Below, piece after piece: positions 1 to 64,000 of a stretch of DNA of 64,000 nt. The notes below the pieces were generated by a model that saw only the letters and a list, made by a program, of their open reading frames with translations, ran no database searches and was not told the DNA's origin. The DNA is from Aquanectria penicillioides (lineage: Eukaryota > Ascomycota > Sordariomycetes > Hypocreales > Nectriaceae): NCBI GenBank assembly GCA_003415625.1, contig PYIU01000002.1:3038001-3102000 (forward strand), in the 5' to 3' direction. How positions within the stretch are numbered: position 1 is the stretch's first letter; each line of letters begins with the position of its first letter. The position numbers and the translations under genes were made by a program.

Positions 1-837
1 AGGGGCCAGCGGCCTGGGGCTGTCGCGCATTCGCGTCGGCTGCCGTTAGTGTCACCGACAGTTTGTCCATGCAATCTCGAAGGACCTGCCGGCCCAATGT
101 ACCACCTACCTCAGCCTCCTAAGTACCTAATTAACTCCCGCCCACCCTTATTATTACCAGTATTTTTAGGGACCAGAAGAGGGGGCAGACACTTACAGCG
201 GGGGGTTTCCCTCCACTAAAGCATAACCCATGTGAAGCCCATCCACGTCCTGTCGTTCGGTCTTGCATCATCACCTAGCACTCGCTCGTCTCGTCCATTC
301 ACTCTCCTCCCTCTTCATTCAACCCATAATCCTCCCTTCTCCTTCTCTCTATGCGCGCGCGCTTGGCTTCCGTTGCTTCTACTCGCTGCGTTCTTCATTC
401 TGTCCTTTTTTAACCGAGTTTTTTCTTCTCTTTCTTTTGTTTCGTTCTTGATAATCTCCGTAAGTCTCCTTTCCCAACCGGGTTGCTCTCAACTCGCGCT
501 CCGCCTTTCTCTCTCCACCTTGTTCTGGTCCCCTTCTCCTCTGCGCTGCCGCATCGCCGGTCACCGAAGCCAGGCTAACCATAGCTTCAACTCGAGACAG
601 CCTCTCCTCCCTTCTCTTGGCCTTTTTCCTGCTCCGTTCGGCCACGACAATCTCTCCATAGATCCTTCCTCGATTCGGTTTCGACTTCAGCTTGTCGCCT
701 CAGGCCTAGCTCTTCCTCAGCTAGGTCGCGCCATCTTTCGCCGTCCCCGACCTTTTAGATTTCGTCCAACGCCGCAACGCATCCTCCCCTTCCTCCGTAA
801 TAGATTGATCCCCTCGCCAGGGGCCTGCATCCCAAAC
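1..837. other. upstream region of the CCCH/Smr gene
   Basis: No gene is supported here. The sequence from about 230 to 837 is strongly CT-rich on the + strand (runs of ttctct, ctcctcc), as in promoters and 5' leaders of filamentous fungi. It stays open in the frame of the downstream gene but offers no in-frame ATG before 838, so the open frame is treated as leader. Confidence 0.5.
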
Positions 838-3209
838 ATGGTCTCCGACGAGCACTATGAGATGTGCTTGCCCATCCTACGGGATGCCACGCTCGAAGAC
901 GAGGATAAGACAGACAAACTGGAGGAAATGTTTCGCAGAGAGACCAATCTGACCGGCACTTCGCTCGACAACGCCATCCTAGATGCTCTGTGGCGCTATC
1001 GCGACGGCGGCGGGAGCTCCACGTCGCCGCCTCCTATCCGCCAAACTATCCTGCGACGTCCCTCTCCGGCATCATGGCGCGGTTCGCCAACTCCCCTCTC
1101 TGGCTCCCCAAGGCTCGCTGTCAGCCCCCTAGCTCCTCCCGGCTTTGTCCCGTCCACCTTTGGTCGGGGCAAGTCTTCTGCAGCTTCGCCCTTCTCGTCA
1201 CCAAGAGCTTCACCGCGCCTTGCTCTTGCGACCCCTGTGATCCCTCATAGTCCTAACCTGAACGCGTACGAGTTCGCAACCGACCCGACCCCTGCCACTG
1301 AGATCCTGGGCGAATACCAAACTGAGAATGTCGAGTGGCTTGTTAGCGATGATGCTGCTAGCGTGACTTCGTCTGTCGGAACCTCCAGCAACTTGAATGC
1401 TGCCGCTCCTGAGTTTTCCTCCATGTCAGGCCAGTCGTCTGACATGTCGCCGTATGACATGTTGCGATCCATCCTCGGTCAAGCCAGAACCGACGAGGAG
1501 ATTGAGGCTGCGTTGGCCGTTCACGGATATGACCTGAGTGCAACCATTGTGTCGATCATGGAAAGCCAGAACCAAGATGGCGGCGTGTCTCTTGCGCCCG
1601 CTGATGAGCCCAAGAATGTGCTAATTGGAAAGTCTGTATCTACCGAAGGCCGCCCATCCACGCCTCTCGGACAACAAAAGTCTGGGGTCATCTGCAAGTT
1701 CTACATGTCGACCGGCCAATGCCTCCGTGCAGACTGTCGCTTCAGTCATGACCTCAGTAACCATTTGTGCAAGTGAGTCGATCTCGTCCAGTCAAGCCAG
1801 TGTTGGTGATTTGTCCTAACCAAGTTGTTGCTTTGTTTTGTTCAGATATTGGGTAATGGGCAATTGTCTTGCTGGAGAAACATGTATCTTCTCACATGAT
1901 CCGGCCAAGCTTGTGAATAACCTCTCTCTTGATGGGTCAAGTACGCCACCATCCAAGGGCAGGGCAGCCTACAGCTTCAAGATCTGAACTCATTCCCTCT
2001 CTACAACCTGGAACTCCAGACCAATTTAGTGCATTTGCTGGAGGCGGCAATTTGCCATCAGTCGGCATTACTCCACCGCCTGGTTTGAAACATTTCCACG
2101 GAACTGAAAGCCCCCGAGCGCGATCCCGACCTGGCAGCCGACACCAAGCTAAAGACTCGGGTGTTTCTGCCCCAGCGTTTGACGATAATGACGCCTTCCC
2201 CTCGCTCGGGTCCGCATCTGCAAAGCAAGGTAAGAAACACCACGGTAAGCGTGGCGGTCATGGGCACGGGCACAAGGAGAACTTTGCTCCGAGCTCACTC
2301 GCCGATATTGTCAAAATGTCTCCCTCTCCAACCCCCGGCTCTCCTCGTCCCGAGTCTAAGAAGGTGGGACGCAATGGTGTGGCAGCCGGACAGAGGAATG
2401 GGGAGAATAGCCCTGCGGCTCAGGCTATTTCAAGCCCCAAGCACGTTCCCTGGCTAGAGACGGGAGAGCGGGCCAATAAAGCGTATCTGAAGGCTCGCCA
2501 AGAGGCTATTAAGCACGGCGGCCTTCGTAACAAGTTTCTACAAAGGTTCGTGCTTCACACTTCTTCCCAGGCCCTCTTTACGCCCCCCCCCTTTGAACAT
2601 ATTGCCTGAACAGGCCCCTCCACGTGTGCTTTGGGTATGTGACTAATCATGTGCAACAGTGCTGCACAAGCATGGAACCGCAATGATGCTAGGGCCGCCA
2701 AGGCTCTCAGTCTGCGAGGACAGAGCGAGAACGACCTGATGCGAAAGGCGCATCGAGAGGCAGCACGGGAGCTGTACGAGGAACGCAACAAGGGCAATTC
2801 GAGTAGCCTGGAGCTCTACGTTGACCTGCACGGGCTTCACCCCGAGGAAGCCGTCGAGTACCTGGAGAAGGTCCTGATGGAGAACAGCAAGGAGCCTCGG
2901 CCCATCTACGCCATCACCGGATCTGGACACCACAGCAAGAATGGCAAAGACAAGGTGGGCAGGGCAATCCGCAACTTCCTCAATGAGTGGCGGTACGCGT
3001 ACCGGGAGTTCTCGGTGCCGGGAGACCGCAACAACATGGGAGGGATCTTGGGCATCGACGCACGCAGCTGGGATAAGTCGCTCGCAAGAGAGGCAGCGGA
3101 CGAAGAGAAGGAAGAGGTCGATATCCTGAGCCAGGGCGTCGAGATCGGCGACGGCAAGGTGCGGCTGCTTGTGCGAGATCCCCCCAAGGGTCCCAGCGGT
3201 CGGCGATGA
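838..3209 (+). CDS. CCCH zinc finger, CUE-like, DUF1771 and Smr domain protein
   Basis: Exons 838-1772, 1846-2545 and 2660-3209, with GT-AG introns of 73 and 114 nt. ATG 838 is the first in-frame ATG. Order of parts: N-terminal helical region; a CUE-like segment (YDMLRSILGQARTDEEIEAA, about residue 200-240); two adjacent CCCH fingers (CKFYMSTGQCLRADCRFSH, then a second one across intron 1 ending in FSHD); a disordered middle; a DUF1771 helix pair (RNDARAAKALSLRGQ onward); and a C-terminal Smr domain with DLHGLHPEEAV and a GSGHHS loop. Smr domains are often RNA endonucleases, and the combination resembles Cue2/N4BP2-type proteins of mRNA quality control; a role here is inferred. The frame breaks between about 1913 and 2000. 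Either a 55-nt intron (1913-1967) with a weak donor is spliced, or two bases are missing. Length is about 709 or 728 aa accordingly. Confidence 0.85.
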
Positions 3210-4348
3210 CCAGCCGGGATAGAAAGCAGTAAAATTCGTAAATCAAAAGATTCACTCACATTCATATAGAGGTTTTGGTCGAAGCTGATGATGTAAGCGT
3301 GACGTGACGTGACGTGACGGATGTGAAGGTTGGGGACTGGTTTACTTGGTGCATCTAATACGTACGTAGTAGGATGGAGGGAAGAGGCTTGCTTGTTTGA
3401 ATCGATCTAGATTGCTGCCAGGGAAGGCCCCCCTACCGGCCGCACCACCCCGGAAAGCAACTACCTACAGGTCTCTCTATTACGGGGAGGTATCTGTACT
3501 ACGGTATGGAGACGGTGCTGTAGTTACCGAATTGCTCACCATGGAGGCCAGCTTGGGGTGGTACAGCAGGGCGCTGGTGCGCTCTCAGAAGGTTCCCCAG
3601 TCTCAGTAAACGGTTAAATGGCAGCCCGGCGCTGCCGCCCAGGGGGGTGCGTCAATCGCCTGAAGGGGGCATCGCTGACGCTAACTTGCAACCAAAGCAA
3701 CCCACACAACGTCATGCAAACACACGAATCAACGGCACCCAATCCATCACCACCCTCCGTGTCTCGCTCCCCATCGCCCGTCCCAAACCCATCTGCTTCT
3801 CTCCCTTCTGTCACGTCTAATCAAACCTCTTTTTTTCTTCTCTTCCTCCTCCTCGTCCGCGCTACTCAGCTCAGGTTGTTATCGCAATCCGTAGAACAAA
3901 AAGATAACTTTTTTTTTTCTTTTCTTCTTTTTTTTTTTTTTTTTTTTTTGAAGGGTCTTCATGCCTGCTGACGTTGTCAATTCCCCCACGCCGCCGCCTG
4001 TCGTCCGATAACCTCCGCCTCGCAAGTCCGACTCTCCGCGCGTTCCGATCTTGATACACTGCTGCGCTGCATAGGTAGCTAATAAGCTACACCACGCATA
4101 CTACTACCTTGTCGCATCAGCATCAGCATGGCTGTGTAGGCTCGGCGCTCCCAACACCACACGACATTGCGCCAAAAGGCAAGCTGGGGGACCCTGCGTC
4201 TTCTTCACTTTCCCACAAGCTTCTAACCCTCTTTCTTCTCTCACCAACGCTCTCTGTCTCTCTCCATCTCCCTCCCATTCTCCCTCTCTCGCAGACGTTC
4301 CACCAGCGGCGTCGTCGCCAAGCTCGAACCAACCACCATTCAGCCAAG
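3210..4348. other. intergenic: 3' end of the Smr gene and TVP38 promoter
   Basis: No gene is seen. It holds a short GTGAC tandem repeat (about 3299-3319), poly-T and CT-rich tracts around 3830-3950, and a CT-rich leader (4200-4300) before the TVP38 start. Confidence 0.5.
3299..3319. repeat. GTGAC pentanucleotide tandem repeat
   Basis: Four consecutive copies of GTGAC lie about 90 bp past the stop of the Smr protein gene. It is probably a simple microsatellite. It contains overlapping TGACGTGA (CRE-like) words, but nothing shows that they are used. Confidence 0.7.
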
Positions 4349-5528
4349 ATGCCGGCTGACTACAGTTCCACCGCCCACGCCCTCTCGCTGTCGCCCTCGC
4401 GCGGATCATCGCCATCGCCATCGCTCCCGCCTTGGTCCTCGTCGTCCACCGCCCGCCGCCGCCTGTCCAACCCGCTTGGCCGCCCGAGCCATGGCTCCCA
4501 CTCGTTCGCCGGCCGCATCGTGGCCCAGGTGCAGCTCCTCGGCGAGCAGGTCTTCAAGATGTTCATGCGCCTGACGCCGCTGCAGCGCGTCCTCGCCATC
4601 CTGGGCCTCGCCGCCGTGGGCGCATTGGGAATTGTCGGCATCATTTACTCGCACGCCTTCTTCGCCTGGCTGGGCCCCGTCGCCGAGAAGTGGCGCGAGC
4701 TGCCCGCCGGTTGGATCCTGGTCTTCCTCTTGATATTCATCACTTCGTTTCCCCCATTGTCGGCTACTCCACCGCCGCCACCATCTCCGGCTTTGTCTAC
4801 GGGTTCCCCTGGGGATGGCCCGTCGTCTCCGCCGGCTGCACCCTCGGCGCTCTCGGTGCCTTCATGGCGAGCCGGACCATCCTCAGCGGCTACGTCGACC
4901 GCATGGTCGGCAAGGACAGTCGCTTCGTGGCCCTTGGTCAGGTCCTGCGCCAAGAAGGCATCTGGTATCTGACGGCCATTCGCTTCTGCCCGCTGCCCTT
5001 CAGTCTTAGCAACGGCTTCCTGGCTACCATTCCCAGCATTACTCCCCTGGCTTTTACGCTTTCCACCGCACTATCCAGGTACGTCGTAATATCACACTTC
5101 AAGCCTTGAGCCCCCGTAGCTAACACCATGTCAACAGCCCCAAGCTCCTGGTTCACGTCTTCATCGGCAGCCGCCTGGCCCTTCTTGCCGAGAACGGCGA
5201 CAAAATGTCTGCCGGCGCCAAGGCCATCAACTATTTAAGCATGGCCATTGGCGGCGCCGTCGGCTTGGGTGTTGGCTATGTCATCTATCGCCGTACCATG
5301 GCTCGCGCTGCCGAGCTCTCCCGCGAGGAAACCCACGGCATTGCCGCTGAGGAGGGTGGTGCTGGATACGAAGATGCCGACTCTACAACGCTCATGGATC
5401 CCGAGGACGCCGCTGTCCTCATGTCCGACGACGACATTTCACTATGGGAGAGAGATGCGGGTCTCTACCACGATGATGATGAGGACGAGGATGAAGACGA
5501 AACCGACAAGAAGAGAAATCAGGACTAG
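4349..5528 (+). CDS. TVP38: Golgi membrane protein TVP38 (VTT/SNARE-associated family), one-base frame break
   Basis: Exons 4349-5078 and 5138-5528 (59-nt intron). The product is a polytopic VTT/DedA-superfamily protein of Golgi/endosomal membranes. Visible parts: a Ser/Pro-rich cytosolic N-terminus, a first hydrophobic helix (RVLAILGLAAVGALGIVGII), then the VTT core with GYSTAATISGFVYGFPWGW, GALGAFMASR and RFCPLPFSLSNG, a last helix (AIGGAVGLGVGYVIYRR) and a very acidic tail rich in Asp-Asp-Glu. The family core is read only if the frame changes inside the C-run at 4751-4755: before it the frame gives ...FITSFPP, after it IVGYST. One missing C explains this exactly. No intron fits, because both sides are contiguous family sequence. 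With the base restored the protein would be 373 aa. The gene is either a sequencing artefact or truly broken; I favour an artefact. Confidence 0.88.
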
Positions 5529-6036
5529 AAACGTTGCTTTCATGAGCTAGCTCAAGAAGAAAGAACCATGTATCAATGACAAGCAAGGCTACTACTAATG
5601 ATCCGGGTGGGTTTTCCATGTATGAGACGGGGTACAGAGTTTATGGGTTAGATGGCGTTTTCTTGGACATGCTTTTTTTTCCTCACTTACGTTACACTAC
5701 TACAAGACAGGGTGCGGTTTCACAGTGTAGATGTTAGAAAAGATGGTAATATAAAACCTTGCGGCATCGATTCATGTTTGATTGCAGCCTCAAATTCAAA
5801 GTTGGATATCAAGTCGCCAATAGCTCCACCATTGTTTGGTCTCGTCTCAGGATAAAAACAAATTCCAATCTTTACAAAAGCCAATAATTGTTTGTAGCAA
5901 CGCTTCGTGTGAGATTCCCGTCTCAATTGTAGTTTCCCGGTAACGCCATCGCTTATGCATTCTTGTTGAAACCCAAACCGACAACCCAAAAATAAAAGAG
6001 CAAAAAGGAAAAAAAAAATACAAATAATGAACAGCT
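5529..6036. other. convergent 3' regions
   Basis: AT-richer sequence between the stops of two converging genes. It presumably holds both 3' UTRs and poly(A) sites. Nothing else was recognised. Confidence 0.5.
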
Positions 6037-8015
6037 TCACTGGTTCCCACGATACTGATTCATGAACTGAATAGCTTGGTCTATGGGGTATCCGATAAAC
6101 ACGGGGCCTGTGAAGATCATCTGGGGCATGTTGCCGACACCCTTCGCCATATCAGGGTTGATAAAGGCAGGTGGAGGTGGAGGAACAGTTGATTGTTGAG
6201 GTGGAGCATCTTCCTTCGGCGAAGTAAAGGGTGGCATTTCAGGAGCGACATGTGTGGTGGAGGGTTGAGCACCATGCCCAGGAGGAGGCATGCCCCCAAA
6301 GGCTGCTAACTTGGTGTGGTCAAAGGGGCATTTCCCACCAGTCTTCTTAGTAGGAGTCCGTGTGCTGTGGATACTCGCTGCTGGGCTCGGCATTCGTACA
6401 GGCGCAGGCGGTGGCGAGACGAGCTGGTCGGCGTCGACTCCCAATGGTTCGTAACGTGGCACGGAGATACCCCAGGGGCGGCTGGGCGATTCTCCTACTC
6501 GAACCTCCTTCAGCGGGCGATCAAAGTGACTAAGGCGTTCGTTGTCCACCTGGGTGTCGTCAGGGTCAGAGTTGGCGCTGACGGCTTGGGCCCAGTTTTC
6601 AACCCTTTCATTCGGTGCTTGCACCACATCACTCGGTCGGGGCGGCCCATCTTCTTCAGCCTCGGGTAGCATTGGTTGGTGCAGCTGGCCTAGACCTTCG
6701 ATCATGCTCACGAGGTCGCCATATTTAGAGTCTAGTTTTTTGACCTGGTCCTCATCACGCTGGTACCGTCGCAAACAAATTTCATGGCTGCGGGGAAGTT
6801 CATGCTTGTGCGTCTCAACATAATGTGCGATTTCTTCGGGCGAGTGCTTGTCCATATAGCGAATGGGGCACTTGCCCGTCGACGAGCCATTGGTGCGAGC
6901 GAGCTGGGACGTGGATTCTTCATACATGGCCGCACAGATGGGATCCATCGACTGGTGCGGAGTGGTATCTCTTATGTCATCGTGAGGGTTGTCGGAACCA
7001 ACGAGAGAGTCTGGCTTGGAAAATGGGCATTGAAGGTGACCCTTCTTTCCCTCGACCGTGAAGTCTTGTTCTAGTGCGGTGGACATGGATGATTGGGGGT
7101 GGGAAAGCTGCGATGAGGTGTCTCTGCTAGAGCCTGTAGTCTTACTCGCTTCGCCCAGCGAGGCAAGCTGGTTGGCTACACGGCGACCGTCACGGATGAC
7201 GAGTGCAATGTGGTGCTGGGAGTTTGGGTCGTAAGACCTGGGGAGAGGTACAGGAAGTGAGTTGTCCACGGGAGAATACGATGGAAGCTGAAGCTTGGCC
7301 AACGTGTCGGCTATTTCAGGCGCCGCCGGGGCATATTTGTCGGCGAGGTATTGAAACTGTTTGTCGTGTTGCGTCAGCATGGAAGGCATGCCTGGGCCTC
7401 GTTTTGTCTTGTTTTCGATGGTGGCGGGCGTGGGCGATGGGTTTGTTTGTACGGAGGAAGAAGAGAGGGGAAAGGAAAAGTGCAAAGGGGGTTAGAATCG
7501 TCAGGTATCAGAGGGTTGTAAGGTGTCAATCTCCGCAATTGAGCCAGACGGCCGCATGCTCTTGATCTAGAGCTAATGATAACTCATCATGCTGACGCGA
7601 CCCTTTAAGCCCAAAACCTGCCTGCACCCACCCGAGAGCTCCGGTATCGCCGAGGCGGTTCGGAGAGAAGAAGGCACAATGGATGGCAAGGCAGGTTAGG
7701 GAGGGTCTTTTCGGAAGGGGGTATGGGGATTATGCGTGGCGTGGGCATGGGCATGGGTAATTTGATTTGAAATCCAACCAAAGGGCGCTCAGAGTTGGGA
7801 GGGAAATGGGTGGGAGGCTACCGGTATGTATGTACCTCGCCAAAAAGGAATAAAACGAAATAAAATAGAAGAAATAAAATAAAATGACTTACCTGCTCAT
7901 GAGCAAAGCGCAGCTTGTGTTCCAGGACGGTCTTGCGATCCGTCAGCGTCTGGACCTCATCGGCAAGGGCGTTAAAAGCATCCGCCAGCGAGTGCGCAAG
8001 ATGGATATGGGCCAT
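6037..8015 (-). CDS. conserved-looking protein with Cys-Pro motifs, function unknown
   Basis: Exon 1 is 8015-7893 (ATG at 8015, donor GTAAGT). The simplest exon 2 is 7356-6037, giving 480 aa and a smooth junction HEQ/FQYLADKYAP in phase 0. The first 60 residues are predicted helical (LADAFNALADEVQTLTDR), probably coiled coil. Further on are a CPF motif (LQCPFSKPDS), a Cys/His-rich segment starting GKCPIRYMDKHSPEEIAHY and ending ELPRSHEICLRRY, and a late GKCPFDH. The middle segment could bind zinc (C, H, H, H, C in about 35 residues). The C-terminal half is Pro-rich. The implied intron is 536 nt, long for this window, and an in-frame ATG inside it near 7390 could serve as an alternative start. 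I do not recognise the family. Confidence 0.7.
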
Positions 8016-9485
8016 GCCCTATTCTTCTTTCCCTTTGCACTGAGCCCGAGCCCTTTTTACGCGTGCTGGTGATGAAGGGAAGAAGGGAGGAAGAAGTTGA
8101 AGGTAGGAGAAAGAGTTTGCTGAGAAGTTGGGTAGTCACGAATTGGAATTAGTGGGGAGCATGAATGGGGAGGCGACGGCAACCGGGGGCGGCGCCCCTT
8201 TCGGAGCGGGACGTGATTGGGCCGATCTGGTTGCTGCGGGGATCCGGCCGGACTGGCTTTTCAGGTGCGAGCAGGCGGCTCTCCTTTCGGCGACTTTAGC
8301 CCAGGTGAAGTTACTTTACAGCATAGGTACCTACCTAGGTAGGTAGGTAGCATGCCTTCGCCGTCTGCGATACCTACCTTAGGTAAGGTTGATAGGTAGG
8401 TGCCTAGGTAATCTACAGTAGGCTCCGGCGCTGGAATCTTGCCATGGGAGCGGAACGGGGTCCGGCGCAACTCGTTCGACGTCCAGGGCGCTTTGCGTCC
8501 GATGCAGCTCGGTTATACCTCACCGCAAGATGAATGACGTGCATGGTCAAAGGTCAAGCCCCTAGGCAAATCTCGCCTGTGACTTTACGTAGTGTGATTA
8601 TCACAAGCTCATCGTCAGAATCGAACACGCGATCGTTGCATGGATAGATATCCATCTTTACCTTGGCCTTCCGTGTCTCGGAGCCTTAATGGAGAATCCT
8701 TGTCCAGGGCTGACGCGGAGAGTCCGGTGCAAGCCGACATGCCATGTGCCGTCCACACATGGTGCATGTCGGAGTAGACTGTTTGGCCAACAAAGACCTT
8801 GGTTCGAGAGATCCCACGCATGCGTCCCCTTCAGACGCAATATACAACCCACGACGAACGGACCATGGTTTAATGCTCTATACCACATTCCCGTCTCATC
8901 CATGGCGGATGCTGAGATATCCCCGCATCTGCTGGTACTGCCGGGGCCACTGCCAACTCTAAGTCTCTAATTGGCATCACAGCTACCCTATACTGAACCA
9001 ACTTCCTAAATGGGATCATCATGCCCCAATGGACCAAAGGACCAAGGCAATCCTTGGTCTCTCGTGAGACGTGAGGCCATGAGATGACAAGAACCTCCCA
9101 GTTTCGACATGCTGTTGTGAGAACCACGTTACCCATATGCAGAGTAGCGTGTAAGCTCATCCTCCACTCACTGAGCGACCCGCAGATAGTACATGCGTGC
9201 CCGTCCCGTCTACCAAGGCGGGCGATCCACCCGGCCTCAGTCAACTCCACGGCGGGACAATTATATATTATAACTCATCGATCTGACGTTCGAACTAGTC
9301 TCTCTCGCCATCACCCTCAAAACGGCCACAGTTACGACATCAAGAGTGCGAGACGCACTAGTTGAAACGCCGGGCGCTGCAAGACAACACCATCAATCGA
9401 CTGTTAGTGGCTGACATCCCCGTGTGAGCCCCGCCTCCAACATCAACCATCACCGCTCTACGCATCACGCACCACGCCCTTCGCC
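8016..9485. other. divergent promoter region, no gene
   Basis: About 1.5 kb between two divergently transcribed genes. It contains the TAGG/CCTA palindromic cluster at 8324-8411. No open frame here has codon or domain support. Confidence 0.5.
8324..8411. repeat. clustered TAGGTA/TACCTA palindromic repeats
   Basis: A first arm (about 8324-8350) of repeated taggta/cctagg words is followed after some 20 bp by tacctacctt and taggtaggtgcctaggta (8371-8411). The two arms are partly complementary and could form a hairpin. Similar clusters occur near 33706-33762 and 26810-26905. Confidence 0.75.
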
Positions 9486-10907
9486 ATGGCATCCTCGGGC
9501 CCGGCCATTCTGGATATTCCACCAGCAAAGCTCGTCAGCAGCATATCCCACGTCCTCCCGGGCCAGCTTCTTGTCACCGAGCTCTTTTTCCAAGTGCCGC
9601 TCGACTACGCCAACAGCGACAGTGCCACAATCACCCTCTTTGCCCGTCGCGTCATAAAGCACGAGGTTCCCATCTTCCCTCCCGATGATGAGACGCCCGC
9701 GCCCAAGCCGTACATGGTTTTCCTCGAGGGCGGGCCCGGGTTTGGAAACCGGGAGCCCCAGGACCACCCGTTGACTCGTCCTCTTCTCGCTCGCGGATAC
9801 CAGCTGCTTCTGCTCGATCACCGTGGCGTGGGCCTGAGCACGCCAGTTAGCTCCGATATGCTCAAGATGGTGCCCGGCGGCCCGGAAGCTCAGGCCCGGT
9901 ATCTCGGCCTCATGCGCCAGGACAACACCGTCCGCGACTGCGAGGCCGTCCGGAAGTGCCTGACCGAGAACTGGCCCAAACCCAAGCAGCCCTGGTCCAT
10001 CTTCGGCCAGTCCTATGGCGGCTTCGTCGGTCTCTCGTACCTGTCCATGCATCCCGAGGGCCTCCGCGAGGTATTCTTGACCGGCGGCCTGGCTCCCGTG
10101 GGCAAGACCGTGGACCAGGTTTACGAGGCTACGTTCCGCCGTACATTGCAGCGCAACGAGGCCTACTATGCAAAGTTCCCAGAGGACGTTGAGAATGTTC
10201 GGAAGATTGTCGCCTACATTGAGAGCAAGGGAGGCAGCATACCCCTGCCAGCCGGTGGCGTTTTGACAGCCCCGCGTCTGCTAACCATGGGCATCTCGTT
10301 TGGTGGCCACGGCGGGTTCGACAATGTTCATTCGGCTCTCCTCCATCTCAAGACGTCGCTCGACCAGTTTGGCTTCCTTACCCGAGCTTCCCTGGCGCCG
10401 CTCGAAGGCTGGACTCCGCTGGATACCAACATCATCTACGCTATAATCCACGAGGCCATCTACTGCGACGGTCCCGGCTCGGCGTCTCGGTGGGCAGCCT
10501 TCCGTGTTGGAAAGACCCTCGAGTCCTTCCCCTGGCTCAACTCTGACACAAAGCTTTCTTCTATCTCTGGCCAGATTAACTTCTCTGGCGAGATGATGTT
10601 CCCCTTTCACTTTGAAACCTACCCCGAGCTGAGCGCTTTGCGTGAGGTCAGTGAGAAGTTGGCCGAGCGTGACGATTGGCCCGCCCTGTACAACCAAGAG
10701 ATGCTGCGTAACAACACCATCCCAGTCTACGCAGCATCTTACGTGGACGACATGTACGTTGACTACGACTTTGCCAAAGACACGGCCAGTCTTGTCAAGG
10801 GAACAAAGGTGTTTGAGACCAATGCCATGTATCATTCCGCCTTGCGCGCCAAATCAGAAGATGTTCTAACAAATCTCTTCAATTTACGAGACGATGTTAT
10901 GGATTAA
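9486..10907 (+). CDS. proline iminopeptidase-type alpha/beta hydrolase
   Basis: Single exon, 473 aa, ATG 9486. Serine hydrolase of the S33 prolyl aminopeptidase type, expected to release N-terminal proline from small peptides; the exact substrate is not shown by sequence. The oxyanion/lid signature GGPG is at residues 82-85 (LEGGPGFG), then LLLDHRGVGLST, and the nucleophile elbow GQSYGG with Ser176. A late Asp (ASYVDDMYVDYDF) and His (MYHSALR) fit the acid and base of the triad. No signal peptide or membrane segment is visible, so it is probably cytosolic. Length fits fungal members (about 450-500 aa). It is convergent with the BTB gene on its right. Confidence 0.9.
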   Translation: MASSGPAILDIPPAKLVSSISHVLPGQLLVTELFFQVPLDYANSDSATITLFARRVIKHEVPIFPPDDETPAPKPYMVFLEGGPGFGNREPQDHPLTRPLLARGYQLLLLDHRGVGLSTPVSSDMLKMVPGGPEAQARYLGLMRQDNTVRDCEAVRKCLTENWPKPKQPWSIFGQSYGGFVGLSYLSMHPEGLREVFLTGGLAPVGKTVDQVYEATFRRTLQRNEAYYAKFPEDVENVRKIVAYIESKGGSIPLPAGGVLTAPRLLTMGISFGGHGGFDNVHSALLHLKTSLDQFGFLTRASLAPLEGWTPLDTNIIYAIIHEAIYCDGPGSASRWAAFRVGKTLESFPWLNSDTKLSSISGQINFSGEMMFPFHFETYPELSALREVSEKLAERDDWPALYNQEMLRNNTIPVYAASYVDDMYVDYDFAKDTASLVKGTKVFETNAMYHSALRAKSEDVLTNLFNLRDDVMD

Positions 10908-11195
10908 GAGCGGCGGATGTTTGCATGGCAATTGATGAAACAACCTGGCCTTTTGATGGCAATTTGGAGTAAACGACATGATGGGTAACACAATACCGCC
11001 TGTATAGATAGCTTGATACCCCAAATGCAATACATGAGAATTTCCCAGAACAAAAACCCTGTGCTCAGAATCCAACTCCTTCAACCTTCAAGTGCAGAAT
11101 GCCCACCCAAATGACCTCCAAGTCGAAGATTAATCATATCCCGAGTCATCGGCCATGGACCAAATACTCAAAAAGCCTTGCAACCTCATTCCCTA

Positions 11196-12583
11196 TCAAT
11201 ACCTTTGCACGCCTTCCATTGAGGGCAAATCCGGCAACGTGGAAGTTGCTTCGTGTCGCATGATGGTCTCCCTCAATATCGCGGCCGCCAACTCGGGGTT
11301 CTCTACAAGGAACTCACCTGTCTCCTCGGGCACTCGTTTCCAGAGAGTAGATTGTAGAAAACCCACTCGTGCGAGCACCATCTTGAGCAGAGGATCCGTC
11401 TCGGGCACGCCCAGAAATAACTTTCGACATAATTGTAGAATCTGGGGGCGCGCCGCATCCGTGCCCGCCGTCTCGAGCATATCAATGCAGGAACGCATCA
11501 CCGAGCTGCGGAAATTGTCCATGAGGTAGCGGTTTGCGCAGATATAAACGTCAAGGTTCAATTCAAACGTCATAAACCAAGTTCTTAAATCCTCGCCCCT
11601 GATGCGAGGGTTATCACCTGTAGCCGCCAGCGGGGTAATGTTCACAATGTGTGGCCTTGACGGTATGATCCTCACGCCGTGTGGGAGTGGGGCTACTGGC
11701 TGATTATGATTCATGTTGGGCCGAATTCGCCTGGCACCACATTGCCAACATCTTGTTGAATCCTGCCTTATGACGCAGAGGGGACACCCGCAGCCAGGGC
11801 GGTGGATTCCCGGTTGCTTCTCCTGGTCATGATTAAGACCACGTCCGGCAGGTCCTCGGTTCCCCCGGCGACGATTTTGCCACCTCATCCCCGAGGTATC
11901 GGAGTTGTGAGAAGAGCTGGACGTGCCAGATGATGACGATGACGAGGAATCCGAGTCTTCGGCTGGTTCTGGTTCAACATCTAATCCCTTTCCTTTGTCG
12001 ATTAGAGGGTCTGTTTGCTGGCTCGTTAAAAGGCTTCAGTGAGACAACAATATAAGAAAGAGAAAAACAAACCTAGTGCACTAGAAGCAGGCTTGATGGG
12101 ATCGAAGCGGTCCTCGTACAGGAAAGCGATAAGGAAATGGAATATGGCGGGGTCCTCTTCCGGCAGGTCAATTACTTGGTCATCTGCCTCTTTAAAGCTA
12201 CCGCAAAGAGCCTTTCGAAACCACTCGGCCTTGATGAGAATATCCTTATGAACCTGGCAACGCATCAGTCTAGGAAGTTCGATGACATCCGCTTGTTGAA
12301 AAAGAGAAAGGAAAAGAGAAAAGGGACGTACATGAAATGTTTGCATATTGTGAAGCGGGCCGACCCGAACTGGGATTGGGGGAGACGAATACCGCCCGTC
12401 TACAGTGCTAAGCCAAAGGTCCTGTTCGTTACTGAGAGTCTGGCTCTTCAATGCCTCCTCCTCCTCCTCCTGGTATGTGCTGTCTAGCACGACGACACTT
12501 GGCCGAATAGACGGAGCAGTCATAGTGTCGGCCAAAGTGTGCACTGATATTGTCGCGCCGCTGCTCTCTCCGTCCTGGGCCAT
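11196..12583 (-). CDS. BTB/POZ domain protein
   Basis: Three exons: 12583-12332, 12253-12073 and 12010-11196 (introns 78 and 62 nt), 415 aa. ATG 12583 (MAQDGESSG) is preferred; an in-frame ATG at 12709 would add 42 residues lying in the probable leader. The BTB fold spans roughly residues 70-150: after the first junction VHKDILIKAEWFRKALCGSF, then IDLPEEDPAIFHFLIAFLYE, a standard fungal BTB signature. A Ser-rich linker follows, then a Cys-rich patch (CGCPLCVIRQDSTRCWQCG) and a helical C-terminal half (DLRTWFMTFELNLDVYICAN). Fungal BTB proteins of this kind are often adaptors of unknown partner. The first intron has 78 nt, a multiple of three, and no stop, so retention would insert 26 residues. 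Confidence 0.82.
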
Positions 12584-13433
12584 TCTCGCAAGCGCGGCGA
12601 TGGTGAGAGAAAAAGTTTCAAGAAAACGACGGTAGGAAGCGAATAGAGGGACGTGCAAAAGAAGGCCTCCATAACCCCAGATGAAAGAGGCTGCTGAAAC
12701 GCTCCGCATTGTAGGAATTGGCCTTCACACCATCAGCCTGGCACACCGAACCAACAGCAGGTCAAACATGCGGGTGCTTTCCGGCGGCCACCAATGACGA
12801 GGCGCAGCAATGCATCCCCTATCTGCTGTTATGCGCGGAAAAAGTAAGGCGTGGAGGCCTTGACGCTGTAAAACTGTACATATTACTGAAACAGGGCTCA
12901 TTGACGCTCGCCGTGGTCCCTACAGCCAACATGCACGCTGACTGGACGCTGTTGCCTGGGTTGTGTGCAGGCTTGGCTTCGAAGCCTTCCAAGACGAGAG
13001 ACAATGGATCAGTTGTCAGCGGTTGATGGCGGGCTGGGATTTGTCCGAGAATGAGCTCCCTGTTCGGAATGTCCCAATTCTTCTGGTAATGGATGCTTGG
13101 ATGCCTGTGTGTGACCTGACCGGGGCAATCATGGCGCAGTGCGCGGCTCATCCCGGGCGGCAAACCAGGCCATTGTCATCCTCTCTCGCTCCCAACCTGA
13201 TCACAAGGCCGACTATTGCCGATGTGGCAATTCAATGCGACCTTTGGGCTAAATTCTCGCGAGACCATAGTATTATGATTGGACCTTGTTAGAGGCTCGG
13301 CGGCTTCTCAGGCTATGGAACTCGGGGAGAAGTACGATCGAAGCGTTCATGGTTGGCAGCCCTCACTTTTAGATTGATGATATGGTTTGAAATCCCAACT
13401 TTGCATCTGACATTTTCCACAGAAATACTATTA
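12584..13433. other. intergenic: BTB promoter and helicase 3' end
   Basis: About 850 bp between two genes on the minus strand, presumably the BTB promoter plus the 3' UTR of the helicase. Nothing else was recognised. Confidence 0.45.
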
Positions 13434-16400
13434 TCACTCCTCTGCAAGCTCGGCTTGCATTTCTAGTCCTGCATCTTCATTAGCTATATTTAACCTGGGG
13501 TTCTTTTCTCCATCCTTACTCCAAAGCCTGTTGGCCGACTCCGATATGACCTTGGCCTTCACTATCAGTTTTTCCTCGTACTTTTCGTTGGCCTTCTCTT
13601 TTAGACGAATCTTGTTCGGTTGGGCCTTTGGAAAAAAAAAATCAGCAGTGGCCGAGTGTGGACGAAGGTTCTGTCTAACCTGCATTAACACTGGTAAGAG
13701 TTCCATTGGATCAGCATTAGCGATGGCCGCAATGGTTCGGAATCCGTTCTCCCAAAAAACTCGACTGTGGGGCAATAAGTAAGCTGTTCATATGAGGGAA
13801 GAGATCACATACGCTGTCCGACTCTTGATGAATGTGATTTTGGCCAAGGCTAACAGGTCAGCCCTTGCTCCGGCGACGAGCCTGTCTGAGAAATGGTCGA
13901 GAGCGGCTGCCATCATCCTGGCACATCTTTAGCCCCGGTAGAAATCCCACCACGTATTGAAAACTCACCCCCAACCCATCTGCTCGCAGAATTTGATCAT
14001 TCCGGCCGCAAATCCCTGGCAAGTCTGGGCTAGATTCTGCACGGTTCCTCGGGGCACATCATATTTTCGCGCTACCACATGGACTGGTACCTCGTTACAC
14101 AGATCGCGTAATTGGAGGGCAAGATAGAATCGCCGGTAAACACGAGCGAGGTCCTTTTCCTGCTGCGTAGTTTCCCGGAGAGAAGCGCCCTGTGCCCTGT
14201 ACTTGATGAGTGAATTGCGACGTACCATCGCATGGCATGACTCACAGTCTAAGAATAGTTGTAGGTTTGATGTCGAGGAGGCCGAGTACCCGGAGGCCGC
14301 TTTCATCGAGGCGATCCATCTCGTTTCGAAAAACTTGCCAGTTGACAGCGACACCGAATTCCTGGACTGGAGTAAAAGTGTACAGTATGTGCATCTCGCC
14401 GTCCATGACAAATGCCTGAAGGGCTCGGCCGAGCTCTTTGTGGACGAACACACCATCGTCAGGGTCAATTGCCGATGCAACAATTGCCTTGCCCAATTGA
14501 GTAGCGGTATACATAGAAAAGGAGTCGCGAGTGACAAACCCCATCATTTCTATTTCTTCCAGGCTGGATGTGATGCAGTCTTGGACGAACCTGGCATCAT
14601 GCGTATGACTCAAGAGTGATTTTGCGAAATAATCGTCAATAGATTCACGACTTACAGCTAGCCGAATCGATATCACCTCTAAGAGGGCACTGCAAATGAT
14701 TAGATATGAATCTCAAAAGTCTCACTGGAGCTTACCGTTGGATCCGTCGATTTTCCGTGCTGAGACAACTGGCAACTTTAGGTAACTCGGCATGCATTAA
14801 GTCTACCACATGCCCCAGGTCATCTTCGTGACAACAGAGATATGTCTCCCCAATAGGGGCTTTGCCTTGTCTGCCGGCTCGCCCTCGCATCTGCCTTAGC
14901 ATTGATGGACCAACAAATTCTCTTCCCATCCGGCAATTATGAAGAATGACCCTCCTTGCTGGCCTATATCAAATAAGTAGAGGTCTTATGTTGGCTCGAG
15001 AAAGCATACAAATTGATACCGGCTGCAAGGCTGCAAGTAGCAACACACACCAGAACCGTCCCATTGTCATAGGCTGCCGCGATGAGGTCCCTCTCCTCTG
15101 TGGTTAGGCCAGCCTGTCTTGTTAGAAGTGCCCCTTGTTTCTGGGATTCAACTTACATCTGACCAAATTAGTAGTGTGGATTGGAAGGGAAATCTTAGTT
15201 TGAACATACGATGGAATGCAACACCATAGAGTACGGTCTCTTCGAGCACAGGGTCGACCCCCGTATTGAGGCTTCGGAGCTCCCCAAGCAAGTCTAATCT
15301 CCTCTCAACCAATATTGGATCTAATTCATTCGGTGAGGGCATTACTCGGCTTATCCAACGCGCGTCAGCTTCGCATGTACCCCGACTACCAGCAAAAACC
15401 AGGGCTCCAAATCCGGCGGAAGCGGTCTCATGAGCGAGTGAAACCACTGAATTCAACACTGAGTCTCGAAATTCTTTGTGAGTAGAAGGCTCGATTTTTC
15501 GAGAAGGAGTGGTAGAAATTTGGGTCGGAGAAGGCTTATTTGATTGCGTTGGGGCCTTGACCAATGTGTTGACCGACCCAGCGGGATATATGTTGCCGTC
15601 GCACACCAAATGCTCCTCGATGGGCACTGGACGGTAACGAGTTTCGTAGCAATGGCCATTGATCCATTCCGCCATAAGATCCATGTTCTATGGTCGGTGG
15701 TTAGTGGTGAAGGGATAGCCTGAATTGGGAGAGGTACAGGAAGGGTGGCGCTCATGCCGATTATTTGGATGGGCTGCTCAAGGCTGAGCAATTTGGTCGC
15801 CACGAGCTCCAAGAGATATCCACGATGATCATCATCAATCATGTGCAATTCATCTAAAACTACTACTCTCAGTTGGGGGATGGAGCAGTCGTCGATTGCA
15901 GTGTTCACGAGTGCGTTCGCCTGATCCTGGTTTAGTTTCGGAAGCTATGACGAAGTCAGGTGAGCCAACCTTCTCTAACGTGCAAACGCCAATATCAAAG
16001 TCCTGCCATGTTGCTCTTACTTTTCCGCCACCAAAGAAACCTACAACACGGACAGTGCCTTCGTCTGCACGCCGTTGCCATATGCTGTTTTTAGCCTCGG
16101 CATCATCGACATCTGCTAAGTCGCGGAGGCCTTGAACAACGTTGCGTAGCCATCGAACTTTTTCCTGGACTAAAGCGACATATGGAAGCACAAGAAGTGC
16201 CTTTGAACCCTTGTTTTCGATGATCCTTTTGAGCATTAGGACTAATTAATGGTTAGCCTCAAGACACGCGTGGTGTGCGAAGAACGTACCATCAGCTACG
16301 AGAGATTTGCCGCCCCCTGTTGGCGCACAATACACAAGATTCTTTTCCCCAGTCAGGAGGCCTGGGCCCTTGAGGCAAGACTTTTGCCAAGGGTAGATTT

Positions 16401-16779
16401 GTTTGATACCAAGGGAAGCAAAGTTTTCAACCAACTTGGAGGGCAGCCCATAAGTAGGATGAGCCAAGTCCAATTCAGCATCACGGGAAGCTGACGGAGT
16501 AGCGGCTATAACTCTCCGCTGAGAATATTCAGAAATCCCATGAGAGGGCTTTAAATCCACGATAGGACTTGAGGAGAGCCGGCGAGAGGTGCTGGGGAGA
16601 CTAGAAGCTCTCTGAAACTGAAATGCACTTCGGGAACTCAACGACTGAGACGTAGACTGGAGATCACTATTGGACCTTGTTCTTTTTTGACCGGCGACAG
16701 AAGATGTGGTCAATGCTGTATTTTGACGATTTGCAGCTTCCACACTTGTCGTGTGGAGGATCCCTCGCATGCCCTTCAT
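13434..16779 (-). CDS. Ski2-like DNA helicase of the Pol theta/HELQ type, no polymerase domain
   Basis: Twelve exons: 16779-16290, 16241-15970, 15926-15738, 15687-15210, 15158-15157, 15113-15010, 14963-14736, 14689-14246, 14196-13969, 13917-13813, 13764-13680 and 13625-13434. Total 2817 nt, 938 aa; introns are 43-54 nt. Motifs: Walker A APTGGGKS (152-159), DELH box (279-282), SATLPN (about 313-318), FHHAGLTTEER (475 on), and QMRGRAGRQG (536 on) as motif VI. The rest matches the ratchet/HhH part of Pol theta and HELQ (VMDGEMHILYTF, YRRFYLALQLRDL, EVPVHVVARKYDVPRGTVQ). DHRGYLLEL after the DELH box is closer to Pol theta than to HELQ. The gene ends after the helicase module. Role by homology: ATP-dependent annealing or strand displacement in double-strand-break and crosslink repair. 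Exon 5 is only 2 nt long. ATG 16779 is the first in its frame. Confidence 0.88.
15114..15209 (-). other. twin micro-introns flanking a 2-nt exon
   Basis: On the minus strand: donor GTATGT at 15209, branch-like TACTAAT, acceptor CAG ending at 15159 (51 nt); then the dinucleotide AT (15158-15157); then donor GTAAGT at 15156, branch-like TTCTAAC, acceptor CAG ending at 15114 (43 nt). The upstream exon ends on the first base of a codon (C). C plus AT gives His and restores the conserved FHHAGL motif. Splicing both introns as one 96-nt unit would shift the frame and reach a stop within about 16 codons. Confidence 0.8.
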
Positions 16780-19700
16780 CCTGAACCAGGCGTCGAACGC
16801 AGAGGGAGCATGAGATATGCACTCATTGGTCAAAGGAGTGAAGAGACCAGCTTTGTGGTTCCAGATAGCAAGAGGGGATGAGCTATCATGAATTGGTGAG
16901 ATCGAAAAGTAACAAACCAGAGCAGTCTTTATTTTATCTTGAAGGCCCTCTACCAGCGCAGGCACCAGAGCGTGTCTCGAGCGTGACTGACCGTGTCTTG
17001 AAGAAGGGAGCTCACACGCGATGTCACGTGGGGGCAACTCTAGGAGCAAGTGGAAGCGCCTGCCTGGGCAGAGCCACTTAAACGCGGGGCGTTCCTGACA
17101 CCACACGACAGGCTGCAGCCGATTTGCAGGGCTCTGGGAGTGGTGCCCCGCGGCCAGATACCGCGCCGCGATTGGCCAGCGGCAGCAAAGACAGAACCCT
17201 GTGCGGTTCTCTCCGACGCCTAGAAGAATAAACTGTCCGCGTTGACGTTTCCCCTTGTTGCCGGGTGTGTGGGTGTGCTAAGGAGGTACATTTTGCTCGG
17301 CCGCCCAGTCTGTTGTAGCTTGCTTTTGCCCGAAATTTTTTTTCATAGATGTCTTTTACACTTCAGCTACTGCGTTGGTCTCAATACCCGTGACTACTCC
17401 GCACAGCGAGGGAACACTGCATCCTCTGCAGGCATCAATCCACCCAACGGATGAGCGGGAGGAAGCTTCGATGATGCACCCGACGGGCGTCTGAAGGAAA
17501 ACTGACTACACCTCACTTCCACTTCATGCGCCCCGACGCCACCCGGCCATCATCATCTTGATGGGCATCAGGCTTGTTTCTCATGCAATCGAATTAATTG
17601 CATCGCGTCTCTAGAGCTCTGCGTGGCCATTTGCCGTGGCTTGACAGATCTTGGGAGCCTGCGGCAAAAATGCTTCGAGACGCGCCCTGAGGAGGCCCTG
17701 GTTCGAGTGTCGTCGGGCCCTGCCTCTTGCCCCCCCCCAAAAGCCCCACGACCCTCCCGCGACCCTCCTCATCGGGGTTACCATCCCGATGGAGTCTTGA
17801 TTCGACGACTCATGTTAACAGCGCAGCGTTTGCTGCAGGCCAGCCCAGGCCAAACCCAGCCCCCCAGCACCTCTCCTCGACACCTCGACGGCCCTTTTGG
17901 ATCCTGCACTGAAGCAGCTACCGATGCTAGATGTGTGAGTCTCAGCTGCTATCATCGGATCGGCTGATCGCCAGGCCATCCACCACCACCGAGACAATGT
18001 CACTTGTCCACCATGTCCACCGCCATCCAATGCGGCACTGTGGGGAAGCGGGCAAACCACTGAGTGAGTGAGAGTGTGAGTGACTGCGCAAGCGAGTGAG
18101 TGGGAAGTGTGTGGATGATGACCGGGTGGTGTACGAAGGCAAGATAATTGATGTTGGTGACTGCTATCTGAGCTAGGCCTTGCCAAGCTGCATCCCTAAT
18201 CCATCCATCCGTATTGATCAATCTGTCTACGCCATCCGTCTCTTCCATCATTGGGATGGATCCTCACCGAAACGCCCCGTGAGCCTCACTCCAGCATCTC
18301 GCATCATCTAAAGAAGCCAGAGCGAGCGCCAGAGAGCCACAGTAGAGCATCGCTGTTGGTCTTGAACGGGGGGGGGGGGTTGGTTTCCAATGCATGGCCC
18401 TGGAGGCTTCTGGTATGCACCCTCTCCGACGTTTGAATCGTCGACGCCTGAGTGGCAGATTGCGGCAACGAGGGAGTTGAGACATTGCCAGGCGGGACGT
18501 CGTACTAATGGTCGTGGTCAGCAAGGGGGGTGGGCGGCTTAAGCCCATTTGCATGCCACCACCCACCCGGGCCACACCTGGGATGTTGCTGGATGCTGGA
18601 TGCTTGTCGCTGGTTGCTGGATATGCTGGGCGGATGCTGGACCACCCACCCAACAGCGCCCCCGGCCAAGCCGGTGGAGCTTCCTCCCAACGCCAGCTCA
18701 ATCGTTAGCCCTATTACCGACTCACCCCGTCAGCTTTTCGACGAGGATCTGAAGAGCATCACCGCACATCCATTTTCCCTCGCGAAATTGGTCCGCTGTC
18801 CGAGTTTGAACGGCCAAGGGGAGGTCCCGGATTGGCTCTAAATGATTGGCCCCATGCTCTCGGGACTCGACCGCCTAGGTCCGCCCGTGGCCCTCACACC
18901 CCGGGGAGACATGTCGTTGCTTGTGCATATGTACAAAGGAGGTATGCTAGGCCAGCCTGGCCAGCCAGCGAGGCCCTAATGGGTAACAAGTCCCAAACAG
19001 GTACTTCGGGTTTCGACAAAGCCAAATCGATTCACCTTAATCGCCTTGTCTACCCAGCGCGAATTTTTTTTTTTCGCTCTTTCGGTTTAAGCCTAGCAGT
19101 GGTAAAGTCTGAGTGATGAGATGATCCGCTACCATGGCTTGGGGTTGGCCCGTGGATGCTCGTCATTGCCCGTGACTGGTATCAATGGTAGGAGAAAAAA
19201 AAGCAGCATGATGACAAGGGCTCTCGGAGTGGGAGGAGTACCCCGTGTGACACCCTCCTTTAGACGAGAGTGAAGAGCCGGAACCGCATGGAAACACAAT
19301 GGGAACTCAAAGGCCCCGGTTCCCTGTTGCCGACAATGGCGATACGGGCAGTCAAGCAGTGCTTCAGAGGGCGACGACACTCCATCTACTTCCCTCCAGA
19401 CCTTCCCTTCTGCCCACCTGGTTTGGCCATGCTACGATTGCCTTGAGGGTGTGCAAGGGTGTGTGAGATGGTGACGGGAAATGCGGATGGATGAGCTGGC
19501 GCCCCATGTTCAAATCTTGACAGATTCTTAACCCGTGCGTGCCTCGTGAGGTCGACTCAACCGTTTCTCTCGCCCTCCCTCCCTGCGGTCCCTTGTGTCC
19601 CTCTTCGCAACGGAGGCGAATCCTGTCTCGTTACAGGAAGTACTAACATGTAGTTGTCCCCCATCTCCATCTCCAGCCCATCCTACACCCACAACCACAC

Positions 19701-20768
19701 CCACCGAATAGCGCATGACGAGGCCCCGATATGGTGGGTATGGGCCCTGTCAGTCCGGTCCAGGTTGACATTGGCGGAGTCGAGAGGTCATTGAGGCAAA
19801 CGAACAGAGGGAAGGCGTATATCGCGGCGCGCAAATCAGCACCGCTGGGTCCATCCCCCCAGAAGACTAGGTAGAGACGAGGACAGACCAGGACTGGGTC
19901 GAATGCAGAGGGCCGGCAATCGACCAGCACAAAATGGAGGAGCACGGGAGCGTGGGCTTCTTTTGGTCTGGCGACGCAGAATCTAAACTCTTGTGCTTCT
20001 GGGACACCCCCCTCCTCATCCCTTCATCTCACGTCCCCCATCACTCGATGGATTTCCTTTCTTACTTCTCCATCATCTTGGTGCACCTCGCGTACCTCTT
20101 CTGGTCCGGTCTGGCCTGGCACTTGGCCCCCGGCCGGGCCAGCCTCTGTGGGAGGACCCGTGGGCGCGCCTCAAAGTTGGGTTGAGATCCGTCGGCTCGT
20201 CAGTGGTGCGAGACCCAGATGGGCCCGCGTGGAGACTGAGGTAGCACTGGGTGACCGGGGTGTCGCATGTACAGGCAAGGTTCTTCCGCATCACGTTAGG
20301 GTGTGGATGAACCCTGGGACGGGCGTGCCAGCAACCGTAGTGCTAGTAGATAGGTACCCTCTGGGTACATCGATTCATAATGCCGCCCCCGTGCACTGCT
20401 AGTAGTGTGGATGTATCGACCAGGCCAGGGCCGCCGCCTCGGGGTGCCAGGACGTTTCTTCTTCTCCCGGCGCCTGGGAATCATGCCTCTTCCTCCTTCA
20501 ACCTTGCTTTCACTCCATCTCCGTGGGCAATTCTTGTCGTGAACTGCTTCGTTTTCGACCTTTTCGCCCTCGGTCAAGCCTGTTCTCACCTCCTCCTGAC
20601 TCTCGCGACCGAGAATTATTCCTGTCGCCTTTTCATCTTTTCGCCCTGCACACCCTTACACCTTCACCAACCTTACACCCTACTCTGCCGAGTCACCACC
20701 TTTGGGCATGCCTCGATACGTGAACCACCTCATTTCATTTCTACGCGACTGATTTCTAGTTGAGTGTC
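16780..20768. other. 4 kb divergent intergenic region, no gene recognised
   Basis: It lies between the helicase start (minus) and SNT2 start (plus). It contains low-complexity tracts: GAGT/GTGA repeats near 18060, a 12-G run near 18370, and imperfect GCTGGATG repeats at 18578-18650. The last 300 bp are CT-rich leader. Open frames here are short and low-complexity on both strands. It probably holds long promoters/leaders or a non-coding RNA; sequence alone cannot tell. Confidence 0.5.
18578..18650. repeat. imperfect GCTGGATG tandem repeat
   Basis: About six degenerate copies of a tgctgga(tg) unit with variable spacing lie in the intergenic region upstream of SNT2. It is a simple repeat with no sign of coding use. 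Confidence 0.5.
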
Positions 20769-23700
20769 ATGGCACAACAAAATGTGAGATTGCCCATTGC
20801 CGTCAAATCAATCTCATTCACGCTTCGCCTGCCACCTCTGTTTTTTTTCTCTCCCCCTTCACACCAAGCCTCTCTGTCTCATATGAGCCGCGCGCTGTCA
20901 AGGCCGGTCGCGACTTGATCTCATCTCTAACTCGTCGCCCAGGACTCTAAAGCTACTGACCCAGACGCTCAGTCCGGATCCGAGCCAATGACTACTCAGT
21001 CTGGTTCTGCTGATGCTATGGCCAAAGATGCCGGCGGTGATACTGCCTCGCCATACGGGACTCGCTCCCGTAACAGGAATGGCTCATCGCGCCCCAACTA
21101 CGCCGAGGACAAGGACATTGACACAGATGTGTATGATTACTACCACGACAAGAAGGATGGCGACTCCAAAAAGCCGTCGCGCCAGGCAAGCGCTGCCGCC
21201 AACGGGGATGCGCCTCGTGCTGCCAATTCACGTAAGGCTGGCACGGACGACACCCGAGTAGGGCAGTCGCAGAACGGCACCAAGGACGGGCAGTCGGGCG
21301 GTGCCAACGCCGCGTCCTTGACGACGCAAACTCCCAGCACTTCGCAGCCATCGCGGAAGCGCAAAGCCGCAGCTCAGTCGGGTGGTTCCAGTGGCCAAGT
21401 GGCCTCGGGCAACGGCTCGTCAAAAAAAGCGGCAGCTGCAGCCTCCGCCGCACTTCAACAGGGCATTTCGTGGCCAGAAACCAACATGTTGACTTTTGAG
21501 AATTGCAAAGCCCGCCCTGTCAACCGGCGGATGGTGGCCGATGATGGCACGGTTTTGGAGCCGAATGGTAATGCGCGCGTGGTCCACCGCAAATTGAACC
21601 CCCCGAGCGGGCTAACCAGTGATGCAGATCATGTGTACCTCGTGTGTGAGCCTCCTGGAGAGCCCTATTATTTGGGCCGCATCATGGAATTCCTCCACGC
21701 GAAAAACGACACCTCCAAGCCAGTGGACGCGATCAGAATTAATTGGTACTACCGCCCCAAGGACATTGGCCGAAAGGCGCCAGACACGCGAATGGTCTTT
21801 GCTACGATGCACTCGGACATCAGCCCGCTGACAGCGTTGCGTGGCAAGTGTCAGATCCGGCACAAGGCTGAGATTGCCAACATGGAAGAGTATCGAAAGA
21901 CCCCCGACAATTTTTGGTATGAGAAGCTATACGACCGCTACATCCAGAAAAATTACGACCTCATCCCGGTGTCGACAATTGTCAATGTGCCCTCAAATGT
22001 GAAGAAGGTGCTAGATGAGCGCTGGAAATACGTGCTAGTTGAGCAGGGGCGTGGCAAGGAGCTCACTAGCGCCGTTAAGCTCTGCAAGAGATGCACCGGC
22101 TATTGCGCCAGGTACGTACCGCCCTGCACTGCCCCACGTCCCACCCACGTCCGTGGTGGCTAACCACATGCCTTGTAGCAACGACTCGGTTGACTGCGCC
22201 GTATGTCAGCACACCTATCATATGAACTGTGTCAAACCACCTCTACTGAAGAAGCCATCGCGTGGTTTTGCCTGGTCCTGCGCTGCCTGCAGCCGGGCAC
22301 AAGAACGCAAGTTGGAGGCTCGCAATACTCCAAATGTTAATGACCCTAACGGCGATGGCGACGATGATGATTTGCTTGATGAAGATGATGAGGACCCTCA
22401 AGGTGCCGACACCGGCCGTACCAGCCCAGACGAGGAAGCCCATCACGAAGGCACTGCCGAGCAGATTTATCAAGCTAGTTTGTGGCCCTATCGCTACCTG
22501 GGTATGCACTGCAAGCCCCAGGATGCTCTTGATTACGACGACCGCATTTACCCACGCGCAAGCACCCGTATTGGACCAAGGAATCAAGCAAACGTGGGCC
22601 CCTGGCCTGGCCAACCGGTTCAGTATGTGAAGCCTCCAGAGACGCGAAAGAATGGCAAGAATGCAAAGCTCGCCAAGGAGAACCATGGGACTCTCGAGGC
22701 TCACAAGTTTCCGCGTGGAAAGCGGCCCAAGTGGATTCAAGATATGCCCCCTGGATACACGGTACGAGGCGAGGACCATGACGAGGATGATCCAAATTGT
22801 ACCGCCACTCCTCTCTGGATCCCACCCCCAAAGGATGCTATTTCAGAAAAGGAAATTAACGAGTACATGGAAAAGGCGAAGGGAATGGCCAAAGACTTTG
22901 ATTTGCCCGAACGGTCAACGAACCTACAAGATGTTGCCATGGATACCTTGTTCCACTGTGGCTTCAGTACCAAGCGAGCCCTTGGTGTTCTGCCAGAGAC
23001 GGAAAAAGCCGTCTTCAAGGAGCCCGAATTGACTCCCGCAGAACTAAAAAAATTTGAAGAGGGTGTCGCCAAGTACGGTTCCGAGCTGCATCTCGTCATG
23101 AAGCATGTCAAGACATTGCCTCCCGGTACGGTAACTCGGTATTACTATACTTGGAAGAAAACGGAACGCGGCAAGCAAGTTTGGTCCAATTACCCTGGTC
23201 GCAAAGGAAAGAAGGAGGCAAAGCGAGCTGAATCGGCAGCCTCCAAGTTTGCCGACGACGTTGCAGATAATGATGACGATTCCGCATTTGATACTGAAAA
23301 GGCTGCCGAGAAGAAACGCGGTTTCATGTGCCAGTTCTGCTCTACGACCAGCTCACGACAGTGGCGAAGGGCACCCAACGCAACCCAAGGCCCAGTTACT
23401 GAAGCCGGGGCCAAGGCCTCCAACAAAGAAAAGGGAAGCCAATATGTGATGGCTCTCTGCCGCCGATGTGCAGAGCTTTGGCGGCGATATGCCATTCGCT
23501 GGGAAGATATGGAAGAGGTCGCCAAGAAGGTTGCTCAGGCTGGCGGCAGGGCTTGGAAGCGCAAACAGGACGAGGAACTCCTCAAGGAGCTACAAGCTGC
23601 CCAGGAAATGGGCATGATGACACCCGAACGAGCACCTACCCCTCCGGCTCCCATTAGCACCCAAGAACCACCCAGGAAGAAGCTCAAGGGCGCGCCGCCA

Positions 23701-25914
23701 GAGAAGGAAGCCGACCCCACCCAATCTGACGCAGGCAGTACGGCGGGCTCTACCGTTCTTAAGAAGAAGGAAAAGAATACGGAGGCCGTTGCCGCGCCCG
23801 AGATGCCCAAACCCCGAGTTCTTCCATGCGCCATTTGCAACCAGATGGAACCCCAGGGCGATCAGCATGTGTCATGCCGAGAATGCCGTCTTACAGTGCA
23901 TCGAAACTGTTACGGCGTGATGGATAATCGGAATTCTGGGAAATGGATTTGCGACATGTGCTCCAACGACAAGAGTCCACAGGTTTCAATTGTAGGTTAT
24001 CTCGTTCGTTTTGAAGCGATTTACTAACAACGGCGCCACAGCAATACAAATGTGTCCTGTGCCCAGTCGAGCACACAGAACATGATTTTGTGGAGCAGCC
24101 GAAGCTCACCCACCACAAAAAGAAGATGTCCGAGAAGGATCGCGAAAAAGAAAGAATTGAGGTTCAACAAGCCCGAAAGGCAGCCGAATACTACCGCAAA
24201 AGGCAAGAGGAGATGAATAGGCCTGTCAACCCTCGCGAGCCGCTCAAGAGGACAGCAGATAATAACTGGGTCCACGTTACCTGCGCTGTGTGGACTCCCG
24301 AGGTAAAATTCGGCAGGGCGAAGGCACTGGAGCCTTCAGAGGGCATCCCTTCCATCCCGAGATCGAGATACGATGAGACTTGCCAAGTTTGCAACAAGAA
24401 GGACGGTGCCTGCGTTTCGTGCCACCAGTGCCGCGCATCTTGTACGTTTCCCCACCCTCCTCTCTCTCTTTTCCCTGTCGCCGTGATTCGCCGTGATTTG
24501 CTGACATCCTCTCAGACCATGTTGAATGCGCGCGACAGCATGGCCACGTTCTCGGTTTCGACATCACACCGGTTAAGAGCTCGCGTCGAGACCAATTCAA
24601 TATTGTAACCATTAATGGGGAGAGCGGCACTATGTCAGCGACCATCTGGTGCAAAGATCATGTTCCCACCAAGACCATTGTTCATCGCATGCACGACACA
24701 GCGACTGAGTCTGGATTGAATGCTTTGCAACTCTACGTTCAGAATTTCAAACAGGCGGACCTTACACTTACAGGCACTGTACGCAAAGCGAACTTGATGA
24801 CGACAGCAGCCAAGATGACAGGAACACCAACTCAACCAGGGATGAGACGGTCTTCGACGACAACTATTCCGGCTAGCACAGCGGTCAGCCACCAGCGACA
24901 AGGAGAATCTGGAGATGCAGCCTCGGATGCACAGCAACCGGGTGAGAAGGTGTGCATCACCTGTGGTATTGATGTTAGTCCAAAGTGGTGGCCTATCGAT
25001 AACTCTCAAGAACGAGAACTCACCAACGGACATTATGGCGCACTGGGGAGCGAAGCCCAGAAGTTTGTTGAACAGCGAAGGTTCCAGTGCCACAAATGTC
25101 GCAAGGCGCAGCGTACCGCCAAACTACACCCGCCGAGATCATCTCCCCCATCGCGGAAGTATCGCGGCCACCACCACGTGAACCAAGCCTGCCAGCTGTA
25201 GTGCCGCCGCCTCTTCGCAGCCCGCCCCCGCCCGTGTCCAGCCATCGCGACGCGCATCATTCCAACTATGCATGGCCAACTCATGTCCCTCACTCGGCAC
25301 CACCTCCGATCCAGGCTCCCACTCTTGCTCCTGACCATGGTCTTGGTCCGCGACCAGTACCGCCAGCCCCTGCCTACCCCCCTCCATCTCTGCCAAGGGG
25401 CCATTTCAACGACTGGGGAGTCCGACCTGGAAGCCAGCACGGGTCGCCTCCTCGACACTTGAACGGCGGACCCCCCTCCTTGCACAATCCGCCACCTCTA
25501 TCGTCCCTCCGACCCCCACCGCTGTCTGGTCCTCCGCCATCCGCCCCATTACCCGGGTCTCATCAGCCCGCACATGGGCCACAACCTTATGCGAACGGGT
25601 TGCCACCTTCTCCTCGACGGTTGAGTGGACCGGCTCTTCCCTCACGATATGTCCACCCATACCATGGACACGCCCCTCATGGGCCAACCACACACTTGCC
25701 TCCCCCAAATATGAGCAACGGAGGACCTCCTCCACGGACCGATGCATTTGCGCAGGGTCTTCATCCGCAGAGGACACCATTCTCGGCTCCTCATGCCAGT
25801 CCGCCAGGAACCCGTAGTGGGTTGCCGCCAGCACATGAACCCGTGCGTCCACCGGAGAGTCGACCGGCAAGTGGGGCCAGTGCCAGTCCGTCCCTACGAA
25901 ACTTGCTTTCGTAG
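20769..25914 (+). CDS. SNT2: SNT2-type BAH/PHD/SANT/GATA-finger chromatin protein
   Basis: Exons 20769-20783, 20943-22111, 22179-23991, 24042-24441 and 24516-25914 (the last perhaps split). The first coding exon has only 15 nt (MAQQN) and a 159-nt intron follows. Domains in order: disordered N-terminus; BAH domain (about 190-330, with DHVYLVCEPPGEPYYLGRI); PHD finger (LCKRCTGYCASNDSVDCAVC); SANT (about 675-725, LTPAELKKFEEGVAKYGSE); GATA-like finger (CQFCSTTSSRQWRR...LCRRCAELW, about 778-831); PHD plus extended PHD (CAICNQMEPQG... to SYHVECARQHGHVLGFDI, about 945-1160); a second GATA-like finger (CITCGIDVSPKWW ... CHKCRKAQ); and a long Pro-rich tail. This is the architecture of Snt2, a histone-H3 reader that recruits Rpd3/E3-ligase activities. 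Near 25113-25159 the frame changes, by a 47-nt intron or a missing base (1582 or about 1598 aa). Confidence 0.9.
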
Positions 25915-27364
25915 GAATAGCGGCAGTCATGGAAACATGAATGAAAAGGTTGAGAATGTGAGAATAGGAGTTTAAATGTGCCACAAGTATTGAGTTGTAA
26001 TGGATAGGAATGGCCTAGCCATCTGCACATACTGGCCTGCAAGAGTTGAGATAAAAAAAAAATACATAGCCACATATTGTTGGAGTTTTGTTCCATAAGA
26101 AAAAAAATGACACCAACAACGACAACAACGCAGAAGGAAGCGAGACCAAGCCGGGTATTATTTGCATGGGATTCACACGAAAGGTATGGATAAATGAGAT
26201 AGGGGGACCTTGAGGAATTGGGAATGTATTGTGATTAGAGTAGTATTCAAATCAAGAAAGGGTAAAAAAGATTAAGAAAAAAACACACAAACAGTTCAGA
26301 GACCTTCCTATGGATTGTTTAAGGTAAATTAATTGTGACTAAACCGGTGACACTGTTCTCTGTTGTGATCAACAGTTCCTCAAACTAGTGTCCATGTTAG
26401 TTTGAGGGAAGGGAATTGCATATAAGATTGAACATTGGAGAAAAATTCCTTTCAGAGTACCTTGAATGTGGAACTAGAGTTCTATACGCAGTTTGTAAAT
26501 GTAGAATTATATATATATTTTCTTCAAAAGAACCAGATTCTCCGCTTAACGTGCACAATTTACCATTGAGGTTTTATGACGGTGATTTTTCCCATACGAG
26601 AAGACGAGGCTTCTCTACCAGCTAGAGTGCCGGTGCTGAGGAGCTGTGAAGGTTGAGCGTCAGCGGCCCCACACTTTCCCGACGAGCAGGTGGGTCCTTG
26701 GCTGGCCAACCACATGTGGTGTGTCGCCATGTGCGTGCCGTCAGGACGGTCGGTCAGTGCGGAGGGGGCTTACCAATGAGGAGGCAGGAAAGAACAGAGG
26801 CAAAGCGGAAGCACCTAGGTGCCTTGCTTAAAGCGGGAGGGTACGTACCAGTCCACTTTTTCATGAAGACGGACTCGTCACCTAGGCAAGGTACGTACCC
26901 TTGCATTCACACTGCACTTGCTTGGGACAGCTGCAGTCTCGTGCGTAGGCAGGTAGATGTTATCGTGGCGTCTCAGGGCTGAGCTCTCGTTGCGTGGCTT
27001 AGCCTCAGCCAAGTCCCAAGTCCGTGTCAGCTCTCCAACTCTCGTTCCTCAATCTTGATTGCTTCTCTCTGCATCTCCACCTTCTTTATCCCCAACTGCG
27101 CTGCATCTCTGGAATTGGGAAACGATCCAATTGCGCGTGTTCCAAGCTCCGCGAGTAGCGACCGCCTCGTTCCCCGCCTTCTTTGCTCTCTCCATCCATC
27201 CTAACCCGAATCCGTCTCAACTGACGTACGACACGCATATCTCGGCCGCTTCATCCCCTCCACCCCCAACTAGAGCTTCCAGCTTTTGACGACACCGCCT
27301 ACGAAGAAGGAAGCCAACAGATCCAAGGCGTGTAGCGCTGTGATCATTGCAGCACCTAGCAGTC
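25915..27364. other. intergenic: SNT2 3' end and ENV7 promoter
   Basis: The first half (about 26080-26620) is AT-rich, with poly-A runs. A palindromic cluster with gcacctaggtgc and two gtacgtacc words lies at 26810-26905. CT-rich leader precedes ENV7. No gene is supported. Confidence 0.45.
26810..26905. repeat. CCTAGG/GTACGTAC palindromic words
   Basis: A 12-bp palindrome (gcacctaggtgc), a second cacctagg and two copies of ggtacgtacc lie within 100 bp, upstream of ENV7. They resemble the TAGG/CCTA clusters elsewhere in the window. Confidence 0.55.
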
Positions 27365-28728
27365 ATGGCGCAAGTCCTACAAGACCTCTTCTATTCCTTC
27401 GGGAACTGCCTAAACTGTTTCCCTGGGTCGCCAACATTGAAGATCAACAGCCGTAGCTTCAAAATCCTGCGACTTCTCGGTGAGGTAAGATGCCCAATCT
27501 CCGAACCACTCTGCCAACATGCGCGACTCGCTCCATCGACGCCCTGCTCGAAAGCCCGTACTGACCTCTCGCTCTGGATAGGGCGGCTTCTCCTACGTCT
27601 ATCTTGTCGAAGACACCTCCAGCCATGAGCTCTTCGCTCTCAAGAAGATCCGCTGCCCCTTCGGTGCCGAGTCTGTACAACTGGCTATGCGTGAGGTAGA
27701 CGCCTACCGTCTCTTTGGGCACGTTCCTACCATCATCCATGCCATCGACCATTCCGTCGCTACCGAGCGAGGCGCGGATGAATCTACCAAGACTGTCTAC
27801 GTCCTCCTGCCCTACTTCAAGCGTGGCAACCTCCAGGACATGATCAACGCAAACCTTGTCAACCATGATCGTTTCCCAGAGCGTCGCCTCATGTTGCTGT
27901 TCCTCGGGGTCTGCAAGGCCTTGCGCGCCATGCACGAATACAAACCCGCCGTGCAGCGCATGGACATGGGCAATGAGGAGGACCAACTGAACAACGGCGG
28001 CAGTGGTAGCAGGATGAACACTAGGGGCAAGAGAACCGAGGAAGAAGAGGAGGGCGAGCAAGAGAGGCCCCTGATGGAGAGCGAAAACCATGTCAGCGGT
28101 GGAAGGACGACAAATCAGTCGTATGCCCATCGTGATATCAAGCCAGGTGAGCTCTCGTGCCCCTGACCACCAACGATTGACGTACTCACCATCTGCAGGA
28201 AACATTATGATTGACGACAGCGGCTCGAATCCAATCCTTATGGACCTCGGCTCTGTCGCCCCCTCTCCCATTCCCGTCACCTCTCAGTCACTCGCCCTCC
28301 AGATCCAGGACACCGCTGCCGAACACTCCACCATGCCGTACCGCGCCCCCGAGCTGTTCGACGTCCGCACTGGCACCGTCATCGACACGAAAGTGGACAT
28401 TTGGTCCCTGGGCTGTACCCTCTATGCATGTCTCGTGGGCAAGTCCCCTTTCGAAATGCGCTCGGACGAGACTGGTGGCACCCTCTCTCTCTGTGTGCTC
28501 GGTGGAGACTGGCGTTTCCCCGACGAAGGCCCCCAGGGCGTCAAGCGCAACAACAGCATGCGTCCACAACAGCAGCAGCAGCCAGCCAATACCGTCGAGA
28601 TTAGTGAGCCTATTCGCGAAGTTGTGCGAAAGTGTCTACGCGTCGAGCCTGCTGAGCGCCCCGATATCAACGAGCTTATTGGCATGGTTGAGAACGTAAT
28701 CGAGGAGCTGCCTGACGATGGTCACTGA
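27365..28728 (+). CDS. ENV7: Env7/STK16-family vacuolar serine/threonine kinase
   Basis: Exons 27365-27484, 27582-28146 and 28199-28728 (introns 97 and 52 nt), 404 aa. NAK-family kinase. A short Cys-containing N-terminus (FGNCLNCFPGSP) could be lipid-modified, as in yeast Env7 (palmitoylated, vacuole-bound). Kinase signatures: glycine loop LLGEGGFSYVYLVED across intron 1, FALKKIRC with the ATP-binding Lys, catalytic loop HRDIKPGN across intron 2, and MDLGS replacing DFG, which is diagnostic for STK16/Env7. APE is read as RAPELFDV; DIWSLGCTLYACLVGKSPFE follows. A low-complexity acidic insertion of about 60 residues (EEEEEGEQ) sits just before the HRD loop. Yeast Env7 negatively regulates vacuole fusion; the same role is inferred here. 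Confidence 0.92.
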
Positions 28729-29197
28729 ATGCCGAGTCCATCAAATCTGATTCTTACTGCGCGAGGGATGCGAATGGATGAGACATGAGGCGAGATTGTA
28801 GGATATTCCGCACATTTTCTGTCTATCTGAGGGCAGTTTAGCTCCTTCACGACTTCACTTAGCTTGACTGGATTTTATGAGTCTGCCACGGGAAAGGGCA
28901 ACGGCGTTTTTAGGAAATTGAGCCGATAGAAGTATCGATTGTGCCCGGGTTAAACTTGATTCTACAATAATGCTTTCCTCCATGCCTCAATCGTGTCTTG
29001 CTCCCGCTTCTGCGTCCCTATAATCATTCTGTTTTCGCGCAATCCGGGCTATCAACACTTGCGTGCTTGGTCCCATATTCGCCAACAATACCACACGACG
29101 AGCACCCTGTTCCTCCTTGGCTTTGACGCGAACTTAGCTAACTCTGAAGTAAGACCTGAATAATACCGGGACAGATGCACATGACGTCTCCATCATC
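28729..29197. other. convergent 3' regions of ENV7 and AMS1
   Basis: A 470-bp stretch between two converging stops. It presumably holds both 3' UTRs. Nothing else was recognised. Confidence 0.5.
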
Positions 29198-32100
29198 CTA
29201 CAACTGGATCCTGAATGTTGCCACCTCGAAAGGCCGAAGCTGGATTGAAAATTTGCCGTCCTCGAAATCAATGTTCTCAACTTCGTCTTCCAGGATGTTT
29301 GTCTTGGCGACCCGCTTCAAGGAGTATTTCGTCTCAATTGTCCCCTTGCTATGGCCGCCAAGTGCCTCGTAAACGCGCAAAACGATGCTCTGTCCCTTAT
29401 TAACCCGCACGCCCTCGTTAAGTGTAACATCCTCGTCGTCATGGCCCCTCTTTATTGTATCTAGAATCAGGGATTCTGACACGTCCGTGTTGACCAACTT
29501 GATAGGTGATTCAGAGAGACTTTGGATGGTCATCTTGGATCCAGAGAGAAGCTTAAGGGGGTTATTGAAGGCGTACGCCGCTTTGACCGTTGCCGAAGAC
29601 AGACTTCCCTTGTGTGGGAAGATCGCCCAGCGAATAGAGTGACGTCCCATATCAGCATTCGCGTCAGGTGCCTTGGGAGAACGGAGGAGCGACAGGCGCA
29701 TTAGCTTTCCAGCAGTTGCGAACCCGTATTTGCTGTCGTTGAGGATGGAAACACCATAATTGTGCTCTGATAGATCTGCAAATCGGTGGCAGCACACCTC
29801 GAATTTAGCCATATCCCAGCTAGTGTTGTAGTGAGTTGGTCGCTTGGTAATGCTGTAAGCCGTCTCGTAGGAAGCCTCCGTGCTGACAATGTCGACTGGG
29901 AATTCGACCTTGAGGAACTTAGAATCCTCATGCCAATCTACCTCGGCAGAGCAGTCAATCTGTGGAGGCTGACCATCAAGCGCCGCAGACAAACTGATAT
30001 AGGATTTGAGCGAGCTGCGCTCACTAATCTTGACATCCGTCACTAGTGTGACACGATGGGGTTTCTGCTCGAAAATGCTGGTTTGGCCATATTCGAGAGA
30101 TTTACGAGTATCCAGGTGATAGACCTCCACATCCCACGCCTGCCAGTACAGTGGAACATCATCAAAAATGACAAATTTGTTGGCCTTTCCGCCTTTGTCG
30201 ATGATTTCCCGATCGTTGACGAGATCTCGAAGAGAGACGATGCAACCTCCCTCGACCACGACCCGGACCTGGTCGTTTTGTAGGACGAAGACATTGGCTG
30301 ACTCTTGGAAAATGGATACTGCAGGGTTTTCTTCCTGGGTCTTGAAGGAGCGAAGGGCAATCATTTGTCCAGCACCACAGGCAACTCCAACCTCGGTGTC
30401 CGAAATCTCGACAAGCTCCTTGCGGTGCCAAGGAAGAGTATTGATAGCGACAGATTCGTTCATGCTGCTTGAAGGAACACTTGACACGCCGAGGGTATCA
30501 TAAAGCTCCTTGAGCAACTTTTTCCCAGTCTTGAATACTTTGGCATAAAGCTAGAAAGTGTTAGCCACGACCTCCAAATGAAATAGGGAATAAGTGAAAC
30601 TCGCCTCGTCGGAATCATCGTAACACATGCCAATGCTGCTTCCAGGGAGGCAGTCGTGGAACTGGCAGAGAAGCACAGCCTCCCACATTTCATCGAGATC
30701 CTTGGTTGGATATTTGTACTGTGAGGTCTTGATCGAGGCAATGGTAGCTAACTGCTCAATGTCTCGCAACATGACTTCAGCCTTTCGGTTGTAGTATTTA
30801 TTGTTGGCTTGGGTCGTGTAGGTGCCTCGATGCAATTCAAAGTACAGTTCGCCATACCAGGTTGGAAACTGGTCAATCTTGGAGCTAAGTCGATCAAAGA
30901 AGTCATCGACTGTCAATCCAAGCTTGAGTTTTGGAATTCCGCCGATGGTGTTGCTGATGCCAGCACATCTTCGAAGCTTCTCAAAGTGCTGCCAAGTGGG
31001 ACCACCGCCGCCATCGCCCTTGCCGAAGACAAGGAGAGACGAGCTATCTACCCGCATAGTCTTGTGCTGTGAGATACTCCTCCTAAGATCACCAAAGTTG
31101 GCATCCGAGGTATACGTCTCGGAGGGTGGCATGTGACAGATGACCTGGCTGCCATCGGGACTGACCCACATAAAGGTGGTGTGCGGGAAGTTGTTGATAT
31201 TGTTCCAGCTCAGCTTTTGGGTCATGAAGCGATCCATGCCAGCTAGTCGACAAAGCTGGGGAAGCTGGCTTGAATAACCAAATGTGTCAGGTAGCCAGAA
31301 GGTTCGGCAGCGGGAGCCAAACTGGCTCTCGAAGAACCTCTGGCCGTAAAAGAATTGACGGACAAGAGACTCGCCGCAGGGCATATTGGTGTCATGTTCA
31401 ACCCAGCTACCGCCAATCGGATGGAACTGGCCTTCAGCAACCTTCGCCTTGACGCGTTGAAAGGCGGCAGGATAGTTTTGCTTCAGCCACTTGTATTGCT
31501 GAGCCTGAGAACAGGCAAAGTTGGCTTCAGGGTAGCGATCCATCAAATCGCACTGGTTTGTCCAGGACCGAACGACTTTCCGCTTCGTCTCAGCCCATGG
31601 CCAGAGCCAGCAGCTATCGATGTGACAGTGACCAATTCCAAAGACGACAGGGTCTTTGCCAACTTCATAGACGCGATGGGAATCTACGTCGGGGCCCAAG
31701 ATCTCCCGCGCAATTTCACGACATTTGAGGATAGACTCCTGGTCATTGAGTTTGAAGGTATTGATGATCCTCATGGCGACTGAGAGAGCCTGATTTTGCT
31801 CAGCGCTGTCCTCGGGAAGCTCGCGGGCGGCGTCGCCAAGCTCCCACATGTCAAGGTGAAGCATGCGAGCTGGCACATTGATGGCAACAATGTCGGCTTG
31901 GCCGAGATTGAAATACTTGTTCGGGTCGGGCGCCGCGATGCCGGTTTGGCCATCGGGGGCATTCCCAAACATGCCATTGCAGGCCATTTCGATGTAAATT
32001 GTATGTTCCTGGCCATCGCGGAAGGACTTGGGGATGATCCACTCAATGCGCTCGCCGCCGCCGGTGAGGCCCTGGATCGGAACACCATCCTCGGTCCACA

Positions 32101-32557
32101 CAGTGCCCTCATTGTTCGCATCCCAGTGAAGCTCAATGAGCTCCTCATCTACAATGTCGGTAGGGATGCGTAATACTACCTTGAACCAGTGGGTAGACCA
32201 TGAGGGGCCAAACGAGGTACCGACATGGGTTTCTCTAAATTCGTGACTAGTGGCATCCTCAAAGGTTGGACGAGTGGTTTCAGGCGCATCCCAGACCCAA
32301 AGTTGGACGTGGGGCTTTCCCGAGTATCTGGCATTGTACATGTTCCTACATTTGACCGGTCAGCATTGATGAAGCGTGAACTCAATGCGGACAAGTGAGG
32401 GATGGCCGTACGCTAGTAAGTTGATCTTTTCATACTGCCCTGGCTTATAGAACGGCTCGATACGGCCTTTGAGGATCCCCGCCTTGGGTACACCAACGGG
32501 TTGCTTGACGAGGATCGGGTAAGAGCCATGGCCCTTGGGTTCGCCGCCTCCACCCAT
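29198..32557 (-). CDS. AMS1: vacuolar alpha-mannosidase (GH38)
   Basis: Exons 32557-32412, 32345-30605 and 30550-29198, 1079 aa, close to yeast Ams1 (about 1080). It hydrolyses alpha-mannosides from free oligosaccharides in vacuole and cytosol. The N-terminal domain carries WSTHWFKV and HWDANNEGTVW. The GH38 catalytic domain has GIGHCHIDSCWLWPWAET (metal-binding His and Asp) and FWLPDTFGYSSQLPQ, whose Asp fits the nucleophile. The C-terminal part is the GH38 beta domain. No signal peptide is seen, as expected for a protein delivered to the vacuole by the Cvt/autophagy route. The second intron (30551-30604) starts with GCGAGT, a GC-AG intron. ATG 32557 (MGGGGEPKGHG) was chosen by its position next to conserved sequence; in-frame ATGs lie upstream, within a low-complexity stretch. 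Confidence 0.93.
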
Positions 32558-32710
32558 AGTGTGATGGTCGAAAGGATGACCGGGAGCGGGAGGAGCAGAG
32601 CGATTCGAGAGACGTCGAAGCTTTCCTGGGAGAGGATGCCGACGCTGACTTTCAGGTGAGGGCGAATGGAGGGGACAGTCGGTGGAGACTGGGAGGAGGT
32701 GGTCGACGAG

Positions 32711-32734
32711 GGTGTTGTTGTTGTTGTTGTTGTG
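32711..32734. repeat. GTT trinucleotide microsatellite
   Basis: About eight tandem gtt copies on the + strand, upstream of AMS1 (AAC on the transcribed strand). Confidence 0.75.
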
Positions 32735-33705
32735 GCTGTGTAATGACCAGTGAGTAGGTACGTCACTGGCCGTGGATGGAGGGTGAGAGAACACAGCTAT
32801 ATGTGGTGGACGCAAGTTGGGTGAGTGTGAGAGAGTGATGCGGAGTTGTGGCTGGGTGTTGGTGGGATTGAGTGGATTCTGCAATTGGGGGACGAAGGAT
32901 GGATGGTGAAAGGTGAGAGAGAGCTGAGAGCTTTATGTACGAGTGATGAGACCTGTTTGGTTTGGAGAAACTCCTCAAGCTCAATGCGGCAACTAAGCTC
33001 AGCCAGCTTCCGCACCCTGAGAGCGGCGGGAGGCGTCAAGTGGCGAGGCGAGGGTCTTGTGAGGTGCAACCGGGTTACCACCCCTCCTCCAGCGAGCCTT
33101 CAGTGCCCGAGCTCCGGGGCGCGCAGAGGGGCCATAGGGGGCCACGGGGGCCACACGGCCGTCGGAGTGCGGCACCCACAAGCTCTATGGGGCACGGGCG
33201 ACGATCCGCGAGTAGTGGAGGGAGCCCCCAGTGGTAGCCAAGCTCTGGGCGATGTGACGATGGGTTGGTGCGGGGAAACGGCCCCAAACTATTCCGCAAA
33301 GGGACTGAGAGAATGGCGATGGGAATGGAAAACAAACGCAAAACAAAGAAAAACACTATTAGAGACGCACCTCATGATCATGGTCGATGGTGGTGCAGGG
33401 GGACCGCACAACGACGATTTGGAGAAGGATGGATTCAGCTGAGGTGTCTGGTTTATAACAATACAGAATAACCCTGATGCGCGGTGGACGACCGTCTCGG
33501 TGAAACAGGCTCAAACATGGGAGCCGGAAGCTTGGCTGGTCTTCAGCGACGAAGTGTGGCAGCGACCGGGGATAGGTGGACGACCTAGAGATGAGCTGGA
33601 TCGAGGACAAGAGCAGATGGCGATACAATGGCGTAATGAAGAGTTGAAGGATGAAGAGATTTGAAGATGGCACGATGGCGCATCATTGCTATGCAACTCT
33701 ACATG

Positions 33706-33762
33706 CCTAGGTGGCTAAGGTAGGTAGGTAGGTAGGTAGGTACGATATGTCTACGTAGGTGC
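33706..33762. repeat. GTAG tetranucleotide repeat with flanking CCTAGG words
   Basis: Six or more consecutive gtag/taggtagg units, flanked on the left by gcctaggtgg and on the right by tacgtaggtgcct. This is the same word family as the cluster at 8324-8411. Confidence 0.75.
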
Positions 33763-34622
33763 CTCAAGTTCACGCCAATTGAAACCTTACCTTATAGGAA
33801 GCTATTGCTGTCGTGGTTGCTGGTGGGAAGCGAATGCGACTCGGCCGACTCAGACACTGGACAGAAGCCACAGCCCTCGCTCAAGCCACTGTGAACAACA
33901 GGTTGAACAGGGGAGCGGGGGCTTGGATTGGAAAGTTCTTCACCTACACAGTGTCTGCGTGTCTCATTCTTGGCCTGTGGTTTCCGATGGACCAAGCCAC
34001 GGATAAGGTAGATGAGATTCCCGTCCCCGTAATCAAATCTCCCCCCCAAATCTCAAATCTCATCTCGGTCCGCCTAACGTGCGAAACCCCTGACGACCTG
34101 AGCTCTGAAAGCTATGCTAGGATGTCTGCCGTACTTCATTGCGCGCGACCATCACATGTTTTTCAGAAGCATTTTATGTATGGGACCCGTCCCCTTGCAA
34201 TAGTAATAATAATACGTCAATTTTATTCTCCTCTGTAACCGCCTTTCAAGAAGCCAAAGAAGACAGTTCTTCACTGTTTCACTCAGAGTGAGCTTGTATC
34301 ACAACGCGGGCTTCACGTGACTACGCGTGTGGCCTCCCCCTTGTCCCCTTTACATCTTACGTGGTATTAGTTTCAATAGTCCCAATCTAAAAACGGTACC
34401 TGGAGCTTAGCTGTCAATTTGGCTCTGAGACAAGGTACCTCCTGGGCTATCCCCGAAAATACCCATCCTCGTCCACGTTCGAGGCCTTTTTTCTTCTTTT
34501 TATCCTCCTTCAACACCAACTCTTACCCCCCAATTGCTTTGCTCGCGCCCATTGCCCGCCCCCCGTGTGGTCGCTTGCTCTGTCACCTCTTCCTCTCACG
34601 CCTCTTTTTCGTCGACGTCACA

Positions 34623-35789
34623 ATGGCCACCCGCATGACCCCCCTCTCGGCACGCCTCGCCGCTGCCATTGCTCGATCCTCTCCTCGAGCCTCATCTTCA
34701 TCATCAACCCTTTCCCAGGGATTTTCGCGCTCTCTCCGCCAACAGCGCCGCCCTTACTCGTCTCAGCCTTCTCCTCGCAAAGACACCGTCAAATTCTGGC
34801 CTTTTGTCGCCGTGATCGGTCTGGGAACCCTGGGCTACATGGGCCTCGTCAACCGCCGCAAAGGTGAGCCACGCTCTTTGCCCGCTTTTCCCCTCCCCCT
34901 CGTCTGAGGCTTTGCCCTGCTCTGCTTTGACATGGCACCGAGGCATCAGTCGATGCGGCGATCCAAGCGTCTCGGCACAACCACCCTTTTTTTTCAAGGG
35001 CCTGCTGAAATCCTTCTCTTGTCGTGTCCCGTTCCACTTCCACCTCCTTTCAAACCCCTAAATTCACATGTTGGCAATAACTTGGTCACTAACAAAATCC
35101 CGCCGTCAACAGACATGCCTCATCAGCTTGACGCCCCGGCCTCCACTGGCCAGCTCCCTGCGCCCGCCAAATCCTCTCCCACCTTTAGCCCCGCCGATGT
35201 GACGGTCGTCTTCGTTCTCGGCGGCCCCGGCGCTGGCAAGGGCACTCAGTGCTCGAAGCTTGTCCAGGAGCACGGCTTCACTCACCTTTCTGCTGGTGAC
35301 TTGCTTCGTGCCGAGCAAGAGCGTCCTGGGTCCCAGTTTGGCGAGCTGATCAAGGACTACATCAAGAACGGACTCATCGTCCCCATGGAGGTCACCATCC
35401 AGCTGCTCGAGAACGCCATGACCGAGGCCCTCCAGAAGTCTGGCTCCAAGAAGGGCCGCTTCCTCATCGACGGCTTCCCCCGTAAGATGGACCAGGCCAT
35501 CAAGTTTGAGGAGGCCGTCTGCCCCGCCAAGATGGTGCTCTTCTTCGACTGCCCCGAGGAGGTCATGGAGAAGCGTCTTCTCGAGCGTGGCAAGACCTCC
35601 GGTCGCTCCGATGACAACGCCGAAAGCATCCGCAAGCGCTTCCGCACCTTCATCGAGACCAGCATGCCCGTCGTCGACTACTTCGAGAAGGAGGGCAAGG
35701 TCGTCAAGCTGGACGCCACCCCTCCCCCTAGCGAGGTTTACATCAAGACCGAGAAGGCCCTCGCCGACAAGCTCGGTGCCAACTACTAA
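34623..35789 (+). CDS. URA6: UMP-CMP (uridylate) kinase with N-terminal targeting and membrane segment
   Basis: Exons 34623-34863 and 35113-35789 (249-nt intron), 305 aa. It transfers phosphate from ATP to UMP (and CMP) in pyrimidine nucleotide synthesis. Kinase core: P-loop [13 protein letters not shown]-binding [25 protein letters not shown] start [15 protein letters not shown]-terminal helix. Exon 1 encodes an extra 80 residues: a mitochondrial-presequence-like stretch rich in Arg/Ser ([18 protein letters not shown] through RRPYSS) and then a hydrophobic helix ([19 protein letters not shown]). This suggests anchoring in a mitochondrial membrane. An internal Met (DMPHQLD) at the start of exon 2 could give a cytosolic form. 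The localisation is inference; the enzyme assignment is firm. Confidence 0.93.
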
Positions 35790-37786
35790 GTCTGCACATC
35801 TTCACACTCTCGCACTTTGGGCGTAAGCCATGCATATATACGATACAATCGCACGCACACACATGCACGGGGGGCACCGTCTCGCATGGAGGAGCAATGC
35901 AAATGGGGTGGGGTTTGGGAATTGTAGAGGCAAATTAGAGGGAACTTCACCTGTATAGACTTGGAATGGGGATGGGTTCTCGGGTGTTGCGTCATCGCCA
36001 AATCGCTGGCTTTTCTTTTTCCTTTTTTCTTCTTCTTCTCTTCCTTTTCTTCTGATGTATGCCTAGTGGATATTTCTTGTGTAATATACACTTGACATTG
36101 TATGCCGCATAAATAACGATAGAATGGGGAAACATGATAAAAACTGTCGTGGGGGCGGTAATTATAGATTATATATCAATCATACGTATGTAATGGACAA
36201 TGTATAATGTGTATGTGTGTATGTGTGTGTTTGGCATGTGAGCAGTCATATCGGTATGATGTGCACCCGGAGAGTCGGTGGGTGAAACTGACGAGGAGCC
36301 TTTTAGCGAACTCCCAAAACCCTGGCCAAATCATCGCCAATGGGTCTTGCCTCGGGCAAATCGAGCGATACTCACCGCGATTTGTCACTACGTATAGGAG
36401 GGGACGAGGAACCGACGTGCACGGATTGCTATACCGCCTACCCTCTACGACCTGCCACAGAGTCATGTCTTGGAACAAGAACGGGACACTGGGCACGAGC
36501 CCCCTAACGGCGTTCCCTTTTGGTTTTCCCCTTTGCTCTCTTTTCCCCTTCTTATCTCAGCTTGTGCAGGGAAAGCCAACAGCTACACGCAACCATCATA
36601 TCATCCCTTGGTGTTGTCATGTTACGCTGGGGGGACACGGCCACCATTTTGGGGCTGATTGCCGTTTCGCTCGAACCGCCAGCTATCTAATCTCGAGCCC
36701 GCAGGGCCGTGTGCGCATGTGCGTGTTGTGTTGGATTTCTATGGAGTCATGAGGGACGTGGCCGACTTGACATGATCATCATGGGCGTCTCGTTCCGCCC
36801 ACCCACACTTCCTGATTGCGTCACATGACAGCCCGACGAACGACCGCCGAAACCCGGCCCGTCATCCGGCGCATGACACCACACATGGCACATTCACGTA
36901 TATTTCTCATTTGATTGTTTTGAGACGACGACGGCGGATGCAACATTTGATTCCCCTATGTTTTCGGTTACAGCTCAGCACACCTGGAGAGAATAAATTA
37001 TTCTTCAGTGCTACCTATGACACGACAACGAAAAGAAAAAACAAGAAGAAGAAAAAACCACTTCCGCCCTGATCGCCCGTCGTCCCAAGCTGTCGGGGCC
37101 ATCACGGCCCTCCCATGTATTCCCCCCTTGACGCCACGCTACAGGCTTGATCCTTGGATGAACCCCTCGTTGCGCACCATTTTCTGCTCGTCTCTGCTCA
37201 TTTAGGAAGGGGTATGTTCACGGCACAATCTCCTTGAAACAAAAATGGTAATATTTCTTCTTTTTTTAATATATTTCTCTCATTTGAATAAGTTTGGAAA
37301 AAAAGTTGGTCGCGCGCCCCCCCCTCCCCCATCATGAACCCTGCGTGGCTCTCCCCATCCTCCCTCATCTCCCGCTCCTTTGTCCTCGTTCTTTCGAACC
37401 CCCCCGCGCGTGCCAATCTCGTCTCAAGTGAGTTATGTACATTTCAGGCCATGTTTCCCTCCGTCTCTCTCGCTCGTCATACCCCGGTTTAGAGTATAAA
37501 GAAAAAGTCAAGGCAAGCTCAGGTTCAAAATAGGTATCATGGTTATGTTGTATCCAAAAAATAATAAAAAACGAGATGCTCTCTTGACTCCCCGTGGGCT
37601 TCGTGTGTGTGTAGGACCCTTATAAACCCGCCTGCAGTTTTTGCGCCGGAATAGAAAACAAGCATTTGTAAGATGGAGGAGTTTGTTCGCCGTCATTAGT
37701 TTCCCACCCGAACCCGAAAAGCATGTTTGACAGAAAAATCAGAAGAAGAAAAAAAAAAAAAACACCAACAAAAAGCAAGACAGTCA
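35790..37786. other. convergent intergenic region, no gene
   Basis: About 2 kb between two converging stops, longer than the 3' UTRs need. It contains a TG/ATGTGTGT simple repeat (36205-36235) and AT-rich 3' sequence. No supported coding region. Confidence 0.45.
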
Positions 37787-38650
37787 TCATGAAGATTCAC
37801 TTCGATCATTGTTCCGGCTTCCTGAGCCGGTTCCCGTTCCGTGATGGACCACTTCTGATCCATCGTCTCCCTCGTAATCCATCTCATCGTCGTAGAGGTC
37901 GTCGTCCTCTACCTCGTAGTACTCCTCGTCTCCGTCGACGTCGTCTTCATCTTCGTCCATCTCTTCTAGCTGCTCTGGCTCCTCAGGTTCATCTGGCTCG
38001 CTCTCGCTGTCGTTATCGCTCTCATCAAAGTTGAGAACGCCCATAATGGGGACCTCAATCTTCTTGTATTGGCTCTTGATGAGGTTGTCGGCCATCTCGA
38101 ACAGCTTGGCGTCCTTGTCGGGCTGCGGGTCCTTGTCCATGGAGAACTCGGCCTCGTCTGGGTCGACGATCATGTTTGTGATGGCAGTGTTGGGTGATTC
38201 AGGTTCTTCAGGGATCTGCTTGACCCAGCGGCGGACGACCTCGGTCCTTGTAGTCTTGGGTTGGCCAGTTCGTCGTCTCAAGCCCGACTTGAACCTCCTC
38301 TTCTCCCTCCGGCGTCGTCGTTGGATGCGATCCCTCACGTACCAAGCCACAACCAACATGGAAGCCTGCATCATGTCCTGGCACCGTTGGCGGTGCATGT
38401 TGGCCCATGCCTGGCATCGCTGTTGCTGGTAGTTGGCGACGGCTTGGCACCGCTGCTGGTAGTATGCAGCGATTCTCGACACCATGGCGAGATACTTGGG
38501 ATCCAGGTTGGCACCGGCAACGTTGCTTGGGGGTGGCGACTTGGAGTCGCCATGGCTGGAGCTGCCACCGGGGGAGGAGGCAGTTTGAGGCTGAGAGGTC
38601 GGAGCGGGAGGAGGAGGAGCTATCGAGGCGCCGGAAAGCGAGTCTGGCAT
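37787..38650 (-). CDS. acidic-tailed protein with three QRCQ repeats, unknown function
   Basis: Single exon, 287 aa, ATG 38650. A Pro/Ser-rich N-terminus is followed at about residue 60-100 by three tandem 11-residue units, each starting Gln-Arg-Cys-Gln (QRCQAVANYQQ, QRCQAWANMHR, QRCQDMMQAS). A hydrophobic helix (MLVVAWYVRDRI) and a strongly basic block (RRRRREKRRFKSGLRRR) follow. The C-terminal third is extremely acidic (runs of Asp/Glu, about 215-270). The basic block could be a nuclear signal. I do not recognise the family. Three regularly spaced Cys on one helix face could form disulfides or bind metal, but this is conjecture. The uninterrupted 864-nt frame supports a real gene. Confidence 0.65.
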   Translation of the reverse strand: MPDSLSGASIAPPPPAPTSQPQTASSPGGSSSHGDSKSPPPSNVAGANLDPKYLAMVSRIAAYYQQRCQAVANYQQQRCQAWANMHRQRCQDMMQASMLVVAWYVRDRIQRRRRREKRRFKSGLRRRTGQPKTTRTEVVRRWVKQIPEEPESPNTAITNMIVDPDEAEFSMDKDPQPDKDAKLFEMADNLIKSQYKKIEVPIMGVLNFDESDNDSESEPDEPEEPEQLEEMDEDEDDVDGDEEYYEVEDDDLYDDEMDYEGDDGSEVVHHGTGTGSGSRNNDRSESS

Positions 38651-41600
38651 CGTGGCCTTGCGCTTGAGGCTATTCTGGAAAGGTCTTGGGACAGGAGGTT
38701 TAGGAAAGGCGTGGCTTTCCGGTGGGGGGTCACCGGGCTGAAGGGGTTGACAGACGACATCATGGCCGCCATGTGGGCGCTTGTGCCTGGGCCGGAGACC
38801 ATATATATAATCTATATTGGAGAGTATATATGGAGCTGGGGGGTGCTAGTTGTGACGTGGTTGCTCTCGTGGGAACTCTTGGTTGTGCGGTTATATGCTC
38901 GACCTTGTTGGGGAGGAAAAAGTGCGGGTCTTTTTCCCTTGAGTTTTAAAATGTGGTTGCGGTGGTTGTTTCTTGTTTCGCTCGGAGCCAGGGGGGTTGG
39001 TGGCGGCGTGCGTGTGTAAGTGAGGATGTTGATGTTTGCGTTGGCGTTGATCTTGGGGGGTTGGATACAGATGCACAGTTGTTCTTGCTTTGTACGGGGC
39101 ACGAGCAACGACAGAGATGTGTAAAAAAGCCAGGAAGGGGAAAGTAGGGCCTCTCGTCGGGGCAGTTGACCGCAGCACAAAGGGGATATATAGGGACCAC
39201 GCTGGGTTGTGCGGACGTTTGACATGCTGGGCGTGGATTTGGGCGAGCCATGGTCACAATCGACAGATGCGGCCAAGAGAGGCACCAGGGGTCTGGCGAC
39301 AACGTGTGGCAGCGGATCCAAAATGGGCTGAGGCTCTCGAGAATCGGCCCACGCCGACCCCGCGACTTGGGTGAGTGCCGTCAGATATGCTTATGCCAGC
39401 AGCGTCCCATTGGCGAGCAGCAAGGCTTCGGTCACGCCCAATGGGTACGTACTGATGTTTTGAGGTGAGGCAAGGTACCTGGCCAGCCAGAATTCGTTTT
39501 TTTGTCCTTCCTTCTCGGCCGCGCGCGCGTGTGCAGGCGAAGTTGCGAGTTGGAAATGCGGCATTGGCGGGCAGTGGCTGTTTCGGCACGATGCGCGGCC
39601 TCGGGCGTCTTTGCCTCCCTCTCACCTTGGTCAATGCGCCGGCCGGTGAGGTGGATGATGGCTGTTGTCCGCTGTGGCCCAGTGGCCCGGTGGCCCAGTA
39701 ATCCAGCGGCCCTGTGCGGCACAGTCCCCCCAGCAGGGCCTCAAATCCAGACTCTGTCCGGTTCTAGTTGATTGGCATGTGTCGTGCGGAGCATTGCTAC
39801 CTCATCTCTCTGACGGTCTACGGAGCGCAGTATTATGGCGTCTACTCATTCATCTCTCCGCTTCTCCGCCTCCCTGCCTAACTACCTAATAAGCAAGCAG
39901 GCAGTGTGTACTTTGTTGTCCAAGAGAGGCAATACGTGGGTACCTCCAGGGGGGGATGGTAGCCTCCGCTTGTGCTTCTATTTCCTTCTTCTTCTTCTCC
40001 TCCCCTTCCTCCTTGCCATACGGCATTAGGCATGAAGCATGAGGCATGAACGGCAACGCACGCTGAAGGGGCAGGAATGAGGCGCCCTCAGACGTCGTGA
40101 GAGACGACGGGATGATGACGCCTGCATGAGGCCATAGCGCATAGAATTGGTGATGCAAGTCTTGCTTTTTCCCTCCCCCATGGCAAGATGAGCGACCCAG
40201 ATCAGTGGACGAGACGGGACCCGAACCTCAGCCCGGTCAGTCCAGTGGTGTTGATGCACCGTTCGACAACTGTAATTCAGTGGCCTTCCCGCTGGAATGT
40301 CCCGGAACCGTTTTCGCGGTGCTGAGGGCGCCATCATCTCACCTTTCACTGATTCCGCAGCACTGACCCTTCCAAGGTTCGGTATCTTTAGGGCTCTCGG
40401 GCTCCCAGTGGCACCACCCATTGCCTGTCTTGACCGTGAGTAGGCGGGCTGTACCACCTGCCGGTACATGGGGACGCAGTACGTACCCGGCTCAACATTC
40501 GGGATGGGATGGATCGGGGCAGGGAGGAGGGGGGGAGACACCACATCACGCTGGGTCGATTGAGGGCAAAAAACTGGCGGGTGTGCAAACACACGCACGC
40601 TTTACTTAGACTCAGCCGTTCACGGTCGTACACACTCACACACAGTAGTCCATGCACCCTCATCCTTTCTTTCCCTGGGTTGCCCCGGGCTGTAACCCAC
40701 CCCGGGCCTGCGAGCTGCTGCCGTGTGTACTCATCATTCATCATTATTGCCTGCTGCCAGTGCCCAGTTCCAGCAGTAGTCGGTACCAACCTGGGTACCC
40801 AACCTGGGCGAGGCGGCCGAAGTGGAGGGCGCCAGGTTCAACGTTGATAGATACGGCCTTTTGCAACTGGCGACGAGGTGTTGTGTTTGCTGTGCGTGCT
40901 CTGACCATCCCGTCCGATCCCATCTCCCATCTCATCCCATGCCATCCGACAGCCCGCCGCTGAACAAGCCTGCGACCCGGTTTCTTCCCCCCAATCTCTC
41001 CATCTGCTCTATATCTGCTTCCCATCTGGCTCGAGCGGCGCCCCAGCTCGCCCCAGCTCGCCCCAACTCCCGCCTGTGTCGCGCGCCTCCATGGGCCCAT
41101 TCCACCCCATTCCGCCCTCTGCATGCGCTGTTCGCTCACGGACTCCCGCGTCCACCGCGCTACTCCAGGGCGAATATCTCGGTAAAAAGCTCCTGGATGT
41201 CACACACGCACACGGACACCACAGGCCTCTCTCTTCTCCCCTCCGACCCTTCCCCCCCCTCCCCCTCGTCGTTCGTTCCCAGACTTTGTTGTCCGTTTTA
41301 CGGCTTCGGGCTTAGTTTCGGTTCGTGACCGTGATCGTAGCCCCCCCTCCCCTCTCCGATCCTGATCAAACCCCGGCTTCTATCATCATCATCGAAGGCG
41401 TCGCCATAGTTCCCGTAGTTCACAGACCAGCGGTAGCGTGCCCCGGCCAGCTCATCCACCAGGCACCATGTTCGGAGACCGACTTCCCATCAGTCCAGTC
41501 CTGTACTTGGTGCTTTGATGCTCAGTGCTCAATGCTCTCCAATACCCCAGTATTCCAATGCTCCATTGCTCCAATACGCCAATGCCAAACAAAAATTCCA

Positions 41601-42779
41601 ATTCACACATACCGCTCCACCCGGGGCTCCTCCACATTTGCACCCGCATTCCGCTGTCCGCACGCCGTCCAAACGGTCCATCCCCGTCTCGTTGATAATC
41701 ACCCTTCACCACATCCACTGTCGCACAATCCATCGTCACACAAGCAAAAAATCGTAGCATGGCTTTCTCGAATGGGCCGTCTCAGCTGCTGGTCTATATC
41801 GGGAACCACTTTTCAATTTGCTTTTTTGTCTTGATTTTTGCTTTCTTTTTCTTCCAATCTAGACGTCCACTGTTTTGGCACGTCAGTCACCCCGTCTCCC
41901 GGGGGGGGACAGCCCTCAGCTGTCAGCTTTGCCTGTCTCATGCCCTCTGCCTTGTCATGCAGCTATCCTCACCTCTATTTCTGTTTTTTTAAACCTTTTT
42001 CTTTCTTTTTCTTTTATCACCTTTCCCACAGTGCAGGGGGTGGCAACCGTGAAAACATACGTCCGAGTTTGCAGTAGATGAGCCTGCGCCTACCCTGCGT
42101 GTAGACCCTGCGTGAGCCTTGCGTGAGCCGCCCATGATTCTAGGCCCATTCTAGGACATGTTCCAGGTTCCTTCCCTCCCTCACTGTAAAAGCGAGCAAA
42201 GGCCACCACCAAAAAGGCAAGGACGACACACAAGGAAAAAAAAAAAACGGTGCGTGACGGGAGTGCCCACTACGAGCGTGATCGTGCCTCGTCTCCCGCG
42301 ATCATCACCACATCGATCCCGACAATCGGTCTCCAAACAGCTCATCTTGATGATCCGGCCGCATGGTCCCCCCGTGCCCGCCATCTGCGGCCCCTGGCCT
42401 CAGCATCGTCGTCGGCCATCGCCACCAATACCACCAACACCAACGCATCCAAGCCCGTTTCCCTACCCGTTTCTGTTTCTGTCTTGGTGCCGGTCTCTGT
42501 TTCGACTACATCGACCACGTCTACTTCGCTTGGAGCTGCGCCAGCGGTGCCTGCATCTTCATCTGCGGCTAAGTTCTCATCTAGGTCGCCATCTCTAGCA
42601 TTGGCGCCACATCTGCCTTGGATAGCACCATCAGCTCGTGTTGGTGTTCATGCTTCACAAGCTCAAGCCATCGACGCGCATGCTCTAGCTCGACAAGCTC
42701 CCCCATCAGCCGCCGTTTTCTGTACCGGAACCTCGCCCACAGCCCATCATCATGCTCAGAATGACGTCCCTCGTCTCAC
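38651..42779. other. 4.1 kb divergent intergenic region
   Basis: It lies between the QRCQ-repeat protein gene and MSH1. No gene is recognised. Contents: a tandem CCCAGCTCGCC repeat (41040-41075), an imperfect CAATGCTC-type repeat (41518-41590), and long CT-rich leader-like sequence from 41140 to 42780. Much may be MSH1 leader, since open frames there have simple Ser/Pro/Thr composition. Confidence 0.45.
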
Positions 42780-45700
42780 ATGGTGTCCCTCAAGGCCGCC
42801 CTCTTCATGCCGGACCCCTTATCCCCGTCTCCCCCTCCACCGTCTCCACCCCTCCTCTCATCCTGCTGGGCTGAGCTCCCATCTCGGGCCATTCCTCCCG
42901 CCAGCATCTCCCATCGTCCCCTCCAGGCCAGGGGCAAGAAGACGAAAACGACCATCAAGCTCTCGGACCTCCCACAAGGTCTCATTCAGCCTAGGGCCGC
43001 TGCAAATTCCGAGTCCCACGCCCAGGCTGGTGAACCGTCCCCGTCCCAGACGTCGACGACGCCTCCATCGACGCCATCCCCCGATCCGTTACCCCATGAT
43101 GAGCCGGCATACCCTACCGTCGTGCTCCAGGCGCGTCGGAACATGCGCAAGTTCGAGAACTGTGTGCTGCTGACCCGCGTGGGAGGCTTCTACGAGCTGT
43201 ACTTTGAGCACGCCGACGAGTTTGGACCCTTGTTGAATCTCAAAGTGGCTTCCAAGAAGACCAATGCTGGTCCCGTGCCCATGGTAAGTCCTCTCTCACC
43301 GACTCCAGGAGCATGCCCAGTGTCCAATCCAATCCAGTCGAGCCCAGTCCAGTTCTACCAAACCCAGCCAGCAAGCCAGCCAGACGGGCCGGCCGGCCAA
43401 GCCCTCCCCTTCCCTTCCATTCCTCTCTTCCTTTAGCGAAATGGTTCCCCTCTCATCATCTCTCAGGCAGGCTTCCCCTTCTTCCAGCTGGATCGCTTCC
43501 TCAAAATCCTCGTCCAGGACCTCAATCGTCATGTCGCGGTTGCCGAAGAGTTTCCCAACTCGGCCTCTGACAAGGTCAGGTCCGGAGGGCTGATGCACGA
43601 CCGCCGAGTGGCCCGTATCATCACGCCCGGAACCCTGATTGACGAGAATTTCATGGACCCGTACGCCAACAACTATGTCATGGCCGTCCACATCCATGGT
43701 CACGCCCATCCCGGCCGAGTGCCGAGCCCTCGTTCGTCAGAGAGTGAGGAGGCGGCGGCTCCTACGCCGGAAACTACTGCGCCATCAGCTTCACCAACAT
43801 CAACATCAGCCCACTTGCCGCCCTCAGCTGTTGGGTCTCCGGGTGAGGACGTGCCACTCGGCCTAGCATGGCTCGATCTCTCAACCGGTCACTTTGGCAC
43901 CCAGCAGGCCAATCTCGCATCCTTGTCGTCGATCCTTTCCCGACTCTGTCCGCGCGAGCTCGTCCTCGACCAAGATTTGGAGTCGCACCCGCACCACGCT
44001 ATCTTCCCCCTCTTGGCCGACGACCGTCACCTCATCAGCTACTCGTCCCAGGGTGGCCTGCTGCATCCGTCCGACTGGCTCCCAATGCTTGAGGCGCCCC
44101 TGTCTGCCTCCGCCGCGGCAAGTTTTTCCCCCGAAGAGGTCCTCGCCGTCGGCTTGGTCCTCAATTATGTGAAGGATCGTCTGCAGGGCCTCAGCATGAA
44201 GCTGCAGCCCCCGCTGCGGCACCAGAACATGCAAATCATGGCCATTGACAAGAACAGCCTTCGTGCTCTAGAAGTGAAGCAGACCATCCGCGACGGTGCC
44301 TTCCGCGGTTGCCTCCTGCATGCTATTCGCCGCACAGTTACCAAGAGTGGTGCTCGCCTACTCAACGAGTGGCTGGGTTCGCCCTCAACGTCCTTGGATG
44401 TCATTACTACTAGACAAGATCTCGTCGCCCATTTCATTTCCAACGTGGATCTCCGTGACTCTGTAATTCTCCTCCTGCGTCGAAGCCACGACTCCCAGCG
44501 CTTAGTGCAGAAGTTTGCCCTGGGTCGAGGGGATGCTGATGATCTCCTTGGCCTTGCGAGCACCATTGCCGCTGCAAAGGACATTACTTCTCTCCTCCAA
44601 GATGCCTCGTTCGCTCTGGGCGAATCCGCTCCTGGTTGCCTTTCCGCATTGACTGCACGGATGAGCCTCACTGAGCCCATCAAACTCGCCCACCGAATTA
44701 GGGAGGCAATTGACGAGGAGGGAATTGTCCACCAACATGAAGTCGAAGACTCTGAGGCGAGCCAAGTAATGGCATTCGCTGAGGACGTTGTAAGCAACGA
44801 GAGCCTACAGGATACCGGTGCTGTCCCCGTGCCTAAGCCTAGGCGGAAGCGTTCTGTTTCTATCCGGGAATATTACGCTGATGACAACGAGGCTTGGGTC
44901 ATGAAGCCGGCTGCTAGCCGTAATCTCAGACGCCTCCATGCCGAGCTCAGCTCCCTCCAACAGGAGAAAGTCGAGCTTAATGAGTCTCTACGCGAGCGCC
45001 TCGGCGCCTCAACTCTCACGCTTCGCTGGACACCTAGCCTGGGGCACATTGCCCACATCAAAGGTAAAGACACAAAAAGTCTCGCCAACATCAAGGCGTT
45101 GTCTTCCAGCCGCTCGACGCGGTCTTTCTACCTCCCGGAGTGGACAGTCCTGGGCCAGCGCCTCGACCAGGTTCGAGTCCACATCCGTGCTGAAGAGCAA
45201 ACTGTTTTTGCTTCACTCAGGGAACAGGTCGTGCTCAATCTCGTCAAACTTCGCCGCAATGCCGCCGTGCTGGCGGAACTCGACGTGGCCACCTCCTTCG
45301 CCAAACTGGCCCTCGAACAAAATCTCGTGCGTCCGAAGCTCAATAACACGACCTGTCACACCATCATCGGCGGTCGCCACCCCACCGTGGAGGGCGGCCT
45401 GTACGAGCAGGGCCGGACCTTCGTCCGCAATGACTGCCTGGTTGGGTCGCCCACAGATGGTCGTATCTGGCTCATCACGGGTCCCAACATGGCTGGCAAG
45501 AGCACGTTCCTACGACAGAATGCACTCATCACTATCTTGGCGCAGATCGGTTGTTACGTCCCAGCGTCCTATGCGGAATTAGGCATCGTAGATGCCATAT
45601 TCAGCCGCGTAGGCTCGGCAGACAACTTATATCAGAATCAGAGCACCTTCATGGTGGAGATGCTCGAGACGGCCCAGATCCTCAAGCAGGCCACTCCACG

Positions 45701-46106
45701 ATCCTTTGTAATAATGGATGAGATCGGACGAGGTACGACGCCCGAGGATGGCACAGCAGTGTCGTTCGCATGTCTACATCACTTGGCAACCGTCAACCAG
45801 TGCAGAACGCTCTTTGCAACACACTTCCACCAGGTTGCTGACCTCGCCGCAGCTGAGGGGCTGTGCGAGGATAATGGCAGCTTGGTACAGACGTACTGCA
45901 CAGACGTAGGGGAGGACGCCGATGGTGGGTTCATCTACGTACACAGGCTACGGAAAGGGATCAACCGGAAGAGCCACGCACTCAAGGTTGCCAGGTTGGC
46001 GGGGCTGCCGGAGCAGGCAATCGTGGTGGCACAGCGAGTGTTGAATCATCAGCCCCTGGAGTCGGCTGGGGAAAGGCAAAGCCCGGGACAGGTCGGGATG
46101 GGGTAA
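42780..46106 (+). CDS. MSH1: mitochondrial MutS homologue MSH1
   Basis: Exons 42780-43283 and 43467-46106 (183-nt intron), 1047 aa from ATG 42780. It is a mismatch-recognition ATPase protecting mitochondrial DNA. Mismatch-binding domain I shows KFENCVLLTRVGGFYELYFEHADEFG, with the F-Y-E triplet of MutS proteins that contact the mismatch. Connector, lever and clamp domains follow; the ATPase has GPNMAGKS (about 840-847), the Walker B region DEIGRGTTPEDG, and LFATHFHQ. The segment KTKTTIKLSDLPQG before domain I is typical of Msh1. The first 100 residues are Pro-rich and make a poor presequence. Another ATG at 42752 starts an Arg-containing stretch in a different frame, so the true N-terminus is uncertain. 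No GIY-YIG domain is present, unlike plant MSH1. Confidence 0.93.
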
Positions 46107-46570
46107 TGGGGGGTGGGAGAGATGAGACGGGGATCACACGATATAAGATGAGGACCATGAAAGCGTGGTCAAGCCTGTGATATATTTCAACGTTAGCCTT
46201 GATACCCTTCAAAAAGCAATCGTCAAACATATGATTTAGGGGATATCCGTCATCGGGTGGTGATGTGTGTCATCAGGAGATTTCAGGGTTAAAAAGCTCT
46301 TGTCATCATTGTATAATCATCCGGAGGCAAGGAAAACATGGGGAACAGTCGTACTAACCTTTAACAGGGAAGCTGATTGGCTGATTGGATGCGTTTCACA
46401 GATCCTGTCACAGCGTGGGGGGTTGGAGATGCAAGGTTTGTTTGTGACCGTCGTGACAGTTCAATTGTCCAGCAGACGATCTATGTATCCTTTTTTTCGG
46501 AGGCATGTCTCGTAAACCCAACCAGAGTCCTGAAAACCGGCTCAATATTTTTGTGTCATGGCTACATAAT
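46107..46570. other. convergent 3' regions of MSH1 and RPP0
   Basis: A 460-bp stretch between two stops, presumably both 3' UTRs. Nothing else was recognised. Confidence 0.5.
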
Positions 46571-47617
46571 TTAGTCACTGCGAGTTCGTTAGCAAGCTGA
46601 TTATTCTTAGTTTCCAGAAAGGGCACGTACAAGAGACCACCGAAGCCCTCGTCATCCTCCTCCTCCTCGGACTCATCCTTCTTGTCATCAGCGGGAGCAT
46701 CCTCGGTAGCAGCGGCAGCAGCGGCGGGAGCAGCGGAAGCGTAAGCATCAGGGTTGGCAATGCGGTCCTTGAGCTGCTCGATCTCAGGCCAGGTGATCTC
46801 GGTGGAGATGGCAACGGCCAAGACGTTCTTGTAACCGTTGACAACGGAGTGAAGGACGGAGGGAAGGGTAGGGAAGCTGATAGCCAGAGAGATGGTGGCA
46901 ATGGTGGCAATAGCCTTGGAGAGAGTGCCGAGGAGCTGCTCCTCACCAATGTCGAGAATGTCGGCAGGGAAGGCCTGGCCCTGGTCGTAGACCTGGGAGA
47001 TACCCATGCCGTAGGTGAAGGGAGAGATGTTCAGCATGTTGAGCAGAGTAGCCTCAGAGGGGCCGACCTTGCTACCGGCCTCGACGAGCTTGAGATCAGT
47101 GGTGATTTCAATGGTACCACGAGCGATCTTGGTGGGGACACCGAGGGCCTGGAAGAAAGAGGTCTTGCCGGGTTCCATGCCAGTGTTGCCAGCAGGGACC
47201 CAGACGTCGGCGGGAGCGAGAGCACCAGCACGGGCAGGGGCGGCAACACGGTTGGCGAGGATGAGGTCTCGGATCTCCTTGAGGTCCTCGTTGGTGAAAA
47301 CGAAACCAACGTTGCCCTTGACGAAAGGCAGGAGACGCTCGTACTCGGGGGAGTCAGCAACGAAGGTCTTCAAGGCTCGGCGGACCTGTTCAAAATGCGT
47401 TAGCAATTCAATTCCATGCACATATAAGTATTCGTGGAATCCATACCATGGTGTTCTTGCCCATCAGGACAACACCCTGGCCACGCAGAGACTGTCGGAT
47501 CTCGTGCATCTGCTGAGAGCTGACATTGTCGATCTCAACGATGAAGATGGAGTTGTACTCCTCGAGCAAGCCCTTGAGCTTGTCGAAATAGCCGGCCTTG
47601 TTCGTCTTGCCCCCCAT
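46571..47617 (-). CDS. RPP0: 60S acidic ribosomal protein P0
   Basis: Exons 47617-47447, 47385-46631 and 46577-46571 (introns 61 and 53 nt), 310 aa. It is the base of the ribosomal P-stalk, binding 28S rRNA and P1/P2 dimers and recruiting translational GTPases. The N-terminal L10 domain has [20 protein letters not shown] and [13 protein letters not shown] across intron 1; the second domain reads [14 protein letters not shown]; the tail has an Ala-rich hinge, an acidic run and the conserved end GFGGLFD. That end is assembled only if the last intron (GTACGT donor, gctaac branch, CTCGCAG acceptor) is removed: the last coding exon has just 7 nt and supplies one base of Phe, Asp and the stop. Confidence 0.96.
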
Positions 47618-47963
47618 ATCTTCTTATTTTATGAAGGCAGGTTGTTTAAGGGCAAGTAATGGGTATATGTGATGTGTTGGTGGTTGGAAGATGTCGTGAC
47701 GAAGCAGAAAAATCGAATTTGAACTCGGCGGAAAAAAAAATGTGTGTTTGAGCGTTGCTCTGCTTAGGGCTTGATAGAACTAGTCCTCTTTTGGAAATGG
47801 TATGGGGCGAGTGCAGGCAGAGGTACATTGCGGATGTACCTTTTTTCTCACATGGGTCATCAAGAGCTTGAGAGCTCAAGACATGCGCTGCGCAAAGTAA
47901 ACATCAACAGCCTTTGCTGCAGCTCAACCGATTGCCATTGGAATACGGCAGCCCAAGCGCAAA
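47618..47963. promoter_or_regulatory. 346-bp bidirectional promoter between RPP0 and TRM82
   Basis: The two start codons face away from each other with only 346 bp between them, so the genes must share promoter DNA and leaders. Both act in translation (ribosomal stalk and tRNA modification), which is consistent with co-expression. No specific factor site is assigned. Confidence 0.6.
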
Positions 47964-49724
47964 ATGAAAGTTCCTTATAACGTGCTCCATGTCAGCGGAA
48001 ATGTCCTCTTCGCTGCCCGGGGAGGCAGGATTCATTCCTTCAGCCTACACGATGGCACCCATGTCTCAACATGGAAGCATCCTGATGTCGAAAGAGTAGA
48101 TGCCGCGGTCAAGAAGGAAGCAGTTTCAAACACGAATGACAAACCAGTGGGTTCTGTCCCTACTGCTGGCGAGGGAGGAGACGGCGATGAGCCTCCGGCT
48201 AAGAGACAGAAGGTTGAGGAGCCCAAGGATGAAGCCGGCAAAGAAGATGCACGGGATCCCAATGTTCCAGAGGGAAAGAAGGCTCGGGGAAAAGAGAAGC
48301 AAAGCGGGAAAAAGAGTAAGAACAGACAAAACAACCTGCAACGTCGGGAGCCTCAAATGAAGGTCCCAGATCGTCCTATCATCACACACATGACAGGTAC
48401 AACTGATGGCGCATATCTACTGGCAATTACCGGTCACGACAAGGCCATCTGGGTCTTTGAGCATGATGGAAAGGGCCATTTCAACCAGCTTAGCCAGCGG
48501 TGAGTAGCCTTGTATATCGGAGGAATGGCGCAAGGCATATGTGGCTAATACCATTGCAGAACCATGCCCAAGCGTCCCAGTTCTGTCGCCATTGGTCCAG
48601 ACTCTCAGGTCATATGTGCCGACAAGTTCGGTGATGTCTACGCACTCCCACTTCTTGAGGCATCTACAACATCCGATACTCCTCAGTCGCCAACGCCCTC
48701 ACTCGCAGTCGCCAAGCCTGCCTTTAAGCCATCTGCAAACACCACAACTGTACACTCAAAGCGCAATCTCCGAGCTCTCGCTAATCAGCAGCATCAGCTA
48801 GAGCTTGCTACTCGATCGAAAATCGAGCTCGATGTGAAGGGTGAAGGCCCTTCCTTTGAGCTTAGCCTCCTACTAGGACACGTATCTATGCTGACCTCGG
48901 TGATCCTGGGCGAGATTGGTGGTCGGAGGTATATTCTTACAGCAGATCGTGATGAGCACATCAGGGTTTCAAGATATATCCCCCAGGCACACGTGATTGA
49001 AGGGTACTGTCTCGGCCACAAGGAATTCGTGAGCGCCATGGCCATCCCAAACACACGGGAAGAGGTCCTCATTTCAGGCGGCGGAGACGAGGACCTATTC
49101 GTATGGGACTGGAGGGCTGGAATCATTCTGTCGAAAACCAGCATCCTGTCCCTCGCTCAAGAGATTGCGCCTCAGCTCACCAAAGTTGCCGTAACCACCC
49201 TCAAGACATTGGTCTACCCAACTAGTGATGGAGACCTAGTTTACGTTTTCGCAGTCTGTGAAGAGTAGGGTTTTGCTATCTTATTACGGGAACTGGAGTG
49301 CTAACGATTTTGTAGGGTCCAAGCCATCTTTTCTTGGCAACTTACTGGAGACGGCATACTAAATCACCCCTCTATCATCCAACTCCCTGGCAAGCCCCTA
49401 GACGTGGCATTCGACTCTGCTAATAACGGCGAACCACCCAAGGTCATTAGTGTCGTGGACGCCGGTGATCAGGCCCAAGTAAGAAGCCTAGCCATTTATT
49501 CGTTGACAATGACGGACGAAAAGCTGGCTGTTGGCACGACATCCTTTGTCAACGATGAAGCCCTCGAGGCAGAAGAGCTAGACATCGAGGAGAAGGTGGT
49601 GGAAGTGCTGTTGTACAATACGGAAAACCTACGGAAGCAGGCCACGGAAGCCGGTGGAGAGCCGGCCGAGCGTCAAGACGGCGAGGAACAGGAGGGCCCC
49701 GAGGCCATGGTTACCGAAGAATGA
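47964..49724 (+). CDS. TRM82: tRNA (guanine-N7) methyltransferase WD40 subunit Trm82
   Basis: Exons 47964-48499, 48560-49264 and 49316-49724 (introns 60 and 51 nt), 549 aa. It is the non-catalytic WD-repeat partner of Trm8; the complex makes m7G46 in tRNA. Visible features: N-terminal beta strand (VLHVSGNVLFAARGGRIHSF), a long charged insert with basic runs (GKKARGKEKQSGKKSK), then propeller blades with ITGHDKAIWVFEHDG, TMPKRPSSVAI, ADKFGDVYALPLLE, ILTADRDEHIRVSRY and LISGGGDEDLFVWDW. DKFGDVY and ADRDEHIRVSR are characteristic of this family. The acidic C-terminus has no recognised motif. Divergent to RPP0. Confidence 0.94.
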
Positions 49725-50337
49725 TGAAGTAAGAATGGACACCTCTTGAAAATAGAGGCGAACCTTGAGTGAGTTTGTTTCGATAGTAATTGGCAAACAA
49801 AGTTGGGCCGAAATAATTCTCTGGCTGTGTCTTTTTTTCTGTGTCATTCTCATACTGAAAACAATTCATTGCCCGAGTTCGTTCCCGATTTGACACGCAG
49901 GTGCAACAAGTATCAATTGTTGACAGAAAATCATCATATTTCATGGTCTACGTCTTCAACTACCAAACTCATTGAATCGTCTATGCCCTCCGAACGCCTT
50001 CCAGCCAGATCGAATGCTCCATCAAACCGAAACACGATCCGTCAAAGCGCGTATATCACCCGCTATCTCTCCCCGCTCCCTTCCCCATGTTCATCACTGT
50101 GCTGCAGGGAGGGACAAATGTCGACCCCCGTGGTTTTGGTATCATTGAGAAAGTAATGATTAGGCGACGTTGAAAAAAATCGTAACTGTCAACGTCCACA
50201 CTCAACTGCGCCGTTGGTCCCCCCGCGGTTGAGATATGCTGCTTCCTGGGCGGGGACGTGCCGGGAATGTACGCCATCATGACGCCGATACTGTTTCTGC
50301 ACCCATATTAAGAGGCGGGTGCCCACATGTTGGTCGT
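49725..50337. other. convergent 3' regions of TRM82 and YDJ1
   Basis: A 610-bp stretch between two converging stops. No gene is supported; it presumably holds 3' UTRs. Confidence 0.5.
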
Positions 50338-51796
50338 TTACTGCGAAGCGCACTGCACACGCTCACCACCAGGGTGACCATCCTCATCGTCGTCGTCCAT
50401 CATGCCGTCAGGGTGGCCGAAAACCTTGTTCTGGGTCTGGCCATCCATATCTTCGAGGTCGGCAGGCTCGGTCATGGCCTCCTTGGGAGGAACGTTCAGG
50501 ACAACGGGGGAGGGAAGGATCTTTCGGAGCGACTCGAAAGCAGCCTCGTCGGAGGTCCAGTTCTTCTCGGGGAACTTGACGTTGAACTGGATGTAGAGGT
50601 TTCCAAAGTCGTGGTGTCGAGGGGAAGGCATACCCTGGCCGCGAACCATCTTCACAGCATCTGGGAGGTAGGTTAGCAAACTGTATGGGACTTTCTTTTT
50701 CTCCTTTTTATTTTATTTTGTAATTTTGAAGGGGCATTCGCGACGTACCTTGGGCAATGGCCTCGCCGGGGAGAATATCAATGCTGAGCCATCGGTCGTC
50801 GAGGTGCTCAATGAAAATAGTGCCACCAGCCAGAGCAGTGACGAGCTCAATCTCGCAGTTGAAGAGGAGGTCGTCATCCTTACGGGTGAATCGAGAGTGG
50901 GGCTTCTGCTCAATCTCGAAGACAACATCGCCGGCTTGAACACCGGGCGCTTGGTCACCTTCGCCGCGGAATTCAACCTTTGTACCGCTACGAACACCCT
51001 TGTCAACGTGGACGTGGAGGACCTTGCGGTCGACAATGGTCTTCTTGCCATTGCACTGCTTGCAGCGATCCTTCTCCTTGATAATCTCGCCCTCGCCGTT
51101 ACAGTCAGGGCAGACAGTCTGGAACCGCTGGATCATGGGACCCATCTGGCGCATCATGGTCTTCATACCATGACCATCGCAGCCAGGGCACTTCTTGACT
51201 GCACCCTCCTTGCCGCCAAGACCCTCGCACTTGGGGCAGATAATGGACCGTTGGAGAGCCAGTTTGGAGATCTTGCCGCGGTAGACGTCCTCGAGGGAAA
51301 CCTTGTGAGTGTGGTGAATGGTTCGTGCCTTAGGGGGGCCTCGGTTGTTCATGCCACCGAACATGCCGCCGAGGCCACCACCGAAACCACCGCCGCCGAA
51401 GAACTGAGCAAACAGGTCCTCAGCGGCCATGCCACCACCACCGGCGCCGCCCTCGAGGCCTGCCTCGCCATATTGGTCGTAAATCTGTCGCTTCTGGGAG
51501 TCGGAGAGGATCTCGTAGGCGTGGGAAACCTCCTTGAACTTCTCTTCGGCATCGGGGTTGTGGGCGTTCTTGTCTGGGAGGGGTCAGCTGGGACGAAACT
51601 TATTAGATTGTTTGGTGAGCGCATGACGGCTTACCTGGATGGTACTTCAAGGCGCCAGTCTTGTAGGCCTTCTTCAGCTCCTGCTCGGTAGCTGTGGGAG
51701 AGACCTGGGGGTCAACGGTTTAGATTATGCAGTAGAAGCAGGGGGCAGCCGGATACATACACCAAGAGTGTCGTAGAGCTTGGTTTCCTTGACCAT
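50338..51796 (-). CDS. YDJ1: type I Hsp40 co-chaperone (Ydj1/mas5)
   Basis: Exons 51796-51761, 51704-51635, 51573-50749 and 50660-50338 (introns 56, 61 and 88 nt), 417 aa. It delivers substrates to Hsp70 and stimulates its ATPase, in the cytosol and at mitochondrial/ER surfaces. The J domain is split by the first two introns: [27 protein letters not shown], then HPDKN with the essential HPD. It is followed by a Gly-rich region ([15 protein letters not shown]), the zinc-finger domain with four CxxCxGxG-type repeats ([32 protein letters not shown]), two beta-barrel substrate domains, and a C-terminal CaaX box CASQ for farnesylation, identical to yeast Ydj1. The first coding exon has only 36 nt. 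Confidence 0.96.
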
Positions 51797-53192
51797 GATT
51801 GCGGTTGGGTTTGGGGATGTCTAAAGGGGTCGGTTGTCGAGGAAGAAAGGGTGTGGTGACGCGAGGAAGACAGGGACTATGCGGGAGTAGCCAATTAGTA
51901 AAAGCTGGATAGCCAAAGCAACAAAAGCGCAAGGCAATGATGACAGGGAGGGATCCGGGCGCAGGCAGGTCACCGCAGGGACAATGCGGCGCAAAAAAAA
52001 AAAAAAAAAAAAGAGACGAGTTGAGAAAAGCAAGCGCTCAAGCAAGGGTCTCGCATATGTTGGTTTGGGTTGTTGAGGAGCGTACCTTTTGTCCACCAAA
52101 GCGTATCTCGAAGTCGGATGGCGGGGCTGTGGGAGTTGTTCGGGATCTCTTTTTTCTGGGTGAATAAAATCGGAGGGGCTGGATGACGACGCTGCCTGTG
52201 ACGAACGACAAGGACAAGCGGAACGCGGTTGATGCAAGGGGATGCAACCTCGAAACAGACGAGTATGGGCGATGCGAAGAAAAGATTGGGATGAGGAGAA
52301 GAAATTCCCGCGACAAGAAATGGGATCTTGATCAGCACTGGAGCGTTGAGGTCGAGATTAGGCGCTGGGCTGGGGTTTGAGCGGACGGGTTTTGAGAAGG
52401 GAGGCTGCAGGCAGGGTCGTCGGTCGGCGGAGCGTGCGCCTCATGGAATTGTGTGGAAGAATGTCGATTCTGTGGCGGTGCTGATAATGCACGACTTCAT
52501 GCTGCCTGCGCGCCCTGGGGTGGGCTGCGAACCCGGGCCGAACCCACTGGCCCAACGGGGATATTACCAAGCACCGGTCACGACGAGTGCCTGAAAGGCA
52601 ATGTAAGTCGAGACCTGAAGGCGAAGAAGAAGGAAAAAAAAAAACACCCCAGGACTATTCGGTTGCCTTACATCCTTGCCCTTCTCTTCTTTTCTTTCAA
52701 GCGCCTCGCGTCGTGTAGCTGACCTTGGTCTCCTCGTTCCACCGAGCATCTTTTTTGATTTCTCACCAGAAGGATTGCTAGCGGGCCACCATGACGTCCC
52801 CCCCCCGTCTCAGGACCTCCGCCTGCTATTCTCATCATGACGAGGCTGCCGGGCCAAGGTACAGCACTAACACGGCGGGTACATGACGCCCCCAAGAAAC
52901 CCCTGGAAGGCTTCAAGTACCGTCGTGATTCTGACTCTGAGAATCCGTCCGACTTTTTTTCCCTTGCCCTTGTCCAGCCGCAGGGTCCGGTGGAGGGCTC
53001 CACCAGGTGGCACCGAGTGGCACGGGCGAGGCCTGTTTGGGGCACCAGTGTTACTATCTCACTGAGGTCCCTGGAGTGGAGGTTACTGAAGCCCGATCCC
53101 CGGGCAGGCTCCGTGTTGGCTGCAACACGCCCCGAGGCACACTAAAGGCAGTATTCTTCCGTGCAGCCTTCACACCACCTCCTGGCCCTCCT

Positions 53193-53218
53193 CCACCTCC
53201 GCCTCCGCCTCCGCCTCC
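53193..53218. repeat. CCTCCG hexanucleotide repeat
   Basis: About four copies of cctccg/cctcca in tandem, intergenic. Confidence 0.6.
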
Positions 53219-53938
53219 ACGGCATTCTTGGGCTAGACGTCCAAAAGCACAATGGCTGCAGCCTGAGAAAGGGGACTGGGCGGGCTGGACGGGCTAATGA
53301 CCCAGAATAAGCAAAAAGGATCTCCGATGTCTGTCGGTCCTCCCTTGCATCGCCTGTCCCTTTGTGCCGGGACTCGAGGCTGCTGCGTCAATACAGTCAG
53401 TACGTACTAACAAATACGAATACCTAGACATAGACCCACAGCACCCACCAAATTGCACAGTCCTTCATGGCGATGAACGCCCAGCGCCAGTGCCAGTTTG
53501 GGTGGCTTGCCTTTCCTTGTTGGGGAGGGGGGCGGTTTCTTTTTTTTTTCCCGCCTAGTACAAGCGATGGTTCCCAGGAACTCGGGGGCCCGAGTAATTC
53601 TCGACCATTAAGACCCCAGTGTCTCAACGAGCGAGTCAGGCTGTATGATAACGAGGTAACGGGATAACGGGCGGAAGAAGCCCACCGTACACAAGGAGGT
53701 TGGTTGCACCCTTGATGCAAACATATGTTGTTATTAGAAAAGTATTGCCGCCCATGCCAGCCTATCATAAAATTCGGCTTTCCAACATCCAGCTACCTCT
53801 GTTGCCGTATCTCGCAGAAAGCACAGTCAGTATCCGTACTGTCATCTAAGCTGAAAATGTAACCTAGAGTAAGGACGTACCCCCAGCCTCGTCACCCCCC
53901 AACTTCGTCGCTGTTTCTCACCAAACCACTCCTTGTGA

Positions 53939-54064
53939 ACATTGTATAATAGAAAAATAATGGCAAATTAAAAATGATAAAGATATAACATTAAACTCAA
54001 TAATATTCTAATTTCTATAATGTATAAAATATCTTGTTATCAAAACAATCCTTTTTTTTTTTTT
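53939..54064. other. AT-rich island
   Basis: About 125 bp made almost entirely of A and T (many taa, ata and aat words, ending in a run of T), abruptly different from its GC-rich surroundings. It may be a remnant of a RIP-mutated repeat or a structural/promoter element. No coding or terminal-repeat structure is visible. Confidence 0.6.
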
Positions 54065-54334
54065 GGAGGGTGACCGGGTTGTGGGTACATACTCTACGTT
54101 AGCCTCAAGTCGTTGCTGCACACCAGCGGGGGTTGGTCTTGACATCACTGCTTTTACCTGGTGCTGGTGGGCACTTCTCCACTCCGATTTCCAAAACTTG
54201 GTGATACCTTACACCAAAGTAGTCGATCCCAAAGCCTCGGTCTCGCCTGTACACAAGTGATGTTCATTCGCATACAGGCAATTCGAAAGTAGCCCTTCAC
54301 GTCGTCAAACTACATCGGAACCTATCCTTTTGTT

Positions 54335-55858
54335 ATGGACAAGGGCACCTCCACCGGCCAGGACAAAAAACGAAAGCCAGCTCCTAGGCGCAACGCTGAG
54401 GCCCGTCGTGAACAAAACCGCCTAGCTAGCCGCAATTATCGTACGTCCGCCCATCTCATTCCCAGTACCATACATCGCCTCGTCTATTACTTCGTAGCTT
54501 CTTCGCGTAGGGGGTTTAAGATGCTAACCTCGCCTCAACAGGAGAGAAGCGGAAACAGAAACTAGCGCTTCTGAACCAACTCTTGGAACCTCAGTCTTCA
54601 GCCCCGACCAGCTCCAGCGTCCTGCATGACCAAAATGACGCCCAAGTAAATGCCTCTGATGGTTTCCGAAACGAGGATGTCACTCTGGTTCAACCGGAAC
54701 ACTCACAAATCCAGAACCTTGACGGCACAGATCTTCCGGGCATCGATGAATATATCGTCCCGCTCGAGACACCCATCTCTCAGTCTGAAACCTCCACATT
54801 CAGCGGCCGGAATTCCTTCTCTCTCACGTCTGCTCCCATCCAGTTAGAAAACTCACTAAGTAACCATCATTTCTTGATGGCCGATAACAGCGACTTCTCG
54901 CAAACACTTCAGGATTCACATTCCAGAACATCTGTTCAACAAGTGGCAAACAAAACTGATGTGGAATCCTACAAAAGCGATGCCTTCCGCAGAGTTCTAA
55001 ACGAAGTTGAAGATCTCTCTGTTGAACAGAAACGAGGCCTCATCCAGCTCCTTCAGCACCAGATGCAAGACGCTACTACCTCATCGCATCCCCCATCACG
55101 CTCTTCCAACACCCAGACGCTCACTTCCCATAACTATGACTCCCTCTCAGTACCTCGTACAAGACTTCAGTTGGAGGCCATACAATTTTCCATCGCCCTC
55201 CGCTTTGTTGCCACTGCCCGTCCCTGCCAAGCCCCAAACGAGTACGTCATGGACACAGGCCTCTTCAGCGCCCTTTTCGCCAATTGCTTCGCCTTAGGCA
55301 TGGCCAACATTGAACCCCTTCTGGTCGAAGACGGATGGAGTATCTTCGGCCTTGGGCCTGATATCGCATATCATCCATCGCAGCTATCCGTCGTGAGAGC
55401 CAAGTTCCGCAACTTGGCGCCTGCTTTGAGGCCTGGCGACAAGCAATTGACTGTTGCTCACCACCCTTACATTGTAAGTTCCACTCGTCTCCCAATGCTG
55501 GCTGGTGCATGTGTGTCTGTACTTTTCTGAAAGAAGAGTCTGACAAACCTAGGACGTGATTCCTTTCATAACGTTCCGCGAGAAAGTCCTCGCCGCTCTC
55601 GAACATGAACCGCCCCTCCTTGATGAGGACGTTTTATGTCATGACATGCTCACCGGGCTGGTGTGTTGGGGTTCACAACGCAACAACACTCTTGGCATGG
55701 GCGCTGCTGTTCCCTGGGATGTTCGAAGCTGGGAACCTAGGGTATGGTTCCTTCAAAAGTATTATGATTTCGTGGGTGCCTGGGATGACGAGATGTGGAA
55801 AGGCACACGGCGTTGGCATGATATGCGTGGTGAACGTATTCACCCATTCCCGCCATGA
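54335..55858 (+). CDS. bZIP transcription factor with DUF3425 domain
   Basis: Exons 54335-54440, 54542-55473 and 55553-55858 (introns 101 and 79 nt), 447 aa. Basic region at residues 17-45: PRRNAEARREQNRLASRNYR across intron 1, then EKRKQK, matching N-x7-R of fungal bZIPs (Yap-like NYR). The leucine zipper is short: LALLNQLLE is followed at once by Pro-Gln. The middle is disordered and Ser/Thr/Gln-rich. The C-terminal third is DUF3425: HHPYIDVIPFITFREKVLAAL, then PWDVRSWEPRVWFLQKYYDF and the end RRWHDMRGERIHPFPP. Such proteins are nuclear regulators, often of stress or secondary metabolism; the targets are unknown. No neighbouring biosynthetic cluster is present. Confidence 0.88.
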
Positions 55859-56447
55859 GTCAAACACGACCGTACTGGCAAACGATATTGGGGACAGAGG
55901 GGTGACCCGATTTTGGGACCAATCAAATTTTTTTTTTGTTCCATGTCAGAAGAGGAGCTTAGGCGTGTGAGAGGAAAACACGCTGTGGCTAAGGGGAAGC
56001 TAGATGGTTTGGAGTGAGGAGCCGAAGCTATTCCTCTAATCACGATGGACATCAACTTGGAAAGCGGAGGCGATATGGAAAAGGTATTAAACGTAATCAT
56101 GTCATGTACTATTACAAAAGTCCTATCGAAGCAGAAGAGAGCTCGAAGGCTAACGTCAAAAGAAAAACAAAAGGGTATGGTATCACTAAAGAATGCCCAG
56201 CCAAACGAATGCCCGCGAACAAGGCTTTGCCCAAATTAGGCAAAGACCAAGAAACAATATAAAAAAAGGCACACGCATGAGGCGAAGTTCATCACGCCTG
56301 TTTTTACACCAAGCATAGTTAAAAGGTCTTTCTGCTGGGGCCGTTTTCCACAAAGGGTCGTCGTTCGTTGTCATGATCCACGTCTCTTCCATCCTAACCC
56401 GGAAGTTGGTTCATGTAACAAAGTAGAAACACAGATTACTCGTCAGT
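55859..56447. other. convergent 3' regions
   Basis: A 590-bp stretch between the bZIP and CAP-Gly gene stops, AT-richer than its surroundings. No gene was recognised. Confidence 0.45.
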
Positions 56448-58948
56448 TTAGAAGGCGTCTTCGAAGGGGCAGTCGACGCTGTCGTGACCATCGCGCTCAC
56501 ATACGGCGCACCACTTCTCCGGGTCCATGATGCCGCTCTCTTTGCCAGCGACAGGGCCAGACTCCATGGGGTTGGGGAGAATCTTGACATTGGGTGATGG
56601 GGGACCGGGGTTCTTGAACTTCAAGGTGGACAACGGCGCGGGAGCGCCATCGCCAGTAGGAGTGTGAGGGTTCAGCTTGTCGTGAGTGTTGCCCTTGTCC
56701 ATCTTCATATCACCGTTTGTCTTGGCGCCATCAGGACCAAACATGTTGGTGCAAGTGAGGATATCGTGGCCGTTAGTCTCGCAAATCTCACACCAGAGAG
56801 TGCTCGACTCGGTAGCGTTGGAGAAGGCGTCGCTCTCGGGCATCGTGTCGAGCGTGCTGGTACGCTTGTGGGCGGCCTTGTGGGTGGCCTCGGGGGAGCG
56901 AGGCTCGTAGGCCTGAGCCAGAACGACGGTATCACGAGAGTCCCGGAGGGAAGATCGATGCCCAGGGCCACCTCCAGTTGAGCGGAGGGCCTCAACCTCT
57001 TGCTCCAGCTCCTCTGCTCGGGTTGTTTTCTTGTCAAGGAGACCCTGTAGTTCGGCAACCTGTCGCTCCAGGTTGTCTCGCGCAATCTTGCTCTCAGCGG
57101 CATCGCCTCCGATAAAAGAACCAGGTCGCTGGGTGGGCGTCCGGTCATCTCCATTCGGGATAGCATCACGGCTGAGGGAGTGGATAATCGCTTTGAGTCC
57201 TCTAATCTCGTCGTCCTTCTGTTCCAACTCCTTTGACGAAACCGTCGGCTCGCCGTTCCCAGCGCTCCCGGCGGCAGCCTTTTCTCGTTCACGGCGCAAT
57301 TCAGTCCTCGTGCGCTCAACTTCACCACGCAAGAACTCCACCTCGCCACGGGCCTCAGCTTCACCCCGACGAGCATCCTCCAAGCCTTCCTCTAGCTCCA
57401 AGACGAGTTCCTCAAGTTGTTTTAGTTGGCTGGCTACGGAGTCAACGTCGACACTTCGGGACTCTAGCTCTCGAATGTCGGCCATGAGCTCCTCCATTCT
57501 CTTCTCGTACACGCGCTCTGTCTCGGAGCTGGCTAATTCGAGGGTGTCGATGGTACTTCGGAAATCAGCTCGGTGAGCGTCAAACTCCGAAGTAAGCATG
57601 GCGATCTTGTCGTTCTTTTCTCGGAGCAGCTGTCGAAGCTGTGCTGAATCCTTGCTGTCCATGCTGTTTCGTTGGGGAGGTGGTGGTAGGCCCTCGGCAT
57701 TCTCCATCAGACCCTGAAGTTCGACAAGACTGCTCTCCATTTCGGCGAGCGTAGACGATTGTTCTCGGAGCTGTTGATCGCGGTCTTCAAGTTGGGCCCG
57801 CAGTCGCTCCATCTCTTCCTCGTTGGCGTTATTGGCAGCGCGGGAAGCCGCACGGGAGGCAGCGCGAGAAACGGGTCGAATTTTAGCGTTGAAAGACGAT
57901 ACCGATCCCGCGCTACCGTTGGTCCCGGAGCGTTGGACACCGATGGGAGTCGCATCCTCCTCCAGCCCAGATACTGATCCCAAGGCAGAAGCACTTCGGG
58001 GACCCATACTAGGCTTGCGATCCAGCTTAGACATCTTCTTGCTGGGGTCGCCAGCGGCTCCGCGCACGCTCTGGGCGAAACGGTTCGTAGGGCTACCATA
58101 CCGCGCGGGTTGAGACTTGGCGGGTGTAGTCATGGACGGCCGGGGCCCGGGAGTCATCTGCATCCGGCGAACGGGGGAGTCGGGGCGGGGCAGAGAAGTC
58201 CTGGGAGCCCGTTTGCCTTGAGGGCTCGGGGCCCGGGCGCCAGGGCCAACAGATGCGCTGAACTTAGGCAGGGCCGGGGTCGGAGGTGTGTAGTTGACTG
58301 AGTTTTGGTTTCCGGCCCGCAGACCACCGTAAGTGCTGGTAGTTGGAGTTAAGGGTATCGCCGGAATCGACTCGCGCCGCACGAAGGCTTTGGCGACGGG
58401 TAGGAAGATGCCAGCGCCTGGGATAGTTGTATTGAAGTATGATACACTGTATCGAATCTGTCAGCAAGTTGGACCTCAACGTCTGGGTCAGAGATCAAGG
58501 TTCCGGCTTACCCATCAACATCGCCGCTGTTTTTGCCCCGAACAGCGTACTCTGGCTGGAGTTCGACTCCGGCAAAGACACCCCTTTTGCCTTGAACTGA
58601 ACCGACAAAACGGACGGTTCCTTGCATGCCGCCTGGAACATCGACGGTATCTCCCAGGGCAACATCGGCGCCGATGCCGCGGCCTGGGGTCGTGGGAATC
58701 ATGTTCTGGGACTGATCGCTCAGGACGGACTCGACGGCGTAACTCTCAGTGACATCGGGGATGCTGGCGAGCGAGCTGGGCGTGAGGGCTGCCAGCGAGG
58801 CTTTGCGCGGGAGAGGAGGAGGCGCAAGTCGGGAGTGAGAAGCGTAGGCGCCTTTGAGATTGGGAGTCGACGCGGTGTTTGAAGGACGTCGTAAGGACCG
58901 CGAAGGCGTCTTGGGCCGCGAGTGAGTGGTTGTTGTTGCAGAAGGCAT
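56448..58948 (-). CDS. CLIP-170-like CAP-Gly microtubule plus-end protein
   Basis: Exons 58948-58512 and 58446-56448 (65-nt intron), 811 aa. A basic Ser-rich N-terminus precedes a CAP-Gly domain (about 95-170): GDTVDVPGGMQGTVRFVG, GKRGVFAGVELQPEYAVRGKNSGDVDGV, then YFNTTIPGAGIFLPVAK; the usual GKNDG is GKNSG here. A Ser/Arg/Pro-rich basic stretch, likely to bind tubulin, is followed by a long coiled coil (about 255-530, heptads in EEMERLRAQLEDRDQQLREQ and similar). Near the C-terminus are two CCHC zinc knuckles of spacing C-x2-C-x4-H-x4-C (CEICETNGHDILTC and CAVCERDGHDSVDC). The protein ends EDAF, an acidic-aromatic tail. This matches CLIP-170/Tip1/Bik1 proteins, which track growing microtubule ends and link them to dynactin or the cortex. 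Confidence 0.92.
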
Positions 58949-61731
58949 GGCGGCCTTGGACGAGGCCCGGCTGGGGCCTTATTTCCTTGGGAGGGATTCG
59001 CAGAGGGCGTGTCTCATTTGTTTACACCCCACGCTGCAGCTGCATCCGGCAAATAGGGGGGCGGCGTTCTCAAGGAGTGATCCCGGCGCTGTGCAACGAG
59101 CTTGCTCCGTTGCCAATTAGTAGCTCCCGTTGACTAGGCGCGGGTTGCCGAGCACCAAAGGGGCCAAAATTGGGTCAAAGGGGGGGGGGAGCCAAAAAAG
59201 CACCGGTGCACACTGTTGCTGTACGTATAGCTTTGCAAGGCACGACTACTCTGGCAGCGGTGGCGACGGGCTGCGTGTTAAATGAGCCTAGCTGAAAATT
59301 TTGCCGCAAGAGAAATGAGCACGAACGGCCGGCGATCGATCTTTTTTTTTTTTTTTTTTTTTTTTGCGGAGTCCCGGGATGGACTGGGGGGGTGTTAAGG
59401 GGATTTGATTTCTTTTTTGCGACGACGAGATAGGCAGAGCAAGGTAGACTGCGAAGCACCGTCACCGTTGCCTTGTCCTTGGTGGGGGAGGAGGGGAGGG
59501 GGGATGATGAGGAAATGAAGGCAGGTGAAGGAGAGATTTGATTGATGAGAGGTATGAAAGAGTGAAAGAGGAGAAGAGATGAGCTGGGGAGAGAGGAGAG
59601 AGGAAAGAGGGCAAGCGAAGCAAATACACGCAAGAGGCTGGTATGTCTTCGCAAAAGAGATCAACCCCGACGAGGTTGAGACAGAGGCGCTGTTTGCAGA
59701 AGAACCGTCCAGTCGATGGACGAACAGGATGAGTTCTTCAACGCCAGCAAAAGGGGGTGGAGGAGGGCAGCTCAGCGGCCTTATGACTTCTTTCTTCTTC
59801 CTCGAGAGATAGGGACCACCACGCCCCAGTTCGTAAGCCTCGTTCGCTTTTGTTGATGGCTGTCACCGCCTCTGCACGGGTCTTGCTCCAGCCTGCAAGC
59901 CTCTGACACAGGTTCCAGGGACGACGCAGGGGAAGGACGTAGTAGCGAGGGTGCTCTGGCCCAGGGCGTTGCAGCGCTCTCGCCGTCTGCTCTCTGGCTC
60001 GGTCAATGGTGGTTCCGTTGGAACCCTGGCGGATGGGATGAACAAACTCCGGGGAAGCGCAGGGGTGTGAGGGGTTTGAGAGAGCTGCTGATGCTGACGC
60101 TGATAATGACGATGACGAAGGAGGTGGTTGCGATGGCGATGGCGATGGCGATGGCGATGGCGATGGCGATCAGACAAGAGGAGACTGAACGGTGCCAATG
60201 GAAACAAAACAAAACGAAGAAACAGGCCGTCCGGGTTCCTTACCTACAGGAGCTGGGTGGTGATGCTGGGTGATGGTGTTGACGATTCCAACCAGGGAAT
60301 TTCTACACTACACTCTTTCTTTGACAAACTCCGTGGACTCATGCCAGTCTTTTATTTACTTGGCCGGTTCCCCCATGGAGGGGCCCAAACCAAAACACCA
60401 GGGCCAATGCAGCTGCGTTGTCATGATGCATTTGCTTGCAGCTGTGTTTACCTGCACCTAAGCCTCTGTCGCCGTGGCATCGCTGCAATCGCTGCATCAC
60501 GCGTAACGACATCCCCGCCCGTCTCCAATAGCAGACCAGACCTGCGATGCACTGCGATGCAATCGCCGCCGAGACCACCCGCCGCGGCCTCAATCCCTCA
60601 TCCCCATTCGCTCCGCCGACCGGTCCACCTCTGCCAGCTCCTGCCCCCCCGTCCCAGTTTGACGCCGCCTTGGGAGTTAGGAGCAAGGGGACAAAGGGAC
60701 AGTTCTTGGGCCTCATGATTTGGTCGCACACAAACCCTAGTTTAGGCCGGGCCAAAGAACCATCGGAGAAGAGTGCGCCTTTGGGCTTTCATTTGGTCCC
60801 ATAATCAATCCCACAGCCGCCCTGACGGTGGCTCCCTGCGGAACCTACGGTGGCTATGGAGAATTCAGGGCCTGGCAAATTCGACAAATGTGGTCGTAAG
60901 ACGGATGGCCCCATCATTCGTCGCTCGCCTAGGCCTCCCGGAGCAGAGGCGGCAAGGATCTGGCGTGGGTGATTACTGTGCTAAAAACAAAGACTCTCAA
61001 CCATAAAGACAATCCCGAACAAGCTGGCTCATTTCCGAGCGCTGCTTGATAAGATTCCGATTCAGATGTGCCTTGTCCGAGATGTAGACTAATTGGGCGC
61101 CCACGATTTCTTGCCCGTTACGTACATACTGACATGTGGCACCTCCTCACATTATCCACAACCCACCTTGCCAGGGCGAGAGTGTTACATCCCGGAAGCT
61201 GTCAAAATCCGCCTCATTACGGTGGAGTAGTTCTAAACTTGGATAATGGCAATTTGAGAAAAATGCACTAAAATTAAAAAGGATCCTTCTCGGGAATCTA
61301 CAATGATGGTTTCTTGCATTTCATCATTCGATCTCTTGAATTCTATGGAATGTTTGGCAAGTATCAAATTCATGCTTCTGGTGGCCAGGTTTGATAGGTT
61401 GCCACTCAAAACCTCTCTTCATCGTCGATCAAACTGCCAACAGTTTGATGCATATGGCCGTATGCACGGCATCACCATTCTTACAGGTGCCTCATAGTTG
61501 TCGCACGTAACCCCTGGTCCTTAGGTGCATATCCAAGGCTTGAAGATGCCAAGACCGACGCTTCCTGACCAGTCTTCGTTTCACACTCCGCCAGTCAATT
61601 CCTCGCTGTACCGTCGCATGATGGCCACCAATACATGATCACCAAGCCTTTAAGCGTATGAGGCCAACGTGGTCGTGACGTTACGCTCTGATACTTGTAA
61701 TACTGAGTTTCCTATCAGGTAATCATCACTC
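58949..61731. other. 2.8 kb intergenic region with simple repeats
   Basis: Upstream region of the CAP-Gly gene plus the 3' end of the next minus-strand gene. It holds a T run of about 25 (59341-59365), GA-rich purine tracts (59480-59620), and a CGATGG repeat (60131-60170). No gene is supported. Confidence 0.45.
60131..60170. repeat. CGATGG hexanucleotide microsatellite
   Basis: Six perfect tandem copies of cgatgg plus cgat, 40 nt. Read in a frame it would encode Met-Ala or Asp-Gly repeats, but no gene context supports translation. Confidence 0.85.
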
Positions 61732-62779
61732 CTAAGTGGGAGAGCTGTGATCTCGTTCAATAATGTCTTCTCGTCCAAGCGGCCTTGTTCCGTCATTGAG
61801 AACCATCGCTTCCCGATGCTGTCGTCGAAGCCGCTGTTCTTCAGCGGAATGCTCTCGAGTTCGAGGAACCTGTCGCTCTGCAAGTGGCCCGGCCTGTGTC
61901 TCCTCTTCAATTTCCATGATAAGATCAGGCAGCTCCTTAATTCGCCTCTTCGAGTTCTCCTTATCGATTAGCCCTGTCTTTTCGAGGACTCGTAGGCCAC
62001 GTCGCGATAGCCTAATCTTGTCCACGATCTCAACGATCCGATTTCCTTTGTACTGCATGTAGTTTTTAAAGTTGCGGCGCCTATCCTCTGGCTCGTCGCC
62101 CCATTCCTGTTTTGCAAGCCATTTCTCAACGAACTGGGCTTTAACAAGCATGCTGGCGCCATACTTGTTTATCAACTCAAGAATAAACATGAGACAAAAC
62201 CTTTCGGCCATGTCCCGAAGATAATACTCGTCCCAGTGGCTGTCGGTGAGCCTTGGGCGCTCGACATCGGTCAAGCTCAGCTCGAGGGACCTGACAAGAG
62301 CGGAGTAGGCCCTCGCATTGTTCAATTTCGACAACCCATCGAGGCCTGAATAGTTAGACGGACCCAAAGAGGTTCATGCATTGGAGGGCCATACCAATAG
62401 TCTGACCGGTAAGGAGAGCAAGTGCCCGCAGACACCGCATTCGCTCATCGTAATTTGGCCTCGTGATGCCATAGAGGAGACCCTCTGTAGTCTCGGAGTC
62501 GTTCACAGCCCTGTCACAGAGAATCTTGATGGCGATTTCTCTGATCGAATAATTTGGATGGTCCAGCAGTTTTTCGAGTGTCTCAAGCTGGAGCGAGTCT
62601 TCCGTGTCTTGGGTAATGTACTGGGTCTTTGGCTGGGGTGGGGGTATCTCGTTGTCGTCGCGGATGATGGTGAGTGCCGTGAACACCGTGCTGACGATGC
62701 CAAAAGTGGCCAAGCCTAGGCTCACGAGTACGACTCGCTCATCACGGGCAAATGAGAGCAGTGAGTTTGTCCAGCTCAT
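61732..62779 (-). CDS. membrane-anchored helical (ARM/HEAT-like) protein, function unknown
   Basis: Exons 62779-62395 and 62345-61732 (49-nt intron), 332 aa. ATG 62779 (MSWTNSLLSFAR) is the first ATG; the open frame extends upstream only to a GTG. A single hydrophobic helix at about residues 15-38 (VVLVSLGLATFGIVSTVFTALTI) looks like a signal anchor. Helices follow that resemble an ARM/HEAT-type repeat (LETLEKLLDHPNYSIREIAIKILCDRA, then RPNYDERMRCLRALALLTG across the intron). The C-terminal third is highly charged (EDRRRNFKNY, EEQRLRRQHREAM). I do not recognise a named family. Codon-consistent splicing (G|GC, CTATTCAG acceptor) supports a real gene. It is divergent from NOP14. Confidence 0.72.
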
Positions 62780-63484
62780 TTTTCTCAATAGCGCTTTCTT
62801 AATTTCATGATTGTTGTGTGAAGAAGACTGTGGCACAAATGCGACACCTTCCACGTCCTAGGTGAGGCGAGCTGTTGACAGCTCCTGACGTGATCAGTGT
62901 GTCCTGCCGTGTTTCACCGCCCTTGTTAGAGCTAAAGCTGGATTAGCGTGTATTCTGCTCTGACGTGCTTATTTTGACGAGGATAAAGAAATGTCGGTAT
63001 CACCAGGTTGACACCAATCCAATGAAGGGAGTTCTTGTCTCTTTCACATTTCTGGCAACTTTTAGTCTATACTACAGCAAAGTACCATGGCTCCTGGAGT
63101 CTATTCTAGGTTACTGTTTTATCTGTTCCGTGTTGTTCTGGAGTATCAACATCAGCAAGTAGATAAAAAAGGAACATTCATTAGAGTAGAAAGATATACT
63201 CGACTAAATGCTATAGACTGCCGCGATCTTTGGATCCTTTTCCCTCAGTTTTTCCTCCATGTTTGACATCAGAGTTGAACTTTGGTCACATCCCAGATCA
63301 TGTTCCGGGAAGCTGTTTGGCAAAGGTGGGGCACACATTGAACGACCAATGACCAGTGCACAAAGGCCCAATTCGTTACGAAGTCGAGTGCCGATAACGA
63401 TAAGGATTTTCAAAAAAAAAATCCCAGTTCCAGTCGCCATCAACTTTCCAGTCCACAGGCACGACTCCCACAACCAAAGTTGAG
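62780..63484. promoter_or_regulatory. divergent promoter region, membrane protein/NOP14
   Basis: A 705-bp gap between two divergent starts. It must hold both promoters and leaders; no specific element was identified. Confidence 0.4.
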
Positions 63485-64000
63485 ATGGCCGGCTCTCAGC
63501 TCAAGCGCCTCAAGGCGTCTCTAAGGGAACAGGGAATTGTCGGGCCGCAGCAGTCAAAAAAACAAAAACGTCGTATCGCGCAGGATGAGCGCGCCCGCAA
63601 CGAAAAGCGTCTCCAGAGAGGGGTGGTCCTCGAGGGCATTCGCGAACAATTCAACCCTTTCGACCTGAAGCATGCCGCGCGCGGTCCGAAATTTGAGGTC
63701 ACAACCAACAGACCTACCGCTGCCGGTATTGCTGGTGGCATCAAGGGTCGCCCTGGCCAGGCCAAAGCCGCCAGCGAAGAGAGGGTAGCAAACCCCAACC
63801 ATGATGCATTGATGGATCGCTAACAGGATATTGCAGCGCCGAGAAACTCTACTCGTCGAGATGCAGCGCCGTAACAAGGTTGGCGGCATCATCGATCGCC
63901 GATTCGGTGAAAACGACCCTACCATGACACCCGAAGAAAAGATGCTGGAGCGTTTCGCTAGAGAGAAGCAGAAGAGCCACAAGAAGGGTTCCATGTTCGA
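63485..64000 (+). CDS. NOP14: Nop14, U3 snoRNP/SSU processome factor (5' part, cut by window edge)
   Basis: Exon 1 63485-63784 and exon 2 from 63837 (52-nt intron) running off the window. Visible N-terminus: MAGSQLKRLKASLREQGIVG, a Lys/Arg-rich stretch, FNPFDLKHAARGPKFEV, GIKGRPGQAKAASEER, and across the intron RRETLLVEMQRRNKVGGIID, RRFGENDPTMTPEEKMLERF. The N-x-F-D, K-G-x-P-G and E-M-x-x-R-x-K-x-G-G-I-x-D-R-R-F-G-E motifs are typical of Nop14, which is needed for 18S rRNA maturation and 40S assembly in the nucleolus. Only about 155 of the usual 850-900 residues are inside. Confidence 0.9.

Follow-up and report, generated by a model that had tools for sequence, protein, structure and literature searches.

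How is the second His of a conserved helicase motif, FHHAGL, encoded when the exon before it ends one base into the codon, the next long exon begins with the following Ala, and two short introns with consensus signals lie in between? This question is raised by a gene on the minus strand (13434..16779, ATG to stop) of the window, the 64-kb stretch of Aquanectria penicillioides DNA analyzed here from a genome of 53.8 Mb in 13 contigs. The encoded protein contains DEAD, Helicase_C, HTH_61, POLQ_helical and DUF7898 domains, and its closest solved structures are the DNA polymerase theta (Pol theta) chains 9bh6 and 5a9j, which we take to be human Pol theta. The POLQ-type helicase domains and the best structural match bear out the first-pass annotation, which had called the gene a Pol theta-type helicase. 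As the domain search detected no family A polymerase domain in this protein, it is a helicase-only relative and not a full-length Pol theta; the sole DNA_pol_A match of the genome is on another contig, C7. No second copy of the gene was found among 15 genome matches, seven of which are pieces of the helicase gene itself and eight of which are weak (25-35% identity). In the protein tree, the gene falls within the Nectriaceae clade with Fusarium, Ilyonectria, Dactylonectria, Neonectria and others.

The initial splice model of the gene comprised 12 exons, a CDS of 2811 nt and 11 introns of 43-54 nt. The last exon of this model contains a further intron in frame, intron 12 (13469..13519, minus strand, 51 nt, GTAAGG..TGCAG), the removal of which restores the C-terminus of the relatives: the protein then ends in SANRLWRLEMQAELAEE, in line with relatives such as P0002, which ends in ANKLWRLQLQSEIDEE. 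The corrected model has 13 exons, a CDS of 2760 nt and 919 aa, close to the 917, 916 and 918 aa of the relatives P0001, P0002 and P0003. The 12 exons and 2817 nt proposed in the first-pass annotation were not reproduced; judging by the exon count, intron 12 was missing from that model as well. The homologue searches and the tree were run with the uncorrected 936-residue protein as the query.

In the splice model and its translation, exon 4 (15210..15687, minus strand, 478 nt) codes as far as GVAFH and then closes on a single C, in phase 1, and exon 6 (15010..15113, minus strand, 104 nt) begins with GCT GGC CTA (AGLTTEERD). Between them, on the same strand, the locus reads GTT GCA TTC CAT C/GTATGT..TACTAAT..TCAG/AT/GTAAGT..TTCTAAC..ACAG/GCT GGC CTA, where slashes mark the exon borders. 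Intron 4 (15159..15209, minus strand, 51 nt) has the donor GTATGT, the acceptor TCAG and a branch site matching the consensus, TACTAAT (15167..15173, minus strand), with the branch A at 15168, 9 nt before its 3′ end. Intron 5 (15114..15156, minus strand, 43 nt) has the donor GTAAGT, the acceptor ACAG and the consensus branch site TTCTAAC (15121..15127, minus strand), with the branch A at 15122, 8 nt before its 3′ end. The sequence thus agrees with the earlier description of two introns separated only by AT. These two bases (15157..15158, minus strand), designated exon 5, complete the C of exon 4 to CAT for His 475 of the model and, as had been claimed, restore the second His of GVAFHHAGL, all nine residues of which are identical in the aligned Pol theta entries 9bh6 and 5a9j. 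Exon 5 is bounded by AG and GT, is flanked by introns that each have a donor, a branch site and an acceptor, and is needed by both the reading frame and the conserved motif. On these sequences, and on the signature in relatives described below, AT at 15158-15157 is very probably a genuine, constitutive 2-nt internal exon between introns that are removed one after the other.

To what extent the frame depends on these two bases can be read from the computed products. A join straight from exon 4 to exon 6 had been said to shift the frame and to reach a stop within about 16 codons; the computed product, FHRWPNHRGEGPHRGSL followed by a stop, ends after 15 residues past FH. That was the only alternative considered in the first-pass annotation, and an in-frame model that keeps intron 4 also exists. 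Retention of intron 4 alone leaves the frame open and places an 18-residue stretch where one His should be, a net gain of 17 residues in the motif. As the length of intron 4 is divisible by three and its reading contains no stop, this model had to be judged by comparison with relatives. Retention of intron 5 leads to a premature stop after HVS, so that the protein would end in FHHVS.

Within the 96-nt interval between exons 4 and 6, a search for in-frame stretches of 0-12 nt that are bounded by AG and GT and leave at least 35 nt on either side found AT alone; the one further micro-exon candidate, of 6 nt, is out of frame. We also searched for single introns with donors from 80 nt upstream of the exon 4 end through the end of intron 5, and FHHAGL was kept by none of the 46 in-frame GT/GC-AG solutions. 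Two related arrangements were rejected. Removal of the whole interval, as expected of a stwintron, results in a frameshift and a stop, and a zero-nucleotide recursive splice site would leave none of the two retained bases that the frame needs.

The succession of donor, branch site, YAG, two nucleotides, donor, branch site and YAG matched the window once on both strands, at 15114-15209. Since 40 first-order Markov sequences contained one match altogether (mean 0.025), a chance origin of this pattern was rejected. The sizes of introns 4 and 5 are consistent with those of the 11 introns of the initial model. Both introns match the donor consensus in full, while the donors of introns 1-3 and 11 are weaker, and together with intron 3 they have the top branch-site scores of the 11 introns scored. 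Such strong signals on both sides of exon 5, near the top of the 11 introns scored, argue for constitutive use. Introns 4 and 5 are also compatible with published Fusarium introns, for which PMC5677156 gives lengths of 42-529 nt and a CTRAY branch site in 91%.

Gene finders do not readily place a 2-nt exon; if the exon is shared, the gene models of relatives should therefore break at this junction more than elsewhere. Three protein searches gave 1160, 1019 and 2502 hits; the best 120 listed from each make up 220 distinct clusters at 90% identity, all of which were classified. The classification concerns cluster representatives, with some species present more than once; the intact cluster P0003 stands for 61 sequences and the broken cluster P0011 for 58. 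The genus named in the source label served to assign each order (three were looked up), and Amphisphaeriales were pooled with Xylariales. Among these 220 listed homologues, FHHAG is intact in 9/65 of Hypocreales, 9/35 of Glomerellales and 19/33 of Sordariales, and in 48/52 of Xylariales plus Amphisphaeriales, 10/10 of Diaporthales, 4/6 of other orders and 19/19 of the unlabelled proteins ('lgn'). A search for the DNA of this gene from relatives in viral and prokaryotic collections found none, as expected for a fungal gene.

The position of the breaks was examined in an alignment of 200 homologues. An indel within 5 residues of the junction of exons 4 and 5 is present in 50 of the 65 Hypocreales models, and the nine other junctions have 2, 10, 0, 22, 4, 4, 0, 3 and 3 such cases. 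The 22 belong to junction 6, which lies 35 residues downstream and is where several models broken at the micro-exon rejoin. Sordariales models have indels in 12/33 at the micro-exon junction and in 0-2 elsewhere. In Glomerellales the counts are 9/18 at the micro-exon junction and 13/18 at junction 1. Junction 1 corresponds to residue 164, in the Walker A region, where a second unusual exon or intron may exist in Glomerellales. For the presence of the exon in orthologues, these counts provide a protein-level signature that appears strong in Hypocreales and Glomerellales and weaker in Sordariales.

Some homologues outside the two main orders deserve separate mention. All ten Diaporthales models have the motif intact and indels at none of the 11 junctions. 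The gene may be intronless in Diaporthales and Xylariales; full-length unlabelled proteins come from long contigs (up to 105 kb). At the residue of the micro-exon, FHR work-arounds or inserts occur in P0131, P0132, P0134, P0150, P0180, P0198 and P0217, which are homologues of Sordariales, Amphisphaeriales and Chaetosphaeriales type. As models of further orders also fail at this residue, the micro-exon may predate Hypocreales and Glomerellales.

Many of the wrong models correspond to decoys that we computed from this window: DP/AGL, EET/AGL, G/AGL, FHQERDL, FHPYD and FHR..D-AGL. Donors internal to exon 4 account for GVDP/AGL, EET/AGL and YG/AGL, an acceptor internal to exon 6 for FHQERDL and, in P0040, for FHPYD, and the other class reads through an intron. 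Thirteen models have an insert between FH and AGL. In seven of them D directly precedes AGL, as fits AG+AY: P0005, P0007, P0055 and P0059 (Hypocreales), P0083 and P0098 (Glomerellales) and P0180 (Sordariales). Six of the seven inserts begin with R (C+GT) and are 17-20 residues long, and that of P0007 is only HFLD; the remaining six of the 13, in P0014, P0088, P0093, P0134, P0198 and P0217, do not end in D. The string FHHV, consistent with C+AY and a following GTN, was found in ten models, six of Hypocreales and four of Glomerellales (P0006, P0023, P0026, P0038, P0073, P0084, P0201, P0204, P0209 and P0212, where P0209 is the C. scovillei cluster and P0212 the C. fructicola/scovillei cluster). 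From D before AGL and from FHHV, the arrangement AG/AY/GT can be deduced in the relatives that carry these models. A class of 'other' models, 23 of Hypocreales and six of Glomerellales, was not decoded. FHQAGL in P0061, P0076, P0140 and P0218 and FHRAGL in P0132 are taken for probable work-arounds of the gene predictors.

When the long intron-4 peptides, including that of the window, were compared with one another, leaving out the pair P0055/P0059 with identical peptides, only their ends were found to agree, 0-4 of 14-16 internal residues were identical, and 18-27 of 27 and 17-27 of 29 residues were shared in the two flanks. Divergence inside conserved flanks indicates that the interval behaves as an intron.

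Three unlabelled proteins allow a comparison with their nearest annotated relatives in a tree built without the junction region. P0049 adjoins Colletotrichum fioriniae P0120 at a distance of 0.001. Of 904 aligned residues the two share 903, and they are set apart by two gaps, as P0120 lacks VAFHH and a piece of the Walker A region that are present in P0049. P0001 pairs with Ilyonectria robusta P0013 at a distance of 0.015, and the nearest annotated relatives of P0047, the Claviceps proteins P0051 (0.134) and P0069 (0.161), are more distant. P0001, P0047 and P0049 all read FHHAGL, and their annotated partners do not. The longest contigs behind the three are 4.8-7.7 kb, as expected for assembled transcripts, and we infer that they are spliced transcripts from a set, lgn, that carries no source label. 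The notion that all lgn proteins are transcripts was rejected on account of the long contigs (up to 105 kb) behind some of them. With their short contigs and broken nearest annotated relatives, P0001, P0047 and P0049 are the members of the set to which this evidence is limited, and they suggest that the exon is included in the mature mRNA.

These comparisons bear on the choice between the 2-nt exon and other readings of the locus. If intron 4 were coding, a single 43-nt intron (15156-15114) would be removed and the protein would read FH-RMFKLRFPFQSTLLIWSD-AGL, so that one His would give way to a net insertion of 17 residues. The 51-nt stretch is indeed open and in frame, and six relatives' models (P0005, P0055, P0059, P0083, P0098 and P0180) have a comparable read-through of 17-20 residues from R to D. 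However, the insertion breaks a motif that the solved Pol theta helicase has in identical form, and the stretch itself carries a donor, a branch site and an acceptor. The corresponding stretches of relatives share almost no internal sequence and have implied lengths of 48, 51, 54 and 57 nt within conserved flanks, and the motif is intact in some models from within the family (P0002 and P0003), so that we regard coding use of intron 4 as very unlikely. A single intron with other splice sites, such as a join of exon 4 at 15097 that yields FHQERDL, is still less probable. It would mean that the motif is altered in these fungi, and the 46 in-frame solutions, of a kind that a number of public models use, all lose FHHAGL; furthermore, the public models of related species disagree on the join, and intact FHHAGL proteins stand beside broken models from the same or very close species (P0049/P0120 and P0001/P0013).

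The need for a micro-exon would be only apparent if bases were missing at the junction through an assembly error or if the gene were a pseudogene. The locus is represented by one assembly alone, but elsewhere in the gene the frame stays open across ten further GT-AG introns, complete acceptor and donor signals enclose AT, and in at least three orders the models fail at this very residue, which makes either case highly improbable. A different kind of alternative accepts the exon and supposes that its use is regulated, skipping or retention lowering the output of helicase. Exon 5 skipping or intron 5 retention gives an early stop and intron 4 retention an in-frame insertion, and a 20-nt microexon of Trichoderma Xlr2 is switched by glucose (PMC11121469). 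Against this, folding of the RNA around the twin introns revealed no special structure (z 1.15), and together with the strong splice signals this renders regulation unlikely. The most likely interpretation of the sequences is a constitutive 2-nt exon that Hypocreales and Glomerellales, at the least, have in common and that many annotations get wrong. The actual splicing in A. penicillioides, the order of intron removal and the age of the exon are what we infer.

The constitutive exon would separate two spliceosomal introns by 2 bases, the first interrupting the second His codon in phase 1 and the other following that codon directly in phase 0. Each intron would be recognized as a unit (intron definition) through its strong donor and branch site. 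The acceptor of intron 4 and the donor of intron 5 are probably too close for simultaneous use, and the introns would therefore be removed in turn, in either order, to join C+AT+GCT; such sequential removal is sterically plausible. For the 1-nt exon of APC11, Guo and Liu likewise propose sequential intron removal and consider exon definition very unlikely (PMC4674806). The mature mRNA would contain CATCATGCTGGC after either order, and the spliced junction is predicted to read TTCCATCATGCTGGC. Both orders of removal yield an identical mRNA, which bears on the suggestion that splicing order could control the production of active helicase.

The likely origin of the exon is two independent intron positions, in phase 1 and phase 0, flanking the last two bases of the His codon. 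Once both introns were present, mis-splicing of either would harm the conserved motif or the frame. As the other computed outcomes frameshift the helicase or break the motif, selection should either keep the splice sites of both introns or favor the complete loss of the two introns. Such a loss may have occurred in the lineages with clean models, as it did in most monocots in the case of APC11 (PMC8831610). A more far-reaching proposal is that the exon was present in the common ancestor of Sordariomycetes, has been kept since and lost only with its introns, and in addition acts as a gate on the output of active helicase. In such a gate, the fraction of transcripts keeping intron 4 (a motif-breaking insert in frame) or intron 5 (an early stop) would set the amount of active helicase. 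We offer this combination as a speculation with a small chance of being right.

If the constitutive exon is real, 82 of the 100 models listed for Hypocreales and Glomerellales, from Fusarium, Trichoderma, Colletotrichum, Verticillium and other genera, misread a conserved motif of a DNA-repair-family helicase, and fungal surveys of Pol theta-type genes based on models of this sort would give a distorted picture. The case also points to an inexpensive route to more ultra-short exons, namely to inspect conserved motifs where the models of a clade break in many ways. RNA-supported 1-nt exons have already been published; the interest of the helicase exon lies in how widely it is misannotated and in its apparent presence across several orders.

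The earlier remark that exons this short are very rare is fair, except that transcript-supported 1-nt exons have been published in fungi and plants. The open-licence literature matches listed included neither a 2-nt exon in a fungal nuclear gene nor a report of the helicase exon; the phrase single-nucleotide exon occurs in two articles about mitochondrial genomes of fungi (PMC12308204, PMC8208691). An RNA-supported 1-nt exon has been described in the cytochrome P450 gene CYP621A of Fusarium, with SRA reads across the junction and 20 Fusarium orthologues (PMC12940212), and the same article cites exons of 2-5 nt in Arabidopsis, Drosophila and human. As described there, the CYP621A exon resembles the helicase exon in that it is fungal, lies between two introns and completes a codon in a conserved motif, that the frame is lost without it, and that the deposited models, nearly all of them for CYP621A, are wrong at this point. 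In contrast to the single base reported from Fusarium, the helicase exon has two bases, belongs to a different gene and leaves signs beyond Fusarium and Hypocreales. The 20-nt microexon of Xlr2 in Trichoderma (PMC11121469) was likewise overlooked by annotation in Hypocreales; unlike this ten times longer and alternatively spliced microexon, the helicase exon is probably constitutive. Stwintrons of filamentous ascomycetes (PMC9024468, PMC12403724, PMC6616335) are also two short introns removed in succession. In a stwintron, a splice element of one intron is split by the other intron and everything is removed, whereas AT appears to be kept here and the frame depends on it. The 1-nt exons of plant APC11 and VPS55 are conserved over large clades and absent from reference annotations (PMC4674806, PMC8831610). 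That of APC11 is used constitutively in Arabidopsis and has been lost where the gene has no introns, in most monocots; a parallel with the possibly intronless genes of Diaporthales and Xylariales would be a guess. The plant APC11 exon was proven with constructs and cDNA, while the fungal exon described here, twice as long, is known from sequence.
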